Assembly: GCF_030818575.1 (NCBI RefSeq)
Contig: NZ_JAUTAL010000001.1
Location: 496,001-560,000, forward strand
DNA from: Chryseobacterium camelliae
GTDB taxonomy: Bacteria; Bacteroidota; Bacteroidia; Flavobacteriales; Weeksellaceae
Length of the DNA stretch: 64,000 nt
Direction: 5' to 3'
Shown here: piece by piece, positions 1-64,000 of the stretch
How the letters are laid out: each line of letters opens with the position of its first letter
How positions within the stretch are numbered: position 1 is the first letter of the stretch
Translations under genes and position numbers: made by a program
Notes under the pieces: model-generated
The model's input: the letters and a program-made list of their open reading frames with translations, nothing else
Database searches by the model: none
Told to the model about the DNA's origin: nothing

Positions 1-2
1 TG

Positions 3-755
3 GAATCTCCTAAACAGGGTGCTACCCTTTATTCCAATCTACAGAATGTGGCAGCATGGCAGTACCAGAGAAATCTTGATAAAGTAGGGAAGCCGGTAGA
101 TAAAACCGAATGGGGAATGACACCTCAGACCGTAAATGCATACTACAGCGGATCTAACAACGAAATTGTATTCCCTGCTGCCATTCTTCAGCCGCCGTTC
201 TATAATCCTAAGGCAGATGCCGCCGTGAACTTCGGGGGAATTGGTGCTGTAATCGGGCATGAAATTTCCCATGGGTTTGACGACAGCGGTTCCAGGTTTG
301 ACGGCGACGGAAACCTGAATAACTGGTGGACAGATGCAGACCGCAAGAACTTCGATGCCAAAGTAGGACAGCTTGCTGCCCAATACAGCCAGTATGAGCC
401 GGTAAAAGGAAGCTTTGTCAACGGTAAGTTTACCAGTGGGGAAAATATCGGCGACTTAGGAGGAGTAGCTGTAGCATATGATGCTTTGCAGATGTATCTG
501 AAGGACCACGGAAACCCTGGACCGATCAGCGGGTTTACTCAGGACCAAAGGTTTTTCATGAGCTGGGCAACGGTGTGGAGAACCAAATCCACAGACCAGT
601 ACATGGTGAACCAGGTAAAGACCGATCCGCATTCACCGGGAGTTTTCAGGGCATATGGACCATTGGTGAACCAGGATTCGTTCATCAAGGCCTTCGATAT
701 CAAACCGGGAGACAAAATGTACAAGGCTCCTGAGGAAAGGATAAAAATCTGGTAG
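3..755 (+). CDS. M13 family zinc metallopeptidase, C-terminal part (gene begins before the window)
   Basis: This is the catalytic end of a neprilysin/PepO-type (M13) zinc peptidase, normally an exported or periplasmic oligopeptidase. The frame is open from base 3, so the start lies outside the window. The zinc motif HEISH is at 258-272. The third ligand motif ENIGD is at 441-455, in the family's usual order and spacing. The substrate-binding NAYY motif precedes them near 135-146. The protein ends in IKIW; M13 enzymes normally end in a short aromatic motif such as C-x-x-W. A strong hairpin terminator follows, so it is not co-transcribed with tssB. Family assignment is secure; the substrate is unknown. 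Confidence 0.95.
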   Translation, partial: ESPKQGATLYSNLQNVAAWQYQRNLDKVGKPVDKTEWGMTPQTVNAYYSGSNNEIVFPAAILQPPFYNPKADAAVNFGGIGAVIGHEISHGFDDSGSRFDGDGNLNNWWTDADRKNFDAKVGQLAAQYSQYEPVKGSFVNGKFTSGENIGDLGGVAVAYDALQMYLKDHGNPGPISGFTQDQRFFMSWATVWRTKSTDQYMVNQVKTDPHSPGVFRAYGPLVNQDSFIKAFDIKPGDKMYKAPEERIKIW

Positions 756-780
756 GAACTTACCTGAATAAATTAAAATA

Positions 781-808
781 AAAACGCATCGCACTGATGC
801 GTTTTTTT
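781..808 (+). terminator. Rho-independent terminator after the M13 peptidase gene
   Basis: A perfect 10-bp stem (AAAACGCATC / GATGCGTTTT) with a 5-base loop runs straight into a T tract, 26 bases after the stop codon. Confidence 0.9.
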
Positions 809-1011
809 ATTAATTTTTCATAGTTTAGTGATCGTATAAAAGCATCTGTGGTTAATAGAGCACATTAATTATCAGGAATATCCAATAAAAACCTTTCACA
901 AAATTTTGTATGTTACAGTTTTTTTATAAATTTAAACATTGGATTGGTCAATTATTTGATTCAGATAAAACCGGTCTACACCAAAATAAGAAATCTCAAA
1001 ATAACAATAAT

Positions 1012-1458
1012 ATGGCAATGTTTAATTACGGCGTTGGCGGAAACGAGGTAAAGGTAGATGCTAACGAAGCTATTCAGCAAATACAGGAGAATAAAACAAT
1101 GATTGTAAGCCAGCTTACAACAGAAGAATCCTATACTCCCGAAATCGTAACAGGGTTAAAAACCGTGGAAGACGTCTTCAGACACTTTCAGCCTACTGTA
1201 GCAGTACAGCACGAAACGGCAGATGGCGATGTGGTGGAAGAGGAATTCCGTTTTCAGAACCTTGGAGACTTCACTCCCAAAAATCTTACCCAAAACTCAG
1301 AATATCTTCAGAAGCTGAGCATGGAACAGGAGCAGTACAACAAAATTGTGCGCCAGCTTAAAACGAATAAAATCCTTCGCAATATGCTGGAGAATGAGCA
1401 GACCAGGGCTGCTTTTGTAGAAGTACTGAAAGAAGTGGCACAAGAACTTGAAAAATAA
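1012..1458 (+). CDS. tssB: Type VI secretion contractile sheath small subunit TssB (T6SSiii type)
   Basis: This is the small sheath protein that co-assembles with TssC around the Hcp tube in the Bacteroidota type VI system. The 148-residue product starts MAMFNYGVGG and has the expected TssB size. It ends in a helical, charged segment (KTNKILRNMLENEQTRAAF) typical of TssB. An in-frame ATG at 910 would add 34 residues rich in Lys and Asn that do not look like TssB, so 1012 is preferred. tssC follows after 21 bases. A perfect 12-bp palindrome, ACAAAATTTTGT, lies at 898-909 upstream. Assignment rests on the sequence and on tssC next door. Confidence 0.85.
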   Translation: MAMFNYGVGGNEVKVDANEAIQQIQENKTMIVSQLTTEESYTPEIVTGLKTVEDVFRHFQPTVAVQHETADGDVVEEEFRFQNLGDFTPKNLTQNSEYLQKLSMEQEQYNKIVRQLKTNKILRNMLENEQTRAAFVEVLKEVAQELEK

Positions 1459-1479
1459 CCTAAAGACCCCAACACAATC

Positions 1480-2841
1480 ATGGATAGTAAATTACAGGCA
1501 GCAGAAAGCCAGCAACAGGGCCAACAGCAGCACTCAGCACAACAGAAAGGGAACGCACTTGCGGAACTCAATAAAATAGGCGGATTCGGATTCGTAGAAT
1601 CTGTAGTGGACGGGATCGCCAATATGAACCCTACCAGAAAAGCCCGAAAAGAAATTTTCCTTAACGACAGCAATAAAGCTGACGAAAGAAAAGAACTGCT
1701 TCAGAAAATAAACCTCTGGGTAAGCCTTCTGGAAGGCAATGAATCAGCCGACGCTATGGCTGAAACCTGCAAAAACAAAGCACAGCAGGCAGATCAGAGC
1801 CTGAAAAGGAATCTTAAAAATACACTGGATGCTGTCCGTATGCTGGAAACCAACTACAGGACTGTAGCGCAGTTTTATAAAAATACCGAACTCGACAAAG
1901 TGGATAATGTGAGCATCGTGAATGCCAGCATTGACCAGGTTTCAGACCTGGACAATCCGATCTTCATCGAGGCTATCGGCGAAGAATTCAAAAATTACTA
2001 TGACCGCCTGGATCTGAGGGATAACTATTCCATTCTGGCCATCCCGGGATATCTGGGATCCAACAAAGTGGTTGAAAAATGGGCCAAGATCTGTAATGAG
2101 AACAAAGTGATGATGGTAACGGATTTTGCCAACCTTGACAAACCGGATGATGTGGTAGACCTTTTCCATTCTGCTAACCTTACCGGCGGAGAGCTGCACA
2201 GAAGTAACGTCATTATGACCTGCAACTGGCTCGTAGGCCGTGGAAAAGCAGAAGAGGTGGGAGAAGAGGAAAACGTAGAGCTTCCGCCATCTACATCACT
2301 TGCCGGGAAAATCCATAAAACCCTGATGTCACAGGTGGCTGCGGGTAAAAAACACGGAAACATCAATGAAGTGGATGCCGTGAAATTTGAGCTTAAGAAA
2401 AGTGAGATTTCCCAGCTTGAAAAAATGGGATTGGTTCCGATGGTCAATGAATATGGTAAAATCATGGCATTCTCTGCCAAAACCCTGTTCACCGGAGACA
2501 ATATCGGTCTTCAGACTTATTCCGTAGTCCGTGTATTTGATTACGTAACCAAAGTACTTCTTGATTTCCTCAACAGAAGAGCCTTCGAAAACTGGAATGC
2601 GAGAAATGAGGACGACCTGAGAAGACAGATCGTCACCTTCCTGGACGGTATCAAAGGTCCTGATAAACTGATTGAAAAATTCAAGATCGTACGTTTTGAG
2701 CAGGATAAAGTGAATAAAGACAGAGTATGGCTGGATATCCGTCTTACCCCGTATTTCCCTACCAAAAGTTTCGTTATTAAACTGGACGGACATAAAGGAG
2801 ATGATGGTAACGAATGGGATGCAGAATATACACAGGATTAA
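1480..2841 (+). CDS. tssC: Type VI secretion contractile sheath large subunit TssC (T6SSiii type)
   Basis: This is the large sheath subunit of the Bacteroidota T6SS (DUF5458-type TssC). At 453 residues it has the normal length. A Gln-rich N-terminal tail of about 25 residues precedes the sheath domain. The C-terminal half has the VRVFDYVTKVLLDFLNRRAF helix and the TPYFPTKSFVIKLDG strand region that form the sheath core. It would pair with TssB to form the contracting tubule in the cytoplasm. It is followed by a terminator, so tssB-tssC is a two-gene unit. No baseplate, membrane-complex, Hcp or ClpV gene is in this window. Confidence 0.9.
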   Translation: MDSKLQAAESQQQGQQQHSAQQKGNALAELNKIGGFGFVESVVDGIANMNPTRKARKEIFLNDSNKADERKELLQKINLWVSLLEGNESADAMAETCKNKAQQADQSLKRNLKNTLDAVRMLETNYRTVAQFYKNTELDKVDNVSIVNASIDQVSDLDNPIFIEAIGEEFKNYYDRLDLRDNYSILAIPGYLGSNKVVEKWAKICNENKVMMVTDFANLDKPDDVVDLFHSANLTGGELHRSNVIMTCNWLVGRGKAEEVGEEENVELPPSTSLAGKIHKTLMSQVAAGKKHGNINEVDAVKFELKKSEISQLEKMGLVPMVNEYGKIMAFSAKTLFTGDNIGLQTYSVVRVFDYVTKVLLDFLNRRAFENWNARNEDDLRRQIVTFLDGIKGPDKLIEKFKIVRFEQDKVNKDRVWLDIRLTPYFPTKSFVIKLDGHKGDDGNEWDAEYTQD

Positions 2842-2860
2842 CTTACCGATACATACAATT

Positions 2861-2888
2861 AAAACCGATGCCTGGGTGTCGGTTTTTT
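2861..2888 (+). terminator. Rho-independent terminator after tssC
   Basis: Stem AAAACCGA / TCGGTTTT with a 10-base loop, followed by T residues, about 20 bases after the tssC stop. Confidence 0.8.
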
Positions 2889-2898
2889 CTATCCCGTT

Positions 2899-3375
2899 AT
2901 GAAAATCAGCATTAAAAAAAATATGTTCAGAAGCATTCTGCCGGTATTTTGCGCCGCTTTCTTCACCGGTTGCGAAAAAGAATACCGCAGGCCGGACCAT
3001 TACAAAGTTGACCTTTTTGCAGACGAAAGACAGGAGGGAAAAGCTTATGTGATGGATAGAAAAGAATGTTTTGATAACAGTGACATGGTCATCAGTTCAT
3101 CCGCATTAAAACTTACAGACAGTTCAAAGGGTAGAGGGAAACCCGTATTCATTTATAAAATCAACAGCGGTGAGCTGCTTAAAACGACCAGGGATTCCGT
3201 AGTGGAATATCCGCTGGAATTTATTTCCCCCCAGAAACTGAAGTTTAGAAAAGACTCTTCTGTATATGTCTACCTTAAAAAACTGGAAGGATATAGATTT
3301 CTGGCCAAGGAAAAAAATCTTAAATACCAGTGGCTGAGAGGTGCCTCCGTATACTCCGTTCAGAAAGATAAATAG
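2899..3375 (+). CDS. Small lipoprotein of unknown function next to tssC
   Basis: I do not recognise a named family. The 158-residue product has a basic N-terminus, a hydrophobic stretch and a lipobox ending FFTGC with Cys25 as the lipidation site. An internal ATG at 2923 (residue 9) is an alternative start that keeps the signal peptide. The mature part is charged and predicted beta-rich, with no catalytic motif visible. Its position after tssC makes a T6SSiii accessory lipoprotein (TssQ-like) conceivable. The terminator between the two genes and the lack of a recognised motif leave that as a guess. Confidence 0.6.
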   Translation: MKISIKKNMFRSILPVFCAAFFTGCEKEYRRPDHYKVDLFADERQEGKAYVMDRKECFDNSDMVISSSALKLTDSSKGRGKPVFIYKINSGELLKTTRDSVVEYPLEFISPQKLKFRKDSSVYVYLKKLEGYRFLAKEKNLKYQWLRGASVYSVQKDK

Positions 3376-3377
3376 CG

Positions 3378-3385
3378 TATCTTTG
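3378..3385 (+). promoter_or_regulatory. Bacteroidota -7 promoter box for mutY
   Basis: TATCTTTG matches the Bacteroidota primary sigma -7 consensus TAnnTTTG. It lies just past the lipoprotein stop and 28 bases before the proposed mutY start. No clear -33 TTG was found at standard spacing. Confidence 0.6.
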
Positions 3386-3412
3386 CACCCTTAATTTAGA
3401 TTACTTCAGCTG

Positions 3413-4447
3413 TTGGAACATCAAAACAGAATTTCAGAATTTCTCCATGTAGGAAACAAGCTGCTCAGCTGGTATAAGAAAAATGCGAGAGACCTCCCTT
3501 TTAGGCAGACCCGGGATCCGTACAAGATCTGGATCTGCGAAATCGTTTTTCAGCAAACCAGGATCAGCCAGGGCCTGAACCATTATAATAATTTTATCAG
3601 CCGTTTTCCGGATGTGCAGACTCTTGCGGCGGCAGATGAGAATGAAGTCCTGTTGTACTGGAAAGGCCTGGGTTACTATTCACGGGCGATCAATATCCAC
3701 AAGGCGGCACAGCAGGTCATGGATGATTACCATGGCATTTTTCCTTCGGAATATGAGGAGATCATGAAGCTTAAAGGCGTGGGAAAATATACCGCAGCGG
3801 CCATTTCCAGCATTTGCTTTAATGGTAAAATGCCTGCCGTTGACGGCAATTTTTACCGTGTTTTGAGCCGGCTTTTTGCGGATGACTATGATATCTCCGG
3901 TTCCGGTGCATTTGCCTATTTTTCAGAATTGTCAAAGCTCATCATGCCCGATAATGTCGGGGATTTTAACCAGGCAATGATGGACCTGGGTTCGGAAATA
4001 TGCAAGCCTAAAAATCCGTTGTGTCATAGCTGTCCGGTCAGCGAAGACTGCCTGGCCTATTCACTCGGTAAAGTATCCGAATTTCCTGTAAAGACTAAAA
4101 AAGTAAAAACGGAAAACCTTCAGCTCAGGTATTACTTTGTGCACAGGAACGGACATTTCCTCATTCAGCAACGCAAAGATGACTTTATCTGGAAAAAACT
4201 TTTTGAATTCCCTCCGGAAATTCCCGAGGAGTTTGAGAAGTATATCGTAGGACTACAGATCATCGGCCATAAGCTTACCCATAAAAATCTATGTATAGAA
4301 ATCTATGAAGTGGAAATTACTTCAGACGAAGCATGGGACAGTTTTATTGCAGAAAACGGATATATGGTAACGGATGTGGAAGCTTCGCATGAAAAATCAT
4401 TTCCCAAACCTTTAGAAACATATATTCAAAAGTGGCTGAGAGCCTGA
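3413..4447 (+). CDS. mutY: A/G-specific adenine DNA glycosylase MutY
   Basis: MutY removes adenine mispaired with 8-oxoguanine in base excision repair. The 344-residue product has the catalytic Glu43 in the WICEIVFQQT motif and the helix-hairpin-helix GVGKYTAA near 122-129. The catalytic Asp144 is in VDGNFYRVL. The 4Fe-4S ligands Cys197, Cys204, Cys207 and Cys213 follow. A NUDIX-like 8-oxoG recognition domain follows from about 230. The start is TTG at 3413: an in-frame stop lies at 3392-3394 and there is no ATG before the conserved domain. gldD follows immediately, as in other Flavobacteriia where mutY and gld genes are neighbours. Confidence 0.95.
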   Translation: MEHQNRISEFLHVGNKLLSWYKKNARDLPFRQTRDPYKIWICEIVFQQTRISQGLNHYNNFISRFPDVQTLAAADENEVLLYWKGLGYYSRAINIHKAAQQVMDDYHGIFPSEYEEIMKLKGVGKYTAAAISSICFNGKMPAVDGNFYRVLSRLFADDYDISGSGAFAYFSELSKLIMPDNVGDFNQAMMDLGSEICKPKNPLCHSCPVSEDCLAYSLGKVSEFPVKTKKVKTENLQLRYYFVHRNGHFLIQQRKDDFIWKKLFEFPPEIPEEFEKYIVGLQIIGHKLTHKNLCIEIYEVEITSDEAWDSFIAENGYMVTDVEASHEKSFPKPLETYIQKWLRA

Positions 4448-4479
4448 AATTTGTCCTCTTAAATCTGAAATCTAATTTG

Positions 4480-4487
4480 TACTTTTG
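4480..4487 (+). promoter_or_regulatory. -7 promoter box immediately before gldD
   Basis: TACTTTTG fits TAnnTTTG. Its final G is only five bases before the gldD ATG, so transcription from it would start at or next to the start codon. Confidence 0.5.
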
Positions 4488-4491
4488 CAAA

Positions 4492-5049
4492 ATGATTAAA
4501 AACATCATTTTTATTTTCGTTTCGGCACTTCTGATATCCTGCGGGAAAGACCCGGTCCCTAAACCCAGCGGTGAACTGCGCCTGGAATATCCGGCCCCGA
4601 AATATCAGAAATTTGAAAACAATTGTGCTTATACCTTCGAATATTCAGATTTTGCCAGAATTACCAATGCCAAAAAGCCATGCTGGTATTACCTGAACTA
4701 TCCGAAGATGAAAGCGAAAATTTTCGTGACCTACTATCCGATTAAAAATGATTTTGCAGATCACATCCGTGAAGCAGAGAAGATGGTTTATGAACATACC
4801 GTTAAAGCGAGTGCCATCGATACCAAATCTTTCGAATATCCGGACAGAAAAGTATACGGCAATTTTTACGAGCTGAAAGGGCAGACTGCCTCCAACCTTC
4901 AGTTTTATGTGACGGACAGCACCAGGCATTTCGTCACCGCATACCTATATTTCAATTCCAGGCCGAAGCCGGATTCTCTGGCACCTGCAGTGGACTATAT
5001 CAAAAAAGATATGAAACACCTGCTGGATACCTTTGAATGGAAAAACTGA
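4492..5049 (+). CDS. gldD: Gliding motility lipoprotein GldD
   Basis: GldD is an inner-membrane or periplasmic lipoprotein required with the other Gld proteins for the type IX secretion/gliding machinery. The 185-residue product has a short signal peptide and lipobox LLISC with Cys17 lipidated. It is followed by the GldD hallmark region GELRLEYPAPKYQ. The ORF can be extended to an ATG at 4432 inside mutY. Start 4492 is chosen because it gives a proper lipoprotein signal and follows a -7 box. mutY directly precedes it. ssb and gldE, which I recall as neighbours in Flavobacterium, are not here. Confidence 0.85.
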   Translation: MIKNIIFIFVSALLISCGKDPVPKPSGELRLEYPAPKYQKFENNCAYTFEYSDFARITNAKKPCWYYLNYPKMKAKIFVTYYPIKNDFADHIREAEKMVYEHTVKASAIDTKSFEYPDRKVYGNFYELKGQTASNLQFYVTDSTRHFVTAYLYFNSRPKPDSLAPAVDYIKKDMKHLLDTFEWKN

Positions 5050-5079
5050 TTTACTTTTAATAATACTTTGAAAAAAAAT

Positions 5080-6003
5080 ATGAAACTTTTAGTTGTAGGA
5101 AGTGTTGCATTCGATGCAATCGAAACGCCATTTGGGAAAACCGATAAGATTTTAGGAGGGGCTGCCACGTATATCGGTATTACTTCATCCGTTTTAGGCG
5201 TAAAATCCGGAATCGTTTCTGTAGTTGGAGGGGATTTCCCGCAGGAATACCTGGACATGTTTACCGGAAGGGATATCAATATTGAGGGAATCGAAATCGT
5301 AAAAGAAGGGAAGACATTCTTCTGGGCTGGAAAATACCACAACGACCTGAATACAAGAGATACACTGGCCACCGAAGTGAATGTACTGGAAAACTTTGAT
5401 CCTAAGATTCCGGATTCCATGCAGGATTCAGAAATCCTGTTGTTAGGGAACCTTCACCCCGGCGTGCAGCTTTCCGTACTGGAAAAAATGAATCAGCGTC
5501 CTAAGCTGGTTATCCTAGATACCATGAATTTCTGGATGGATACTGCGTGGGATATTTTAATGGAGATGATTGCAAAAACCGATGTGATCACCATTAATGA
5601 TGAAGAGGCAAGACAGCTTTCCGGTGAGTATTCATTGGTAAAAGCTGCAAAAAAGATCCATGAAATGGGTCCTGAATATGTTATCATTAAAAAAGGGGAG
5701 CACGGAGCTCTGCTGTTCCATGACCACAAGGTATTTGCGATCCCCGCACTGCCACTGGAAGAGGTCTTCGATCCAACCGGAGCCGGAGATACTTTCGCAG
5801 GAGGTTTTGCCGCTTATCTGGCTAAAAAAGGCAAAGTGGATTTTGAAACCATGAAATCCGCATTGATCGTAGGATCTGCCATGGCTTCTTATACGGTAGA
5901 GAAATTCGGGACTGAACGTATCCAGGAAGTTAGTGAAGCTGATATGTTCAGCAGGCTGAGACAGTTTAAGGAGTTGACAACCTTTGATATGGAACTTCAG
6001 TAA
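5080..6003 (+). CDS. PfkB-family carbohydrate/nucleoside kinase
   Basis: This is a ribokinase-like (PfkB) ATP-dependent kinase of about 307 residues. The N-terminal beta strand LLVVGSVAFDAIETPFG and the glycine pair in ILGGAATY are typical sugar-binding elements. The C-terminal signature DPTGAGDTFAGG at 231-242 contains the catalytic Asp. Start ATG 5080 is preferred over TTG 5068, which would add MKKN. The substrate cannot be read from sequence. It sits alone between gldD and the SurA-like gene on the same strand. Confidence 0.88.
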   Translation: MKLLVVGSVAFDAIETPFGKTDKILGGAATYIGITSSVLGVKSGIVSVVGGDFPQEYLDMFTGRDINIEGIEIVKEGKTFFWAGKYHNDLNTRDTLATEVNVLENFDPKIPDSMQDSEILLLGNLHPGVQLSVLEKMNQRPKLVILDTMNFWMDTAWDILMEMIAKTDVITINDEEARQLSGEYSLVKAAKKIHEMGPEYVIIKKGEHGALLFHDHKVFAIPALPLEEVFDPTGAGDTFAGGFAAYLAKKGKVDFETMKSALIVGSAMASYTVEKFGTERIQEVSEADMFSRLRQFKELTTFDMELQ

Positions 6004-6062
6004 ATCCCTCTTTTTTAAGAAATATTTATAATAAAAAATTAAGTGTAATTCGTTAAGAATTC

Positions 6063-6070
6063 TAAATTTG
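6063..6070 (+). promoter_or_regulatory. -7 promoter box for the SurA-like gene
   Basis: TAAATTTG matches TAnnTTTG, 20 bases before the ATG at 6091. Confidence 0.6.
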
Positions 6071-6090
6071 CAACTTGTTAAAATAATACA

Positions 6091-7458
6091 ATGATAAATA
6101 GACTAAAAGTCACTTTCCTGTTCGGAATTTTCATGATGCTGTTCTCAGCCTCAATGAATGCCCAGCTGAAACAGGGAGAACTTGTGGATGGTATTGCAGC
6201 GGTAATAGGGAATGAGATCGTCCTGGAATCTGACGTTAATGAGCAGATGAATTACGCAAAGCAGCAGGGTGCTTCCAATATAGATAAATGCGAATTCCTG
6301 GAAAACCTCCTGAACAATAAGCTCCTGGTATACGAGGCCAAAAAGGATACCCTGATTGAAAACCGTTCCGCGGCAATTAAAGAGCAGGCGAACGCCAAAT
6401 ACAGCCAGATGCTTTCCCAGTTCCCGGATGAAAAATCCATGCTGGCCGCTTATAAATTCAGGACCGCCTACGAAATGAAGAATGCAATCGAAAAGATTGA
6501 TACCGATACCTATTACGGGCAGGCCAAATACCAGAGAATCACAGATAAGGCAGACGTAACCCCGAATGAGGTGACGGATTTCTACAATATGTATAAAATG
6601 CAGCTGCCGGAAATCAAGGATGAGGTATCATTAGGGCAGATCATGATGTTCCCGAAGCTTACGGAAGCCCATAAGCAGGAACTGATCGATAAGCTTAAAA
6701 AAATCAAGCAGGACATCCAGGGAGGAGAAACGTTTGAGAGCCAGGCCAGAATATATTCCGAAGATCCGGGTTCCGCATCAAACGGAGGACTGATGAAGAA
6801 TATCTCCAAAGGACAGATGGTAAAGCCTTTTGAGGCAGCAGCACTGAACCTTCAGGAGGGTGAGATTTCAGACCCGGTAGAGTCTGAATTCGGGTACCAC
6901 ATCATTCAGCTGGTTAAAAAATCAGGGAAGATGTATGATGCAAGGCATATCCTGCTTCTTGCTACGCCTACTGATGAAGAGGTGGCTACAGCGAAAAAGA
7001 AGCTTGACAGTATCAGGACGCTTATCTTAGACGGTAAAATGACATTCAAAGATGCCGCATTTAAGTTTTCAGATGATAAAAGGACCAAATTCAATGCGGG
7101 ACTGATTCCCGGAGCAGATGGTTCCAGCAAGATAGAAAAAGAAACGATTCCGGGAACCATCAGCTATGAGCTTGCCGGACTGAACAAAAATGATATTACG
7201 ACTGCTTTTGAAGATATGGATGAAAGAAAAAGGAAAGTAGTGAAGATCGTTAAGATTGAAGATGTGATCCCGGCCCACCAGATTACCCTGGAAACCGATT
7301 ATGACAGGATCAAGCAGATGGCCCTTAACAAAAAGAAAAGCGAAATGGTTGAGAAATACGTCAACAAACAGCTTCCTACAACCTTTATCTCCATCGATGG
7401 GCGTTACGACTCCTGCAACTTTAAGGGAGACTGGAAAAAAGAATCCATCAAAAAATAA
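6091..7458 (+). CDS. SurA-like periplasmic peptidyl-prolyl isomerase with two parvulin domains
   Basis: This is a periplasmic chaperone/PPIase expected to help fold outer-membrane proteins. The 455-residue product has a signal peptide ending near MNAQ. An N-terminal SurA-type chaperone domain follows (about 30-160, starting with VDGIAAVIGNEIVLESDV). Two parvulin rotamase domains follow: the first at about 170-285 (SLGQIMMF ... FGYHIIQLV), the second at about 290-370 (ARHILL ... AGLIPGADG). This is the SurA layout. It has its own -7 box and a strong terminator, so it is probably monocistronic. Confidence 0.9.
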   Translation: MINRLKVTFLFGIFMMLFSASMNAQLKQGELVDGIAAVIGNEIVLESDVNEQMNYAKQQGASNIDKCEFLENLLNNKLLVYEAKKDTLIENRSAAIKEQANAKYSQMLSQFPDEKSMLAAYKFRTAYEMKNAIEKIDTDTYYGQAKYQRITDKADVTPNEVTDFYNMYKMQLPEIKDEVSLGQIMMFPKLTEAHKQELIDKLKKIKQDIQGGETFESQARIYSEDPGSASNGGLMKNISKGQMVKPFEAAALNLQEGEISDPVESEFGYHIIQLVKKSGKMYDARHILLLATPTDEEVATAKKKLDSIRTLILDGKMTFKDAAFKFSDDKRTKFNAGLIPGADGSSKIEKETIPGTISYELAGLNKNDITTAFEDMDERKRKVVKIVKIEDVIPAHQITLETDYDRIKQMALNKKKSEMVEKYVNKQLPTTFISIDGRYDSCNFKGDWKKESIKK

Positions 7459-7462
7459 TAAT

Positions 7463-7495
7463 AAAAAAACCTTCAGACTTCCTGAAGGTTTTTTT
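7463..7495 (+). terminator. Rho-independent terminator after the SurA-like gene
   Basis: Stem CCTTCAG / CTGAAGG flanked by runs of A and T, 5-base loop, T tract. Confidence 0.92.
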
Positions 7496-7552
7496 ATGCC
7501 TAAAATTCAGATCCCGCTTCCTGAAAACTTCTGTTTTTAGTATTTTTACGTC

Positions 7553-8542
7553 ATGAGTAATTTTATAGATTTTAATTCAGCTAAAAAATTTCACGATATG
7601 CAGCAGGAACGCAATAGGGTCACCGCACTTTTTAACATACAATATCCCATCATACAGGCGGGGATGATCTGGCATTCCGGATGGAGGCTGGCATCTGCCG
7701 TATCCAATTGCGGAGGTTTAGGCCTGATAGGCGCAGGAAGCATGTATCCTGATGTTTTACGGGAGAATATCCGCAAATGCAGGCTGGCTACCGATAAGCC
7801 TTTCGGGGTGAACGTACCCATGCTATACCCGAATATGGAGGAAGTCATCAACATCATCCTGGAAGAAGGTGTGAAGATTGTCTTTACTTCGGCAGGAAAT
7901 CCTAAAACCTACACTGAAACCCTCCAGAAAGAAGGCCTCAAAGTGGCGCATGTGGTTTCTTCCACAAAATTTGCCGTTAAATGTGAAGATGCCGGAGTAG
8001 ACGCTATTGTTGCTGAAGGATTTGAAGCGGGCGGCCATAACGGAAGGGATGAGACCACTACGTTCTGCCTGATCCCGAATGTGAAGAAGCATATATCAAA
8101 GCCCCTGATTGCTGCAGGCGGAATCGCTCTGGGTGCCCAGATGAAAGCGGCTATGATCCTAGGGGCCGATGGCGTACAGATCGGGTCCCGCTTTGCGGCT
8201 ACCGTTGAAGCCAGTGCCCATGACACCTGGAAAAAGAAAATTACCGAACTTCAGGAAGGGGATACCCATCTTACCCTGAAAGAACTCGCCCCGGTAAGGA
8301 TGGTCAAAAATAAATTCTTTAATGAGCTGGAGGATATTTATGCCACCGGAAGGAATACCGAGGCTTTAATTACGGCTTTAGGACGTGCCAGGGCCAAACG
8401 CGGAATGTTTGAAGGTGATATGGAGGAAGGAGAACTGGAAATCGGGCAGGTTTCCGCCCTGATTGATGATGTACTTCCTGTAGAAACTGTTTTCAATACT
8501 CTGTTGAAGGAATTTGACGAAGCCAGGATGCCGTCTTTTTAA
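7553..8542 (+). CDS. Nitronate monooxygenase / FabK-like FMN oxidoreductase
   Basis: This is an FMN-dependent TIM-barrel enzyme of the 2-nitropropane dioxygenase family, whose members detoxify nitronates or act as enoyl-ACP reductases. The 329-residue product shows the N-terminal PIIQAGMIW element. The conserved AEGFEAGGHNG motif carries the catalytic-type His. The phosphate-binding LIAAGGIALG and LGADGVQIGSRF motifs follow. The stop overlaps the next gene's ATG (TAATG), indicating translational coupling with the hydrolase. Nitronate oxidation and enoyl reduction cannot be told apart here. Confidence 0.85.
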   Translation: MSNFIDFNSAKKFHDMQQERNRVTALFNIQYPIIQAGMIWHSGWRLASAVSNCGGLGLIGAGSMYPDVLRENIRKCRLATDKPFGVNVPMLYPNMEEVINIILEEGVKIVFTSAGNPKTYTETLQKEGLKVAHVVSSTKFAVKCEDAGVDAIVAEGFEAGGHNGRDETTTFCLIPNVKKHISKPLIAAGGIALGAQMKAAMILGADGVQIGSRFAATVEASAHDTWKKKITELQEGDTHLTLKELAPVRMVKNKFFNELEDIYATGRNTEALITALGRARAKRGMFEGDMEEGELEIGQVSALIDDVLPVETVFNTLLKEFDEARMPSF

Positions 8543-9324
8543 TGGCTCATATGAATGAAAAACTCGTTACCGTTGACGGTAAGGAACTGCATACGGAATA
8601 CACCCATACTTTTGAAGGGAGGCCGGTACTGGTTTTCCTGCATGATTCGCTCGGTTCTGCACAGCTGTGGAGGGGCTTTCCTGAAAAACTTTCACAGGCA
8701 GCGGAATGCAATGTTTTGCTTTATGACCGTTTAGGATACGGAAAATCTCATCCGATGGAGGATCATTACCGTACAAATGATTATATGGAGCTGGAAGCAG
8801 ATCTTCTGAACGGTCTATTGGAAAAGTTGGGAATCTCCGATGCCATTCTGTTCGGGCACAGCGATGGCGGAACTATCGCCCTGATTGCTGCTGCAAAGTA
8901 TCCGGAAAGGATAAAAGCTGTTATCTGTGAAGCAGGGCACATCTTTGTGGAAGATATTACAATAAAAGGGGTGCGGGACTCTTTACAGGCTTACCGCACT
9001 ACAAATCTGGCAGTACGGCTCCGCAAATACCATGGAGAGAAAGTGGAAATGCTGTTCAGGGCCTGGACGGAAATCTGGCTGAGCGAAAGGTTCTGTAACT
9101 GGAGCATAGAATATCTGCTGAAGGACATTGCCTGCCCTTTACTCTTTATCCAGGGAGAAGCTGACGAATACGGAACGATGGATCAGGTTGAAAAAACAGT
9201 TTCTCAGGTAACCGGAATAGCAGAAAAATATAGTATCCCAGGCATCGGGCATAGTCCGCATAAAGAAGTTCCTGATAAGGTAATCAACAAGGCAGCAGAA
9301 TTTATACAGAGATTACAGGGATAA
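8542..9324 (+). CDS. Alpha/beta-fold hydrolase
   Basis: This is a cytoplasmic serine hydrolase of the alpha/beta fold, 260 residues. The nucleophile elbow GHSDGG places Ser107. The oxyanion loop is FLHDSLGS at 33-40. The acid is probably Asp209 in GEADEYG, and the base is His237 in GIGHSP. Its ATG overlaps the stop of the preceding FMN oxidoreductase gene. The substrate is unknown. An ATG three codons in (MNEK) is an alternative start. Confidence 0.85.
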   Translation: MAHMNEKLVTVDGKELHTEYTHTFEGRPVLVFLHDSLGSAQLWRGFPEKLSQAAECNVLLYDRLGYGKSHPMEDHYRTNDYMELEADLLNGLLEKLGISDAILFGHSDGGTIALIAAAKYPERIKAVICEAGHIFVEDITIKGVRDSLQAYRTTNLAVRLRKYHGEKVEMLFRAWTEIWLSERFCNWSIEYLLKDIACPLLFIQGEADEYGTMDQVEKTVSQVTGIAEKYSIPGIGHSPHKEVPDKVINKAAEFIQRLQG

Positions 9325-9364
9325 AGTACTATGAAGACATGCTGCTATCAGGATGCATCTTTTT

Positions 9365-9982
9365 TCAAAGCGTTTCCCATTCTTTTCTAATATTTTCCCT
9401 GGCCTTTTCTTCATATTTCACGGTAAATTCCTCCGTTTTAAAGATGCGATCCATGTCCAGGAAATGGCGGAGCACTTTTTTCCTGCCCGGCCGGTACAGG
9501 AAATCCGGATAAACGGAATATTCCTTTCTGATATTCAAGGTATACTCTGTATATGTTGCAGGATCGCTGCCGAGAACGGAAAGATCGGCGTCGAGAAGAT
9601 AGTTGGTGTCTGTATCATCAGAAAATTCATGCAGCTGCGTGGCGATGATCTGTTCGGCAATCCGCCGGACGGATGAAGGGCTCAACGGTAACTGCCGGAG
9701 TCTCTTGTCGGCAAGTGCGGCACTTTTCTTTTCATTGGATTTAGAGGAAGCATCATATATCGCATCATGATAAAATACTGAAAATGAAACCAGATCAAAA
9801 TCACGGATGCTGTCTTTCACCGCATCCAATTCACGGAACATACTATCAAGATGGTCAAGCGTGTGGTAATGCCTGCCCTTTTCAGTGTATTTTTTCTCTA
9901 ATTCAGTCCATAAGTTTCCGATAAGCTGACGATCCTCCGTAGACTGAAGGCAGCATTGTACAAACCTTTCCTGTATATTCAT
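9365..9982 (-). CDS. HD-domain predicted metal-dependent phosphohydrolase
   Basis: A 205-residue member of the predicted HD-like metal-dependent phosphohydrolases (COG4339-like). Metal-binding residues are visible in RHYHTLDHL (His38, His40, His44) and in the HD pair of FYHDAIYD (72-73). A downstream acidic DADLSVLG segment is near 132. Its stop is on the far side of the convergent hydrolase gene, with about 40 bases between them. The true substrate of this family is poorly known. Confidence 0.82.
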   Translation of the reverse strand: MNIQERFVQCCLQSTEDRQLIGNLWTELEKKYTEKGRHYHTLDHLDSMFRELDAVKDSIRDFDLVSFSVFYHDAIYDASSKSNEKKSAALADKRLRQLPLSPSSVRRIAEQIIATQLHEFSDDTDTNYLLDADLSVLGSDPATYTEYTLNIRKEYSVYPDFLYRPGRKKVLRHFLDMDRIFKTEEFTVKYEEKARENIRKEWETL

Positions 9983-10013
9983 TTGCTGATGATTCGGATA
10001 AAAAAAGGAACTT

Positions 10014-10313
10014 TTAAAAAGTTCCCTGATTTGCTTCGATAGCGGCTTTCAACTCAGCCCAGCCTCCGCCGTTATATCCTTCTTTAAGACCCTGGCTATT
10101 CAGGTATTCCAGAGCTTTTCCGCTTCTGTTTCCGCTTCTGCAGAAAATAACCACAGGTTTTTCAAGAGAAAGGATTTCATCCTGTCTGTCTTCCACTTCA
10201 CCCAGCGGGATGTTGGTAGCACCTTCTATATTTCCGTCCATTTCCAGCTCCATAGGCTCACGGACATCGATCAATTCATAATTTCCTGACTGTAATACTT
10301 CTGCTAACGACAT
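10014..10313 (-). CDS. Single-domain rhodanese-like protein
   Basis: A 99-residue rhodanese domain with the persulfide-carrying Cys58 in VIFCRSGNRSG, the active-site loop of sulfurtransferases. The N-terminal IDVREPMELE motif is typical. The reading frame extends upstream to 10388 but begins with a non-conserved hydrophobic stretch, so MSLAEV at 10313 is taken as the start. It is divergent from queG with a shared promoter region. Likely cytoplasmic sulfur transfer; the partner is unknown. Confidence 0.88.
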   Translation of the reverse strand: MSLAEVLQSGNYELIDVREPMELEMDGNIEGATNIPLGEVEDRQDEILSLEKPVVIFCRSGNRSGKALEYLNSQGLKEGYNGGGWAELKAAIEANQGTF

Positions 10314-10404
10314 AATTGTTGTAGATTTTAAAGTTAAAATGATGGCGTAAAGGTAAATGAAATGATTCACGTGCCCAAACACTAACAAATTTATAAAATA
10401 ATCT

Positions 10405-10412
10405 TAGTTTTG
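10405..10412 (+). promoter_or_regulatory. -7 promoter box for queG
   Basis: TAGTTTTG matches TAnnTTTG, 12 bases before the ATG at 10425. It supports 10425 over the upstream TTG at 10410, which lies inside the box. Confidence 0.6.
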
Positions 10413-10424
10413 CAAGGTGAAATT

Positions 10425-11390
10425 ATGAATTCAAACGCCGAAAAATATTCTCAGCTCATTAAATCCAAAGCCAGAAGCTTCGGGTTTCAGAACTGTGGCA
10501 TTTCGGCAGCCGATTTCCTGGAAGAAGATGCCCGCCCATTGGAAACCTGGCTGAAGAACAATTTCCATGGCGAGATGAAGTATATGGAGAATCATTTTGA
10601 CAAAAGGCTTGATCCGAGGCTTTTGGTGGAAGGTTCAAAATCTGTGATTTCGCTTTCCTATAATTATTTCCCCGAAGAAAAAATTTCTGCACTGGAAAAC
10701 TTTAAGATTTCAAAATATGCTTATGCGGAAGATTACCACGAGGTAATCAAAGAAATCCTCCGCGAAATGGTAGCAGATCTGCAGAAAGAAATCGGGGAGT
10801 TCGGTTTCAGGGTTTTTGTGGATTCGGCCCCTGTCATGGAGCGGAGCTGGGCACGCAAGTCCGGGATAGGATGGGTAGGCAAGAATGCCAATCTGATTAC
10901 CCGGCAGAGCGGATCATTTTATTTCCTGGCAGAAATCATCTGTGACCTTGAGCTGGTACCGGATCATGCCACAACAGATCATTGCGGGACCTGCCGCAAA
11001 TGTATGGATGCCTGTCCTACGCAGGCCATTGTTTCTGATAAGATTGTAGATGGCAGCAAATGCATCTCGTATGCAACGATAGAATTAAGGGATGAAATCC
11101 CTGTTCATTTCAAAAATAAAATGGACGACTGGATGTTCGGATGTGACATCTGCCAGGACGTATGCCCGTGGAACAGATTTGCAGCTCCCAACCTTCAGAC
11201 CAGATTCAGGCCTAACGAAGCCCTGAAGAACTTCAGAAAGGGGGAGTGGAAAGAGCTCACCCAGGAGCTTTTTTCAGAAATTTTCAGGAAATCTCCGGTG
11301 AAGAGAACCAAATTTGCAGGGCTCAAACGCAATATAGAATTCCTTGAACAGTCTTCCGGAACCAAGAGCGACTCATTGCCCTTAAAATAA
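10425..11390 (+). CDS. queG: Epoxyqueuosine reductase QueG
   Basis: QueG reduces epoxyqueuosine to queuosine in tRNA, the last step of Q synthesis, using cobalamin and 4Fe-4S clusters. The 321-residue product carries the catalytic-region DSAPVMERSWARKSGIGWVGKN stretch (split by the usual Ala/Gly pattern). It has two ferredoxin-type motifs, CGTCRKCMDACP and CDICQDVCPWN, with a Cys in KCISYATIE between them. The C-terminus KRTKFAGLKRN is typical. Start 10425 is chosen because the -7 box overlaps the alternative TTG start. Confidence 0.95.
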   Translation: MNSNAEKYSQLIKSKARSFGFQNCGISAADFLEEDARPLETWLKNNFHGEMKYMENHFDKRLDPRLLVEGSKSVISLSYNYFPEEKISALENFKISKYAYAEDYHEVIKEILREMVADLQKEIGEFGFRVFVDSAPVMERSWARKSGIGWVGKNANLITRQSGSFYFLAEIICDLELVPDHATTDHCGTCRKCMDACPTQAIVSDKIVDGSKCISYATIELRDEIPVHFKNKMDDWMFGCDICQDVCPWNRFAAPNLQTRFRPNEALKNFRKGEWKELTQELFSEIFRKSPVKRTKFAGLKRNIEFLEQSSGTKSDSLPLK

Positions 11391-11558
11391 AAATGACTTT
11401 CAGGAGACCGGTGATCCCACAGAAAATCAGTGCTTTTTTTGGATTCTTTTAGGAGCTGTCTTTACTCTTAAAGTGAATCTCTTCATTGATTTGGACTTTT
11501 TGTGCATACTATTTCATATTTGATACTTAAATTTAGCTATTTTTCCGATTAAAACAAA

Positions 11559-11566
11559 TAGTTTTG
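11559..11566 (+). promoter_or_regulatory. -7 promoter box before the TIGR02117-like gene
   Basis: TAGTTTTG matches TAnnTTTG and is followed by C, 46 bases before the start codon. The rest of the 11391-11558 gap shows no gene. Confidence 0.55.
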
Positions 11567-11612
11567 CAAAAAAATGAATATTAAATTTTATTAAACTCAT
11601 TGTAACATAAAT

Positions 11613-12290
11613 ATGAAAAAAGTGCTTATACTTATACTTAAAGTTTTAGCAGGCATTGTGGGGATTGTCGTGCTGTATGTCATCCTGGCTCTGGCTCTTC
11701 CATATATAGAAGTCAGGGCAAAAGATGATGGCAATCCGAAAGTAGTTCCGGTATATATCTATACGAACGGGGTGCATACCGATATTGTAATGCCGGTAAA
11801 AAACGAACTGCAGGACTGGAGTGCAATCATTCCTTACAGCAATACAAAATCAAAAAAAGATGATTACAGTTATATTGGTATCGGCTGGGGAGACAAAGGC
11901 TTTTATCTGGATACACCCACCTGGGCAGACCTTAAATTTTCAACAGCTTTCAAAGCAGCCTTCTGGCTAAGTGAATCTGCCATGCACTGCACCTATTACA
12001 AGACCATGAAAGAGGGTGCCGACTGTAAAAAGATCATGATCAGCAAAGAGCAGTATAAGGCACTTATCCATTTTGTAGAAGATAAATTTGACCGGGATAA
12101 AAACGGAAACTTTATGTATGTTCCTACCAATGCAGTCTACGGCGACAGCGATGCGTTCTATGATGCCAAAGGAACTTATAGCTTTGCGTATACCTGCAAT
12201 ACATGGACTAATAATGCGCTGAAAGCAGCCGGGCAGAAAGCGGCGTTATGGACAGCCTCTGATCTCGGGATATTCCAGCATTACAAATAA
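11613..12290 (+). CDS. TIGR02117/DUF2459 family membrane-anchored protein
   Basis: The 225-residue product has one N-terminal transmembrane segment (about 5-31, ILKVLAGIVGIVVLYVILAL), then an extracytoplasmic domain. Family hallmarks are YIYTNGVHTDIVMP, GIGWGDKGFYLDTP and the C-terminal YTCNTWTNNALKAAG with a candidate catalytic Cys. The family has no established function; the Cys and His motifs suggest a hydrolase-like fold. It is monocistronic, with its own promoter box and terminator. Confidence 0.85.
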   Translation: MKKVLILILKVLAGIVGIVVLYVILALALPYIEVRAKDDGNPKVVPVYIYTNGVHTDIVMPVKNELQDWSAIIPYSNTKSKKDDYSYIGIGWGDKGFYLDTPTWADLKFSTAFKAAFWLSESAMHCTYYKTMKEGADCKKIMISKEQYKALIHFVEDKFDRDKNGNFMYVPTNAVYGDSDAFYDAKGTYSFAYTCNTWTNNALKAAGQKAALWTASDLGIFQHYK

Positions 12291-12312
12291 GATCTGATGC
12301 CAAAAACCTTAT

Positions 12313-12341
12313 AAAAACCATTCTTATTGAATGGTTTTTCT
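12313..12341 (+). terminator. Rho-independent terminator
   Basis: Perfect 11-bp stem AAAAACCATTC / GAATGGTTTTT with a TTATT loop and T tract, closing the TIGR02117-like gene. Nothing else recognisable was seen between here and 12560. Confidence 0.92.
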
Positions 12342-12563
12342 ATGACAGCCTATTACATTTAATTCAAGCCCCCTGAAATGATTATGGGAAATGTGGTGGG
12401 ATAATTTCACAACATGCCGAATTATGAACCGGTTGGCAGATAAATTGTATTCCAATGTTAAAACGGAACTCTACAGTTGAAAATTTTACATTGATGGACT
12501 GAATAACCTTGAAGTTTTTATTTTAAAATTTGTTTATGAATATACTTAATGTTCAATTTAAAT

Positions 12564-12577
12564 GTATATTTGTATAC
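12564..12577 (+). promoter_or_regulatory. MarR operator overlapping the carotenoid operon promoter
   Basis: GTATA-TTTG-TATAC is a perfect 5-bp inverted repeat. It overlaps a -7 box, TATATTTG (12565-12572). The ATG of the marR-like gene is 15 bases downstream. A dimeric MarR protein bound here would block the promoter, so autorepression of the whole carotenoid operon is inferred. Confidence 0.55.
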
Positions 12578-12591
12578 TAACTATTTGAGTT

Positions 12592-13269
12592 ATGAAAATA
12601 GAAACTTCCATTCTAAAAGATACTTTGATCCTCCTTGAACAGTTTCATACTGATAATTCGGCTGGAAGATATACGTCCGATATTAAAGGGTTCAAAAACT
12701 GGATTGCTGAAACAATATCCTCTGAAAACACTGCTGATGTAAATGCTGTTGAAGCAGAATGGGAAGGGAAATCCGGAGGCAGGACAGCAGAAAGTGTAAT
12801 CAGTACACTGCTGGTACATCTTAACAGATATGCCAAGGCTTATTCCAGGTCGGCCATTGCAGGTTCAGGTTTTGCTACACAGGAAGATTTTATTTTCCTG
12901 ATCAGCCTGAAAGCTTTTGGGGCTATGACCAAAATGGAGCTGATCAAGAAAAATGTGCATGAAAAGCCTGCCGGGATTTTAATCATTAACAGGCTGATCA
13001 AGCAGGGCTGGGCAGAGCAGACCGATTCTGAAACAGACCGCAGGACGAAAGTAATCAGGATTACGGAACAGGGCAAGGAAGCATTGGAAAACCAGATGCA
13101 TAAAATCCGTAAAGCCACGCATATTGTTGCCGGCAACCTGAATCACAAAGAAAAATTGGACCTGATTCGCCTGCTGGATAAACTGGATAAATTTCACAAT
13201 CCTATTTATCATGAGAATATAGATCCCAGGAACCTTATTGATACCGTCTACAGGGATTATCCCTTTTGA
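12592..13269 (+). CDS. MarR-family transcriptional regulator heading the carotenoid operon
   Basis: A 225-residue winged-HTH regulator. The N-terminal 75 residues are a less conserved helical part. The MarR DNA-binding region spans roughly 100-165, ending in the wing motif TDSETDRRTKVIRITEQGKEAL, where Asp-Arg-Arg is the family signature. crtI starts 12 bases after its stop, so it is the first gene of the pigment operon. MarR-type repressors of carotenoid genes are known in other bacteria. The ligand here is unknown. The palindrome over its own promoter suggests autoregulation. Confidence 0.88.
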   Translation: MKIETSILKDTLILLEQFHTDNSAGRYTSDIKGFKNWIAETISSENTADVNAVEAEWEGKSGGRTAESVISTLLVHLNRYAKAYSRSAIAGSGFATQEDFIFLISLKAFGAMTKMELIKKNVHEKPAGILIINRLIKQGWAEQTDSETDRRTKVIRITEQGKEALENQMHKIRKATHIVAGNLNHKEKLDLIRLLDKLDKFHNPIYHENIDPRNLIDTVYRDYPF

Positions 13270-13281
13270 AAAAATTAATAT

Positions 13282-14754
13282 ATGAAAAAGAAAATAGCCA
13301 TTATAGGTTCAGGATTCTCAGGATTGTCTGCTGCATCCTATGCTGCTAAAGAAGGGCATGAGGTTCATGTCTTTGAAAAAAACAGCAGCGCCGGAGGCAG
13401 GGCAAGGCAGTTCAGGACTGACAATGGCTATGTATTCGATATGGGCCCGAGCTGGTATTGGATGCCGGATATTATGGAGTCATTTTTCGAAGATTTCGGC
13501 AGGACAGCATCGGATTTCTATCAACTGGTTCCTCTGAACCCCCAGTTTGAAATGGTGTTTTCAGATGGAACCATGAATGTTCCTCAGCAATACAGCGAAA
13601 TGAAAGCTTTGTTTGAAAAGATGGAGCCCGGAGCAGGAAAGAAACTGGATGAATTCATGAAAGATGCACAGTATAAATATGAAGTAGGAATGAAAGATTT
13701 CGTAAATAAGCCATGCTATTCATGGTTTGAATTCATGTCTCCGAAAATTGCAAAGAGTGCATTGAAACTGGACCTTTTAACCAATTTCCACCGTTTTGTC
13801 AGAAAATATTTTACGCATCCGAAGCTCATCATGCTGATGGAATTCCCCGTAATTTTTCTGGGTGCCGCTCCTAAAGATATCCCTGCTTTGTACAGTTTAA
13901 TGAATTATGGTGGATATAAACTGGGTACCTGGTATCCGATGGGCGGTTTCTCCAAAGTCATTGACGCTATGAAAGAGGTTGCCGGGCAACAGGGTGTCCA
14001 TTTTCATTTTAACAGTGCCGTCGAGCGTTTCAGTATACAAAACGGAAAAGTGACAGCTTTGGTAACCGGCAACGGTGAGGCTGAATTTGATACCGTTATC
14101 GCTTCCTCAGATTACCATCATACCGAGAAGGCGCTTCTTCCCGAAGAGTTCAGGAATTACACGGAGGAATACTGGAAGAAACGGACTTTTGCCCCATCCT
14201 GCCTTATTTATTATCTCGGATTCCGAGGAAAGATTGAAGGACTTAAACATCATACCCTGTTTTTTGAAAATGACCTGGATCTCCATACCCATGAGATCTA
14301 TACGGATAAAAAGTGGCCTGCAGAACCTTTGTTCTATGTCTGCTGTCCCTCCAAAACCGATCCGGATGTAGCACCGGAAGGATGTGAGAATGTCTTCCTG
14401 CTGATGCCGGTAGCTACAGGGATAGAGGACAATGAAGAGATCAGGGAAAAATACTTCCGCGAAATGATAGGCAGGCTGGAAAAGCACACCGGAACAGAGG
14501 GCTTATTGTCTAAGATGGAATATAAAAAAAGCTACTGCATCCGTGATTTTAAAGAAGATTACAATGCTTACGAGGGCAATGCCTACGGACTGGCCAATAC
14601 CTTATCACAAACAGCCGTTCTGAAACCCTCGCTCAGAAACAAGAAACTAAAAAACCTTTTCTATACAGGGCAGCTTACTGTACCGGGACCTGGAGTGCCA
14701 CCATCCATTATCTCCGGTAAAATTGCTGCAAGAGAAGCCACCAAAATAAGTTGA
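13282..14754 (+). CDS. crtI: Phytoene desaturase CrtI
   Basis: CrtI is an FAD-dependent desaturase that converts phytoene to lycopene at the membrane. The 490-residue product starts with the FAD/NAD dinucleotide motif IGSGFSGLSAA (8-18), followed by the Glu/Lys strand VHVFEKNSSAGGRA. The C-terminus has the bacterial-type CrtI signature FYTGQLTVPGPGVPPSIISG. It lies between the MarR regulator and crtB, with a single base between its stop and the crtB ATG. Good length and complete motifs. Confidence 0.95.
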   Translation: MKKKIAIIGSGFSGLSAASYAAKEGHEVHVFEKNSSAGGRARQFRTDNGYVFDMGPSWYWMPDIMESFFEDFGRTASDFYQLVPLNPQFEMVFSDGTMNVPQQYSEMKALFEKMEPGAGKKLDEFMKDAQYKYEVGMKDFVNKPCYSWFEFMSPKIAKSALKLDLLTNFHRFVRKYFTHPKLIMLMEFPVIFLGAAPKDIPALYSLMNYGGYKLGTWYPMGGFSKVIDAMKEVAGQQGVHFHFNSAVERFSIQNGKVTALVTGNGEAEFDTVIASSDYHHTEKALLPEEFRNYTEEYWKKRTFAPSCLIYYLGFRGKIEGLKHHTLFFENDLDLHTHEIYTDKKWPAEPLFYVCCPSKTDPDVAPEGCENVFLLMPVATGIEDNEEIREKYFREMIGRLEKHTGTEGLLSKMEYKKSYCIRDFKEDYNAYEGNAYGLANTLSQTAVLKPSLRNKKLKNLFYTGQLTVPGPGVPPSIISGKIAAREATKIS

Positions 14755-14755
14755 T

Positions 14756-15592
14756 ATGAAAAAATTATTTGATGAACTGTCTTATAAAATAAGCAAACAG
14801 ACTACCCAGCAGTACAGCACAAGCTTTTCATTGGGCATTATGGCCCTGTCTCCCAAAATCAGGAATCCCATTTATGCCATTTACGGATACGTGAGGCTTG
14901 CAGACGAGATCGTAGACAGTTTTCATGGGTATGATAAAGAAAAGCTTCTCGTTAAATTTAAAGAAGATACTTTTCAGGCACTGGAAGACGGCATTTCGCT
15001 CAATCCTATTCTACAGTCTTTTCAGGAGACGGTAAAACAATATGACATAGACCGCTCACTGATCATCCAGTTTCTGAAAAGCATGGAAATGGACCTTCAG
15101 AAAATCGATTATGATTCAGATCTTTATAAAGAATATATTCTGGGCTCAGCAGAAGTAGTGGGACTGATGTGCCTGCAAATCTTCGTGGAAGGCAATACAA
15201 AAGAATATGAAAGGCTCAAGCCTTTTGCGATGAAACTCGGCTCTGCTTTCCAGAAAGTTAATTTCCTTAGGGATATGAAGGACGATTACCAGATCCTGGG
15301 CAGGAGTTATTTCCCGGATGTGGATATTTCTTATTTTGATAATTCTGTAAAATCCAGCATCGAGAAGGACATCGAGCAGGAATTCCGTGAGGCATTGGAA
15401 GGCATCAGAAAATTGCCCGGTTCTTCACGTTTGGGAGTATACCTGGCTTACCGGTATTATATTTCGCTATTCAGGAAGATCAGGAGGACATCGGCAGCCA
15501 AGATTATCAATCAGCGTATCCGGATTTCAAACGGAAGGAAAATTTCCCTGATGATGGGTTGCTACCTTCAGTATAAAACATCTTTTTTATAG
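14756..15592 (+). CDS. crtB: Phytoene synthase CrtB
   Basis: CrtB condenses two geranylgeranyl-diphosphate molecules into phytoene. The 278-residue product has both Asp-rich magnesium-binding motifs: DEIVD at 50-54 and DMKDD at 173-177 within NFLRDMKDDYQ, the squalene/phytoene synthase signature. It is adjacent to crtI. The operon contains no GGPP synthase (crtE), so the precursor must come from elsewhere. Confidence 0.95.
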   Translation: MKKLFDELSYKISKQTTQQYSTSFSLGIMALSPKIRNPIYAIYGYVRLADEIVDSFHGYDKEKLLVKFKEDTFQALEDGISLNPILQSFQETVKQYDIDRSLIIQFLKSMEMDLQKIDYDSDLYKEYILGSAEVVGLMCLQIFVEGNTKEYERLKPFAMKLGSAFQKVNFLRDMKDDYQILGRSYFPDVDISYFDNSVKSSIEKDIEQEFREALEGIRKLPGSSRLGVYLAYRYYISLFRKIRRTSAAKIINQRIRISNGRKISLMMGCYLQYKTSFL

Positions 15593-15617
15593 CATAATCT
15601 AAACTCAGGAAAAAACA

Positions 15618-16079
15618 ATGGTACACACACTGGTAAGGGAACAGCAGCTGAACTGTGATATAGAAACTGCATGGAAGTTTTTTTCCTCTGCACATAACCT
15701 GTCTAAAATTACCCCGAAAGACATGAACTTCATTGTACGGACACAGCTGGAGAATGATGAGATTTATGAAGGGATGATCATAGATTATTATGTGTCTCCG
15801 CTCTTTGGGATCAAAATGGAGTGGCAGACGGAAATTACACAGGTTTCGCACCATAAAAGCTTTACCGATTTCCAGAAGAAAGGTCCGTACAAATTGTGGA
15901 AGCACCACCACGAATTTATAGAAAATGAACATGGCGTTCTGATGAAAGACAGGGTAGACTATGAACTTCCGATGGGATTCCTGGGAGAAATTGCCCACAA
16001 CATTCTTGTCAGGAAGAAAGTGGAAAATATTTTCAGTTACCGTCACCGGGTGCTGGAAGAAATGTTTAATAAAAAATAA
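15618..16079 (+). CDS. SRPBCC-fold (START-like) protein in the carotenoid operon
   Basis: A 153-residue protein of the SRPBCC / cyclase-dehydrase fold, a lipid-binding cavity family. Visible hallmarks are the N-terminal TAWKFFSSAHNLSKITP segment, WQTEITQV, and DRVDYELPMGFLG before a long C-terminal helix. Genes of this type are common inside flavobacterial carotenoid clusters, but their role there is not established. It could bind or present a carotenoid intermediate. It lies 25 bases after crtB and 5 bases before crtZ. Confidence 0.8.
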   Translation: MVHTLVREQQLNCDIETAWKFFSSAHNLSKITPKDMNFIVRTQLENDEIYEGMIIDYYVSPLFGIKMEWQTEITQVSHHKSFTDFQKKGPYKLWKHHHEFIENEHGVLMKDRVDYELPMGFLGEIAHNILVRKKVENIFSYRHRVLEEMFNKK

Positions 16080-16084
16080 CGGTC

Positions 16085-16543
16085 ATGAATTTTCTTATTG
16101 TTGTCATTACATTTTTTACCATGGAAGGCATTACATGGCTCATTCATAAATACATTATGCATGGGTTGCTCTGGAAACTGCACAAGGACCATCACGACCA
16201 CAGCAATGAAGGTCACATGGAGAAAAATGACTATTTCTTTGTCATATTTGCGGTTCCCACCATTGTCCTGATGTATCTGGGGACTATGCAGGGCTTTAAT
16301 TTCTACTTTTATATTGCCCTGGGAATTACACTCTACGGAATGGCGTACTTTTTTGTTCATGATATATTCATTCACCAGCGGATCAAAGTATTAAGGGATA
16401 CCCAGAATCCATATCTGTTGGCCATAAGAAGGGCCCACAAGCAGCATCATAAACATACGGGAAAAGAGCATGGGGAATGTTTCGGGTTTTTATGGGTGCC
16501 CGTAAAATATTTCAGGATGTATTTTAACAAGAAAAAAGCCTGA
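16085..16543 (+). CDS. crtZ: Beta-carotene hydroxylase CrtZ
   Basis: CrtZ is a membrane di-iron hydroxylase that turns beta-carotene into zeaxanthin. The 152-residue product has the His clusters of the fatty-acid-hydroxylase superfamily: HKYIMH, HKDHHDH, HDIFIH and RRAHKQHHKH. Hydrophobic membrane segments lie between them. The size is normal for CrtZ. It sits between the SRPBCC gene and crtY, one base before the latter's ATG. Confidence 0.93.
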   Translation: MNFLIVVITFFTMEGITWLIHKYIMHGLLWKLHKDHHDHSNEGHMEKNDYFFVIFAVPTIVLMYLGTMQGFNFYFYIALGITLYGMAYFFVHDIFIHQRIKVLRDTQNPYLLAIRRAHKQHHKHTGKEHGECFGFLWVPVKYFRMYFNKKKA

Positions 16544-16544
16544 T

Positions 16545-17291
16545 ATGCAGCAATATACCTATCTACTGATCAATTTCTTCACAGTTATCGTCTGCTTTTT
16601 ATTTTCTTTCCACCATAAGATAAAATTCAACAGGCATTTTGGAGCGTTTTTAGGAGGCTCGGTAATCGTTGCCGTTGTCTTTATTATCTGGGATGCCTGG
16701 TTTACCAAAAGAGGTGTCTGGTGGTTCAATGATGATTACCTGATCGGAATGAGAATTTTAGGTTTGCCCATTGAAGAAATCCTTTTCTTTATCTGCATCC
16801 CCTTTTCATGCCTGTTTACCTATTTCTGTCTGGATAAATTTTTCCGGCTCGACTGGAAACCGGTTCCGGAAAAGATCTTCGTTATCTTAAGCATTGCAGC
16901 TGCTCTGGGAATAGCTTTGTATTTCAACGGCCGTATCTATACGTTTGTGACTTTCCTGACAACTGCAATCAGCCTTTTTGTCTTGTATTTTGTTCTGAAA
17001 GTACGGTGGATAGGGAAAGCATCACTGATTTATCTTTTACTCATGCCAGGCTTTTTAGCCGTTAACGGAATACTTACGGGCACAGGTCTGGAGTCACCAA
17101 TTGTTAATTATACCCCCGGAACCTTTATGGGAATCCGTCTGCTGACGATTCCGCTTGAAGATACTGCCTATGGTTACGAGCTGATTCTGTGGAACATCTA
17201 TTTATTTAAAAAATTCTCTAAAAATGAGCAAAGCACAAAAGACGGAAAAGATCAATATATTCTGGTTCAGGAGAGACCTGAGGCTGGATGA
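16545..17291 (+). CDS. Lycopene cyclase CrtY (fused CrtYc-CrtYd / CarR-like type)
   Basis: A membrane lycopene cyclase made of two tandem lycopene-cyclase domains, 248 residues with about seven hydrophobic helices. The two active-site-type P-x-E-E/D motifs are LPIEEILFF (about 82-90) and IPLEDTAYG (about 204-212), the mark of fused heterodimeric cyclases. It supplies beta-carotene to CrtZ. The last 22 residues are hydrophilic and overlap the photolyase gene by 68 bases in another frame. The natural C-terminus may once have been nearer FKKFSK. Confidence 0.9.
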   Translation: MQQYTYLLINFFTVIVCFLFSFHHKIKFNRHFGAFLGGSVIVAVVFIIWDAWFTKRGVWWFNDDYLIGMRILGLPIEEILFFICIPFSCLFTYFCLDKFFRLDWKPVPEKIFVILSIAAALGIALYFNGRIYTFVTFLTTAISLFVLYFVLKVRWIGKASLIYLLLMPGFLAVNGILTGTGLESPIVNYTPGTFMGIRLLTIPLEDTAYGYELILWNIYLFKKFSKNEQSTKDGKDQYILVQERPEAG

Positions 17292-18525
17292 TAATACGGC
17301 GTTGCATGAATCGTTACAATCTGAATATCCTGTACTGCCTGTTTTTATTTTCGATACGGAAATCCTCGACAAACTTCACAATAAGGAAGATAAGAGGGTA
17401 GATTATATTCATCAGGCCATTTCCAAAATGCATCAGGAGCTGCAGAAGCACAAAAGCGGGATCAGGGTTTTTCATGGAAAACCTATGGAGATCTTCAAGA
17501 ATCTGGTTGAAAACTATGATATTGAAGCCGTTTTTGCCAATAAAGATTATGAGCCGGATGCCATAGCACGTGATAAAGAAATTGCAGCGTTCTTAGAAAA
17601 AAATGAAATCAGTTTCAGGACCTGCAAAGACCAGGTTATTTTTGAGGAACATGAAGTAGTGAAGAATGATAATACTCCATATACGGTCTATACTCCTTAC
17701 GCTAAAAAGTGGAAAGAAAAGCTGAAGGATATATCTGTTCAGAGCCATAAGACCGATTTTAAAAACTTCCTTCCTCTGAAACCGGAGAACATGATCAGCC
17801 TTGAGACCATAGGATTCAAAAAAACGGATCTGGATCTGGTGGAACCCAAGCTGGAAAAAGAGATCATCAGTGATTATGGCAAATACAGGAACTTCCCGGG
17901 AATGGATCATACGACCCATTTAGGGGTGGCGCTTCGCTTCGGTACCATTTCCGTACGAAAATGTGTCCAATATGCTGTTAAAAATAATGAAACCTGGTTG
18001 AATGAGCTGATCTGGAGGGAATTTTTCATGCAGATCCTCTTTCACTTTCCGCAAGTAGTCAAGCATTGTTTCAAAAAGAAATATGAAAATATAGAATGGC
18101 GGAACAATGAAAAAGAATTCAAAGCCTGGTGTGAAGGCAAAACGGGATATCCCATAGTGGATGCCGGTATGAAGCAGCTGAATGAAACTGGTTTTATGCA
18201 TAACCGGGTAAGAATGATTACAGCCAGTTTCCTGACCAAGCATCTTTTGATTGACTGGAGATGGGGAGAAGCTTATTTTGCCGAAAAACTGTTGGATTAT
18301 GAGCTGTCTTCCAATAACGGTAACTGGCAGTGGGTCGCAGGCTGCGGCTGTGATGCTTCACCTTACTTCAGGGTGTTCAATCCTGAAGAACAGGTGAAAA
18401 AATTTGATAAAGACCATAAATACATCAGGGAATGGATCCCGGAAGACTATAATGAAAAGCCTATTGTAGAACATAAAGAAGCGAGGGAACGCGCACTGAA
18501 AGTCTATAAAAAAGCGGTTTCTTAA
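17224..18525 (+). CDS. phr: Deoxyribodipyrimidine photo-lyase (class I cryptochrome/photolyase family)
   Basis: A light-dependent FAD enzyme that repairs pyrimidine dimers, 433 residues. The N-terminal Rossmann domain starts INIFWFRRDLRLDDN. The FAD-binding C-terminal domain has NELIWREFF, HNRVRMI, DWRWGEAYFAEKLLDYELSSNNGNW and QWVAGCGCDASPYFRVFNP (given in pieces). The Asn after the LSS segment, opposite FAD N5, is as in photolyases. It is the last gene of the carotenoid operon, so pigment and light-damage repair are likely co-expressed. Overlap with crtY is 68 bases. Confidence 0.93.
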   Translation: MSKAQKTEKINIFWFRRDLRLDDNTALHESLQSEYPVLPVFIFDTEILDKLHNKEDKRVDYIHQAISKMHQELQKHKSGIRVFHGKPMEIFKNLVENYDIEAVFANKDYEPDAIARDKEIAAFLEKNEISFRTCKDQVIFEEHEVVKNDNTPYTVYTPYAKKWKEKLKDISVQSHKTDFKNFLPLKPENMISLETIGFKKTDLDLVEPKLEKEIISDYGKYRNFPGMDHTTHLGVALRFGTISVRKCVQYAVKNNETWLNELIWREFFMQILFHFPQVVKHCFKKKYENIEWRNNEKEFKAWCEGKTGYPIVDAGMKQLNETGFMHNRVRMITASFLTKHLLIDWRWGEAYFAEKLLDYELSSNNGNWQWVAGCGCDASPYFRVFNPEEQVKKFDKDHKYIREWIPEDYNEKPIVEHKEARERALKVYKKAVS

Positions 18526-18688
18526 TACTCATCTCTTAAGATCAGATAAGAATTTTCTTCTGGTAGGCATGATTATTCTTAAACTGAAAATGCAGGATTA
18601 CATAAATTAATAGATAATGTAACACACAGTTGCTGCTTCTGACGCAAACAAAAAATCAGATGAGTTAACTGTGAAAAAAGGGTTCCAC

Positions 18689-18702
18689 GGAAAAACTTTT
18701 CC
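18689..18702 (+). promoter_or_regulatory. Inverted repeat upstream of the metal-efflux promoter
   Basis: GGAAAA-AC-TTTTCC lies between two copies of TCCACG and 11 bases upstream of the -33 element. It is a candidate binding site for a metal-responsive regulator; none is encoded nearby. Confidence 0.35.
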
Positions 18703-18712
18703 ACGAATTTCA

Positions 18713-18742
18713 TTTGCAGTTCCGGAAACATTACTAATTTTG
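18713..18742 (+). promoter_or_regulatory. Full Bacteroidota promoter (-33/-7) for the metal-efflux operon
   Basis: TTTG (18713-18716), 18 bases, then TAATTTTG (18735-18742) is a near-ideal -33/-7 pair. The last G is five bases before the GTG at 18747. Confidence 0.7.
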
Positions 18743-18746
18743 CAGT

Positions 18747-19127
18747 GTGAAAAAAATGATCTCCATACTGCTTTTATGTCTGTATCTGGTTTCTACCAGC
18801 GAGCTGTATCAGCTTCTGAAGATCCCTATTCTCATTGAGCATTACATCGATCATAAAGAGAAGAATCCTGAAATGACAATCCACTCATTTTTCAGGATGC
18901 ATTATGAAAATCCGGTAAAAGATTCCGATTATCAGACAGATCAGAAACTCCCGTTTGTCTCTCATGCACAGCATCTGATAGTCGTATTTACCGTAACGCC
19001 TCTGCTTTCCATTCCCTTTGCAGGAAAGCCTGTCCATGCCATTCAGTCTGCACAGACACTGTACAAAAGTATTTTTTACAATAAAGAAATCCTGAATTCT
19101 ATCTGGCAGCCGCCAAAATTTTGTTAA
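18747..19127 (+). CDS. Small exported protein preceding the CusA-type efflux gene
   Basis: A 126-residue protein of a Bacteroidota family that I recognise only as the gene regularly found ahead of CusA/CzcA-type efflux genes. It has an N-terminal hydrophobic segment (ISILLLCLYLVSTSEL), then KIPILIEHYIDHKEKNP, FFRMHYEN and a C-terminal WQPPKFC ending with Cys. GTG 18747 gives MKKM; an ATG at 18756 is the alternative. Function is unknown. His/Cys content and context suggest a metal-related role, which is inference only. Confidence 0.7.
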   Translation: MKKMISILLLCLYLVSTSELYQLLKIPILIEHYIDHKEKNPEMTIHSFFRMHYENPVKDSDYQTDQKLPFVSHAQHLIVVFTVTPLLSIPFAGKPVHAIQSAQTLYKSIFYNKEILNSIWQPPKFC

Positions 19128-19268
19128 TCTTTCCTATTCAATTATCCGGTGATTTAAAATAGCCTGAGTATTCTTCTATTGGGAATTCAGGTGGATACTG
19201 CTGCTTTGGCAGTCGGTATGATCCATATGTTTCCGGACTTTTCTACCAATACGATTAACAAAATCATT

Positions 19269-22200
19269 ATGCTTACAAAGATCATAGAGTTTTCTGTAAA
19301 GAATAAGCTCATTATTGCATTGCTGGTTTTGGGACTGATAGGAATAGGATCCTATCAGGTTACCCGATTGCCTATTGATGCCGTCCCCGATATTACGAAC
19401 AACCAGGTCCAGGTAATTACCGTAGCACCGTCTTTTGGTGCAACAGATATTGAAAGACTGGTGACCTTTCCCATTGAGCAGGCCAACAGCAATATTTCCG
19501 GGCTGAAAGAAATCCGGAGCTTTTCCCGGTTCGGGCTCTCACTAGTAACCATCGTGTTTGATGATGGAATAGATATTTACTGGGCCAGGCAACAGGTTGC
19601 CGAGCGACTCCAGCAGGTACAGACACAGATTCCCCAGGGAATCGGAACTCCGGAACTGGGCCCTATCTCTACAGGGCTTGGGGAAATTTACCAATATGTG
19701 GTACGACCTAAACCGGGATTCGAGAAAAAATATGACATTACGGAACTCCGTACCATACAGGACTGGATTGTCCGTAGGCAGCTGCTGGGAGTAAAAGGAG
19801 TTGCTGAAGTCAGCAGTTTCGGGGGAAAACTGAAGCAATACGAAATTGCAGTCAACCCGGACCGCCTTAATGCTTACGGCATCACGATCAATGATGTATT
19901 CACTGCACTGGAAACCAACAATCAGAATACCGGAGGCGCATATATCGAAAAGGGTCCTACTGTCCTTTACATCAGGAGCGAAGGCCTTATAGGGAATATG
20001 GAGGATATCAGGAATATTGCCATTGCCTCTAAAAACAATGAGATTCCGCTATTCATTAAAGATGTAGCTGAAGTAAAGACAGGATTTGCAACTCGTTATG
20101 GTGCCATGACCTACAATGACCAGGGAGAAGTAGCCGGAGCTATCGTGATGATGCTGAAGGGGGAAAACAGCAACCAGGTGATTAAAAATGTAAAAGCCAA
20201 AATAGCATCCATACAGAAAACGCTTCCGGAAGGCGTCGTAATCGAACCTTTCCTGGACCGTACCAAAATGGTGAATAATGCCATCGGGACTGTAGAAAAG
20301 AATCTCCTTGAAGGAGCCCTGATCGTTGTATTTGTATTGGTGCTTTTTCTTGGCAATTTCCGGGCAGGCCTTCTGGTAGCTTCCGTGATTCCTTTATCTA
20401 TGCTGTTCGCAATATGCATGATGAACCTCTTCGGGGTAAGCGGAAACCTGATGAGCCTGGGGGCTTTGGATTTCGGTCTGATCATTGACGGAGCCGTGAT
20501 CATAGTAGAATCGGTTCTGCATAGGTTCAGCCATCATTCAAAATTCAAAAATATAACCACTGTTTCCCAGAACAAGATGGATTCCCTTGTGGCAGATTCC
20601 GCAGGCAAGATGATGAACAGTGCTGTATTCGGGCAGATGATCATTCTTATTGTCTATCTTCCCATTCTTACCCTTCAGGGAATAGAAGGCAAAATGTTCA
20701 AGCCGATGGCAGAGACGGTAGCTTTTGCTTTATTGGGCGCATTTCTTCTTTCTCTGACTTATATCCCGATGATGAGCGCCCTGCTGCTGAAGAAAAGAAG
20801 CCTTAAACCTTCTTTTTCCGACAGGATGATGAAGCGAATTGAAGCTTTATACCTTCGCACCCTGCTTAAGGTTCTCAGGATTCCTAAAATAATTTTCAGT
20901 GTTGTCCTGATCCTTTTTGTGCTGGCAATATTGATTTTAAGCCGTCTGGGCGGTGAATTTATCCCTTCGCTGGAGGAAGGCGATTTTGCTGTGGAAACCC
21001 GCGTGCTGCCCGGAAGCAATCTGAATACAACCATAGAGAGCACGCAGAAAGCAGCCCATATCCTGAAATCAAGATTTCCGGAAGTGGAGAAAGTGGTGAC
21101 GAAAATAGGCAGCGGGGAAGTCCCAACCGATCCGATGCCGATGGACGCTTCTGACATGATGGTGATCCTGAAGGACAAAAAAGACTGGGCTTCCGCAGAG
21201 ACATTTCCTGAACTGGCAGATAAAATGACACGTGAGCTTGAAGAAGTGCCGGGAATTACAGTGAGTTTCCAGTACCCGGTCCAGATGCGTTTCAATGAGC
21301 TGATGACCGGAGCAAGGCAGGATGTGGTCGTGAAGGTTTTTGGGGATGACCTGGATGTCCTGGTCAGTAATGCCCAAAAGCTCGGTAAAATCATCGAATC
21401 GGTGGACGGAACGCAGAACCTTTACATAGAGCCGGTTTCCGGGATGCCTCAGGTGATTATAGAATACAACCGGCCGATGATTGCTCAGTATCACCTATCC
21501 GTAGCAGACATTAACCGGGTTATCAATACGGCATTTGCCGGACAGAGTGCAGGACTGGTTTTTGAAGGGGAAAAAAGATTTGATACAGTGGTACGACTTA
21601 CCGCCAGTGACCGTAAAAATGTCAGTGATATTAAAAATCTACTGGTACCAACTCCTTCCGGAAACCAGATTCCTTTGTCGCAGCTAGCCCGAATTGAAGT
21701 AAAGAACGGTCCGAACCAGATTCAGCGCGAAAATGCGCAGAGAAGAATCGTTGTGGGATTCAATATCAAAGGAAGGGATGTACAGAGTATTGTACAGGAG
21801 CTTCAGGAGAAAGTCAATCGGCAGATCAAGCTTCCCGCCGGGTATTACGTTACCTATGGTGGTTCGTTTGAGAATCTGAACAATGCCAAACAGCGCCTGA
21901 TGATTGCGGTTCCGATTGCCTTAGCACTCATTTTCGTGATGCTTTTCCTGGCCTTTAATTCCGTAAAGGAGAGCTTGCTTATCTATACGGCCATTCCGCT
22001 TTCCATTATCGGAGGGGTCTTTTTACTGGCATTAAGGGGCATGCCTTTCAGCATCAGTGCGGGAATTGGTTTTATTGCCCTTTTCGGAGTTGCTGTATTG
22101 AACGGCATTGTGCTGATTTCAGAATTCAACAGGCTGTATAAAAGCGGCATCAGGAATATTGTACGGATTGTAATTGATGGCGGAGAGTCCAGACTTCGAC

Positions 22201-23612
22201 CCGTGCTTATGACTGCCTTTGTAGCTTCTCTTGGCTTTATCCCGATGGCAGTAAGCAATGGTGCCGGCGGCGAAGTCCAGCGCCCTTTGGCAACGGTAGT
22301 GATTGGCGGACTGATGGTAGCAACCTTCCTTACGCTATTCGTGCTGCCCCTGTTATATGTAAACATTGAAAAAGGATTTAAAATGAAAAAGAAAAAAAGC
22401 TCCCATACCGCTTCCGTTATCATTCTCATATTCATGCTGACGGCCATCCCGGTAAAATCACAAACCACGGTTTCACTGGATCAAGCCATACAGATGGCTT
22501 TACAGAATAACAGAAACCTTAAAAGCGAAAAGCTGAGGTCCGAATACTCAAAAGCACTCATAAAATCAGCCCGTGATATTCCTCAGACCGCAATCTCTGC
22601 AGATTATGGCCAGATCAACAGTGCCTATAATGACATTAAATTGGGTGTTGCCCAGAGCATTGCTTTTCCAACCGTATATACGAAACAGAAAAATGTCTAT
22701 ACTGAGGAATGGAAAAAAAGCGTGCTGAACGTGGCACTTAAGGAATATGAGATCAAAAAGGCGGTCAGTCTTACATTCTATGAAATTCTGTACTGGAAGC
22801 AGAAGGAGCAGTTGCTGCGCGAAACGCTTACCTTGTATTCCGACTTTCTTGATAAAGCAGACCTTCGCCTGAAAGCAGGAGAGAGCAATATCCTGGAAAA
22901 AACAACGGCAGCCAACCAGAAATCTGCCATTGAAATACAGATCAAACAGGTACAACAGGAAATAGCGGTCCTCCGCCTGCAGTTCCAGTGGCTCCTCAAT
23001 TCCGAAACAGACTTCATGCCTCAGGATGAAAAGCTTTATACGGTAGGGCTGAAGGACGGATTGGAGCAGAACCCGCTATTACGAACCCTGGAGCAGCAAA
23101 AGAATGTAGCTGTCCAGCAAACAGCACTGGAGAAAGCGAAGTTGTTACCCGGATTACAGCTGGCCTATAACCTGAACAGCTTCCGGGGAACCGGGCCCGA
23201 TGATAAGGTATATAATGCATCACCGCAATTTCATTCCGTACAGCTGGGCGTTTCCGTACCGGTGTTCTCAGGCGGGCAGAAGGCAAGAATACAGTCTGCT
23301 AAGATTGCGGAAACTGTAGCGGAAACAGATTTTCAGAATACCCGCTTCAGCCTTGAAAACCAATACAAAAAACTGAATGAAATTTACAGCCGTAATCTGG
23401 ATATTGTGTCACAGTATGAAAATTCGGAGCTTAAAAATGCTTTTACCATTACCGATACTGCCCAAAAGCAATTCAGAGGCGGGGAGATCAATTACCTTGA
23501 TTTTGTAATGCTGGTCAACCAGGCCGTGACACTTAAGAACAATTATGCAGATGTGCTCTGGAAGCTTAATCAAAGTGCTATAGAATTGGAATACCTTACT
23601 TTAAATCCGTAA
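19269..23612 (+). CDS. CusA/CzcA-type heavy-metal RND transporter fused to a TolC-like outer-membrane domain
   Basis: A 1447-residue fusion. Residues 1 to about 1035 are a complete HME-RND pump (12 predicted membrane helices, DAVPDITNNQVQV near the start, two periplasmic porter domains) exporting a cation such as Cu, Ag, Zn, Co or Cd by proton antiport. From residue 1039 (base 22383) a signal-like segment MKKKKSSHTAS...PVKSQ leads into a TolC/CzcC domain of about 400 residues. The frame opens upstream to 19179, but MLTKIIEFSV at 19269 is the conserved RND start. cusB-like follows 3 bases after the stop. Such fusions recur in Bacteroidota. Confidence 0.9.
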   Translation: MLTKIIEFSVKNKLIIALLVLGLIGIGSYQVTRLPIDAVPDITNNQVQVITVAPSFGATDIERLVTFPIEQANSNISGLKEIRSFSRFGLSLVTIVFDDGIDIYWARQQVAERLQQVQTQIPQGIGTPELGPISTGLGEIYQYVVRPKPGFEKKYDITELRTIQDWIVRRQLLGVKGVAEVSSFGGKLKQYEIAVNPDRLNAYGITINDVFTALETNNQNTGGAYIEKGPTVLYIRSEGLIGNMEDIRNIAIASKNNEIPLFIKDVAEVKTGFATRYGAMTYNDQGEVAGAIVMMLKGENSNQVIKNVKAKIASIQKTLPEGVVIEPFLDRTKMVNNAIGTVEKNLLEGALIVVFVLVLFLGNFRAGLLVASVIPLSMLFAICMMNLFGVSGNLMSLGALDFGLIIDGAVIIVESVLHRFSHHSKFKNITTVSQNKMDSLVADSAGKMMNSAVFGQMIILIVYLPILTLQGIEGKMFKPMAETVAFALLGAFLLSLTYIPMMSALLLKKRSLKPSFSDRMMKRIEALYLRTLLKVLRIPKIIFSVVLILFVLAILILSRLGGEFIPSLEEGDFAVETRVLPGSNLNTTIESTQKAAHILKSRFPEVEKVVTKIGSGEVPTDPMPMDASDMMVILKDKKDWASAETFPELADKMTRELEEVPGITVSFQYPVQMRFNELMTGARQDVVVKVFGDDLDVLVSNAQKLGKIIESVDGTQNLYIEPVSGMPQVIIEYNRPMIAQYHLSVADINRVINTAFAGQSAGLVFEGEKRFDTVVRLTASDRKNVSDIKNLLVPTPSGNQIPLSQLARIEVKNGPNQIQRENAQRRIVVGFNIKGRDVQSIVQELQEKVNRQIKLPAGYYVTYGGSFENLNNAKQRLMIAVPIALALIFVMLFLAFNSVKESLLIYTAIPLSIIGGVFLLALRGMPFSISAGIGFIALFGVAVLNGIVLISEFNRLYKSGIRNIVRIVIDGGESRLRPVLMTAFVASLGFIPMAVSNGAGGEVQRPLATVVIGGLMVATFLTLFVLPLLYVNIEKGFKMKKKKSSHTASVIILIFMLTAIPVKSQTTVSLDQAIQMALQNNRNLKSEKLRSEYSKALIKSARDIPQTAISADYGQINSAYNDIKLGVAQSIAFPTVYTKQKNVYTEEWKKSVLNVALKEYEIKKAVSLTFYEILYWKQKEQLLRETLTLYSDFLDKADLRLKAGESNILEKTTAANQKSAIEIQIKQVQQEIAVLRLQFQWLLNSETDFMPQDEKLYTVGLKDGLEQNPLLRTLEQQKNVAVQQTALEKAKLLPGLQLAYNLNSFRGTGPDDKVYNASPQFHSVQLGVSVPVFSGGQKARIQSAKIAETVAETDFQNTRFSLENQYKKLNEIYSRNLDIVSQYENSELKNAFTITDTAQKQFRGGEINYLDFVMLVNQAVTLKNNYADVLWKLNQSAIELEYLTLNP

Positions 23613-23615
23613 AAA

Positions 23616-24767
23616 ATGAATCTCAGAATCTTATATATTACTGCTGCTTTCCTGTCCGCCATACCTGCCCTGCAACAATGCCGTAAACAGGAAAAAAAGG
23701 ACGTAAAAACAAATATCCGCAGAGATGAAAATGTAGTGGCACTTACTGATGCCCAGCTAAAAAACGCTCCGGTAGAAACCACACAGCTTTCCGCAAAGAG
23801 CATTTCTACAACACTCAGGCTCAACGGTACTGTTGATGTACCTCCGCAAAATCTGGTTTCCGTCAGCATACCTTTAGGAGGATACCTGAAATCCAGTACT
23901 TTGCTTCCGGGAATGCCGGTATCTAAAGGACAGGTTATCGCGGTTATCGAAAATCCGCAGTTCATACAGCTGCAGCAGGATTACCTTATGGCAAGATCCA
24001 AAATGCATTTTGCCGAATTGGATTACAACCGACAGAAAACCCTTAACCAGAGCCAGGCCAGCAGTGACAAGGTCATGCAGCAGGCCCAGTCTGAAATGAA
24101 CAGCCAGAAGATCATGATGAACGCTCTGGCAGAGCAGCTTAGGCTGATCAATATTAATCCTGAAAGCCTAAGGTCTGGGAATATCCGCAAGAGCGTGCCC
24201 GTTTACAGCAGCATCAATGGTTTTGTCAGTAAGGTTAACGTGAACATCGGGAAATATGTGAATCCCTCCGAAGTCTTATTTGAGCTGATTAATCCCGACG
24301 ACATCCACCTAAACCTGAAAGTCTATGAAAAAGATATTGAAATGCTGAGGCCGGGCCAGCGTTTTGTGGCTTATACCAATGCGGATCCGGGTAAAAAATA
24401 TTATGGTGAAATTCTTTTGATCAGTAAAGATGTAAGCTCCGGAGGTATTGCAGAAGTCCACTGTCATTTTGAAAAATATGACCACAGCCTGATACCGGGC
24501 ATGTACATGAATGCTGAAATAGAAACTTCAACCTCTTTCTCAGATGCGGTTCCGGAAGAAAGCATTGTAAGCTATGAAGGAAAAGACTTTGTATTTGTAG
24601 AGGAAAAGAAGCAGTTGTACAGGCTGACGCCGGTGAACACGGGAGAATCTGAGAATGGCTTTGTCAGGATTATGAACCCGGAATCATTTACCGGTAAAAA
24701 AATAGTAGTTAGAAATGCCTACACCCTGCTTATGAAGCTGAAAAATACAGAGGGAGAAGAAGAATAG
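23616..24767 (+). CDS. CusB/CzcB-type periplasmic adaptor of the metal efflux pump
   Basis: A membrane-fusion protein linking the RND pump to the outer-membrane channel. The 383-residue product has an N-terminal signal with a possible lipobox (ALQQC, Cys22). The lipoyl half-motifs are around 80-110 (SVSIPLGGYLKSS, GMPVSKGQVIAVIENP). A helical hairpin spans about 112-170. The second lipoyl half is VYSSINGFVSKVNVNIGKYV, followed by the beta-barrel domain. It is translationally coupled to the RND-TolC fusion gene. Confidence 0.9.
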   Translation: MNLRILYITAAFLSAIPALQQCRKQEKKDVKTNIRRDENVVALTDAQLKNAPVETTQLSAKSISTTLRLNGTVDVPPQNLVSVSIPLGGYLKSSTLLPGMPVSKGQVIAVIENPQFIQLQQDYLMARSKMHFAELDYNRQKTLNQSQASSDKVMQQAQSEMNSQKIMMNALAEQLRLININPESLRSGNIRKSVPVYSSINGFVSKVNVNIGKYVNPSEVLFELINPDDIHLNLKVYEKDIEMLRPGQRFVAYTNADPGKKYYGEILLISKDVSSGGIAEVHCHFEKYDHSLIPGMYMNAEIETSTSFSDAVPEESIVSYEGKDFVFVEEKKQLYRLTPVNTGESENGFVRIMNPESFTGKKIVVRNAYTLLMKLKNTEGEEE

Positions 24768-24870
24768 TTGTGGCAATCCCTTGAATTTAAAGTACGGAAT
24801 GAGCTTCCTGGGCCTTCCTGTACTGGATATTTGCATGGTAAGTGGAAATAAAAGCGTAACTTTAGTTTGT

Positions 24871-24899
24871 CCGCTCCGGAACCAAAAAATTCTGAGCGG
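24871..24899 (+). other. Stem-loop in the leader of the VIT-family gene
   Basis: CCGCTC (24871-24876) pairs with GAGCGG (24894-24899), ending 22 bases before the ATG. Function unknown; it may weakly terminate upstream transcripts or shape the leader. Confidence 0.3.
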
Positions 24900-24920
24900 G
24901 TATTGTCTTAAATTTTTAAC

Positions 24921-25613
24921 ATGCACCATCACTTAGAAAAACATTATGTCAACAGGGTAGGGTGGCTTCGTGCAGCGGTTTTGGGCGCTAACGACGGCCT
25001 TTTATCTACTACCAGTATTGTAATCGGGGTTGCGGCTGCCCAGCCGGAGCGCAATACCATTATCCTGGCCGCACTGGCAGGGATGATTGCCGGAGCACTT
25101 TCCATGGCAGCCGGTGAGTACGTTTCAGTAAGTTCCCAGGAAGATACTGAAAAAGCCGATCTCGCCAGAGAAAAGAGAGAACTGGAAGAAATGCCCGAAA
25201 TCGAACTCCGGGAACTGGCTAAAATATACGAAGGCAGGGGCGTGAGCAAAGAAACGGCAATGCAGGTGGCTATAGAACTAACGGCTCATGATGCTCTTGA
25301 AGCCCATGCAAGGGATGAACTGGGGATTAATGAAATTACCCAGGCCAACCCGACCCTTGCGGCACTGGCATCCTTTGGGTCTTTTGCTCTGGGAGCACTG
25401 CTGCCGTTTATCGTATCCCTAGTGGCTCCGCTTCATCAAATGGTCTATTTTCAGTATGGTTTCTCTATCATATTCCTAATGCTTCTGGGTGCTGTATCCG
25501 CTAAAACAGGCGGAGCGCCGGTAGGTCTGGCCATGCTCAGGATCTGTTTCTGGGGTACTGCGGCCATGGGGATTACTGCATTGGTTGGGCATCTGTTCGG
25601 GACTTCGGTATAG
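24921..25613 (+). CDS. VIT/CCC1-family Fe/Mn transporter
   Basis: A membrane metal transporter of the vacuolar iron transporter family, 230 residues. The first helix carries LGANDGLLSTTSIVIGVAAA, and the second AALAGMIAGALSMAAGEYVSVSSQ, both family signatures. A charged cytoplasmic helical stretch (about 75-140, rich in Glu) is the metal-binding domain. Three more membrane helices follow. In bacteria these proteins export Fe(II) or Mn(II). A terminator follows. Confidence 0.92.
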   Translation: MHHHLEKHYVNRVGWLRAAVLGANDGLLSTTSIVIGVAAAQPERNTIILAALAGMIAGALSMAAGEYVSVSSQEDTEKADLAREKRELEEMPEIELRELAKIYEGRGVSKETAMQVAIELTAHDALEAHARDELGINEITQANPTLAALASFGSFALGALLPFIVSLVAPLHQMVYFQYGFSIIFLMLLGAVSAKTGGAPVGLAMLRICFWGTAAMGITALVGHLFGTSV

Positions 25614-25633
25614 AAAATCCTGTATTCAATAAT

Positions 25634-25671
25634 AAGAACTGTTTCATAGCGATGGAACAGTTCTTTGTTTT
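25634..25671 (+). terminator. Terminator between the VIT gene and the convergent tolC-like gene
   Basis: A 14-bp stem (AAGAACTGTTTCAT / ATGGAACAGTTCTT, one G-T pair) with loop AGCG is followed by TGTTTT. Confidence 0.88.
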
Positions 25672-25701
25672 AGATACTAAAGTTTTAGAGTGTTTTCCGG
25701 G

Positions 25702-26985
25702 CTAGTCCTGTTCAAAAACCTTCAGCAGTTCAGTCTGCTGAATAACATCATTCCTACTGCTGATTAAATTGTAATTAGCCTGAAGCCAGTTGTTTCGAAC
25801 TAAGAAGAAGGTGTAAGCATCCATAAGTCCCTCTTTGTATTTTTCTTCCGATTTCTGGAATGACAACTTCTGGTTTTCAAAATTGGCTTCCAGCAGATTG
25901 TATTTTTCCTGCGCATTCAGGAACTGGGCTTTGATAGAACGGATGCTTTTGGTTAAATCATTAATAATGATGTCTTTTTCATAACTGGAATTGATGACAT
26001 TGAGTTTTGCCGTTTCTACGCTGTTTTTTACCTGTAGCCTGTTAAAAACCGGAATATTAAGTCCGAAAGACAATTGCTGGTTCTTATTAGCTTTGATCTG
26101 GTCCGAAAAAGCATCGGCAGCCTGTCCCATGATCTTGTTATAAAAGCTGGACCAGGTATAGGAAGCATTCAGTGTCGGCAGATAATATGATTTTGCAATT
26201 TCCACATTTTTCTGCTGTGCCTGAATTTCTTGTGTGATACTTTGATAGGCGGGATTCCTGTTCAGAAGATTCTCAACAAAACTATCGTCATTAAAATCCG
26301 ATCCTGTAAGATTTTCTTCTGGCATGGCAAAATCAAGCGTATCTTTTGTAACAGACAAAGCGTTCAGGAGGTTAATCTTGGAAAGGTCCCGCTGGTTCTT
26401 GGCAGAAACCCATTGTTCCTGCATCGTTCCGAGGTTAGCGCGGATATCATATACGTCGCTTTTGGGCCGGCTCCCGATTTCCACCTCTTTCTCAGTACGC
26501 CTAATCTGGTCCTCAATCCCTGAAATCTGTGTCTGCAATACATCCAGCCAGCTTTTGCTGTTCTGGTATGCAAAAAACATCTGGATCACATTCAGTTTTA
26601 TTTCATTTTGTGTGCGCTTCATGGTATATATGGAACTCTCTTTATTCATTCTGGAAAGAGAAATACCAAGGTAATTCCTCCAGTTCAGCAGTTCCCAACT
26701 GGCCTGGGCATAAACCTGGTCATACTGGGAATTAATGGCCTCCCGCTGATTGGTATTCTGATTAATGGACGAGCCAAACCCGTAATTATGGCTCACGCCT
26801 GCATTCACAGATGGGAGCAGCATTCCTTTCGCAGCAGAAATCTGCCTTTCGTTTTTCTGAATGCTAACCGTAGATTGTTTTACCAAAGGATGATTGGCGG
26901 AAGCATAATCCAGGCACTGTTTAAGGGTCCAACTCTGCTGAGCTGGAATGAGATTGATGAATAATATGAAGAATAGTTTTTTCAT
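25702..26985 (-). CDS. TolC-family outer-membrane efflux protein
   Basis: An outer-membrane channel of the TolC family, 427 residues, with signal peptide ending near PAQQ. The typical repeats are seen: TLKQCLDYASANHPLVKQ near the start, long coiled helices, and the second-half repeat NPAYQSITQEIQAQQKNVEIAKSYYLPTL. It is the last gene of the minus-strand ABC export operon (adaptor, ATPase, permeases). It is probably the exit duct of a MacAB-TolC-like system. A palindromic element lies between it and the first permease. Confidence 0.9.
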   Translation of the reverse strand: MKKLFFILFINLIPAQQSWTLKQCLDYASANHPLVKQSTVSIQKNERQISAAKGMLLPSVNAGVSHNYGFGSSINQNTNQREAINSQYDQVYAQASWELLNWRNYLGISLSRMNKESSIYTMKRTQNEIKLNVIQMFFAYQNSKSWLDVLQTQISGIEDQIRRTEKEVEIGSRPKSDVYDIRANLGTMQEQWVSAKNQRDLSKINLLNALSVTKDTLDFAMPEENLTGSDFNDDSFVENLLNRNPAYQSITQEIQAQQKNVEIAKSYYLPTLNASYTWSSFYNKIMGQAADAFSDQIKANKNQQLSFGLNIPVFNRLQVKNSVETAKLNVINSSYEKDIIINDLTKSIRSIKAQFLNAQEKYNLLEANFENQKLSFQKSEEKYKEGLMDAYTFFLVRNNWLQANYNLISSRNDVIQQTELLKVFEQD

Positions 26986-27018
26986 TGTTTTAATGGGTTT
27001 TTGTGTCTAAACCGCCCC

Positions 27019-27066
27019 GTCAAAAATTCTATAGAATTTTTGACACCCCTCCACGGGAGTGGAATC
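27019..27066. repeat. REP-like palindromic element between permease 1 and tolC
   Basis: A perfect 26-bp palindrome (13-bp arms GTCAAAAATTCTA / TAGAATTTTTGAC, 27019-27044) is followed by a GC-richer part. There TCCAC pairs with GTGGA around GGGA (27050-27063). It lies in a 139-base operon gap and looks like a dispersed intergenic repeat rather than a site specific to these genes. Confidence 0.6.
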
Positions 27067-27124
27067 TTTTATTTTTTTTCCATAGGTTTCACTACAGCTA
27101 TTGATATTGAACCCTTAGGGATTT

Positions 27125-29542
27125 TTACTCGTATTTCAGGTATTTAACAAGGTTGATTTTAGTGGCACGATAAGCTTTGAAACTCACCACCACAAAGGTT
27201 AGAATCAGTAATAAAATTAAACTTAAAACATAAGGCCACACCGGCATATCGATCCGGTAAGCGAAATCCTTCAGCCATTCATTCATGGCATAATAGCCGA
27301 AAGGGATACTGATGAATACGGCGGTGGCACAAATCAGCAGGAATCTTTTCGTCAAGTCCCATATAAGCGTTTTTTCGTCAGCGCCCAAAGTTTTTTTGAT
27401 GGCTACATCTTTTAATTTTTGTTCGATTAAAAGCGAAGATAAAGCGAATAATCCAAGCAATGCAATCAATAGAACCACAATATTAAGCGTTGTGAAAAGC
27501 GTCTGCTGCTTTTGGAATTTTTCATAGGTTTTTGCAAATTGTTTATCCACAAATTCAAAATCATAAGGATAGCCTGGTTCAGCTTTTGTAATCCAGAATT
27601 CTTTGATGCGTTCCAGAGTTCCGTTGATGTCGTCTTTGGAAATTTTAATTTGGAGATTTTGGAGATTATTTTTTATCCAATTCCTGTCATAGTTGAAATA
27701 AACGATTGGCATTACAGCTTGCTCTACACCAGCATAATTAATATCCTTGACAACACCCAAGATTTTATACTTTTTCTTACCATCCCATCCTGTAAAAAAA
27801 TCTTTTCCTAACGCTGTTTTGGGATTGTAGCCTAATTTGCCTGCAAACGTTTCGTTCACCACGGCTCCGCTGATGGTATCAGAAGCTTTTTTCCAGTCCA
27901 GATCACGCCCGGAAAGGAATTTTACTTTGTAAAATTTTAGGAAATTTTCATCAATCCCTCCGAGCATTGTCTGAATGGTTTTCGTGGTATCCGAAGCTAA
28001 TTTTACTATTGACATATTAGCACTACCAGTTCCTATGGAGTTTACAGAACCTGTAATATCTGTCACTCCGGGAATTCTTGCCACTTCATTTTTGAGACGC
28101 CTGTATTTATTCACATTAAAATCATTTTCCCAATTTGTTTTTTTGAAATTAATCTGAATTGTCTGGTCACCTTTGAAGCCCAGATCTTTGTTCATCATAT
28201 AGCTGACCTGGGTATGAATGATCAATGAGCAGATGATGAAAAATGAAGAAATAACCAACTGCAAAGTCAAAATCCCGTTTCTCAGCCAGATCCCATTTTT
28301 GCTTCTTGCGAAATTACCTTTCAAAGTATTGATCGGCTTGAAATTCGACAGGTAAAGTGCCGGAATCAATCCTGAAATCAATGAAAACACTATCAGCAAT
28401 AGTCCTGTGTATACAAACAGATTTGGATCAATTAGCTTAATATCTTTGCTTAGGAATTTGTTGTAAGAAGGCAGGAGAAGCTCCACCATTGCAAAAGCAA
28501 CTACATAAGCTGCCAGGCAAATCATAAACGTCTCAAGCAAAAACTGTAAAATCAAAGCTGATTTTGAACTTCCTACCACTTTTCTTACGCCAACCTCTTT
28601 GGCTCTTTGGGACGCCTGTGCAGTTTTGAGATTAATGAGATTGATTCCCGACAATGCTAAAATCAAAACAGACAACCCCAGCAGAATCATAATCGATTTT
28701 TTGTCGCCTTTGTTGATGCCTTCACTTTTGGCATCCAGTTTCATTTTGCTGATCGGTGTCAGATAAACCGTTGCAGGATTCTTTTTATCAAGAGTATAAC
28801 CCCATTTTTTTGAAATAATCTCGTCCTGCTGCTGCATTTGTTTCGAGAGCTTATTTTCAAGCGCTTTGATATCTGTCCCCGGTTTCAGCCTAAAAAATCC
28901 TTTATAGTTGAAGTTGGTCCATTTGTCTTTGGATTCTTCCATATACGGATTTCTGTACATAAAATCCGGTTTGAAAACCGTATTGGTTTCCGGTAGTTTG
29001 TAGATTGCCGTCACCACATATTCTTTAACTTTGGAATCGCTTTTCACCGATTTTCCAACTGCATTGAGGTAATCATCACCAAAAAGAAGACGTGCGGTTT
29101 TATCCGAAATGACAATTTTCCCATTATCCGACAAGGCATTCTGTAAGTTTCCCGCCACTTTTTCGAAGGGGAAAAAGCTGAAAAAAGAATCTATTGTAGC
29201 CGAACCTGAAACATAAGCTGAATTACTGCCAACACTTAGTTTCTCTTTTCCCCAGTCATTATAAACCGTAGCATCCTCTATCTCGGAGAATTTTTCCTTT
29301 GAAACAAAGATTTCCGGATAACTGGAGCTGGACATGATTCCAAAGGCCGCATTGCCATTTTCTATGAAATATATATTCTCCTTGTCCGGAATCCACTGTT
29401 CATACGATTTCTCATCCTGCCAATGGATGAATATCAGCAGGAAAACACACAGCCCAACGCTCAATCCCAATATATTGATCAGCGTGGAAAGCCAGTTTTT
29501 TCTGTAATTGATGAATGCTATTTTGAGCCAGTTTTTTAACAT
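27125..29542 (-). CDS. MacB/FtsX-type ABC transporter permease (paralogue 1)
   Basis: An 805-residue inner-membrane permease with two FtsX-type domains. Each has a membrane helix, a periplasmic domain and three C-terminal helices; the FtsX motif ASQRAKEVGVRKVVGS is near 312. The architecture is that of the Bacteroidota MacB-like permeases that export antimicrobials or peptides with a separate ATPase. Its first 50 residues are essentially identical to those of the next paralogue, and the last 60 nearly so, while the periplasmic parts differ. It is co-oriented with the other two permeases, the ATPase and the adaptor. Confidence 0.9.
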   Translation of the reverse strand: MLKNWLKIAFINYRKNWLSTLINILGLSVGLCVFLLIFIHWQDEKSYEQWIPDKENIYFIENGNAAFGIMSSSSYPEIFVSKEKFSEIEDATVYNDWGKEKLSVGSNSAYVSGSATIDSFFSFFPFEKVAGNLQNALSDNGKIVISDKTARLLFGDDYLNAVGKSVKSDSKVKEYVVTAIYKLPETNTVFKPDFMYRNPYMEESKDKWTNFNYKGFFRLKPGTDIKALENKLSKQMQQQDEIISKKWGYTLDKKNPATVYLTPISKMKLDAKSEGINKGDKKSIMILLGLSVLILALSGINLINLKTAQASQRAKEVGVRKVVGSSKSALILQFLLETFMICLAAYVVAFAMVELLLPSYNKFLSKDIKLIDPNLFVYTGLLLIVFSLISGLIPALYLSNFKPINTLKGNFARSKNGIWLRNGILTLQLVISSFFIICSLIIHTQVSYMMNKDLGFKGDQTIQINFKKTNWENDFNVNKYRRLKNEVARIPGVTDITGSVNSIGTGSANMSIVKLASDTTKTIQTMLGGIDENFLKFYKVKFLSGRDLDWKKASDTISGAVVNETFAGKLGYNPKTALGKDFFTGWDGKKKYKILGVVKDINYAGVEQAVMPIVYFNYDRNWIKNNLQNLQIKISKDDINGTLERIKEFWITKAEPGYPYDFEFVDKQFAKTYEKFQKQQTLFTTLNIVVLLIALLGLFALSSLLIEQKLKDVAIKKTLGADEKTLIWDLTKRFLLICATAVFISIPFGYYAMNEWLKDFAYRIDMPVWPYVLSLILLLILTFVVVSFKAYRATKINLVKYLKYE

Positions 29543-29646
29543 AGTTGATGATTGATAAGTGATAATTGATTATTCTACATGCCGGATAAGCCAAATATTA
29601 ACTGTCGCGCGATGAAAGGTCGTATTTCATCATCCTGATCTCAGCA

Positions 29647-32085
29647 TTATTCGTATTTCAGGTATTTAACAAGGTTGATTTTAGTGGCACGGTAAGCTTT
29701 GAAACTCACCACCGCAAAGGTTAGAATCAGTAATAAAATTAAACTTAAAGCATAAGGCCAGACCGGCATATCGATCCTGTAGGCAAAATCCTTCAGCCAT
29801 TCATTCATCGCATAGTATCCGAATGGCATGCTGATTAACACTGCAATGGTGCATATTGTCAAAAACCTTTTGGTGAGATCCCAGATAATCGTTTTCTCGT
29901 CTGCTCCTAAAGTTTTTTTGATGGCTACATCCCTGAGTTGCTGTTCAATGAGCAGTGATGATAAGGCGAAAAGACCTGATAAGGCGATTACTAATACCGC
30001 AGCATTCAGCATGGTAAAAAGCGTTTTCTGTTTCTGGAATTTCTCAAAAGTTTTTGCAAATTGTTTATCCACAAATTCAAAATCATAAGGATAGCCCGGT
30101 TCAGCTTTCGTGGTCCAGAATTCTTTGATGCGGTTTAAAGTACCGTTGATATCATTTTTGTCTAGCTTTATCTGGATGTTTGACATGTTTTGTTTGGCCT
30201 GGTTTCTGTCATAGTTAAAGAACAGTACAGGCTCTACGGGTTTATCGACACCGTTAAAATAAAAATCTTTTAAAACGCCAATGATTTTATACTTTTTCCT
30301 CTTTTCCCAGTCAGGATAAACTTCTTTTCCCAGCGCTTGATTTTTGCTCCATCCCATTTTTTTAATAAATGTTTCATTGGCAACCGCACCAGTAATGGTG
30401 TCCGATGCAAATCGCAAATCAAGATCTCTTCCGGCAACAAATTTCATTTTATAAAATTTGAAGTAATTATAATCAATGGCACCGAGAAGAACATTTTGGA
30501 TTGACTGTGTGGTATCTGCAGCATTTTGCACACTGGAGGCATTTGTAATTCCCAATCCTATAGAATTAAGAGAACCGGTGATATCAGTGACACCTGAGAT
30601 TTTTGAAATTTCGTTTTTAAGCCGGATATATTTCTTATAATTATAATCATTCTGCCCATCAGTTTTCTTAAATTGAATCTGAATGACCTGGTCTCCTTTG
30701 AACCCCAAATCTTTGTTCATCATATAATTGACCTGCGAATGAATAACCAAAGCGCAGATCATGAAAAAGGACGAAATAATCAGCTGTAGCATAAGAATGG
30801 AATTTCTCAGCCAGACACCGCTTCTGCTTCGAGAAAAGTTTCCTTTCAACGTATTAATCGGTTTAAAATTCGATAGATAGAAAGAAGGAATCAATCCTGA
30901 AATCAATGAAAATACAATCAGCAATAATCCGCTGTAAATGAAAACACTCGGGTTATTCAATTTGATTTCTTTGTTGAGGAATTTATTATAAACCGGAAGA
31001 AAGAGCTCTATCAATACCAACGCAATAATAAAAGCAGCAAAACAGATCATAAAAGTTTCCAGTAAAAACTGCAAAACCAGTTTTGATCTGGTGCTTCCAA
31101 CTGCCTTTCTGACTCCAACTTCTTTAGCCCGCTGGGAGGCCTGCGCTGTTTTAAGGTTAATCAAATTGATTCCAGATAAAAGCAATATCAATGCAGACAA
31201 AGACAGCAAAATCATAATTGATTTTTTATCACCCTTTTCTATGCCTTCACTTTTCGCATCCAGTTTCATTTTACCTACTGGCGTTAGAAAAATTTCTGCT
31301 TTCTTTTTCCCATCATATTTTTGCCCCCGTTTTAATGTGGTAATTTTTTCCTGCTCAGCCATTAAATCAGAAAGCTTTTTTTCCAGGCTGGCTATATCTG
31401 TTCCGGGTTTAAGTCTGAAATATCCTATATAACTATAATTTGTCCACTGTAAATTAGAATCATTCTTGTTATCCAAACCTTCATTTTTCATTATAAATCC
31501 TGGTTTAAAAACACTGTTTTGCTCAGGATTTCTGTAAACTGCTGTGATAACAAGTGGTATTGAGTTTGGGATATCCTGCGTAATGGTCTTTCCGATACAG
31601 TTTTTGTACTCATCTCCGAACAGCATTTTAGCAGTATCTTCCGAGATTGTAATTTTTGTTTTATCGCTAATGGCATCTTTGTAACTTCCTGCTACCTTCT
31701 CGAGAGGGAAAAAATCAAAAAAAGAATCTGATGCCCTGCAAGATGACACAAAAGCAGATTTACTTCCTGAAATCAGACGGACTTTGTAATTACTCCAGAT
31801 ATTAGCAATTGTATAATCTTCTATCTCGGGAAATTTTTCTTTGGAAACTGCTAATTCCGGATAACTGGAAACGACCATCGTTCCAAAATCACTGATTTTA
31901 TTTTCAACCAGGTAAATATTCTCTTTTCCAGGAATCCACTGTTCATACGATTTCTCGTCCTGCCAATGAATGAATATCAGCAGGAAAACACATAACCCAA
32001 CGCTCAATCCCAATATATTGATCAGCGTGGAAAGCCAGTTTTTTCTGTAATTGATGAATGCTATTTTGAGCCAGTTTTTTAACAT
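29647..32085 (-). CDS. MacB/FtsX-type ABC transporter permease (paralogue 2)
   Basis: An 812-residue paralogue of the permease at 27125-29542 with the same two-FtsX-domain plan and ASQRAKEVGVRKAVGS motif. DNA at both ends, including about 20 bases of the upstream spacer, is almost identical to paralogue 1, whereas the periplasmic domains have diverged. Two or more permeases may form hetero-oligomers with one ATPase, as in other multi-permease loci of this phylum; that is inference. Confidence 0.9.
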   Translation of the reverse strand: MLKNWLKIAFINYRKNWLSTLINILGLSVGLCVFLLIFIHWQDEKSYEQWIPGKENIYLVENKISDFGTMVVSSYPELAVSKEKFPEIEDYTIANIWSNYKVRLISGSKSAFVSSCRASDSFFDFFPLEKVAGSYKDAISDKTKITISEDTAKMLFGDEYKNCIGKTITQDIPNSIPLVITAVYRNPEQNSVFKPGFIMKNEGLDNKNDSNLQWTNYSYIGYFRLKPGTDIASLEKKLSDLMAEQEKITTLKRGQKYDGKKKAEIFLTPVGKMKLDAKSEGIEKGDKKSIMILLSLSALILLLSGINLINLKTAQASQRAKEVGVRKAVGSTRSKLVLQFLLETFMICFAAFIIALVLIELFLPVYNKFLNKEIKLNNPSVFIYSGLLLIVFSLISGLIPSFYLSNFKPINTLKGNFSRSRSGVWLRNSILMLQLIISSFFMICALVIHSQVNYMMNKDLGFKGDQVIQIQFKKTDGQNDYNYKKYIRLKNEISKISGVTDITGSLNSIGLGITNASSVQNAADTTQSIQNVLLGAIDYNYFKFYKMKFVAGRDLDLRFASDTITGAVANETFIKKMGWSKNQALGKEVYPDWEKRKKYKIIGVLKDFYFNGVDKPVEPVLFFNYDRNQAKQNMSNIQIKLDKNDINGTLNRIKEFWTTKAEPGYPYDFEFVDKQFAKTFEKFQKQKTLFTMLNAAVLVIALSGLFALSSLLIEQQLRDVAIKKTLGADEKTIIWDLTKRFLTICTIAVLISMPFGYYAMNEWLKDFAYRIDMPVWPYALSLILLLILTFAVVSFKAYRATKINLVKYLKYE

Positions 32086-32195
32086 AGTTGATGATTGATA
32101 AATGATGAATGATTAAGCCAGACATCGGATGCTGGAAGATGGAAGCCTGAGTGTCGTTTCTATGAAATTTCCAACGTCCATCAGGCAGTTTGCTA

Positions 32196-34611
32196 CTATT
32201 CGTATTTCAGGTATTTCACAAGATTCACTTTTGTGGCTTTATAAGCTTTAATGCTTACAACTGCGAAAGTCAGAATCAATAATAAAATTAAACTTAGAAC
32301 GAATGGAAAGACCGGCATATCGATTCGGTAGGCAAAATCTTTCAGCCATTCGTTCATCAGGTAGTAACTGATCGGAATACTTATTAAAACTGCGATTAAT
32401 GTGATCCAAAGGAATTGTTTCGTCAGTCCGAAAACCAGGGTTCCGTCTGATGCTCCTAATGTTTTTCTGATCGCTACATCCTTTAGTTTCTGCTCAATCA
32501 TCAATGATGATAATGCAAATAATCCTAATAATGCTACCATCAGAACCATGGCGTTTAGTATGGTAAAAAGTGTCTGCTGTTTCTGATACTTTTCAAAGGT
32601 CTTGGCAAACTGCTTGTCCACAAAATACGAATCGAAAGGGTAGCCCGGTTCCACGTTATTCTGCCAGTACGTTTTGATTCTTTTCACGGTCCCATCGATA
32701 TCATCCGGTTTCAGTTTCAGCTGTATATTGTATACATTATATCGCTTCCAGGATGTTGCACGGTAATGGAAAAAAATCATGGGTTCTACTGCAGACTTCA
32801 GGCTTTTAACATTAAAATCCTTTACAATGCCTACAATTTTGTAGGGTTTATCATCAAAGCCCGGGCGGAATTCATTTTTAAAAGCCTGCTCATCTGTCCA
32901 GCCGAACTGCTTTACAAAAGATTCATTAACCAAAACGTTATTAATGGTATCTGATGCCAGTTTTGGATTAAGCCAGCGCCCTTTTTTTAATTTTATATTC
33001 ATGAATTGAAGGTAATTGTAATCCATTGAGCCATGCTGGGCATAAATGCTTTTACCCATATAATCCATATTGGAATTGCTGTAACGGTAACTTCCGGCGA
33101 CAGCTTCCCCAAAAGAGACATCATCCACACCTTTTATTTTTTTCATTTCATTTTTAACGCGTTCGTACTTCAGCCAGGGTTGAGGACTGTTTTCACTGAA
33201 GGACACCAGGAAGATCTGTTTGCCACTGTACCCCAGGTCTTTATTCATCATATATTTTACCTGGCTGTTTACAATTAATCCGCCAATGATAAAAAATGAA
33301 GAAATGATCAGCTGCAGCGTCAAGATCCCGTTTCTGAGCCAGATGCCATGCCTGCTTCTGGCAAAATTTCCTTTCAGTGTTTCGATGGCTTTAAAGTTGG
33401 CCAGATAGATGGCAGGAATCAAACCGGAAATGACTGTTACCGCCAGAATCATGGTCAATGAATACACATATATACGCCAGTCATTCATTATGATTTTTTT
33501 TGTCAAAAAACTTGTTAAAGCTTGGTAAAAGGAGTTCTGCTAATGCCAGCGACAAAATATAGGAAGTAAAACAGATGATGAACGTTTCCAGTAAAAACTG
33601 AAGTACCAGCTCAGACTTTGTGCTTCCTATTGCTTTTCTCACGCCAATTTCTTTGGCCCGCTGCGAAGCCTGCGCTGTTTTAAGATTGATAAAATTGATG
33701 GCAGACAGAATCACAATCAGTACAGAAAGGGCAAAAAGGATCATCATGGTTTTAAAATCTCCCGTGCCAAACCAATAGGCTTTCCCGTGAAGTTTCATTT
33801 GGCCGAGCGGGGTCAGCAGACTTCCCTGCGGACCATATAATTCCAGATATTTCTGAGGCGTAACTCCTGCTCCCTGCGCATTGATTTTTGCCCGGTATAT
33901 AAAAACATCTTTCATTAATTTTTCCTGAACAGCTTCTATATCTGCATCCTTATCCAGCATAAAGAAGCATCCGTAATTAAAATTACCCCAGCCTTCTTTA
34001 TCGTTTTTCAGCTGTTCATAAGCCAGCATGACAAATTCCGGCTTTATAACAGTGTTGCCTTCCGGTAATTCGTAAACCGCAGTAACAATGTAATTTTTCT
34101 GGTCAAATTTTATATTCTCTCCCGCAACATTGGTTTTACCGAAAAGACTTTTTGCTGCTTTGGTGGAAAGCGCAATAGCGTTTTCATTTTTTAAAGCATC
34201 TTTGAAGCTGCCTGATACCAGTTTAAACGGGAAAAAATTGAAAAAGTTTTCAGATACGGCCATTCCATCCTTCTGATAAACAGTTTTATTCTGGGTGGTC
34301 ATTTTAAAACCCTTTCCGGCACCGCTGAATAGAATATAATCCTTGATTTCAGGAATTACCTTTGCTGCACGGTCTGCAATGGGATAAGAAATGCTCGGGC
34401 CGTAGGTATTGTCTTTTTTATTATACTGCTGGAATGCATAAATAGTATTTTTCTTCGGATTCCATTGTTCGTAGGATTCTTCGTCATTCCAGTGCATCAG
34501 AATGAGCATAAATCCTGTCAATCCAATCGTCAAACCAAAAAGATTGATCAGTGTGGAAAGCCAGTTCTTTTTATAATTGATGAATGCGATTTTGAGCCAG
34601 TTATTGAGCAT
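32196..34611 (-). pseudogene. MacB/FtsX-type ABC transporter permease (paralogue 3), frameshifted at an A8 tract
   Basis: The gene is split into an N-terminal frame (34611-33481, 376 residues, ending FNKFFDKKNHNE) and a C-terminal frame (33506-32196, 436 residues). Together they match the full length of paralogues 1 and 2. The break is at a run of eight A on the coding strand (T8 at 33494-33501). Seven A would restore GAC AAA AAA ATC and one open frame. Everything else, including the ASQRAKEIGVRKAIGS motif, is intact. It may be a sequencing error, a phase-variable or slippage-corrected tract, or a young pseudogene. Confidence 0.8.
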
Positions 34612-34672
34612 AGTTTGAATTTTTAATTACGGTTGGTAATTATGAATGACAGCGTTGAATGTAACTTTTTGT

Positions 34673-34705
34673 AAACCTCATAGGTTTCTGAAACCTATGA
34701 GGTTT
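34673..34705. repeat. Perfect palindrome (REP-like) between ATPase and permease 3
   Basis: Two 16-bp arms (AAACCTCATAGGTTTC and its complement) around a single T. It lies in the gap between the ATPase gene and permease 3. It could act as a processing or attenuation hairpin inside the operon transcript, but its form resembles dispersed flavobacterial intergenic palindromes. Confidence 0.7.
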
Positions 34706-34726
34706 GGATATGGAGAATGAATGTTT

Positions 34727-35449
34727 TTATATGAAATTTTTAGCATCCGCTTTTTCAAACACATCTTTTCTCTGCTCAGCAAGTTCTTCGGAGAAGATTT
34801 CCCCGTCTTTCATGTTTACGATTCTTGAGGCATAGCCTGCGTCATAAGAAGAGTGTGTTACCATGGCAATGGTAGAGCCTTCCCGGTGGAGTTCCGCGAG
34901 CAGGTTCATTACTTCATTTCCGTTGGAGCTGTCGAGGTTTCCGGTGGGTTCATCGGCAAGAATCAGCTTGGGTTTCGTCACAAGCGCCCTGGCTACGGCA
35001 GCGCGTTGCTGCTGGCCTCCGGACAGTTGTTGCGGATAGTGTTTTGCCCTGTGGGCAATATTGATCTTATCCATAATCTCCTCTACACGTTTTTTCCTTT
35101 CGGAAGAAGGAATTCCATTATAGATCAGGGGAAGCTCTATATTCTCATATACGGTCAGCTCATCGATCAGATTGAAGTTCTGGAAGATGAAGCCGATATT
35201 CTTTTTTCGGAGATCAGATTTTTTCTTTTCACTCAGTCCCACCGTTTCTGTACCGGCAAACTGATAGGAACCGCTAGAAGCGCTGTCCAGAAATCCGAGG
35301 ATATTAAGAAAAGTAGATTTTCCGCAGCCGGAAGGCCCCATGATGGCTACAAATTCGCCTTCTTTGATATGCAGGCTTACATTGTTCAGCGCATTGGTTT
35401 GTACGTCTTCTGTTTTATAGACTTTTGAAAGGTTAGTGATGTTTATCAT
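34727..35449 (-). CDS. ABC transporter ATP-binding protein (MacB/LolD type)
   Basis: A 240-residue ATPase energising the adjacent permeases. Walker A is GPSGCGKST, the Q-loop is FQNFNL, the signature is LSGGQQQR, and Walker B is [13 protein letters not shown] with the LolD/MacB-type motif. The D-loop and His switch MVTHSS follow. It lies between the adaptor gene and permease 3 in the minus-strand operon. The closest function is MacB-like export of peptides or drugs, or lipoprotein-type extraction. Confidence 0.93.
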
Positions 35450-35526
35450 TTTAATATAGCTTAAGGTTTTACAGTTTAAAGATTAAAGTTGGAACAATAA
35501 CCTTTGTTTTCAATATAGTTTTAATT

Positions 35527-36768
35527 TTATTTTTGGATATCCAATAATTCATATTTTTTCAGCTCGGTATAATCTGAAGTAATGACTTTCTCGCCCTGCT
35601 TCAATCCTGAAACAACTTCATAGTACATGGGGTTTTCTCTTCCGAGGCTGATGGTTCTCTTTTCCGCTTTGCTGCCTTTGACTACAAAAATCCATTTTCC
35701 GCTGGTATCTCTGAAGAAATTTCCCTTTGGAATCATCAGGCTCTGTACATCGGCAGATAATTTTAATTTTACCCCGAAAGTCATCCCGATTTTCAGGCCT
35801 TTAATCTGATCATCACTAAAATTCAGTTCTATAGAGAATTGTCCGTCTTTAACTTCCGGAAGTATTTTTGTGATGACGACTTCATATTCTTTCCCGTTGC
35901 TATCCAGTGTTCCTTTTATTCCGCTGCTGATTTTATTGATATAATATTCATCTACTTTTGCCACCAGCTTATATCCGTCCATCAGGTCTATTTTCCCGAT
36001 GCTTTCACCGGTGGTAAGGTTCTGCCCGGGTGAAACCGTAAAAGAGGAAAGCCTTCCTGAAGCCGGCGCCATAATGAGGAAATTATTCTTATTGGAACGC
36101 AGGATATTCAGGCTCTTTTCCATCTGGCTGATGGAGCTGTTAATGGCTGATATTTGGGAATTCCTAGATGTTTTCTCATTATATGCTCCTTTTTCAACAA
36201 TGGATTTCCTTTGCTTCTGGTAGTTCAGGTTCTGCATCGATACATCATAATCCGTTTTTCTGCCTATTTCCGCATCATACAATCTTTTCTGGAGATTGTA
36301 GGTTTGCAAAGCCGTGTTATAGTCATTCTGTGCCAGTAAAAGTTCCTTATCCTGATTGAATTCCTGATTTTTCAGTTCCAGGAGCGAACTTCTCATCTGG
36401 CTGATCTGCTGCATAATGCCTGTTTCCTGGTTCAGGTAATTAAATTCCGTATTCGGATTATATACCTGTGCAATCGGCTGTCCTTTCACCAGCATTTGTC
36501 CGTCTTCCGCAAAAATTTCTTTTATGGCCCCTCCTTCCAGAACATTCACCAGAGAAGAGTGCAGTGACTGGGTCTGTGCCGTAAGCATCAGCATATCTTC
36601 AAATTTTCCGTAGGTAACTTCATCAATACTTATATCTTCAGCTTTCACATTATATGTTTTTTTCTGGTTAAGGAAATACCATCCGAAAACCGATAATGAC
36701 AAAACAGAAATCAGAATAATGAGCACAAATTTTAATTTGGATTTCTTTTTTACTATTTTCGTGTCCAT
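35527..36768 (-). CDS. Periplasmic adaptor (HlyD/MacA-type) of the ABC export system
   Basis: A 413-residue membrane-fusion protein with one N-terminal membrane helix (about 11-29). The first lipoyl half is around 75-105 (LEGGAIKEIFAEDGQMLVKGQ). A long coiled-coil hairpin follows (about 115-215). The second lipoyl half is IMAPASGRLSSFTVSPGQNL, then a beta-barrel. It is the first gene of the operon adaptor-ATPase-permeases-TolC. A candidate sigma-54 promoter lies directly upstream, consistent with control by the NtrC-type regulator at 38067. Confidence 0.9.
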   Translation of the reverse strand: MDTKIVKKKSKLKFVLIILISVLSLSVFGWYFLNQKKTYNVKAEDISIDEVTYGKFEDMLMLTAQTQSLHSSLVNVLEGGAIKEIFAEDGQMLVKGQPIAQVYNPNTEFNYLNQETGIMQQISQMRSSLLELKNQEFNQDKELLLAQNDYNTALQTYNLQKRLYDAEIGRKTDYDVSMQNLNYQKQRKSIVEKGAYNEKTSRNSQISAINSSISQMEKSLNILRSNKNNFLIMAPASGRLSSFTVSPGQNLTTGESIGKIDLMDGYKLVAKVDEYYINKISSGIKGTLDSNGKEYEVVITKILPEVKDGQFSIELNFSDDQIKGLKIGMTFGVKLKLSADVQSLMIPKGNFFRDTSGKWIFVVKGSKAEKRTISLGRENPMYYEVVSGLKQGEKVITSDYTELKKYELLDIQK

Positions 36769-36802
36769 ATTTTAGATAACTCTTTTACTTATAGGTAATT
36801 AC

Positions 36803-36817
36803 ACAATGCGGATGCCA
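36803..36817 (-). promoter_or_regulatory. Candidate sigma-54 (-24/-12) promoter of the ABC export operon
   Basis: On the minus strand TGGCA-N6-TTGT places GG and GT exactly ten bases apart, as in the sigma-54 consensus (TGGCAC-N5-TTGC, here GT replaces GC). It is about 35 bases upstream of the adaptor ATG. No TAnnTTTG box was seen in the gap. Confidence 0.55.
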
Positions 36818-36889
36818 GAAAAATATAACTTTGCAACTTGCTGTAAATGAGATTAAATTTAATTTTATTAATGTTAAAACTGTTCATTA

Positions 36890-36917
36890 CCGGACACTTT
36901 TTGTACGGAAACGGACA
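36890..36917 (-). promoter_or_regulatory. Candidate upstream activating site for the NtrC-type regulator
   Basis: Three related half-sites occur: CCGGACA (36890-36896), TGTACGG (36902-36908) and CGGACA (36912-36917). They form two overlapping imperfect inverted repeats about 85-115 bases upstream of the -12 element, the usual distance for an enhancer-binding protein. Confidence 0.45.
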
Positions 36918-37010
36918 ATTTTGATGGATGATCTATGAGTGATAATAAAGTTAGCCATCTAAAAGGCGGAGAAGAATTACTTTTATATCTGAAAATGATG
37001 AAACAAGATA

Positions 37011-38049
37011 ATGGCTGAAAAAAATAAAAACACAGGATCGTCTGAAGATCAGATGTTGATTTCAAACAAAAAACTGTTTGCCGATGTATCGCACCTTATA
37101 GAGCAAAGCCGCCAACAGGTGGCGATGCAAGCCAACAGTACTCTAACAATTTTGTTTTGGCAGGTTGGAAAGCGCATCAACGACGACATTTTACAAAACC
37201 AACGTGCAGAATATGGAAAACAAATTTTGCCGACACTGTCGGCAAAATTGGAAAATCTATATGGCAGAAATTTTACAGAAAAAAATATACGAAGAATGGT
37301 CAGGTTTTCTGAACAATTTCCAGATATTGAAATTGTCGTTCCACTGTCACGACAATTGACCTGGTCACATTTTATAGAATTCTTCTCATTAAAATCAAAT
37401 AATGCAAAACAATTCTATGCCCAATTAGCCATTAATAATATGCTTGGTGTAAGAGAACTGAGAAAACAGATTGCGAACAAAGCATTTGAAAGGACCGCCA
37501 TTGCCAATATTCAGGCAGCACAAAACGAAAATATGTTGATCAACACTTTCAAAGATCCTAATGTTCTGGACTTTCTCGGCCTCACGAGTGGCTATCTGAA
37601 AAAGATATTGAAACAGCTATCCTCAGTGAGCTTGAAAAATTCATCCTGGAACTGGGAAAAGGATTTGCTTTTGTTGAACGCCAGAAAAGGATGATCGTAG
37701 ACGGAGAAGATTTTACCTCGATCTGCTGTTTTACCACCGTTCATTAAGAAGGTTGATTGCCGTAGAACTGAAGCTCGGTACATTTCAGGCCAGATATAAA
37801 GGCCAAATCGAGCTCTACCTGAAATGGCTCAATAAAAATGAACGTAAAGAAGGCGAGGAAATGCCTATAGGATTGATACTTTGCGCTGAAAGTAGCAAAG
37901 AGCAGGTAGAGCTTCTGGAAATGCATAAAGACGGAATCATGGTGGCAGAGTACTGGACGGAACTACCATCGAAAAAAGAAATGGAAAAGAAACTTCACAT
38001 CGCCCCTATAGAAGCAAGAGAACATTTTGAACGTCAGCAACTGCTGTAA
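37011..38049 (+). pseudogene. DUF1016 / YhcG-type PD-(D/E)xK nuclease gene, broken by two single-base deletions
   Basis: The N-terminal half (37011 to about 37600) is an intact DUF1016 N domain (QVGKRINDDILQNQRAEYGKQI, LTWSHFIEFF). The frame then shifts. Near 37602 CTG-AAAAAGAT lacks one base relative to the expected LEKDIE codons. Near 37715 GATTTTACC lacks one T relative to DFYLDLLFYH. Read through the shifts, the C-terminal nuclease core is complete (ELKLGTFQARYKGQIELYL, PIGLILCAE). It is probably an inactivated defence- or mobile-associated nuclease, unless both gaps are homopolymer errors. It separates the export operon from its regulators. Confidence 0.85.
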
Positions 38050-38066
38050 TAATTGTATTAAAAGAC

Positions 38067-39410
38067 ATGCGAAAAAAAGAAGCCCATATTTTAATTGTGG
38101 ATGACGACGAGGATATTTTATTTTCGGCGAGAGTCTGGCTCAAGAAGTTCTTTACGGAAGTGAGCTGCCTGAGCCAGCCTAAGAATATTTTGAAATTTTT
38201 ATCCGAACAGCAGGTTGATACGGTTTTACTGGATATGAACTTCCGGAAAGGATTTGAAAACGGGCAGGACGGATTATACTGGATGCAGGAGATCAAAACT
38301 TTGGAACCTCAGCTTCCCATCATTCTCATGACCGCTTATGGTGAAGTGGAACTCGCAGTGGAAGCCCTGAAAAACGGCGCTTCCGATTTTATCCTCAAGC
38401 CATGGAATAACGAGAAATTATATGCATCCGTCAATCTTGCCGTAGATGTTTCCCGGAAAAACAAAAAGCTGAACCAGTGGGAAAATATAAGCCTCAAAAC
38501 CAATAATTACGAGCTGGGTACACAGTCAAACACCATGAAAGAAGTCATGGAACAGATTGAGCGCGTTTCTGCAACCGACGCCAATGTTTTGCTGCTGGGA
38601 GAAAACGGGACCGGAAAATATGTGCTGGCAGAACATCTTCATGAGCTGTCGGAAAGAAAAAGCCAGCCTTTTGTCCATATTGATTTGGGAAGCCTTTCCG
38701 AAAATCTTTTTGAGGCAGAACTGTTCGGATATAAAAAAGGGGCCTTTACCGATGCACATCAGGACTATGCCGGAAAAATTGAAAATGCACAGAACGGAAC
38801 GGTTTTCCTGGACGAAATAGGGAATCTGCCGTTGCATCTTCAGACCAAATTGCTGAGCTTAATTCAAAACAGGAAATTATCAAGGTTAGGAGAGAGCAAA
38901 GAACGGCTGCTAGATGTCAGGTTTATTTTTGCAACCAATGAGAACCTCAGGAAAGCTGTTTCAGAAAACCGTTTCAGGAAAGACCTGTATTACAGGATCA
39001 ATACCGTGGAACTCCAGGTTCCTGCCCTTCGGGACCGCCAGGAAGATATTCCTGTTCTCGCGGGTTATTTTTTAGAAAAGTACCGCCAGAAATACCATAA
39101 GCCCGATTTGATTTTAAATGAAATGCTGATTTCAGAACTAAAAAATTATTCGTGGCCGGGAAATATCCGTGAGCTTGACCACTGCATCGAACGAAGCGTG
39201 ATCCTTTCCAGGGAAAAAGAACTCAGGCTGCTCATGCCTCAGGATGAAGAAGCAGAGAAAACCATCGTAAATCTTAATCTTGAAGACATGGAAGAGTTCC
39301 TCATCAAAAAGGCATTAAAGAAACACCGCGGAAATATTTCGCTGGCAGCAGATGATCTGGGACTTTCAAGAGCGGCTTTGTACAGGAGGATGGAAAAATT
39401 TCAGCTGTAA
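38067..39410 (+). CDS. Sigma-54-dependent response regulator (NtrC family)
   Basis: A 447-residue enhancer-binding protein. The receiver domain (5-125) has phospho-acceptor Asp56 in LLDMNF and Lys111 in FILKPW. The AAA+ domain has Walker A GENGTGK (178-184) and Walker B FLDEIG. The sigma-54 loop is GAFTDA (225-230), with Asp in place of the second Gly of GAFTGA. The C-terminal Fis-type HTH is GNISLAADDLGLSRAALYRRM. It is paired with the histidine kinase downstream and probably activates the export operon. Confidence 0.92.
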   Translation: MRKKEAHILIVDDDEDILFSARVWLKKFFTEVSCLSQPKNILKFLSEQQVDTVLLDMNFRKGFENGQDGLYWMQEIKTLEPQLPIILMTAYGEVELAVEALKNGASDFILKPWNNEKLYASVNLAVDVSRKNKKLNQWENISLKTNNYELGTQSNTMKEVMEQIERVSATDANVLLLGENGTGKYVLAEHLHELSERKSQPFVHIDLGSLSENLFEAELFGYKKGAFTDAHQDYAGKIENAQNGTVFLDEIGNLPLHLQTKLLSLIQNRKLSRLGESKERLLDVRFIFATNENLRKAVSENRFRKDLYYRINTVELQVPALRDRQEDIPVLAGYFLEKYRQKYHKPDLILNEMLISELKNYSWPGNIRELDHCIERSVILSREKELRLLMPQDEEAEKTIVNLNLEDMEEFLIKKALKKHRGNISLAADDLGLSRAALYRRMEKFQL

Positions 39411-39446
39411 AATGCCGTATTTTGAATGCCATTTATTTTAAAAGCT

Positions 39447-39471
39447 TTGTCAAGGTTTTAAACCTTGACAA
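39447..39471. repeat. Palindrome between regulator and kinase genes
   Basis: 12-bp arms (TTGTCAAGGTTT / AAACCTTGACAA) around one T, in the 85-base gap. No T tract follows, so it is more like a dispersed intergenic palindrome or mRNA hairpin than a terminator. Confidence 0.65.
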
Positions 39472-39495
39472 GGCTCAATACCAACCAAAGTATAC

Positions 39496-40812
39496 ATGAA
39501 AAACAGATATATTTACCCTTACTTCTTTATTATCCTGGCTATTGCCAGTGGTATTGTGGCGTTTTATTTTTACGGACAGAATAAATGGATCAGTTGCTTT
39601 CTGTTCACTATTTTAACCATCGGTTGTGTGATCCTCTCACAGGCCTCGGTTTTAATGTACATCAGCAAGACTGAAAAACTCCTTTTGGCCATTCAGAAAA
39701 AAGATTTTTCACTGTTTCCGAGGCATGAGGGAAATTCTTTGACGGACCATGCCGTACAATTATATGATCAAAGCAAAGAGGAATATCTTTCCTTATCATC
39801 CTACAGGCTTTTGTATGAAGAAATTCTGAACCAGCTTGAAATCGGGCTGATGATTCTTTCAGAGAAAGAGCATGCCTGGGAGGTCTTTTATGTCAATCCT
39901 GTTTTTCTGGAAATCCTGCAGATACCGAAATACAATTCGTGGGCGCTGTATGAAAATAAGATGCCCGGTTTTTATAAAATTATTGAGGAAACCGGCTATG
40001 ACAACTCCCAGGATTTTTTTGATATTTCAATCAATGAAAATACCAGGCAGTCCTATTCTTTGCGGACCAAAAAAGTACAGAACGTTAAGCACCGATTCTG
40101 TATCATCAGCCTCGAATCTGTCCAGAAAATCATAGAACAGAAGGAAAGGCTGGCCTGGAACAACCTGATGAAAGTGATCTCACACGAGCTTCTGAATACA
40201 TTAACGCCGGTCAACAGCCTGATTCAGAATCTGGAATATATCGTCAACCAGGATACCATAGACCGGGAAGACCAGCAGGATATGAAGGAAAGCCTGATGA
40301 TTATCAACTCCAAATCGAAGCAGCTGCTGAATTTTGTGGATGATTACCGCCAGGTAGCCGAACTTCCTAAACCGGTTTTTAAATCCATTTCATTAAAAGC
40401 TATCGTAGAATCTGCTTTGAGCTTTCTGAAACCCGAGTTTGAAAAAAATGCAATCAGTACCGTCAATATCCTCGAAGACCATATCGTTTCCGCAGATGAG
40501 AAGATGGTAGAGCGGTGTCTGATCAACCTCTATCTCAATGCTATCCATGCGGTTTCTGAGCAACAAGAGAAGATTGTAAAAACTGAAATTAAAATCTTGA
40601 ATAACCGGGTGATCCTCAGTATAGAAGATAATGGAATCGGGATCCAGAAAGAAATTCAGGATAAGATTTTCCTACCTTTTTTCACCACCAGAAGCAGAGG
40701 TTCCGGAATCGGACTTACACTCAGTAAAAGCATTATGGAGGCGCACAGAGGCTATCTGAACTATAAGCCTTTGGAGCAGGGAAGCCGGTTTGAGATCTGG
40801 TTTGTAGACTGA
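39496..40812 (+). CDS. Membrane sensor histidine kinase (NtrY-like)
   Basis: A 438-residue kinase with two N-terminal membrane helices (about 7-27 and 32-56). A cytoplasmic PAS-like region follows (about 100-210), then HisKA with His230 in VISHELLNTLTP. The HATPase core has the N box LYLNAIHAV, G1 IEDNGIGI and G2 GSGIGLTLSKSIM. It is the cognate partner of the adjacent sigma-54 regulator, likely sensing envelope stress or a compound exported by the neighbouring ABC system (inference). Confidence 0.92.
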   Translation: MKNRYIYPYFFIILAIASGIVAFYFYGQNKWISCFLFTILTIGCVILSQASVLMYISKTEKLLLAIQKKDFSLFPRHEGNSLTDHAVQLYDQSKEEYLSLSSYRLLYEEILNQLEIGLMILSEKEHAWEVFYVNPVFLEILQIPKYNSWALYENKMPGFYKIIEETGYDNSQDFFDISINENTRQSYSLRTKKVQNVKHRFCIISLESVQKIIEQKERLAWNNLMKVISHELLNTLTPVNSLIQNLEYIVNQDTIDREDQQDMKESLMIINSKSKQLLNFVDDYRQVAELPKPVFKSISLKAIVESALSFLKPEFEKNAISTVNILEDHIVSADEKMVERCLINLYLNAIHAVSEQQEKIVKTEIKILNNRVILSIEDNGIGIQKEIQDKIFLPFFTTRSRGSGIGLTLSKSIMEAHRGYLNYKPLEQGSRFEIWFVD

Positions 40813-40928
40813 GATGATACAACGGATGATGGCTGATGTAAATAAGAGTATATTTTTAATGTTTTACCGGATGTGCCAAGGGTTATTTGCCTTTATTTTG
40901 TTATCTTAAAAGAGAAATTTAGATAAAA

Positions 40929-41558
40929 ATGTGTTATAGCTTTAATAATAAAAAAGTTAGTTTGAAAAAAGCAGTTGAAGATTTAAATGCTGAGGGAGAT
41001 GAAGAGCAGGATTTCGTTCTCGACAGCAATGTTAATGCCTTTATCCGGAAAACCGTACCTGATATTCCGGCCATCGTCAACCGTGATGGAATCGTATTAA
41101 TGAATACCTTCTGGGGTATTAAGCAACATCCGGATGCACCCACAAAAGGCAAAAACCTGCAGTCTGAAAATACCCCTACTTTTTACCGCAAAATTGAACG
41201 GAACAGATGCCTGATCCCCGCTTCATCCTATTATGAATACAAGACAGTGTATGTTCCCGGTAAAAAGACCCCCATAAAAGTGAAACATGAATTGTTCTGG
41301 AAAGACAAGGCTCAGTTTTATATCGCTGGGTATTACGATATGTATTCCGATGGTAATTTGGGTTTTGGACTGATAACCACACTTCCCAATCCTGTACAGG
41401 CAGAAATCAACAACCGGATGATCATTACGCTGGACGAAAAAATGGGTAAGGACTTTCTGGACCGCATGCCCATCGAGGAGTTTCAGTATCCTAATTATTC
41501 ACCTCAACTGCATTACGAAAACCTGGAGCCGGAAAGGATACCTCAGACTCTGTTTTAA
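40929..41558 (+). CDS. SOS response-associated peptidase (SRAP/YedK-like) with altered active-site residues
   Basis: SRAP (YedK/HMCES) proteins crosslink to abasic sites in single-stranded DNA through Cys2. The 209-residue product keeps Cys2 (MCYSF), Asn in KNLQSE and Glu in CLIPASSYYEY. However, the Arg of the N-x-R-x-E motif is Gln, and the usual H-x-R-M-P reads NNRMII, so the His is Asn. It may bind DNA or form the thiazolidine link but release it differently. It stands alone on the plus strand. Confidence 0.82.
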   Translation: MCYSFNNKKVSLKKAVEDLNAEGDEEQDFVLDSNVNAFIRKTVPDIPAIVNRDGIVLMNTFWGIKQHPDAPTKGKNLQSENTPTFYRKIERNRCLIPASSYYEYKTVYVPGKKTPIKVKHELFWKDKAQFYIAGYYDMYSDGNLGFGLITTLPNPVQAEINNRMIITLDEKMGKDFLDRMPIEEFQYPNYSPQLHYENLEPERIPQTLF

Positions 41559-41652
41559 AATCATCTCTTTTATCGGTAAGGCAGTTTTTAGATTCAGCTT
41601 ATATGCGATAATAAAACAGGCTTGATAAAAGCATGACAAAGTTTTCAGCAGT

Positions 41653-42402
41653 TCAGACGATGTGCAGATTTGACTTCCTGAAGGAATCAAGCTGTGGATC
41701 ATCTGAATTCAGGTCAGTAATAAGGGTGCTGACCTGACTGATTTCACAGACTTTAAAAGCTTCACTATGACTGAGTTTGTTCCGGCTGGCAAGCGCTATG
41801 GTCTTTTTTGAAGACTGAACCATTGCCTTTTTTGTTTCACCATCGGTAATGGAAACAGAGGTGATCCCGTAATGCGGATCTGCAGCGCATGTGCCCATGA
41901 TAAAAACATCAGCAAGGTATTTTGACGCTTCATGGCAGGTGGTCACTCCTGAGGTCACAGCCAGGTCGCGTTCGTAGTTTCCTCCTAAAAGAATGAGTTC
42001 TACATTTTTGAACTTCTCAACAATAGGGATAATCGAATAATTATTGGTAATGATCCTGAGCCGGACGTCCAGGGGCATGCAATTAACCACTGCACATATC
42101 GTTGTACCGCCATCCATAAAGACCGTCATTCCATTTTTGATAAACTGCTGGGTTTTTAGTGCGATGATGTCTTTTTCTTTGGTCAGGAATGATTTCCGGT
42201 CATGAAACGTCAGCGGATCTTTTTCCCTGAGAATCGCACCGCCCCTGGCTTTCGATAAAAGACCGTTGCGGTGCAAAATATCGATATCCCGCCGTATAGT
42301 GTCTTCAGAAACATGAAGCTGGCCAGCCAGGTCTTCAAACTTGACTTTTTTTCTGTCCTTCAGTTCCTTAAGGATGATTTCAAAACGTTCTTCTTTCAGC
42401 AT
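41653..42402 (-). CDS. DeoR/GlpR-family transcriptional regulator
   Basis: A 249-residue DeoR-type repressor. The N-terminal winged HTH has FEDLAGQLHVSEDTIRRDIDIL followed by ARGGAIL, the family signature. The C-terminal sugar-phosphate sensor domain spans about 75-235 (DGGTTICAVV, TSGVTTCHEA). Its ATG overlaps the end of the MFS gene by seven bases, so the two form one operon. An inverted repeat over the operon promoter is a likely autoregulatory site. The effector is probably a phosphorylated sugar or related metabolite. Confidence 0.92.
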   Translation of the reverse strand: MLKEERFEIILKELKDRKKVKFEDLAGQLHVSEDTIRRDIDILHRNGLLSKARGGAILREKDPLTFHDRKSFLTKEKDIIALKTQQFIKNGMTVFMDGGTTICAVVNCMPLDVRLRIITNNYSIIPIVEKFKNVELILLGGNYERDLAVTSGVTTCHEASKYLADVFIMGTCAADPHYGITSVSITDGETKKAMVQSSKKTIALASRNKLSHSEAFKVCEISQVSTLITDLNSDDPQLDSFRKSNLHIV

Positions 42403-43574
42403 AGTGATTTTCTGAATGTATACAGTACGGCTACGATTACAAATAACAAAGCTATGCTTTCAAAGGCAACATTCAAAGAAAAATGATGGGCAATAAAGCC
42501 TAAAAGTGCCGGTCCTGCCAATTGACCAGCATATCCCATCGTAGAAATGACAGGAATGCTTACGGACGGGGACAATCCGTCAATACGGCCTCCTTCACTG
42601 AAAAATACAGGAACTATATTGGCCGCGCCAATGCCCAGTAAAATAAATCCGATGAGGGATATGGCAATCCAGGGACTGAATATCAAAACAACAATACCCG
42701 CAGCAGCGATCAGGCTTCCGCCTACAACTACCGTTTTGCTGTTCAATCTGCTGATAAGCGAATCTCCGGTTAACCTCATTACTGCCATTGCCACGGAAAA
42801 TGCAGCATAACCCATCCCTGAAAATTCCGGAGCCACATTTTTATGGTCTCTCAGGAGTATTGCACTCCAGTCCAGTACCGCTCCTTCAGAAAGAAAGGCA
42901 ATGAAACACATCACACCTAGCAGCAGGACGGATGCGTTCAACCATTGAAAACGACTCCTTACTGCCTGGGCTTCATCCACATGGGAAAATTTTCTGGTAA
43001 TTTCCTTTTCAGATGCATAATCGAGCAGATTTCTGAACTGGAAAGCCAGCAGTCCAACCAGTAAAACGGAGATTGTAACTGCTGCATACAAGGGATTGAG
43101 TCCTAATTTGATTAAAAAACCCAGACCGATGGATCCTAACAATCCTCCTACGCTGAATAGCCCGTGTAAGGAAGACATAATGGGCTTCTTGTATGCATTC
43201 TGTACCTGTACGCCGTGTGAATTCATGGCTACATCAATAGTCCCTATTCCGCATCCGAATGCAAATATGGCAGTGCCCATAAGGTAGACATTGGAAATGA
43301 TAAGAAGGACTGGAAGTAATAAGGCGACAAGCAGCACAGAGGTGAGAATCACTTTCCGGCTTCCGGCCCGGCTGATGAAAAATCCTGATAATGGCATCGT
43401 AACCAGGGCGCCGCCTCCCAGCAGCAGCAATAAGAGGCCAAGCTCAGCTTCATTCAGCTGAAGGCGGTCTTTTGCTAACGGAACCATGGGTGCCCAACTG
43501 GATAAAGCAAGTCCGCAAACCAAAAAAATATACTGCGTTGCCAATTTCGCTTTGGTTATTCTGTACTCAGACAT
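42396..43574 (-). CDS. Major facilitator superfamily transporter (YbjJ/fucose-permease-like)
   Basis: A 392-residue protein with 12 predicted membrane helices. MFS motif A-like FISRAGSRKVIL lies between helices 2 and 3. The first-half GTIDVAMNSHGVQVQN region is typical of YbjJ/FucP-like carriers, in which an Asn-rich helix 5 contacts a sugar. It is co-transcribed with the DeoR regulator. Import or export of a carbohydrate or derivative is inferred; the substrate is not known. Confidence 0.9.
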   Translation of the reverse strand: MSEYRITKAKLATQYIFLVCGLALSSWAPMVPLAKDRLQLNEAELGLLLLLLGGGALVTMPLSGFFISRAGSRKVILTSVLLVALLLPVLLIISNVYLMGTAIFAFGCGIGTIDVAMNSHGVQVQNAYKKPIMSSLHGLFSVGGLLGSIGLGFLIKLGLNPLYAAVTISVLLVGLLAFQFRNLLDYASEKEITRKFSHVDEAQAVRSRFQWLNASVLLLGVMCFIAFLSEGAVLDWSAILLRDHKNVAPEFSGMGYAAFSVAMAVMRLTGDSLISRLNSKTVVVGGSLIAAAGIVVLIFSPWIAISLIGFILLGIGAANIVPVFFSEGGRIDGLSPSVSIPVISTMGYAGQLAGPALLGFIAHHFSLNVAFESIALLFVIVAVLYTFRKSLC

Positions 43575-43588
43575 TTGTTGTATTTTTA

Positions 43589-43620
43589 TGCAAATTTATA
43601 CAAAATTGCATTAATTTGCA
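43589..43620 (-). promoter_or_regulatory. Promoter and inverted-repeat operator of the MFS-deoR operon
   Basis: On the minus strand a -7 box, TAAATTTG (43591-43598), lies 17 bases before the MFS ATG. It falls within an inverted repeat, TGCAAATT (43589-43596) and AATTTGCA (43613-43620), with a 16-base spacer. The layout suits repression by the DeoR protein. Confidence 0.5.
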
Positions 43621-43657
43621 ATTTTTAAATTTGAGAATTAATTAATCCATTTAAATC

Positions 43658-44050
43658 ATGATGAATATCGAACACTTAGCGATCTGGGTAGATGACCTGG
43701 AAAAAATGCGTGAATTTTATGTTACCTATTTCGGTATGGTAAGCAATGAAAAATATACGAATGTAAAAAAAGCATTTACCTCTTACTTCCTGACTTTTGG
43801 TGAAGGCAAGACACGCCTGGAGCTCATGAAGAGAGAGGATATTACAGAACAACCCTTAAGGAGAGGTTGGCATAAAGGTATTGCCCATTTTGCCGTTTCA
43901 GTAGGCAGTAAAGAGGCTGTTGATCTTCTGACAGAACGATTACGTGCTGACCGATATGCTATCGAAAGCGAGCCAAGAACTACAGGAGACGGCTACTATG
44001 AAAGTGTAGTCCTTGATCCTGAAGGAAATTGTATCGAAATAACCATATGA
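43658..44050 (+). CDS. VOC (glyoxalase/bleomycin resistance) family protein
   Basis: A 130-residue VOC-fold protein. The four metal-ligand positions of the glyoxalase I type appear present: His in NIEHLAIW, Glu in RLELMKRE, His in IAHFAVSV and Glu in NCIEITI. A lactoylglutathione-lyase-like or fosfomycin-type metalloenzyme is possible. It is divergent from the MFS-deoR operon. Starts 43658 and 43661 (Met-Met) are equivalent. Confidence 0.85.
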   Translation: MMNIEHLAIWVDDLEKMREFYVTYFGMVSNEKYTNVKKAFTSYFLTFGEGKTRLELMKREDITEQPLRRGWHKGIAHFAVSVGSKEAVDLLTERLRADRYAIESEPRTTGDGYYESVVLDPEGNCIEITI

Positions 44051-44059
44051 AATGCTGTA

Positions 44060-44352
44060 GGGATACGGTTCTATACCGGTGTGCCGCTTATTGATGATAA
44101 AGGTTTTGCACTAGAACCATCTGTGTCATTGATTATAAACCTAAGGAGATTACAGAAAGCCAGATATCAGCACTGAAAAAACTGGGTGAAGTAGTAACCA
44201 GGCTTTTAATGAGCAACAGGAAAAACATTCAGGCAGAATATTTTCAGCAAACTTTTGATATATCCAACAACCTGATCTGCGTTCTGGATAACCAGTTTAA
44301 GATTAAGGATGCTAATCTAGTCATGGCCGGAATTTCTTCCGACCATGACTAG
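44060..44352 (+). pseudogene. Relic of a GAF-PAS sensor protein gene
   Basis: Starting ten bases after the VOC stop, the frame reads GIRFYTGVPLIDDKGFAL. After a one-base deletion (CTAGAACC where CTAGGAACC is expected, near 44113) it reads TICVIDYKPKEITESQISAL and on to EVVTRLLMSNR. This is the C-terminal half of a GAF domain, followed by the start of a PAS-like segment (NNLICVLDNQFKIKDAN) and a stop at 44350. No start codon or N-terminus remains. The rest of the gap to 44735 is AT-rich, with only the promoter of the next gene recognised. Confidence 0.75.
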
Positions 44353-44661
44353 GCATTCGCTCGGGCTTTAGGTTATGGTACGATAATCTTCTAATAGGTA
44401 TTCAATTCTAAATAAGCACACCGCCTCCGAGCAAATATTACTCTGTAATAATAAGGGCTGAAAGTAAGAAGTAGTATGTTATTAAGGGTTTTCATTCTAA
44501 GCGAGAGTAATTTTTATCATTTTAATATGCAAATTTTTTTAATACGACTTGATTCATCAGCGTGATATGAGCTATCAGAAAAATCTTTCATACTAATTCC
44601 TTATTACATGAATTTAATGTTAATTAATAAATGTTATTATAACACTTATTTTAATAATTGC

Positions 44662-44669
44662 TATATTTG
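44662..44669 (+). promoter_or_regulatory. -7 promoter box for the GH98 gene
   Basis: TATATTTG matches TAnnTTTG, 66 bases before the ATG. Confidence 0.5.
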
Positions 44670-44735
44670 TTAGGCATTAAGAGTGAAGAAATCCATTATT
44701 TGTTTCAAGATATCATTATCCAAAATTAATATATT

Positions 44736-47696
44736 ATGAAAAAAGTTAACGTTCTTCATCTGAAAGAGAAAGTCTTTCAAACGGCTCTGAGTTTGCTCAT
44801 ATTATTAGCATTCTTATCCGCAAATCCCGTATTTTCCCAAAATACAGTTCCCCTGCGCAGGACGGTGTCCCCGCAGCAGCCCATGTACATGATCCACATT
44901 GACACGTGGAATTATGCCAACCCGCAAAAGATCATCGATCTGATTCCTGCTGATATAAGACCGTATGTGGTTATGAACATCTCCCTTTCCATAAGTCATG
45001 ATGTACCGACATCAAGATTCAAGGTCGCAGAGTATGGGTATGAAGTGGCCAAATCATGGCTGCGGGTCTGTGCCGAAAACAGGATGTGGACCATGATTCA
45101 ATGTTCCAGCGGTGGCTTCAGCCAGTTTTCAGATACCGATTTGTCGGTATACGAGGAATTTTACAAAAATTACCCTAATTTTCTTGGATTCAATTATGCG
45201 GAACAGTTCTGGGGATTTGATGATGCCACGGATCCGCTTTCTCCAAGCTGGAGCACAAGAATAGCGCATTTTACCAATCTCCTGCAACTGTCTAACAAAT
45301 ATGGAGGATATCTTGTGGTAAGCTGGTGCGGAAACCAATGGTCACAGAGTATCAATCCGATCGCCATGCTGAAAAGAAATCCACAGTTTGCCGCAGCATG
45401 CGCCCAGTACAAGCAAAATTATATTTTGTGCGAGAAATACACCACACGAAGCTATAAATTTGATATGGAAAGCCTGGCACTGGGAACTTACCTGTCAGGA
45501 TACAGTGGTAACTACGGTATCCGGTATGATGATACAGGCTGGTACGATGATGATGGCAACCATGCCGGTTTTACAATGGCCACGGCAGGAGCTCCGGTCC
45601 TGGAGCACGCTATGCTTACCGGACAGACGGTAATTGACGGTCCTGAACTGATATGGACCCAGTGCTTCAGAGAACTTTCGTCAGCGGCCACCTCAGACGG
45701 TTATAGAGAAAGGAAGTGGGGTACCTATGATCAGTTCAGTAACGTGAGCATTGACCTGTTCAGAAAGATCATCGACGGGCATGTGAGAATACCTACACGC
45801 CAGGAAGTCATCAACCGTACGAAGGTAGCGATTATCAACAATGTAAGTTCGGGCAACGGAGATGCAATCTATAGCTCACCGCAAACACTTTTTGATGGGC
45901 TGTACAGAATGGATAACGACGGGACTTATCAGAATAACCTTAACTTTTTCAAGAAATCCGGAAGGTATCCTACCATTCCTACGGTTTTTCAGCTGAATGA
46001 TTATGTTGCCAACTCATTCCAGGTAAAGGTCAACAAATCGGATTACAGTTCCAGATGGCCGACAACAGACAGTAAAATTGCGGAGCTTAATAATCTTTTT
46101 CCGCAGGAATATACAGGGAATATCTATGCAGGGCGGCATGAAAACGGATGGGTGGTTTACAATCCGTTCAGAAACGGGCAGCAGGCAACGGGAAACATTC
46201 CCTTTAAATACAATACCAGTGAATCTATGGACCTGACTCTGTCCCAGTATACCTCGGGAGTGATCAAGGAGACAGCCAGCCAGCTCAAAATATACCTGAA
46301 TAATTTCGACAATGTTCTGAATACAGGATTGAAAACAGATGTTATCAGGATACATGGCAGCAGCGCAAAACCGACATGGTCATTCACAGATCGTGCTGCG
46401 CATCAGCCGAGCAATATAACAGAAAGCTGGTCCGGAGGAATTCTTACTTTAACAATTGCCCACAACGGTCCGCTGGATATTACGGTAAACTGTTCCGGAA
46501 ATTTCACAGGAAGGCTGACACAATATACACCTTCAAACGTTATTGCTCCTGCATTGCCACCGGTGTATCTGGGGACAAGGCAGTATGAAATGGAGTGCTT
46601 GGAATATAAAAATATCGGGCCGATCACTACGAGTGGTTATAATGCCGATATCAGAAACTATCATGGCCAGGGATACATACAGTTTGGGACGAATGCGGCC
46701 GCCGGTGTCCGAAAAAATGTGACCAACATGAATGGCGGAAACTATACTGTACAGATAAGGTATTCACTGGAAAGCGGGAGAGTGGATAATGTGGGATTAT
46801 TCGTCAATAACTCTCAGGTGGCAACAATGAGTTTCTCATCTACAGGGTCATTAAGTACCTGGAATACTCTGGCACAAAACATTACATTGAACTCCGGGAC
46901 CAATTCCATCGAACTTAGGGCGCTGTCTTCCAATACGAATCTTCTGTATCTGGATGAAATGACCCTGACACCAGCCAATGCCGGGCAGGAGATCTGGCTG
47001 GAGGCAGAGTGCGGCAATACCGGATCATTATGGCAGGTGCTTCAAAGCAGTACAGCTTCCGGGGGAAGATATATCACGATTACACCCGGTAATAACAGCC
47101 TAAACAATCCACCGTCCGATTCGGAAGGTGTCGCAACTTATAATTTCAATGTGGGTATATCCGGGAATTACAGTATTTGGGGAAGGTTGCGCGCACCAAG
47201 TGCCGATGATGATTCTTTCTGGGTAAAAATCGATAACGGAAGCTGGCAAAATATCAATGGTCTGAAGTCTTCAAACGTATGGACCTGGGATGTGCTGGCC
47301 ACAGCAGATCTTAGCGCAGGAAACCATACCCTGCAGATCGGGTACCGTGAAGATGGAACAAATCTGGATAAACTGTATATAGGAACAAATTATCCAACGG
47401 AATACGGCGGAAATTCAACAATGTGTCAGTCGTCTCTGGATGCGAAAACTACGCTGTCAACTGGTTCTGAGACCGTCATATACCCGAATCCGGCAAAAAG
47501 TGAGCTGAACATCAGATTTGGAGATGGCGTTGTACATGGCGATGAGATTTCTATTTATAATGTTGGAGGACAACTGGTGCTGAAGTCAAGGGTAAATTCT
47601 AAGAATGAAAAGCTGGAAATCGGGCAGTTACCGGCTGGGGTCTACCTTATTAAAGTTGGCCAGGGCGGTAAAACTTTGAAATTTATCAAAGAATAA
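44736..47696 (+). CDS. Secreted glycoside hydrolase family 98 protein with two CBM-like domains and a T9SS sorting tail
   Basis: A 986-residue secreted endo-glycosidase. It has a signal peptide ending near VFSQ. The GH98 catalytic domain (about 45-350) has candidate acid Glu156 in YAEQFWG and base residues near Asp265-266 (RYDDTGW) and Glu304 (DGPELIW). The GH98 C-terminal domain spans about 355-600. Two CBM6/35-like beta-sandwich domains start at about 612 (YEMECLEY) and 752 (IWLEAECG). The type A T9SS tail at about 914-986 has IYPNPAKSELNI and ends KTLKFIKE. GH98 enzymes cut blood-group-type glycans or xylan/galactan backbones; which is not clear here. Confidence 0.9.
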   Translation: MKKVNVLHLKEKVFQTALSLLILLAFLSANPVFSQNTVPLRRTVSPQQPMYMIHIDTWNYANPQKIIDLIPADIRPYVVMNISLSISHDVPTSRFKVAEYGYEVAKSWLRVCAENRMWTMIQCSSGGFSQFSDTDLSVYEEFYKNYPNFLGFNYAEQFWGFDDATDPLSPSWSTRIAHFTNLLQLSNKYGGYLVVSWCGNQWSQSINPIAMLKRNPQFAAACAQYKQNYILCEKYTTRSYKFDMESLALGTYLSGYSGNYGIRYDDTGWYDDDGNHAGFTMATAGAPVLEHAMLTGQTVIDGPELIWTQCFRELSSAATSDGYRERKWGTYDQFSNVSIDLFRKIIDGHVRIPTRQEVINRTKVAIINNVSSGNGDAIYSSPQTLFDGLYRMDNDGTYQNNLNFFKKSGRYPTIPTVFQLNDYVANSFQVKVNKSDYSSRWPTTDSKIAELNNLFPQEYTGNIYAGRHENGWVVYNPFRNGQQATGNIPFKYNTSESMDLTLSQYTSGVIKETASQLKIYLNNFDNVLNTGLKTDVIRIHGSSAKPTWSFTDRAAHQPSNITESWSGGILTLTIAHNGPLDITVNCSGNFTGRLTQYTPSNVIAPALPPVYLGTRQYEMECLEYKNIGPITTSGYNADIRNYHGQGYIQFGTNAAAGVRKNVTNMNGGNYTVQIRYSLESGRVDNVGLFVNNSQVATMSFSSTGSLSTWNTLAQNITLNSGTNSIELRALSSNTNLLYLDEMTLTPANAGQEIWLEAECGNTGSLWQVLQSSTASGGRYITITPGNNSLNNPPSDSEGVATYNFNVGISGNYSIWGRLRAPSADDDSFWVKIDNGSWQNINGLKSSNVWTWDVLATADLSAGNHTLQIGYREDGTNLDKLYIGTNYPTEYGGNSTMCQSSLDAKTTLSTGSETVIYPNPAKSELNIRFGDGVVHGDEISIYNVGGQLVLKSRVNSKNEKLEIGQLPAGVYLIKVGQGGKTLKFIKE

Positions 47697-47721
47697 TTGA
47701 TATAATCATCAGTAAAAATAA

Positions 47722-47764
47722 AATACAGAGGCTGCCCGGTTGTTGGGTGGCCTCTCTGTTTTCA
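47722..47764 (+). terminator. Rho-independent terminator after the GH98 gene
   Basis: ACAGAGGC pairs with GCCTCTCTGT (one unpaired base), extended by CCC/GGG, followed by TTTTC. No convincing gene was seen from here to 48050. Confidence 0.8.
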
Positions 47765-48052
47765 AACGAAGGCTCTGAAACACCATAGTTTAATTCCTTC
47801 CTCCCGGATCAAAATTCTTAAAGGAAATCTCGGAGATTATATTTTCTCCCGGGATCAGAGAGTATAATCCGGATGAGTCTCTTTTTTTGAAGATCCAGCA
47901 GGTACTGACAGGTCAGAAGTACATCAAGCAGTTGGAAGAATCATATCTGATTTCTACATAAGAGCTTAGGCATCAGTGAAATTTCAGTTTAATTATTTGA
48001 TTTTTGTAATCTATTGTTGCTATTTCGTTAGAGGTGATGCCGTTTATCGCTC

Positions 48053-48060
48053 TAATTTTG
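48053..48060 (+). promoter_or_regulatory. -7 promoter box for the SDR gene
   Basis: TAATTTTG matches TAnnTTTG, 21 bases before the ATG at 48082. Confidence 0.6.
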
Positions 48061-48081
48061 TATCATCATAAAACTTAAAAT

Positions 48082-48918
48082 ATGGATACAAAAAAAGTAT
48101 GGTTCGTAACTGGTGCGTCCAAAGGATTAGGACTTTCATTAGTGAAAAAGCTTACTGAAAGCGGGTACAGGGTAGCGGCAACAAGCAGAAAGGTACAGAA
48201 TTTAACCGATGCTGTAGGAACTTTTGATGAGAAGCAGTTCTTACCGTTGGAAGTAGATTTAACGAGTGAGAAATCCATAAGCGAGGCTGTCGAAAAAACG
48301 ATTGCCCATTTCGGTAAAATCGATGTTTTGGTGAATAATGCAGGATATGGAATTGGTGGGGCAGTGGAAGAATTAAATCAGCAGGAGATCAAAGACAGTT
48401 TTGACGTTAATGTATTTGCGGTTATCGGAACAATGCAGGCCGTAATGCCTCATTTCAGGGCGCAAAAATCGGGGAATATCATCAATATTTCTTCAATTGC
48501 AGGATTCGCCCCGGGAATCGGCTGGGCCATGTATGCGGCAACCAAATATGCCGTCATGGGGCTTTCGGAAGTCATGGCAGAGGATGTAAGGGAGTTTGGC
48601 GTAAAGGTTACGGTAGTGGCACCCGGAGCTTTCCGGACCGAGTTCCTTCAGGATACTTCCCTTGTTTTTGCTGAAAAGAAAATCGACGGATATCATGCGA
48701 TCAGAGCCTCACACGAGAAGTATGCAGCTATGAACGGAACTCAGATCGGTGATCCTGAAAAGCTGTCTCAGACGCTCATCAATCTGGCAGAAGATCCGAA
48801 TCCGCCTGTCCGTCTGTATGTAGGTAGTGATGCCTATAATCGGGCAACGGAAAAAATCGATGTGCTCTCAGAAGAATTGAAAAGCAACCAACATATTTCT
48901 TTTTCCACCGATTTTTAA
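48082..48918 (+). CDS. Short-chain dehydrogenase/reductase (classical SDR)
   Basis: A 278-residue NAD(P)-dependent oxidoreductase. The cofactor motif is TGASKGLG (10-17). NNAG is near 88, and the catalytic Ser is in NISSIAG. The YAATK motif (YxxxK) carries Tyr and Lys, followed by the PGAFRTEF segment. The basic residue after the glycine motif (TSRK) suggests NADPH. The neighbouring AraC regulator on the same strand may control it. Substrate unknown. Confidence 0.92.
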   Translation: MDTKKVWFVTGASKGLGLSLVKKLTESGYRVAATSRKVQNLTDAVGTFDEKQFLPLEVDLTSEKSISEAVEKTIAHFGKIDVLVNNAGYGIGGAVEELNQQEIKDSFDVNVFAVIGTMQAVMPHFRAQKSGNIINISSIAGFAPGIGWAMYAATKYAVMGLSEVMAEDVREFGVKVTVVAPGAFRTEFLQDTSLVFAEKKIDGYHAIRASHEKYAAMNGTQIGDPEKLSQTLINLAEDPNPPVRLYVGSDAYNRATEKIDVLSEELKSNQHISFSTDF

Positions 48919-48940
48919 GCAAAAATACAAAGCAATCATT

Positions 48941-48973
48941 AGCGTTGTCACTAATAACAGGCGACGCTTTTTT
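48941..48973 (+). terminator. Terminator after the SDR gene
   Basis: AGCGTTGTC pairs with GGCGACGCT (two G-U pairs) around a 10-base loop and is followed by seven T. Confidence 0.8.
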
Positions 48974-48997
48974 ATTTGATTTTTGTAAATTTATCAG

Positions 48998-49912
48998 ATG
49001 GAAAGAATGCAGTCATTGGAAGAATTTTACCGGTCGAAATTTAACCGTGTCCCGGATAATATCCGCAATGAAGTGGGGCATTTCAATGTATTTACCATAG
49101 ACGAATACATTGGGAAAAACTCCAAGCCGGTTGTGTATAGCAGGAAAGATTACTTTAAGATCACACTCATCATCGGTAGGAACAGGATCCATTATGCGGA
49201 TAAGGTTATTGAAATTCAAAAACAGGCATTGTTTTTTACCAACCCGCAGATTCCATATAAGTTTGAATGGATCGACGATTATAAATCCGGGATTTTCTGT
49301 GTGTTCACGCCTGCTTTTTTTCATCATTTCGGTAACCTGAATGACTATGAGGTTTTTCAGCCCAATGTAATACCTGTTTTTGAACTGAGGGATGAACAAC
49401 TGGAACATGTATCGCAAATCTTCAGGAAAATGCAGGCTGAAATTGTTTCTGATTATGTACACAAATACGATCTGATCAGAAATCAGGTATTTGACCTGCT
49501 GCACTACACCCTTAAAATGCAGCCCGCCCTTAAAGCCGAACAACAGCATATCAACGCTTCCCAACGGATCACCCATCTGTTCCTGGAGCTTTTGGAACGC
49601 CAGTTTCCGGTGGAAGATACAGGAAGGCAGATCAGTTTTCGCTCTCCATCGCAATTTGCCGGCCAGCTCTCTGTGCATACCAATCATCTTAACAGGGCCG
49701 TAAAGGAGGTTACGGAAAAAACAACTTCCGAGGTAATTGCTGAACGCTTATTGCAGGAAGCAAAAATTTTACTCTGGCATACAGAATGGAACGTTTCGGA
49801 AATAGCCTATTCATTGGGGTTCAAAGAAGCTGCGCACTTTAATAATTTCTTCAGAAAACATCTGCAAATGACGCCGGTCCGTTTTCGGGAAATGGACCGG
49901 TCACATAACTAA
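48998..49912 (+). CDS. AraC-family transcriptional regulator
   Basis: A 304-residue regulator. The N-terminal ligand/cupin-like domain (about 20-180) is followed by two C-terminal HTH motifs. The first is around PSQFAGQLSVHTNHLNRAVKE. The second is WNVSEIAYSLGFKEAAHFNNFFRKH (split here as WNVSEIAYSLGF and HFNNFFRKHLQMTPVRFR), the AraC signature. It starts 25 bases after the SDR terminator. A role in controlling the SDR gene is likely from context only. Confidence 0.92.
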   Translation: MERMQSLEEFYRSKFNRVPDNIRNEVGHFNVFTIDEYIGKNSKPVVYSRKDYFKITLIIGRNRIHYADKVIEIQKQALFFTNPQIPYKFEWIDDYKSGIFCVFTPAFFHHFGNLNDYEVFQPNVIPVFELRDEQLEHVSQIFRKMQAEIVSDYVHKYDLIRNQVFDLLHYTLKMQPALKAEQQHINASQRITHLFLELLERQFPVEDTGRQISFRSPSQFAGQLSVHTNHLNRAVKEVTEKTTSEVIAERLLQEAKILLWHTEWNVSEIAYSLGFKEAAHFNNFFRKHLQMTPVRFREMDRSHN

Positions 49913-50019
49913 ATTAAATTACTAAAGTTTGTTCCCAAAAACGGAATATCATATTTATACATCGTGATGAATAATCGCCGCATCGTATTATCGACTCAAA
50001 TATTGACCATTGATAATAA

Positions 50020-50442
50020 CTAGCCTTGGTTTTTAAGTTGAGCCATTACCAGAGGCAATGTATTGACACCCCAATATTCAATATATTTGCCGTCTTTTAT
50101 TTTAACAATGTCGATAACGTCAATAGCAACTTTTCGACCTGTGGGCTGAATATCCATCAAGACACCGGTATGGGTGCCAATGATTTGTTTGCGTGTAGTA
50201 ACGAGATCTCCTTCTGCGATCTGATCGTCAATGACGACTGTAAGATCAGGAAGGCCACGATGCAGAATATTTTTGAAGGTATTCATCATTCCGGACGGTC
50301 CGTTGTCGGCACCTTCCGGCGCAGAATGATTGACAAAGTTTTCATCCATCAGCTCATCAAGGCTTTGCTCATCACATTTCTCAATGACCTCAGTATTAAA
50401 GCGGCGTACCACTTCTTTATTTCTTTCCGTTAATGTATGCAT
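50020..50442 (-). CDS. SnoaL-like ester cyclase family protein
   Basis: A 140-residue NTF2-fold protein of the SnoaL/ester-cyclase type. The hallmarks are ELMDENFVNHSAPEG, the GPSGMMNTFKNI helix, LPDLTVVIDDQIAEGDLVTTR and the strand KIKDGKYIEYWGV. His and Asp residues lining the usual cavity are present, but whether it is catalytic is unclear. It is convergent with the AraC gene. Confidence 0.85.
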   Translation of the reverse strand: MHTLTERNKEVVRRFNTEVIEKCDEQSLDELMDENFVNHSAPEGADNGPSGMMNTFKNILHRGLPDLTVVIDDQIAEGDLVTTRKQIIGTHTGVLMDIQPTGRKVAIDVIDIVKIKDGKYIEYWGVNTLPLVMAQLKNQG

Positions 50443-50810
50443 ATCAGATGTGTATTGATTGTTTTGACATTATAGTATGGGTATTTGCCAGCCAGGAGTA
50501 GTTTGCCCTTGCCTGCAATGATCTTATACAAATTTAGTGGATGTTTTAATTCAAATATACAATGGTTGGATAAATTCCATTTTTAGTAGTTGATTGAAAA
50601 TAGTATTCCTGAAGTGGTGAATCCAAATTTTTGTTTAAAAAACATATAAATGTGATAAGTTTTCAAATTCAGGCTTGAAAAACAGAGTCCTTAATGTGAG
50701 TAGAAATAATCAGCTTTTAAAATGATTTTAGTTTGATAAAAAATATAAATTTCGTCAGACAGCGTCTCATCTGTTACCTGTAGGTATTTTTCTTTTCTTA
50801 ACAGTCTTTG

Positions 50811-50911
50811 AGACAAAAAGAACCCACGCCGTTGTATATACCCTTGAGTATTCAGTGAGTGTTTCAAGACCTCACCCTGCGGGTGTACAAGCACCCTCGT
50901 TATTTTTGCAG
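50811..50911 (-). ncRNA. Predicted guide RNA: hairpin scaffold plus about 20-nt guide, downstream of the dCas12f-like gene
   Basis: Directly after the stop codon the minus strand turns from coding into a structured stretch. GGGTG-CTTGTA-CACCC is a hairpin (50896-50881). GTGAG (50875-50871) pairs with CTCAC (50859-50855), and CTTGA with TCAAG as an alternative. The stretch then ends ATATACAAC, resembling the -AAC end of Cas12f repeats. The next 20 bases (50830 to 50811, beginning GGCGTGGG) would be the guide. Position downstream of the effector mirrors TnpB omegaRNAs. Boundaries are inferred. The rest of the gap, 50443-50810, is AT-rich with no gene seen. Confidence 0.6.
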
Positions 50912-52006
50912 CTAGCCGATGATCAGTTCGATACCGGCCTTCTCTGCTTTGTATTTTATTTTCGCCTGCAGTTCATAATAACTCCAGTTGCGGAGCACAA
51001 ATTCCTGCTCTTTTGCAATCCCTATTTTATCTTCCTGATTTTTTAGAATGAGCGTGCCAGCCTTTTGCTGTATGCAGAAATCAATAAGTTGCCGACTATA
51101 CAGATGAAGCCGATGGCTTACATACCGGCGCTCTAAATGTTCTGTTTTATAAAGGGCTTTTTGTTTCCGTTTGGCACCTTTTCCTGACCGGGCATAAGCA
51201 ATGCCGGTTTGAACCCTTTTCTGACTTGCCTGGATGGCCAGCCTGCGGTATAGAAACTCTTCTTTTGAGCCAATATGGATGCGCGCATGGTTGGCTTTTG
51301 CTACGATGGGATGTTCTAATGACAGGGAAGCTTCTGCAACGATTTCGGGTTTTAAATTATGCTCTTCTTTTTCAGTTTCAAATACGGCGAGCCAGAAGAT
51401 TTTCCCGGCTTTTAGCTGGATCTGGGAGGTACAAAGTTTGATCTCTCCTTTTAAAAGACGTTCTAATATCAGGCGTTTATCCGTAAAGTCCTTTCCTAAA
51501 TACGTTTTAACCGGAATCGCAAACATATTAAAGCAAAACGCTTTCTTTCCAGGATCATACTTCAGTTTGCTGATGCATTTCACCGGAAGCGGGATGGGGA
51601 TGTCTTTTTTAAAGTTTCTCAGTGATTTTGTGCCCTGCCAGTAGTCGGCTTTGTTTTTAGAAAAGGTGGATTGAATCGTATTGTTCAGGCTTCCCAGGAT
51701 ATCGGTGGGGATTTCTCCTTTGAAACGGTCGAAGACCATCCGTGCCGTGGTATTGGTTTTTGAGCGTGTGAACATGCCCATTTCATCTTTGTTTACATCA
51801 GCCAGCTTGTACCGGATGTCTTCTGTTAAATAAAAGAAATCTTTGATCATTTCCTGTACATACAGATGGGAAACGATGAAATTAGCCGCCCGGAAACAGC
51901 GGTTCTGATACCGGTAGAGTTTTTCCCATATCATATTTTTTTCATCGGATGGAACGTCGATCAGCAACTGGATTTTCCGGGTCAAGGTCATCGTAGGTTT
52001 TTCCAT
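50912..52006 (-). CDS. Nuclease-dead Cas12f/TnpB-like RNA-guided protein linked to an ECF sigma factor
   Basis: A 364-residue protein. The N-terminal 200 residues are a Cas12f/TnpB-like recognition part (KLYRYQNRCFRAANFI helix; beta-barrel-like segment near 135-215). The C-terminal part follows the RuvC plan. The RuvC-I strand at 222-235 (AEASLSLEHPIV) lacks the Asp. A basic bridge-like helix spans 252-300 (SGKGAKRKQKALYKTEHLERRY). In the RuvC-II strand TLILKNQED the catalytic Glu position is Asn/Lys. The WSYYELQAKIKYKAEKAGI helix ends just before RuvC-III. The zinc finger and last Asp are absent, so it should bind but not cut DNA. It starts one base after the sigma gene. Confidence 0.8.
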   Translation of the reverse strand: MEKPTMTLTRKIQLLIDVPSDEKNMIWEKLYRYQNRCFRAANFIVSHLYVQEMIKDFFYLTEDIRYKLADVNKDEMGMFTRSKTNTTARMVFDRFKGEIPTDILGSLNNTIQSTFSKNKADYWQGTKSLRNFKKDIPIPLPVKCISKLKYDPGKKAFCFNMFAIPVKTYLGKDFTDKRLILERLLKGEIKLCTSQIQLKAGKIFWLAVFETEKEEHNLKPEIVAEASLSLEHPIVAKANHARIHIGSKEEFLYRRLAIQASQKRVQTGIAYARSGKGAKRKQKALYKTEHLERRYVSHRLHLYSRQLIDFCIQQKAGTLILKNQEDKIGIAKEQEFVLRNWSYYELQAKIKYKAEKAGIELIIG

Positions 52007-52007
52007 G

Positions 52008-52823
52008 TCAAAAAGATTTTAAACATGTGTTTTCCTTCTGTAAACATTCGTAAGCATGGAGAAATTCCCGATGAACCTGCTTTTCGGACAGTTTGAGTTC
52101 CCGGGCAATAACAGTGAAAGATAATTTTTGTTCAATCCTTCTTTTCATGATCTCAAGCTGCTGATGGCTTGGTATATCTCGTTGCTCTTTATGATCGGAA
52201 GCTTTTTCCCTTGGCTTTTCAGAATAACTTCTGTTGAGAATTTTCCGAAGGTCATCGATGGCTCTGCTCACCTCATTGCTAATGCCTGTCACACTGCTTC
52301 CCATTGCCTCTGCAATTGGTTTGTACTGAAAACCATAGTCAAGGCAAAGCTCAATCAGATGTTTTCTTTTGGGATCCAGGACGCTTAATACCTTTTTGAC
52401 TTCATCAAAATCTTTTTGATCGGATTCCTGGCTAAGTAGATGCTCTTCATCAAGTAACGGATTGTAGCCGGCAAAATAATCCTGATCATTTCCAAACCGT
52501 TCAAATGAATCCATGAAGCGGGTGAATTGAGTTTTCGGAGCAGTGAAATACGTTATACAATCTCTTTTCAAAACCAACCGTAAAAAGCCAGGAATATGAT
52601 TCGGCGTTTCAATAGAATCACGGTGCAGCCAAAGTTTGAGGAAGGTGTCCTGCACCAGCGTTTCCACCACAAAATCATCGTCAAGCATTTGTTTCCCGAG
52701 CCAGAACAAAAGCCTTTTATACCGTAAATGGATATGTTCTAATGAGGAGGGATGGCCTTTTTTCAGCAGTACATAGAGCTGCTGATCGTTCAACATTCGG
52801 GGCAGGGAATCTTTTCTTTTCAT
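52008..52823 (-). CDS. ECF-type RNA polymerase sigma factor with C-terminal HTH extension
   Basis: A 271-residue sigma-70-family ECF factor. Region 2 is about 15-90 (LEHIHLRYKRLLFWLGKQM, TLVQDTFLKLWLHRD). Region 4 is about 140-200 (VLDPKRKHLIELCLDYGF, then HTH YKPIAEAMGSSVTGISNEVSRAI). Typical ECF factors end near residue 190-200. Here about 70 more residues follow, containing another HTH-like segment (LSFTVIARELKLSEKQVHREFL). TGA-C-ATG joins it to the dCas12f-like gene, so they are one operon. Sigma recruitment by the RNA-guided partner is the likely role. No anti-sigma gene is adjacent. Confidence 0.88.
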   Translation of the reverse strand: MKRKDSLPRMLNDQQLYVLLKKGHPSSLEHIHLRYKRLLFWLGKQMLDDDFVVETLVQDTFLKLWLHRDSIETPNHIPGFLRLVLKRDCITYFTAPKTQFTRFMDSFERFGNDQDYFAGYNPLLDEEHLLSQESDQKDFDEVKKVLSVLDPKRKHLIELCLDYGFQYKPIAEAMGSSVTGISNEVSRAIDDLRKILNRSYSEKPREKASDHKEQRDIPSHQQLEIMKRRIEQKLSFTVIARELKLSEKQVHREFLHAYECLQKENTCLKSF

Positions 52824-52921
52824 AAGCAGTGTTTTTAGCTGAATTATTGCTTGAAGAAACTGCTTCGATCAATAAGATGAATTCTCTGCATCAAAACGCT
52901 AACTCACTACTACATCTGCCC

Positions 52922-52996
52922 AAAAGAAAAGGCGTGGAACTCAACTTATTGACTAGAGGTACTGGTATACCCGTGCACGATAAGAGAGCCCACGCC
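52922..52996 (-). terminator. Attenuator-like terminator hairpin in the sigma-dCas12f leader
   Basis: On the minus strand GGCGTGG (52996-52990) pairs with CCACGCC (52937-52931). The stem is extended by GCTC/GAGT and CTTAT/ATAAG and is followed by TTTTCTTTT (52930-52922). Its 5' arm overlaps the competing long hairpin, so the two folds exclude each other. Confidence 0.5.
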
Positions 52997-53095
52997 GCGG
53001 TCGTGAGCAAATTTACTTATCTTCTCGTACACTTTAAAAATTACCAGTTTTCTAGTCGAGAATCTAAGCAATAGCTTCGATTATTATTTTTGAAG
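52951..53095 (-). ncRNA. Structured leader RNA upstream of the sigma-dCas12f operon
   Basis: Minus-strand transcription would give a long hairpin. GACTAGA and ACTGGTA (53057-53042) pair with TACCAGT and TCTAGTC (52967-52951). Inside, GTGTAC/GTGCAC, GATAAG/CTTATC and GCTCACG/CGTGGGC stack to a loop carrying CCGCGG. Two positions are G-U on this strand but C-A on the other, which fixes the orientation. The region is far more GC-rich than its flanks and has no ORF. It may be an attenuating leader, part of the guide RNA machinery, or a 6S-like RNA. Confidence 0.5.
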
Positions 53096-53100
53096 TATTG

Positions 53101-53108
53101 CAAAGTTA
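53101..53108 (-). promoter_or_regulatory. -7 promoter box for the leader RNA and sigma-dCas12f operon
   Basis: Minus strand TAACTTTG fits TAnnTTTG, with a TTG 21 bases upstream. A start near 53096 would place the structured RNA at the 5' end of the transcript. The sigma ATG is about 270 bases further on. Confidence 0.55.
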
Positions 53109-53193
53109 CCTTTATTGTAACCTATTTGGCAAATATAAAACATTTTTCTGTATGTAGGTTAATTAGACTACAAAAAATTATTAGAATCTTATC

Positions 53194-53211
53194 ACTTTGT
53201 CTATTCAAAGT
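53194..53211 (+). promoter_or_regulatory. Inverted repeat upstream of the XRE regulator
   Basis: ACTTTG-TCTATT-CAAAGT, ending eight bases before the ATG of the XRE gene. It is a likely operator for that protein, as in C-protein circuits of restriction systems. Confidence 0.5.
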
Positions 53212-53219
53212 TAACCACA

Positions 53220-53444
53220 ATGGATAAAATAGAATTTAGAATAGCATTTGGTAAAAGAGTCGAACTGTTTAGAAAAAAGCTTGATTTGAGTTATAGAGGC
53301 TTGGCCCAAAAATGTGATGTAGACCATAGTAATATCAGCAAAATAGAAAAAGGGGAAGTAGATCTTAGAATCTCTACTATTCAAGAGTTAGCTAAGGGGC
53401 TAGATGTTCATCCACAGGAGCTATTTGATTTTAAATTAAAGTAA
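53220..53444 (+). CDS. XRE-family helix-turn-helix regulator (C-protein-like)
   Basis: A 74-residue protein consisting almost only of a lambda-repressor-type HTH: YRGLAQKCDVDHSNISKIEKG (about 25-45), then STIQELAKGLDVHPQELFDF. Size and fold match controller proteins of restriction-modification loci. It is convergent with the methyltransferase operon. An inverted repeat sits just before its start codon, suggesting autoregulation. Its AT-rich composition matches the following island and not the upstream core genes. Confidence 0.88.
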   Translation: MDKIEFRIAFGKRVELFRKKLDLSYRGLAQKCDVDHSNISKIEKGEVDLRISTIQELAKGLDVHPQELFDFKLK

Positions 53445-53451
53445 GAAAATT

Positions 53452-53481
53452 AAAAGTAGGAAAATATCTTCCTACTTTTTT
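53452..53481. terminator. Bidirectional terminator between XRE and methyltransferase genes
   Basis: AAAAGTAGGAA / TTCCTACTTTT stem (11 bp, 6-base loop) with T tract on the plus strand and A run giving a T tract on the minus strand. Confidence 0.85.
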
Positions 53482-53508
53482 ATATTGTCAATCTTCAGCA
53501 TTGGCCAT

Positions 53509-54414
53509 TTACCTGTAAATTATTCTCCTTTCTCCTTTCTTGTTTATTCTGATTTTAAATTTCAAAGGATTCCAATCATTAATTTCTGGTTGATTTATAT
53601 TTTGCGAAAAAAACAAAACCTCTTGGCCATCTCTTGAGTTATAAACAGTATGCTTAAAAGAGTATTCCTTTTTTGAAATCCCTAGATATAAATTATTTAT
53701 TTCGGGTACATTGTCGTATGAGACAACCCATTTTATATTTCTTATGGCTTTTATTTTATCACTAACTTCTTTATGATTATGTTCTTTGTAATGGTTCATA
53801 TATAAAGAGCTAGCTTTTAAAAAATATGGAGGGTCAAAGTAGAAAATGATATTTTCCTGATTGGCTTCTTCTTGAATTTTATCAATGAGTTTTATTGCAT
53901 CTTTTCTATAGAGTCGAATATGTTTTTTCTTTTTTGCAATAGTTCTTATTCTTTCCATTAGATCTTGCTTATTAAATCTACAGTCCATAAGGTAGTTGCC
54001 ATTTTGTTCAACTCCACCAATAATACCAGCATTAATAATACCTGATCTATTAGTTCTATTGAGAAAAAAAGTTGAAAAACCTAGCTCTAATAAGTCAGCT
54101 TTATCCTTTCTATTTTGGATAGCTTTCTGTTTTCTCCATTCCTCAATCGTAATTTCAGTTTTATCAATTAGTTCACATAATTGATTAGTCTTATTTAGTA
54201 CTGAGTACCAAAAGGCATAAATTGACCTATCTTTATCGTTAATAGTGATTTTTGATACATAACCCTCAAGTAATAGGAATAGAGCTACGGATGCTCCACC
54301 AGAATATGGCTCTACATAATGCCCGTTGACATTGTTGTCAATGCATATTTTGGCCAAGAATGCTGATAGTTTATTTTTGCCTCCTGGATATCTTAAAGGT
54401 GAATAGTGTTTCAT
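53509..54414 (-). CDS. D12-class (Dam-like) DNA N6-adenine methyltransferase
   Basis: A 301-residue adenine methyltransferase. The SAM-binding motifs are LRYPGGKNKL (7-16) and VEPYSGGASVAL (34-45). The catalytic motif DPPY is at 194-197, in the alpha (D12) order. The C-terminal part has VVSYDNVPEI, which normally follows DPPY in this class. Target sequence unknown. It is the last gene of the HNH-ParB-methyltransferase operon, six bases after the ParB gene. It is probably the protective or modifying arm of the island. Confidence 0.92.
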   Translation of the reverse strand: MKHYSPLRYPGGKNKLSAFLAKICIDNNVNGHYVEPYSGGASVALFLLLEGYVSKITINDKDRSIYAFWYSVLNKTNQLCELIDKTEITIEEWRKQKAIQNRKDKADLLELGFSTFFLNRTNRSGIINAGIIGGVEQNGNYLMDCRFNKQDLMERIRTIAKKKKHIRLYRKDAIKLIDKIQEEANQENIIFYFDPPYFLKASSLYMNHYKEHNHKEVSDKIKAIRNIKWVVSYDNVPEINNLYLGISKKEYSFKHTVYNSRDGQEVLFFSQNINQPEINDWNPLKFKIRINKKGERRIIYR

Positions 54415-54419
54415 TTATA

Positions 54420-55886
54420 TTAAATTTCTTCATTAATTTCTACTAATTTTTCTAATAATGGAAATAAAAAATCCCAAAAACCATTTAAAAATGCACGTCC
54501 TAGATAATGAGAATCTTGACCATGTATATATCCATTTAGAACGTCTAAGCTATACTGATTAGATGTTTGAAGTAATTTTTCTACAATTTTTTTTGGTTTA
54601 TCAGGTAAATTATTTGTTTTTAAATATTCTAATCTATTTTTTAAACTAACATCCTTTATTGATTTTCTATAATGAGTAGAAATTGCTGTTTCTAAATTTT
54701 CTGTTTGGATATACTTTAATACGCATAAATCTAAAAATACTCTAATTGATGATGCTATACAATTACTATATTTCAAAGGAATTTCTTTTAATTCATTAAA
54801 TAAACCAACTATTCTGTAACTATCAGTGTTAATTGTATAGATATTTAAAACAAGTCTACTTCTATTAGGATCATTTTTTACTACTAATGGTGCTGATGGT
54901 GTTGGAGCTGGAGCTGGCGTGTCCTCTGGCTGATCTTCTATATCAGGGTTTGTAATTCCTTCATTTGTCTCTTGAGCATCATCTATGTTTTCTAACTCTA
55001 CTTTAGGTAATTTATTTAAGATACCATCTAGATTTGTGGTAATAGTTCTTGTGTCAATAGCATTGTCAGGATTTTTAGTTACAATGTCTTTGATTAATTT
55101 TCCATAAGCGTTTAAAAAGCTTAATTTATTTACAAATTTAATGTTTATTCCGTCATAATCAATTCCCCACTTTTCTTTAACATCTTTATTTGAAAAAAAT
55201 CTTTCTAATATTGTAATTGGAAATCTATATGAAGTAGCATCATTATATTCGCTATCTGATAATTGATGTCTTACCTCTTCTAATTTTACTAAATCTTTTA
55301 TTTTCAAAATTCTAATAAAATTTTCAAGTTCGCCTTGAGTCATTTTAGTTATAGAAGAGATTTTTTCAATATTTCCGTCATATTTTTCATAAAGTTCTGA
55401 AATCCACCTTTGTTGTTGTACTCTTGACCAAGATTTTTGTAAAGATGAGTTACTATTTCTTTGGTTAATATACCACTCAGCATCTTCAAAAGAGGGAGCT
55501 ACATTTACTAATACTTTTTCAATTGATTCTTTATTAATTTTTGAAGATAAAACTCTTACCATTCCTCTAATACTCTTAGGAGCTTTATTGGGTTCCCTAA
55601 GTAATTTTAAGGCTAAAACTCTTCTATTACCCTCTGCAACATAAAATTTTTCATTTTCTTCGTTTTTCCATACTACTACTGGATCGGCAGGAATAAAACC
55701 GTCATCAACAATTGATTTTAACAGTTTAAAAAAGTCTTTTCTATCAGATTCTTCAAATGTCATATCTTCAGCAAAATCACTTAGTAGTATATGTTTCTCT
55801 TCTGGGTTAAGTCTTGGGTTTTCAGACCATAATCTTAATTGATCGACAGAGCGAGGAGTTTTTTTATTGAGCCATTCGTATTTCAT
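54420..55886 (-). CDS. ParB/sulfiredoxin-domain protein of the AT-rich island
   Basis: A 488-residue protein. The N-terminal ParB/Srx-type nuclease-like domain spans about 10-130. Its core reads FIPADPVVVW, FYVAEGNRRVLALKLL, with the G-N-R-R motif expected to bind nucleotide or phosphate. A helical ParB-like middle part follows (to about 290). A Pro/Glu/Asp-rich linker is at about 310-345. The C-terminal helical domain has the sequence ...ISTHYRKSIKDVSLKNRLEYL.... It lies between the HNH and methyltransferase genes. ParB-like NTPase plus HNH pairings occur in modification-dependent restriction (GmrSD-like), which suggests a defence role. Confidence 0.75.
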   Translation of the reverse strand: MKYEWLNKKTPRSVDQLRLWSENPRLNPEEKHILLSDFAEDMTFEESDRKDFFKLLKSIVDDGFIPADPVVVWKNEENEKFYVAEGNRRVLALKLLREPNKAPKSIRGMVRVLSSKINKESIEKVLVNVAPSFEDAEWYINQRNSNSSLQKSWSRVQQQRWISELYEKYDGNIEKISSITKMTQGELENFIRILKIKDLVKLEEVRHQLSDSEYNDATSYRFPITILERFFSNKDVKEKWGIDYDGINIKFVNKLSFLNAYGKLIKDIVTKNPDNAIDTRTITTNLDGILNKLPKVELENIDDAQETNEGITNPDIEDQPEDTPAPAPTPSAPLVVKNDPNRSRLVLNIYTINTDSYRIVGLFNELKEIPLKYSNCIASSIRVFLDLCVLKYIQTENLETAISTHYRKSIKDVSLKNRLEYLKTNNLPDKPKKIVEKLLQTSNQYSLDVLNGYIHGQDSHYLGRAFLNGFWDFLFPLLEKLVEINEEI

Positions 55887-55913
55887 AATATAAGAATATT
55901 TAAAAAGTTTTTA

Positions 55914-56891
55914 CTATTTGGATTTTGGATAATCTTTTGAAAAATAATAATTTACATTGGTTCTTTTTTCAACCCATTCAAAAAGTTTTTTGATATTGTC
56001 TAAATCATCTATATAATTATGGTCTTTAATCTCTAAAGAATATAATGTTAGGGTCATCTCTTCTTTAATGGCAGAGGTAAGCTTCTCGATGATATCTTCT
56101 ATCTTATTTATTGAACACGGTAAAACAACAAGAAAACTACTTTTTGTTTTTCCCGTATCTAAATTAAAAGTTACAAAGAGACATTCGTATCCTTTATCAG
56201 TTACAAAATATACACCTTGCTTAAGTCCATAAATATTTTCAAACCAAAAGTATTCTGGATAAACTCTTTTATCTGGATTCTTTAGTTGCTCTCTTACTGT
56301 ATTATAGCATTCATCCAAAATAAGACAGTATCCCGTTTTTTCAAATAAAATTAGAAAGGCCGTTTTTAAAAGCGAATATTCTAATTTTTCTGGAATGACA
56401 GTGCTTTTTCCAAAATTGAAATCTATTATTTTACCTGGCTCAACATTTTCCATTATTGGATTTAATGTTTTGGGGTTGTTGTTTTTGAGGGAATGAAACA
56501 TCGACATCTCTCCATTTTCATTTACGGATAATGTTCCATTTAAAACTTCATTATCAATTATGGTTTTAACTTTAACAGATGTATTAGATAGAAATTTTTT
56601 TTGATCAATTTCATTCATTCTCTTTGCTAAATGAGAGTCAATCAAATAACCGCATCTATTATTACAACTTTTACAAGTTAATGTATTTGGTTTTCCTCCC
56701 AAGGCTTTAGGCGGTGCGTCTTCCAAGGTTAATGGGTCATCTTCGTTTAAATGTTTGTGCTTTGTTAGACAGATTGGACATATATAAATGTTTGTTTCTT
56801 CAGAAATAAGATTATTACTAACCAAGAGATTTAAATTATCTCGATACTTTTTAAAGAGTCTTTCTCTCTTTTCATGTGATTTTTTTGCCAT
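55914..56891 (-). CDS. HNH-endonuclease-like protein with zinc-ribbon core
   Basis: A 325-residue protein. The N-terminal third holds an HNH_5-like core with two Cys pairs: CPIC (38-41), then LTLEDAPPKALGGK, then LTCKSCNNRCG and DSHLAKRMN. In most HNH_5 proteins the middle reads EHVPP. Here Asp (LEDAPP) replaces the His, so catalysis may be altered. The remaining 200 residues are unassigned and AT-rich. It is the first gene of the operon with the ParB-domain and Dam-like genes. Confidence 0.7.
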   Translation of the reverse strand: MAKKSHEKRERLFKKYRDNLNLLVSNNLISEETNIYICPICLTKHKHLNEDDPLTLEDAPPKALGGKPNTLTCKSCNNRCGYLIDSHLAKRMNEIDQKKFLSNTSVKVKTIIDNEVLNGTLSVNENGEMSMFHSLKNNNPKTLNPIMENVEPGKIIDFNFGKSTVIPEKLEYSLLKTAFLILFEKTGYCLILDECYNTVREQLKNPDKRVYPEYFWFENIYGLKQGVYFVTDKGYECLFVTFNLDTGKTKSSFLVVLPCSINKIEDIIEKLTSAIKEEMTLTLYSLEIKDHNYIDDLDNIKKLFEWVEKRTNVNYYFSKDYPKSK

Positions 56892-57120
56892 GTCTTAATT
56901 TTAATGGTTACAGTTTCAAGATACAATTTAAGAATTTTTTTATTTCAAAAATATGGGAAACCGTATTAACCCTAAATTAGATATTGAACAATCAAAATAT
57001 TTAGTAATTAGTTTTAAGCTAATTAATAGAAAATAAATGTAAGTTATAATAAGAGATATTTTAAACGCTTAAATGAGAAAGTCTGGAATTTAAAATATTG
57101 TGATAAAGAAAATCCTCCCT

Positions 57121-57148
57121 CGTTCGCGAGAGTGTCACGCTCGTGCAC
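57121..57148. repeat. REP-like palindrome, copy 1
   Basis: Near-palindrome CGAGAGTG-T-CACGCTCG (57127-57143, one mismatch) followed by TGCAC. It resembles the element at 60575-60612. It is GC-rich in an AT-rich gap and marks the edge of the island. The 56892-57120 stretch beside it shows only a 27-codon ORF (56953-57036) that I do not trust. Confidence 0.6.
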
Positions 57149-57201
57149 AATATATAAAAAAAAATGCAGCTGTATAATAAAAACAAACAGCAATTGTATA
57201 T

Positions 57202-57237
57202 AAGCCCTCAACATTTCAAAGTGTTGGGGGCTTTTCT
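57202..57237 (+). terminator. Orphan terminator hairpin
   Basis: AAGCCCTCAACA / TGTTGGGGGCTT (12 bp, one G-T pair), 8-base loop, then TTCTATT. No gene lies upstream on this strand within 1 kb, so an unrecognised small RNA in 57150-57200 is possible. Confidence 0.75.
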
Positions 57238-57250
57238 ATTAATGAATACG

Positions 57251-57268
57251 TGTAGTGATTTTACTACA
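57251..57268 (+). promoter_or_regulatory. Inverted repeat upstream of the secreted-protein promoter
   Basis: TGTAGT-GATTTT-ACTACA, about 45 bases upstream of the -7 box; candidate regulator site. Confidence 0.35.
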
Positions 57269-57311
57269 TCAACTTCCATATTCCACTACAAAGAAACTTT
57301 TATCGACGCCG

Positions 57312-57319
57312 TAGATTTG
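57312..57319 (+). promoter_or_regulatory. -7 promoter box of the secreted protein gene
   Basis: TAGATTTG matches TAnnTTTG, 53 bases before the ATG. Confidence 0.6.
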
Positions 57320-57372
57320 TATTGTTCAAAAGAGGACAATTAATCAAGAATAAAAAATAAAATAATACGATC

Positions 57373-57918
57373 ATGACAAAACACATCGCCATAGCAGCCT
57401 TAACGATCACAGCTTTCATCTTAGGAACTAACAATGTTCATGCTCAAAACACAACTGCAACCACTACGGTAAATATCACCCTGAACGATGTCATTTCTAT
57501 CGACGCTGGAAGTACAGCCATCGGGAATACGGTTGACTTCAATTATGCCACTGCAGCAGACTACAACTCTGATCAGACGATTACCAAAGCCAACTCTTTA
57601 AAAGTGACTTCTACGAAGAACTTTAATGTAAAAGTAAAAGCAGGAGGGGCAAGCTTCGTTAACGGAACCAACCTGATCCCTGTCAATGTTTTGACCATCA
57701 AAGCCGCTTCCGCTTCCGGAACTATGGGCGGAACAAAAAGCGCGGTGGTTTTATCTGCAACGGACCAGACTTTAGTATCCAACGCTCCGCTGGGAAGTGC
57801 TTTAACCCTGAACCTGGACTACACGATTCCGGCAGCGAAATCATCATCTTCTGATATCTTAGGGAAACCGGCCGGAACGTATACGCAAACGGTAACGTAT
57901 ACTGCAACAGCTTTATAA
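57373..57918 (+). CDS. Secreted beta-rich protein of a Chryseobacterium-type family (DUF4402-like)
   Basis: A 181-residue exported protein with signal peptide ending VHAQ. It is followed by a Thr/Ala/Ser/Val-rich beta-sandwich-like domain (NTTATTTVNITLNDVISID, STKNFNVKVKAG, ending GTYTQTVTYTATAL). The composition and ending resemble surface or pilin-like DUF4402 proteins found in many copies in Chryseobacterium. The function is unknown; cell-surface or fimbrial structure is the best guess. GC-richer codon use than the island before it. Confidence 0.75.
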   Translation: MTKHIAIAALTITAFILGTNNVHAQNTTATTTVNITLNDVISIDAGSTAIGNTVDFNYATAADYNSDQTITKANSLKVTSTKNFNVKVKAGGASFVNGTNLIPVNVLTIKAASASGTMGGTKSAVVLSATDQTLVSNAPLGSALTLNLDYTIPAAKSSSSDILGKPAGTYTQTVTYTATAL

Positions 57919-57961
57919 ATAGATTTTTTTTCATATTAATATTTTGTGATTTGGTGTGTCG

Positions 57962-57990
57962 AAGGCTTCCTGCGGGAAGCCTTTGATTTT
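57962..57990 (+). terminator. Rho-independent terminator after the secreted protein gene
   Basis: AAGGCTTCC-TGCG-GGAAGCCTT stem followed by TGATTTT. Confidence 0.85.
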
Positions 57991-58320
57991 GTGTGTATTG
58001 ATAGAGAGAAAATCAAATCCGGGAATAAGGAGCTGTTAGCGGTAAGGCAGAATCTATTTTTTAGGAAATTTATATCTGATTGATATATCAAAACAAATAA
58101 TTCAGTACATTGATCGGCATAGACAGGAAATCCGCACATTTCTAAAGATAAGAAAGCTGGATTACTACAAGGCACTTTCTCCTTTAGTATATGCTCAAGT
58201 AAATCCATATGGAGTTTTTGATCTCAATAGGAATGAGCGGTTAAGCATTATACGCTGTTAATTTATTTTTAATAAGTTAGTGTACTTATATAATTTAGTT
58301 TTTTCTATTTCTCATTTATC

Positions 58321-58356
58321 AATATAATAGTCGCTCATTTAAGCGACTATTATATT
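58321..58356. terminator. Strong hairpin, probable terminator of the minus-strand pair
   Basis: Perfect 15-bp stem AATATAATAGTCGCT with its complement around CATTTA, about 100 bases past the stop of the 58453 gene. No secure gene was seen between 57991 and 58452. Confidence 0.6.
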
Positions 58357-58452
58357 TAATTATTAAATAACTATACACATATTAGGTATTCATTTTTTAC
58401 TTCGGGAAATATTGGCTTATATGTCAATATATTCTTCTTAAAATATGTGAAC

Positions 58453-58842
58453 TTAATTAATATAAAGTATGGTTAAATTCAGATATTTTGATAACATGCC
58501 TGAGTTACTCATGTTTTTATTATAATTTCTGTCTATTTTTTTTGAAGTATTAGGATCTGTATTTAAAAACAATTTATTTGTTTCAGCATCATGATCTTTA
58601 ATGAAAATTATTATTTTAGTGTCTTTATCATTAAATCTTAAAGAAATACGATTCATCTCCTCGCTCCATCCTCCATAGAAGCTAGCTGCCTTTATATCTA
58701 TCTTTAGATCATTTATTAAATCTATTACTTTTTTATTTTTATAATATTCCTTATTATGCTTTAAAGGTAAATTTGCTTGTGCTTTTATATTAAATGCAGC
58801 TAAGAGTAATACTACTATAAATAGTTTTATTGATTTTTTCAT
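58453..58842 (-). CDS. Small exported protein paired with the JAMM-motif lipoprotein
   Basis: I do not recognise a family. The 129-residue product has a clear signal peptide (MKKSIKLFIVVLLLAAF, cleavage near IKAQ). The rest is Lys/Asn/Asp-rich, with FYGGWSEEMNRISLRF as the most structured-looking segment. It begins six bases after the stop of the larger lipoprotein gene, so it is translated from the same message. A periplasmic partner or immunity protein is a reasonable guess from this arrangement alone. Confidence 0.6.
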   Translation of the reverse strand: MKKSIKLFIVVLLLAAFNIKAQANLPLKHNKEYYKNKKVIDLINDLKIDIKAASFYGGWSEEMNRISLRFNDKDTKIIIFIKDHDAETNKLFLNTDPNTSKKIDRNYNKNMSNSGMLSKYLNLTILYIN

Positions 58843-58848
58843 AATAAT

Positions 58849-60117
58849 TTAAGGGCATTGAGATTGAGAATATGAGTTATTTCCATTATTGGTAGCATTT
58901 ACTTTTTTAAAATTTCCATTGGAATCCATTTTTGTAAGTGCTATTCCTGTATTATATTTATCCAATACATAAGATAACGCTATTTCAGCATTACTATAAA
59001 AATATGCATCGTCCCAATCAGTATATACAGCTCCTGAAAAGTTAGGGGCAAACCCCGGAACTTGACTGGGTGGATAATTGCTTAAAAAATTGGCGAATGC
59101 TCCAGCATTGGTAACTGTTAAAGCATAAACCGTACCATCCGGAAGTACTACATACCTGGTCCCAAACGTACTGTGCTGACTTGCGTAAGTCATCATACTG
59201 TATACATCTCCCGCTGAAGGAGGGGTATTTTGAGGATGATTATGCATATCGGCTGTAGGATAGTTGAAAGGATTATTGACATTACCGGATGTAGCGCCCA
59301 AAGGTTGAACACCAGTTGACTGCAAAGGTCCATTAGGGGAATTAACCCCAAAGCCTACACCATTCTCTCCACCATTTTGAGCAAACCCATTCAATACTCC
59401 TTGTTTTGCTGAAGAGAATTTAGGATCCTTTGCTATATCGCTCGCTTTCTTTGATCCAGCTTCTGCTTTCTTGCAAGGATCCTCCTGTGGGTTAGAAGGA
59501 GGATTAATGACAACCGGAGGAGGAATTGGGGGAGTAGTTGGATTTGTTGGTCCTCCTCCAGAGGGTGGTGGTATTACTACTTCATCTATGCTACCATGAC
59601 ATTTTTTGCATGCAGGAGAATCCATCGGACCAGAACCTCCTTTACCAATTTCCTCAATGAATTGTCCATTAACAATCCGTTTTTTATATCTGAATGAACC
59701 TTCTAATGCTATATAAGATACGGTTCCAGACATTTTCTCCATGATCTTATGAGCGCTAAGGAAATAATCTTCTATAGAAAATGCGGTATCGGATTTGAAC
59801 TTCCAGAGATGTCCGGTTATCTTATTATTATCGATCCTAAAAGTCAATTCCTCAATCAAATCTGTCTGATCACTTTTGACCGGGACGGTAATAAGAATAA
59901 GGTTTCCTTTATCCTGATAAGTTCTGGCATTTTCCCATAAAATATTCTTTCCTAAAATAATATTTTTATCCTGCAAATATGTATTCTTAATATATGAGAG
60001 TGGGTTGTGACCAGCTTCAACAGTTTCATTCTCTAAAGGCTCATGCGAACAGGAAGATAATGAAAAGCACCAAAAGTAACTTAAGATAATAAAAAACAAT
60101 AAATTTTTCCCTTTCAT
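58849..60117 (-). CDS. Lipoprotein with C-terminal JAMM (MPN) metallopeptidase-like domain
   Basis: A 422-residue lipoprotein with lipobox SLSSC (Cys23). A beta-rich N-terminal domain (about 40-155) is followed by a single CKKCH (170-174) that could bind heme or metal. A Pro-rich linker follows (182-215). The C-terminal domain (about 225-400) has MHNHPQNTPPSAGD (291-304). This is the H-x-H-P-x(5)-S-x2-D of JAMM peptidases, with Glu251 as a possible upstream Glu. The layout resembles polymorphic-toxin or secreted-effector proteins. The next gene is a small exported protein. Confidence 0.65.
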   Translation of the reverse strand: MKGKNLLFFIILSYFWCFSLSSCSHEPLENETVEAGHNPLSYIKNTYLQDKNIILGKNILWENARTYQDKGNLILITVPVKSDQTDLIEELTFRIDNNKITGHLWKFKSDTAFSIEDYFLSAHKIMEKMSGTVSYIALEGSFRYKKRIVNGQFIEEIGKGGSGPMDSPACKKCHGSIDEVVIPPPSGGGPTNPTTPPIPPPVVINPPSNPQEDPCKKAEAGSKKASDIAKDPKFSSAKQGVLNGFAQNGGENGVGFGVNSPNGPLQSTGVQPLGATSGNVNNPFNYPTADMHNHPQNTPPSAGDVYSMMTYASQHSTFGTRYVVLPDGTVYALTVTNAGAFANFLSNYPPSQVPGFAPNFSGAVYTDWDDAYFYSNAEIALSYVLDKYNTGIALTKMDSNGNFKKVNATNNGNNSYSQSQCP

Positions 60118-60222
60118 TTAATCAAATTTTCAGGACAAAGATATATATTAATTCATAAAGGTGGGGTATTTAACATGGTACACCTATCCTGAACTGCTAT
60201 TGTATCGGTGCATTATTTATGA

Positions 60223-60574
60223 GAATTTGCAAAATCATTGAATGTGAAAATTTTAGCTTGGTTTATCGAAAATGAATCCGGCGCAAAGCTTTGTAGTCCG
60301 GAACTTTTCAGACTCTTACATACTGGAGAACCGGGAGGTGCAATTTTGATGAAGCAGATTGACAGGATATCCAGGTTGTGGGTATATCAGCCGTCAATGC
60401 AATGATGCTCGATATCATTGCTGCTACCGCAATAAAAGATTATACAGATAGGAGGCATAGATAAACTGATGGAGTACTAAAGGCTTAAAAAAAGGGAAAA
60501 TGCAGACTTACATAAAAAGATTCAGAGTTTTTTAGAGGTAGGAAAAAGCTATAGTGAAATTCTGTTCACCCTGC
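60223..60574 (+). pseudogene. Relic of a serine recombinase (resolvase/invertase) gene
   Basis: Three fragments in order match the plasmid-type resolvase family. VKILAWFIENESGAKL and SPELFRLLHTGEPGGAILMKQIDRISR come from the N-terminal catalytic domain; INAMMLDI-type helix residues (VNAMMLDIIAATAIKDYTDRR) follow after a deletion. In another frame ENADLHKKIQSFLEVGKSYSEI comes from the DNA-binding hinge. The catalytic Ser region and the final HTH are missing. The relic stops where the REP-like element begins. The rest of 60118-60760 has no gene. Confidence 0.8.
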
Positions 60575-60612
60575 TGGCGCGAGCGTCATGCTCGTGCCCT
60601 TCGCTCGTGCTC
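60575..60612. repeat. REP-like palindrome, copy 2
   Basis: CGAGCGT-C-ATGCTCG (60580-60594) followed by a second GCTCGTGC (60604-60611). It is similar to the element at 57121-57148. It sits exactly at the end of the recombinase relic. Confidence 0.6.
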
Positions 60613-60760
60613 AGTTGAATTAGTGTATTCTATTAATTTCATTAAATCAATGTATTTTTACCACGGAATGTTTTGCCAATGAATGGCCGATCATGGCCAA
60701 AACAGTTCTGTAAATTTGCCGCAGAATTATTTAATTTTCTGCGAATGGTAATTTATTTTT

Positions 60761-61252
60761 CTATTCTTCAGCTTCCATCTTAATCAGTGCATTTTCAATC
60801 TGCCTTCGATGTCTTAAAATATGAACAATGGCATGCTCTAACATCTGTTCTACATCGTATTGCTGTCCCCACATTGTATTTATCTTCTTCGATTGATCAA
60901 ATTCTTCCAGGGTGATATCTGGATTTCTGGTGAAAAAGTCTACGTTGTATTTCAGCGCTTCCCTGAGTTTTAAGATGTAAGGGGAGATGTGGTCAAACTG
61001 GAACCGTTCCGGCCGGACCGTTTTCAGTCCAATAGAATTTTCAATATACACTGCATAACTGAACATCGATGCGACTACATGTGTTAAAATGGTTTGAATG
61101 GAAATACAGTCTGGATCTGAACTTTTTGGCTCAATGGTTTTAGTCAGTTGACGCTGGCCAACAGGAATGATGACCGTAATCAGCTCGTCAACGGCCTTTT
61201 TATATTCATCCATGAGTGCAGCAATAGCACCTGTAAGATTAGGGGCTTCCAT
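60761..61252 (-). CDS. DinB-family protein
   Basis: A 163-residue four-helix-bundle protein of the DinB/YfiT type. The metal-binding His triad is present: His in ILTHVVASM, and two in HAIVHILRHRRQ. Members are often thiol S-transferases or of unknown function. It appears monocistronic. Confidence 0.82.
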   Translation of the reverse strand: MEAPNLTGAIAALMDEYKKAVDELITVIIPVGQRQLTKTIEPKSSDPDCISIQTILTHVVASMFSYAVYIENSIGLKTVRPERFQFDHISPYILKLREALKYNVDFFTRNPDITLEEFDQSKKINTMWGQQYDVEQMLEHAIVHILRHRRQIENALIKMEAEE

Positions 61253-61359
61253 TAAACAAATATAATTGTTTTTGATGATTTTTTTGTTGTATTGTCATAA
61301 TACTTAATCTGTTGAAGCTATTCAATTTGATTGTAATGGTCAGAGAAGTATTGACTAAT

Positions 61360-61713
61360 TCAGTTAAGTTGAAGGTATTCAATTACCTTACCGTCATTTT
61401 GTTCTACTATAAATCTTATACCTGTGCTGACTCTGTTAATAGGGATAATTATTCTTTTAGATTCTTTTTCTAATATCTCCCAATAAGCTTCCAGGTCATC
61501 TACAATAAATATAGCATTGACCAAACGGGGTATCTCGAGAGCTTCAGGACTGTCTACAGCCCCTAAAATTACAAAACGATCCACCTGGCTCAGTCTGTAG
61601 CCATCGTGAGAGGCTGAAAGTGTAACCTCCTTACCTGTAATCTTTTTATAAAAAGCTACCGTATTTTCAAATGTATCCGTTACAATCGGTAGCAATACTA
61701 TTTTAATTTCCAT
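61360..61713 (-). CDS. VOC-fold protein without metal ligands, divergent from HxlR
   Basis: A 117-residue glyoxalase-fold protein (MEIKIVLLPIVTD, TVAFYKKITGKEV, NAIFIVDDLEAYW, ending KVIEYLQL). The His/Glu metal ligands of glyoxalase I are absent, so it is more likely a ligand-binding than a metal-dependent enzyme. The frame extends to 61767, but Met at 61713 starts the conserved domain. The extension would run over the divergent promoter. It is likely repressed or activated by the HxlR-type regulator. Confidence 0.8.
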   Translation of the reverse strand: MEIKIVLLPIVTDTFENTVAFYKKITGKEVTLSASHDGYRLSQVDRFVILGAVDSPEALEIPRLVNAIFIVDDLEAYWEILEKESKRIIIPINRVSTGIRFIVEQNDGKVIEYLQLN

Positions 61714-61725
61714 AAACTTAATGTA

Positions 61726-61759
61726 TAACTTTGTTACAAAGCTATTCTGATCATCAGAA
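61726..61759. promoter_or_regulatory. Symmetrical divergent promoter and operator of the VOC/hxlR pair
   Basis: TAACTTTG on the plus strand (61726-61733) and TAGCTTTG on the minus strand (61744-61737) are back-to-back -7 boxes sharing the palindrome CTTTG-TTA-CAAAG. A second palindrome, TTCTGAT-C-ATCAGAA (61745-61759), adjoins it. One HxlR dimer could control both genes. Confidence 0.6.
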
Positions 61760-61788
61760 AGCCGCAATAACTCACTTTTTTATTAGTA

Positions 61789-62145
61789 ATGGGAAACAGT
61801 ATTAAAATAAATTCTACCAATCAGGCAAACAAGAAAGTGTTATCGGACAGATGTGGAGTTAATGATACGCTTGCTTTGATCGGCAAACGATGGTTAATGA
61901 CGGTTCTTTATGAAATTTCATCAGGAAACAACCAGTTCACTTTTTTAAGAAAAAGTATTCCGGAAATTTCAGAACATATCTTAGGAACTCGTATAAATGA
62001 CTTAGTACAACAGAAGCTCATAACAAAGAAAGAAATTGAGAACACGGTTCCGTTACAGATAATGTATGTGGTCACAGTAAAAGGAGAGGAGCTTTTATCG
62101 TTGGTAAATGAACTATGTATTTGGGATAGAAATTGGGCCAGGTAG
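61789..62145 (+). CDS. HxlR-family transcriptional regulator
   Basis: A 118-residue winged-HTH regulator with the HxlR core CGVNDTLALIGKRWLMTVLYEI (given in part: Cys near 23, GKRW), FTFLRKSIPEISEHILGTRI and the wing LITKKEIENTVPLQIMYVVT. The conserved Cys is a possible thiol sensor, as in some HxlR proteins. It is divergent from the VOC gene with a shared operator region. Confidence 0.9.
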   Translation: MGNSIKINSTNQANKKVLSDRCGVNDTLALIGKRWLMTVLYEISSGNNQFTFLRKSIPEISEHILGTRINDLVQQKLITKKEIENTVPLQIMYVVTVKGEELLSLVNELCIWDRNWAR

Positions 62146-62194
62146 AGTTGAAACTCAAAGTCAATAAATAATTCTTTTAGTTATTACCTAATGT

Positions 62195-62237
62195 AAAATT
62201 CCAATAAGGATTATCATAAATCTTTATTGGAATTTTT
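62195..62237 (+). terminator. Rho-independent terminator after hxlR
   Basis: 17-bp stem (AAATTCCAATAAGGATT / AATCTTTATTGGAATTT, one G-T pair), 6-base loop, T tract. 62240-62370 shows no gene. Confidence 0.85.
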
Positions 62238-62370
62238 GGGTCGTTATTTGGCAGTGCTTATATTTAGTGGACCATAATCAATTGCTCACTATGCTTTCAA
62301 TTTTAAAGACCTGTTCTGCAAAAACTTTTAGTTGGTTACTATCCAAATATTTCAAAATATTGCCATCTAT

Positions 62371-62685
62371 CTAACCTCGTAGTAGGTTTTCAGTTTTTTT
62401 CAAAAACTTCTCTGTAGCTTCTTCAAGATCTATATCCATCCGGTCAGCCAGAACAGCTAGCCACCAGACGCATTCGCCCAATTTGTGTTCCAGCTCTGTG
62501 CCCGTGTTCGATGCCGGCCAGCGTTCTTGTTGCGACATCGTGTGGCGGCCAATTAAACCTGCATCAGTCAAAAATGCCAGCGCATCTTCCTCAACAGTCC
62601 ATTCAATGCCGTGGTGTTGTTTCTCTAATTGATGATAAGCAGCTCTTATGTTTTTTGAGCGTTCCATGATTTCTTTAATATCCAT
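62371..62685 (-). CDS. MazG-like nucleotide pyrophosphohydrolase
   Basis: A 104-residue all-alpha NTP pyrophosphatase-like protein. The MazG-type motif reads ELEHKLGECVWWLAVLADRMDIDLEEA. The Glu residues and the A-D-R-x-x-I-D-L-E-E end match MazG, though the usual Gly-Asp is Gly-Glu. Such enzymes hydrolyse abnormal nucleoside triphosphates. Monocistronic; the 62686-62963 gap holds only a small inverted repeat (AATACTA / TAGTATT near 62850). Confidence 0.72.
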   Translation of the reverse strand: MDIKEIMERSKNIRAAYHQLEKQHHGIEWTVEEDALAFLTDAGLIGRHTMSQQERWPASNTGTELEHKLGECVWWLAVLADRMDIDLEEATEKFLKKTENLLRG

Positions 62686-62963
62686 TTCCTTTACTTTTAT
62701 ACTTGTGTTTCTACTAGGCTCTGTTTTTATATGTTCAGGTTCTATGGTAATGACATTAATGTCTCGCAGTTACGTATCTCCTTCCAACGTTACGGAAATT
62801 GCGTTTAAATGATCATTAGCTAATGTGTTCCAGCTGACGGGCGGCAAATACTATGTTGTAGTATTCATCTTATTAAACACTTCGTGATAACCGGTCTATG
62901 GCAAGAGGCTGTTAAGAAATTCACATTCGGCGTCCTGCCGGAAAATGATCAGTTTCTACTGTT

Positions 62964-63959
62964 TTATTGTGTTATGTCAATGAGATGGGTATCCGGAATA
63001 TCGTAGATAATTGATACGCCATAAGCCGAACCCGGCGATTGGTACCCGGTCTTAAAATCCCCATTCAGTATACGGTTGGCTACCGCCATAACCGACAATG
63101 GGGTAAGTGTATAACCTGATGGTGCATCTACGGCGGCACGGAATATTTCTCCATTATCACTAACCACTTCAGCGGAAAGTGCATTTCTTCCGGCTGCGCG
63201 TTCCTCAGCGGTGGGTCCGTCTGGCAGGTTTTCTGAAGTCATGTCAGGCAATCCAACAGCCGGTAATTGCAATGAGAAATATTCTTCAATATTCGGAATC
63301 TTCGTTGATTTATAAGAAAGGATGATTCCTCCTAACGGTGTCGGGAGGCATTCTTCTTCATCATCTGCAAAGCGGAACATTTTAGGTTTGGCATGGGGCT
63401 GGGCAATGATCTCATTGTCCTTCCGCACCAATATGCCCAGATCAGCTATATTTTTGCTGCTGATAATTGAACCTCTCGAAAATCCCCCAAAGTGCCAAAA
63501 TCCTACCGAAAGCTTTTGTGGATTCTTTACTTTTCCGGCTACATAAACCGCCAACGCATCGTAACTTACAAATAAGCCTGCCCCTGATATTAACTGAATA
63601 TGCGCTTCTTTAGCTTTCAGATCCAATGTTTCTGCCAGTTGATAGGTTTCCAGTTCGGCACTGATGTCAAGGTAGTGCACGCCCGATTTCAGACACGCAT
63701 GCATTGCCTGTTCTGCAGTAAACTTAAATGGCCCTGCTGCATTGATCAAAACTTTTTTGTCTGCCAAAGCTATTTTCCAGGCGGTTTCATCTCCTACGGT
63801 AAACACGTGATAGGGAACTTGTAACTCCGAAGCTAAATCCCGAATCTTGTCGTGTTCTCTTCCGGCTACTTCAAAATCAAGCTTTAGTTCTTTGGCTCTT
63901 TCCGCTATAATTTTCCCGGTATATCCCGCTGCTCCGTAAATGAGCATTTTATTTTCCAT
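62964..63959 (-). CDS. Saccharopine dehydrogenase-like NAD(P)-binding oxidoreductase
   Basis: A 331-residue Rossmann-fold protein. The cofactor motif is YGAAGYTGKIIAE (8-20), followed by VAGREHDK. INAAGPFKFTAEQAMHACLKSG and HYLDISAELE are typical of saccharopine-dehydrogenase-like and trans-acting enoyl reductase proteins. Its true substrate is unknown. ATG at 63959 gives MENKMLIYG, and the alternative Met5 would also be acceptable. Only 41 bases remain after it in the window. Confidence 0.85.
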   Translation of the reverse strand: MENKMLIYGAAGYTGKIIAERAKELKLDFEVAGREHDKIRDLASELQVPYHVFTVGDETAWKIALADKKVLINAAGPFKFTAEQAMHACLKSGVHYLDISAELETYQLAETLDLKAKEAHIQLISGAGLFVSYDALAVYVAGKVKNPQKLSVGFWHFGGFSRGSIISSKNIADLGILVRKDNEIIAQPHAKPKMFRFADDEEECLPTPLGGIILSYKSTKIPNIEEYFSLQLPAVGLPDMTSENLPDGPTAEERAAGRNALSAEVVSDNGEIFRAAVDAPSGYTLTPLSVMAVANRILNGDFKTGYQSPGSAYGVSIIYDIPDTHLIDITQ

Positions 63960-64000
63960 CTCTTATAATGTTGTTAAAAATGTATGGCTTAAAAAATAGT

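Follow-up and report, generated by a model that had tools for sequence, protein, structure and literature searches.

The window analysed here, 64,000 nucleotides of the Chryseobacterium camelliae genome, carries an ECF-type sigma factor gene directly beside a gene for a nuclease-dead Cas12f (dCas12f), and this arrangement raises the question of which DNA such a pair would address in its own cell. We consider it probable, though by no means assured, that the two genes form an RNA-guided operon whose guide shares an 8-nt seed with a predicted structured leader, located both ahead of the operon itself and ahead of other genes, and that RNA polymerase is brought there. The gene pair is composed as follows.

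52008..52823, minus strand: ECF-type sigma factor, 271 aa (Pfam Sigma70_r2 and r4; relative of 9n9q chain C, 'RpoE')
50912..52006, minus strand: nuclease-dead, C-terminally short Cas12f, 364 aa (phmmer match to 9n9c; RuvC changes)

Only one base, 52007, separates the two open reading frames, as the first-pass annotation had described. The 271-aa protein contains sigma-70 regions 2 and 4 above the Pfam cut-offs, together with a C-terminal stretch that resembles HTH families below the cut-off, and it is a relative of the 'RpoE' chain 9n9q_C (phmmer, E 1.3e-72). The 364-aa protein matches the PDB 'Nuclease-deactivated Cas12f' 9n9c from end to end (phmmer, E 5.5e-162), with 240 identical letters over 363 aligned query residues (66%), and its residues 82-361 match the 'Cas12f Nuclease' chain 9nzr (E 7.1e-40). 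In the latter alignment, the Asp of GVDLG faces Ser227 of the window protein and the Glu of the next motif faces Lys322; the window protein ends at residue 364, before RuvC-III, whereas 9nzr runs to 508, and the PDB dead Cas12f ends at the same place (365 aa). The intact RuvC active site of a Type V-F nuclease, defined by the motif letters that we take to be catalytic, is thus absent, in line with the earlier claim that the RuvC-I Asp, the RuvC-II Glu and RuvC-III are missing.

A structure prediction of dCas12f from 17 close orthologues reached a mean pLDDT of 45, which is too poor for a fold search, so the family case rests on sequence homology to solved chains; at 66% identity to a solved dead Cas12f, that homology places the protein in the Cas12f family. 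Given the end-to-end PDB relatives, the sigma match and the lost RuvC residues, the pair is, by this homology, a member of a known, structurally solved class. PDB entry 9n9q holds both 'Nuclease-deactivated Cas12f' and 'RpoE', which agrees with the mention of dCas12f-sigma pairs in the first-pass annotation.

The pairing extends well beyond the window. dCas12f was detected in 75 of 320 genomes of the window's family (E up to 1e-20) and in 22 of 395 genomes of an order draw, five of these 22 belonging to another family (f3). We retained 88 distinct fetched loci, the window included, in which a near-full-length dCas12f was recovered in one tblastn piece, and dropped fragments. The sigma gene lies directly upstream of dCas12f in all 88, with a gap of 1 nt in 73 loci, 2 nt in 12 and another length in 3; the named relatives are Chryseobacterium, Kaistella, Epilithonimonas and Elizabethkingia. 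This conserved linkage and the PDB relatives support the view that the locus is a Weeksellaceae example of the dCas12f-sigma class. A mobile element was also considered, and no transposase was seen beside the operon within the window. Decaying copies were observed as well: the operon of locus L028 has a scaffold without a guide, and dCas12f carries stop codons in genomes G121, G122 and G162.

Beside the gene pair, a conserved stretch is present 3' of dCas12f.

50831..50898, minus strand: predicted guide-RNA scaffold (conserved 3' of dCas12f; consensus fold)
50815..50830, minus strand: predicted guide GGCGTGGGTTCTTTTT (first 8 nt conserved, then a T-rich tail)

Across the loci, this stretch ends in TATATACAAC, followed by GGCGTGGGYTC and a T-rich tail. 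A scaffold-plus-guide pattern recovered 97 units in 85 of the 88 loci; L037 and L098 were missed by the pattern and have GGCGTGGG guides by eye, so that an adjacent predicted guide RNA accompanies 85 loci by pattern and 2 by eye, and L028 has the scaffold only. The consensus fold of the scaffold, derived from 25 units, is plausible and thinly supported, since only 2 of its 16 pairs show a compensatory change. Some loci carry arrays of two to four guide units with different guides, and no ordinary spacer array was seen by eye downstream of the window dCas12f. In four Kaistella-like loci (L045, L057, L107, L110), arrays of three or four units were observed in which the last guide fits the leader described below; no target was found for the earlier guides of these arrays (TGAGCGGTTTTC, GGGGCGGTTTTC, AGAGCGCCTTTC and AGAGCTCCTCAC), and a degenerate 13-mer target search for the other array guides in four genomes returned about as many control hits as hits.

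A second occurrence of the guide seed GGCGTGGG lies about 165 nt ahead of the sigma start codon, and the stretch that holds this match is found in front of many dCas12f operons (about -990 relative to the dCas12f start). In the window, the match lies inside a predicted structured leader with its own promoter and a divergent regulator gene.

52931..53071, minus strand: predicted structured leader RNA element, a long hairpin and a competing long-range helix (covariance model, covariation)
52985..52996, minus strand: candidate guide target within the leader of the operon itself, GGCGTGGGCTCT (on the strand of the sigma gene)
52986..52996, minus strand: 5' strand of the competing helix, GGCGTGGGCTC (shares positions with the candidate target)
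52931..52942, minus strand: 3' strand of the competing helix, GAGTTCCACGCC, then TTTTCTTTT (covariation; T tract in other leaders)
53101..53133, minus strand: Bacteroidota housekeeping-type promoter, TTTG, 21 nt, TAACTTTG (motif counts)
53220..53444, plus strand: small HTH regulator of 74 aa, divergently oriented and belonging to the leader module (Pfam HTH_3 above cut-off)

The leader model was built from 17 sequences over 140 positions, and its hit in the window has an E-value of 2.1e-39, the window sequence being itself a member of the model. Covariation was assessed in 67 leaders, obtained from 73 by removing 3 near-duplicates and three weak hits (L198-L200). In the long hairpin, 93.6% of cells are paired and 19 of 32 pairs are changed on both sides, a result that none of 500 shuffles reached; in another measure, the number of further pair types, 40 of 500 shuffles did as well. 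For the competing helix GGCGTGGGCTC/GAGTTCCACGCC, which excludes the tip of the long hairpin, pairing amounts to 95%, and two-sided changes affect 6 of 11 pairs, a number that none of 500 shuffles attained. A run of four T stands at or just past the leader end in 71 of 72 other leaders. The loop of the competing helix, at about 45 nt, is unusual for a terminator, and a simple terminator scan did not call this helix. No leader match was obtained in the window with Rfam 15 at the gathering threshold, and relaxing the search to E up to 1 over 50700-53260 returned only RAGATH-25 (E 0.73), inside the sigma gene. In the regions upstream of L037 and L094, the leader flanks are kept and the long hairpin, including the target, is gone.

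TAnnTTTG was found upstream of all 59 sigma-linked leaders and of 70 of the 72 others, against a background of 86 in 1440, and a TTTG 18-22 nt above it in 55 of 59 and 38 of 72, respectively. These are the elements of the Bacteroidota housekeeping promoter consensus. A divergent small ORF accompanies 58 of the 59 sigma-linked leaders and 62 of the 72 others, as raw counts; five other divergent ORFs were scanned, with three HTH matches above the cut-off, one below and one with none. Close relatives of the window HTH protein adjoin L269, L274 and L287. Assigning this gene instead to the neighbouring methyltransferase/HNH locus was rejected, given that divergent small ORFs accompany leaders elsewhere.

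The leader is considerably more widespread than the operon. It was found in 225 of 316 genomes of the window's family, compared with 75 of 320 for dCas12f, which implies that it has a function without the dCas12f system; in the order draw it was found in 92 of 395 genomes. By regular expression, it lies at most 1.7 kb upstream of dCas12f in 59 of the 88 loci, and all five order-draw dCas12f genomes outside the window's family have it, four of them directly upstream of the operon. The window's own genome has 10 leader-model hits at E up to 0.001, which precede the window operon, a second sigma-dCas12f copy, five loci of a 195-aa protein family (one of which, L197, was recognised by tblastn only) and, with weaker scores, three other genes. 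The dCas12f of the second copy (L072, C1:2246271-2247362) is 86% identical to that of the window, its leader lies at C1:2245206-2245347 (GGCGTGAGCTCA), and the first 16 letters of its guide are the same as in the window guide.

A TonB/SusC-type receptor is the first gene recognised downstream of 37 of the 72 other fetched leaders; this place is taken by a member of the 195-aa family in 19 cases, a TlpA-like gene in 7, a 149-aa ORF in 4 and a sigma gene in 2, with none in 3; the Pfam check of these downstream genes covered one receptor and one TlpA-like protein. Four of the 37 receptor cases (L289, L290, L294, L296) come from a clade with dCas12f about 2.5-3.5 kb downstream, where the receptor match may be a remnant. 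In genus g10, the leader stands 2-2.8 kb upstream of sigma-dCas12f (L294, L296, L297, L300), with a SusC-like match in between in L294 and L296, and the operon may have taken over a receptor locus. The 195-aa family (L193-L197, L203, L206, L211 and others) has no Pfam match above the cut-off and 133 homologues, the named ones among the matches listed being Chryseobacterium. A leader variant was also observed before a response-regulator-like ORF of about 130-150 aa (L291, L299, L307, L308); two small DNA-binding-like ORFs upstream of it in L299, L307 and L308 give what looks like a mobile-element context.

How far does the guide address this leader? In the window, guide and leader agree in 13 of 16 letters, 8 of them contiguous, and two of the three mismatches are T for C; an 8-nt seed match of this kind was reached by 22 of 3000 shuffled guides. 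Both guide and leader hold GGCGTGGG in 37 of the 59 linked leaders, and eight or more contiguous guide letters are present in only 37 of them; 14 have GGCGTGAG, and 5 have neither GGCGTGGG nor GGCGTGAG though the guide keeps GGCGTGGG. When guide nucleotides 2-13 were compared with the operon's own upstream region, at least 10 of 12 letters agreed in 19 of 87 loci, and shuffles did equally well in 706 of 1740 cases, so that these 12-nt matches are not significant for the window's clade. The match is at the leader site in 17 of these 19 loci, and one (L119, entry -3624) is void, as is the 14/14 own-upstream row of L119, whose coding start lies 244 nt into the locus. Own-upstream matches of guides that do not fit the leader are mostly at shuffle level, and exact copies of GGCGTGGGYTCT stand at three further sites of the window's own genome that are not leaders.

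Pooling the leaders gives a broader view. When the guide units are grouped by prefix, the classes with a match to pooled leaders on this strand, beside a G and with 0-2 mismatches, contain 81 of the 97 units; 16, assigned in the same way, fit no leader, and one of the 16, L116, has a low-complexity match with one mismatch to a T tract. In the leader-matching classes, the G comes directly before the match if numbering of the guide begins at its second nucleotide, and the target base in front of nucleotide 1 varies. The guides do better against the fetched leaders of the same genome (10 genomes), where 12 of 26 guide units match the leader site at 11-12 of 13 letters, a level reached by no more than 5 of 300 shuffles, and 14 miss it. 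Both guides of the window's genome are among the 12 and score best on the leader of a 195-aa gene. The ungapped test against the own genome's leaders failed for both G571 guides, all four G608 guides, guide 1 of G629 and the G590 guides; one G608 guide shares GCGTGACAT with leader L338 by eye, and L338 departs from the consensus in those letters.

Loci outside the window's clade bear more directly on the question. In two loci of another family than the window's, L310 (dCas12f 66% identical) and L311, the guide and guide 2, respectively, match the leader upstream of their own operon at 13 of 14 letters (0 of 200 shuffles each), and L311 guide 2 shares the leader variant GCTTA. A second Weeksellaceae clade has the guides AGCTCACTTATCG and GCGTGGGTTCACTT. 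In L113 and L114, guides 1 and 2 fit a single leader on the same strand and in different registers, at positions 102 and 97 of the stretch that was scanned. Each match covers 11 of 13 letters and has a G on its 5' flank, and only 1 or 2 of 300 shuffles did as well; in L112, guide 2 matches the leader likewise and guide 1 scores best elsewhere. L312 (G590:C1:52500-58500) is an operon without the leader, and its three guides match its own upstream region at 12/14 (0/200 shuffles), 11/14 (10/200) and 11/14 (6/200). The match sites, at -978 and -976 from the dCas12f start, are at the usual leader distance, and by eye another inverted repeat, GCCTTCCC ... GGGAAGGC, carries the match in its 5' arm. 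Judged by these alignments, the diverged relatives are stronger evidence for a guide that addresses the leader than the window's clade. A further match was noted in L314 (G608:C11), whose third guide, GCGTGAGCTTGCTTATT, agrees at 13 of 14 letters on the opposite strand (0/200 shuffles); this match lies within a palindrome that immediately precedes the divergent HTH gene and looks like the operator of that gene.

These results suggest a mechanism. The downstream RNA would be bound by dCas12f, and the complex would open the leader DNA into an R-loop at a match flanked by a G on its 5' side. The switching strand, some 100 nt beyond the start of ordinary transcription, would be the seat of this R-loop. 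In dCas12f-sigma systems, transcription reportedly starts at a set distance from the R-loop; here the sigma factor would recruit RNA polymerase to a start inside the leader, past the switching strand. Since a transcript from this inner start would lack GGCGTGGGCTC, it could form no helix with GAGTTCCACGCC ahead of the T tract, and RNA-guided initiation would escape a putative attenuator to which transcripts of the ordinary promoter are subject. The sigma-dCas12f operon would also activate itself, because it carries the same leader, and, depending on the genome, TonB/SusC receptors, TlpA-like genes or 195-aa genes would be activated along with it.

A more extended proposal, which we put forward tentatively and hold to be somewhat doubtful, is that of an RNA-guided sigma family specialised on a single structured leader, new to Rfam, which Flavobacteriales share ahead of outer-membrane TonB/SusC receptors. 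Its guides would copy the switching strand and work from seeds of only about 8-12 nt, with a programmable attenuator bypass and positive feedback on the operon itself as the outcome.

The main rival is a roadblock or promoter switch. Transcripts of the housekeeping-type promoter would run through the target, and dCas12f bound about 100 nt downstream of TAnnTTTG could block leader transcription, with net repression or a replacement of the start as the result. Dead relatives of TnpB provide a precedent: the TnpB-like, nuclease-dead TldR proteins are described as RNA-guided repressors (PMC13418256), and they share with the window protein the regulatory use of a RuvC-dead, RNA-guided protein. The window protein is, however, nearer to Cas12f, and the sigma gene kept beside dCas12f in 88 of 88 loci would be unneeded for pure repression and argues against a repressor of the TldR kind; the solved relative likewise stands with RpoE in one PDB entry, 9n9q. 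To our knowledge, TldR proteins have no sigma partner. We therefore regard such a roadblock as unlikely to be the whole explanation, and it may be part of the same switch.

A second rival moves the action from DNA to RNA, in that the guide would pair with the 3' strand GAGTTCCACGCC of the leader and refold it in trans, DNA targeting being secondary. The guide does resemble the 5' strand of the competing helix and pairs by eye with the 3' strand with one bulge, and the L312 guide seed GCCTTCCC has a partner, GGGAAGGC, downstream in its own upstream region. The second-clade guide AGCTCACTTATCG, however, lies mostly outside the switching strand and fits the leader DNA, not the 3' strand, and the sigma factor would be left without a role, so this reading appears to us improbable. 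Shared ancestry without targeting, with the leader as a recombining promoter cassette, the likeness of the guide due to descent or chance and the real targets elsewhere, would suit a leader that is widespread without dCas12f and followed by diverse genes, as well as the short seed matches in the window's clade, but we give it an equally slight chance, given that different guide registers, and a different sequence in L312, fall at the same place on the same strand.

Returning to RNA-guided initiation at the leader, the closest known system is dCas12f-sigmaE (9n9c, 9n9m, 9n9o, 9n9q), whose RNA-guided transcription was reportedly studied by Hoffmann, Xiao, Sternberg, Chang and others. The window system shares with it a dead, C-terminally short Cas12f that is 66% identical over its whole length, a sigma relative and an adjacent predicted gRNA. 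dCas12f-sigma systems reportedly use a minimal 5'-G target-adjacent motif, which the G beside the matched stretch may fit, provided that the guide is read from nucleotide 2. The window system differs in coming from Weeksellaceae, in its short-seeded guide with a T-rich tail, and in its likely native target, a structured leader common to the operon's own promoter region. Type V-F Cas12f nucleases are homologous over residues 82-361 (9nzr), and the window protein is set apart from them by the replaced Asp and Glu and the missing RuvC-III end. The leader resembles attenuators and riboswitch-type 5' leaders in its length and in its two mutually exclusive helices, one of them followed by a T tract; as a putative attenuator, it differs from them in having no Rfam family and in its long-looped competing helix. 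Our literature word search, whose coverage of such papers is small, found no paper on a dCas12f-sigma system.

The existence of these proteins is not new, because the class has already been solved; the interest lies in a concrete native target. Should the guide act on the leader, these RNA-guided sigma factors would gain a biological role, the control of surface receptors and of themselves. A leader found across 225 of 316 family genomes and absent from Rfam is worth study whether or not the guide acts there.

The surroundings of the operon in the window provide two further observations. On the minus strand, 53509-56891 encodes a D12-type adenine methyltransferase, a 488-aa protein without a Pfam domain above the cut-off and a 325-aa protein whose HNH match falls short of it; this neighbour of the operon may serve restriction-modification or another form of defence. 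On the plus strand, 44736-47696 encodes a GH98 glycosidase with CBM35/CBM6-like modules and a Por secretion tail.
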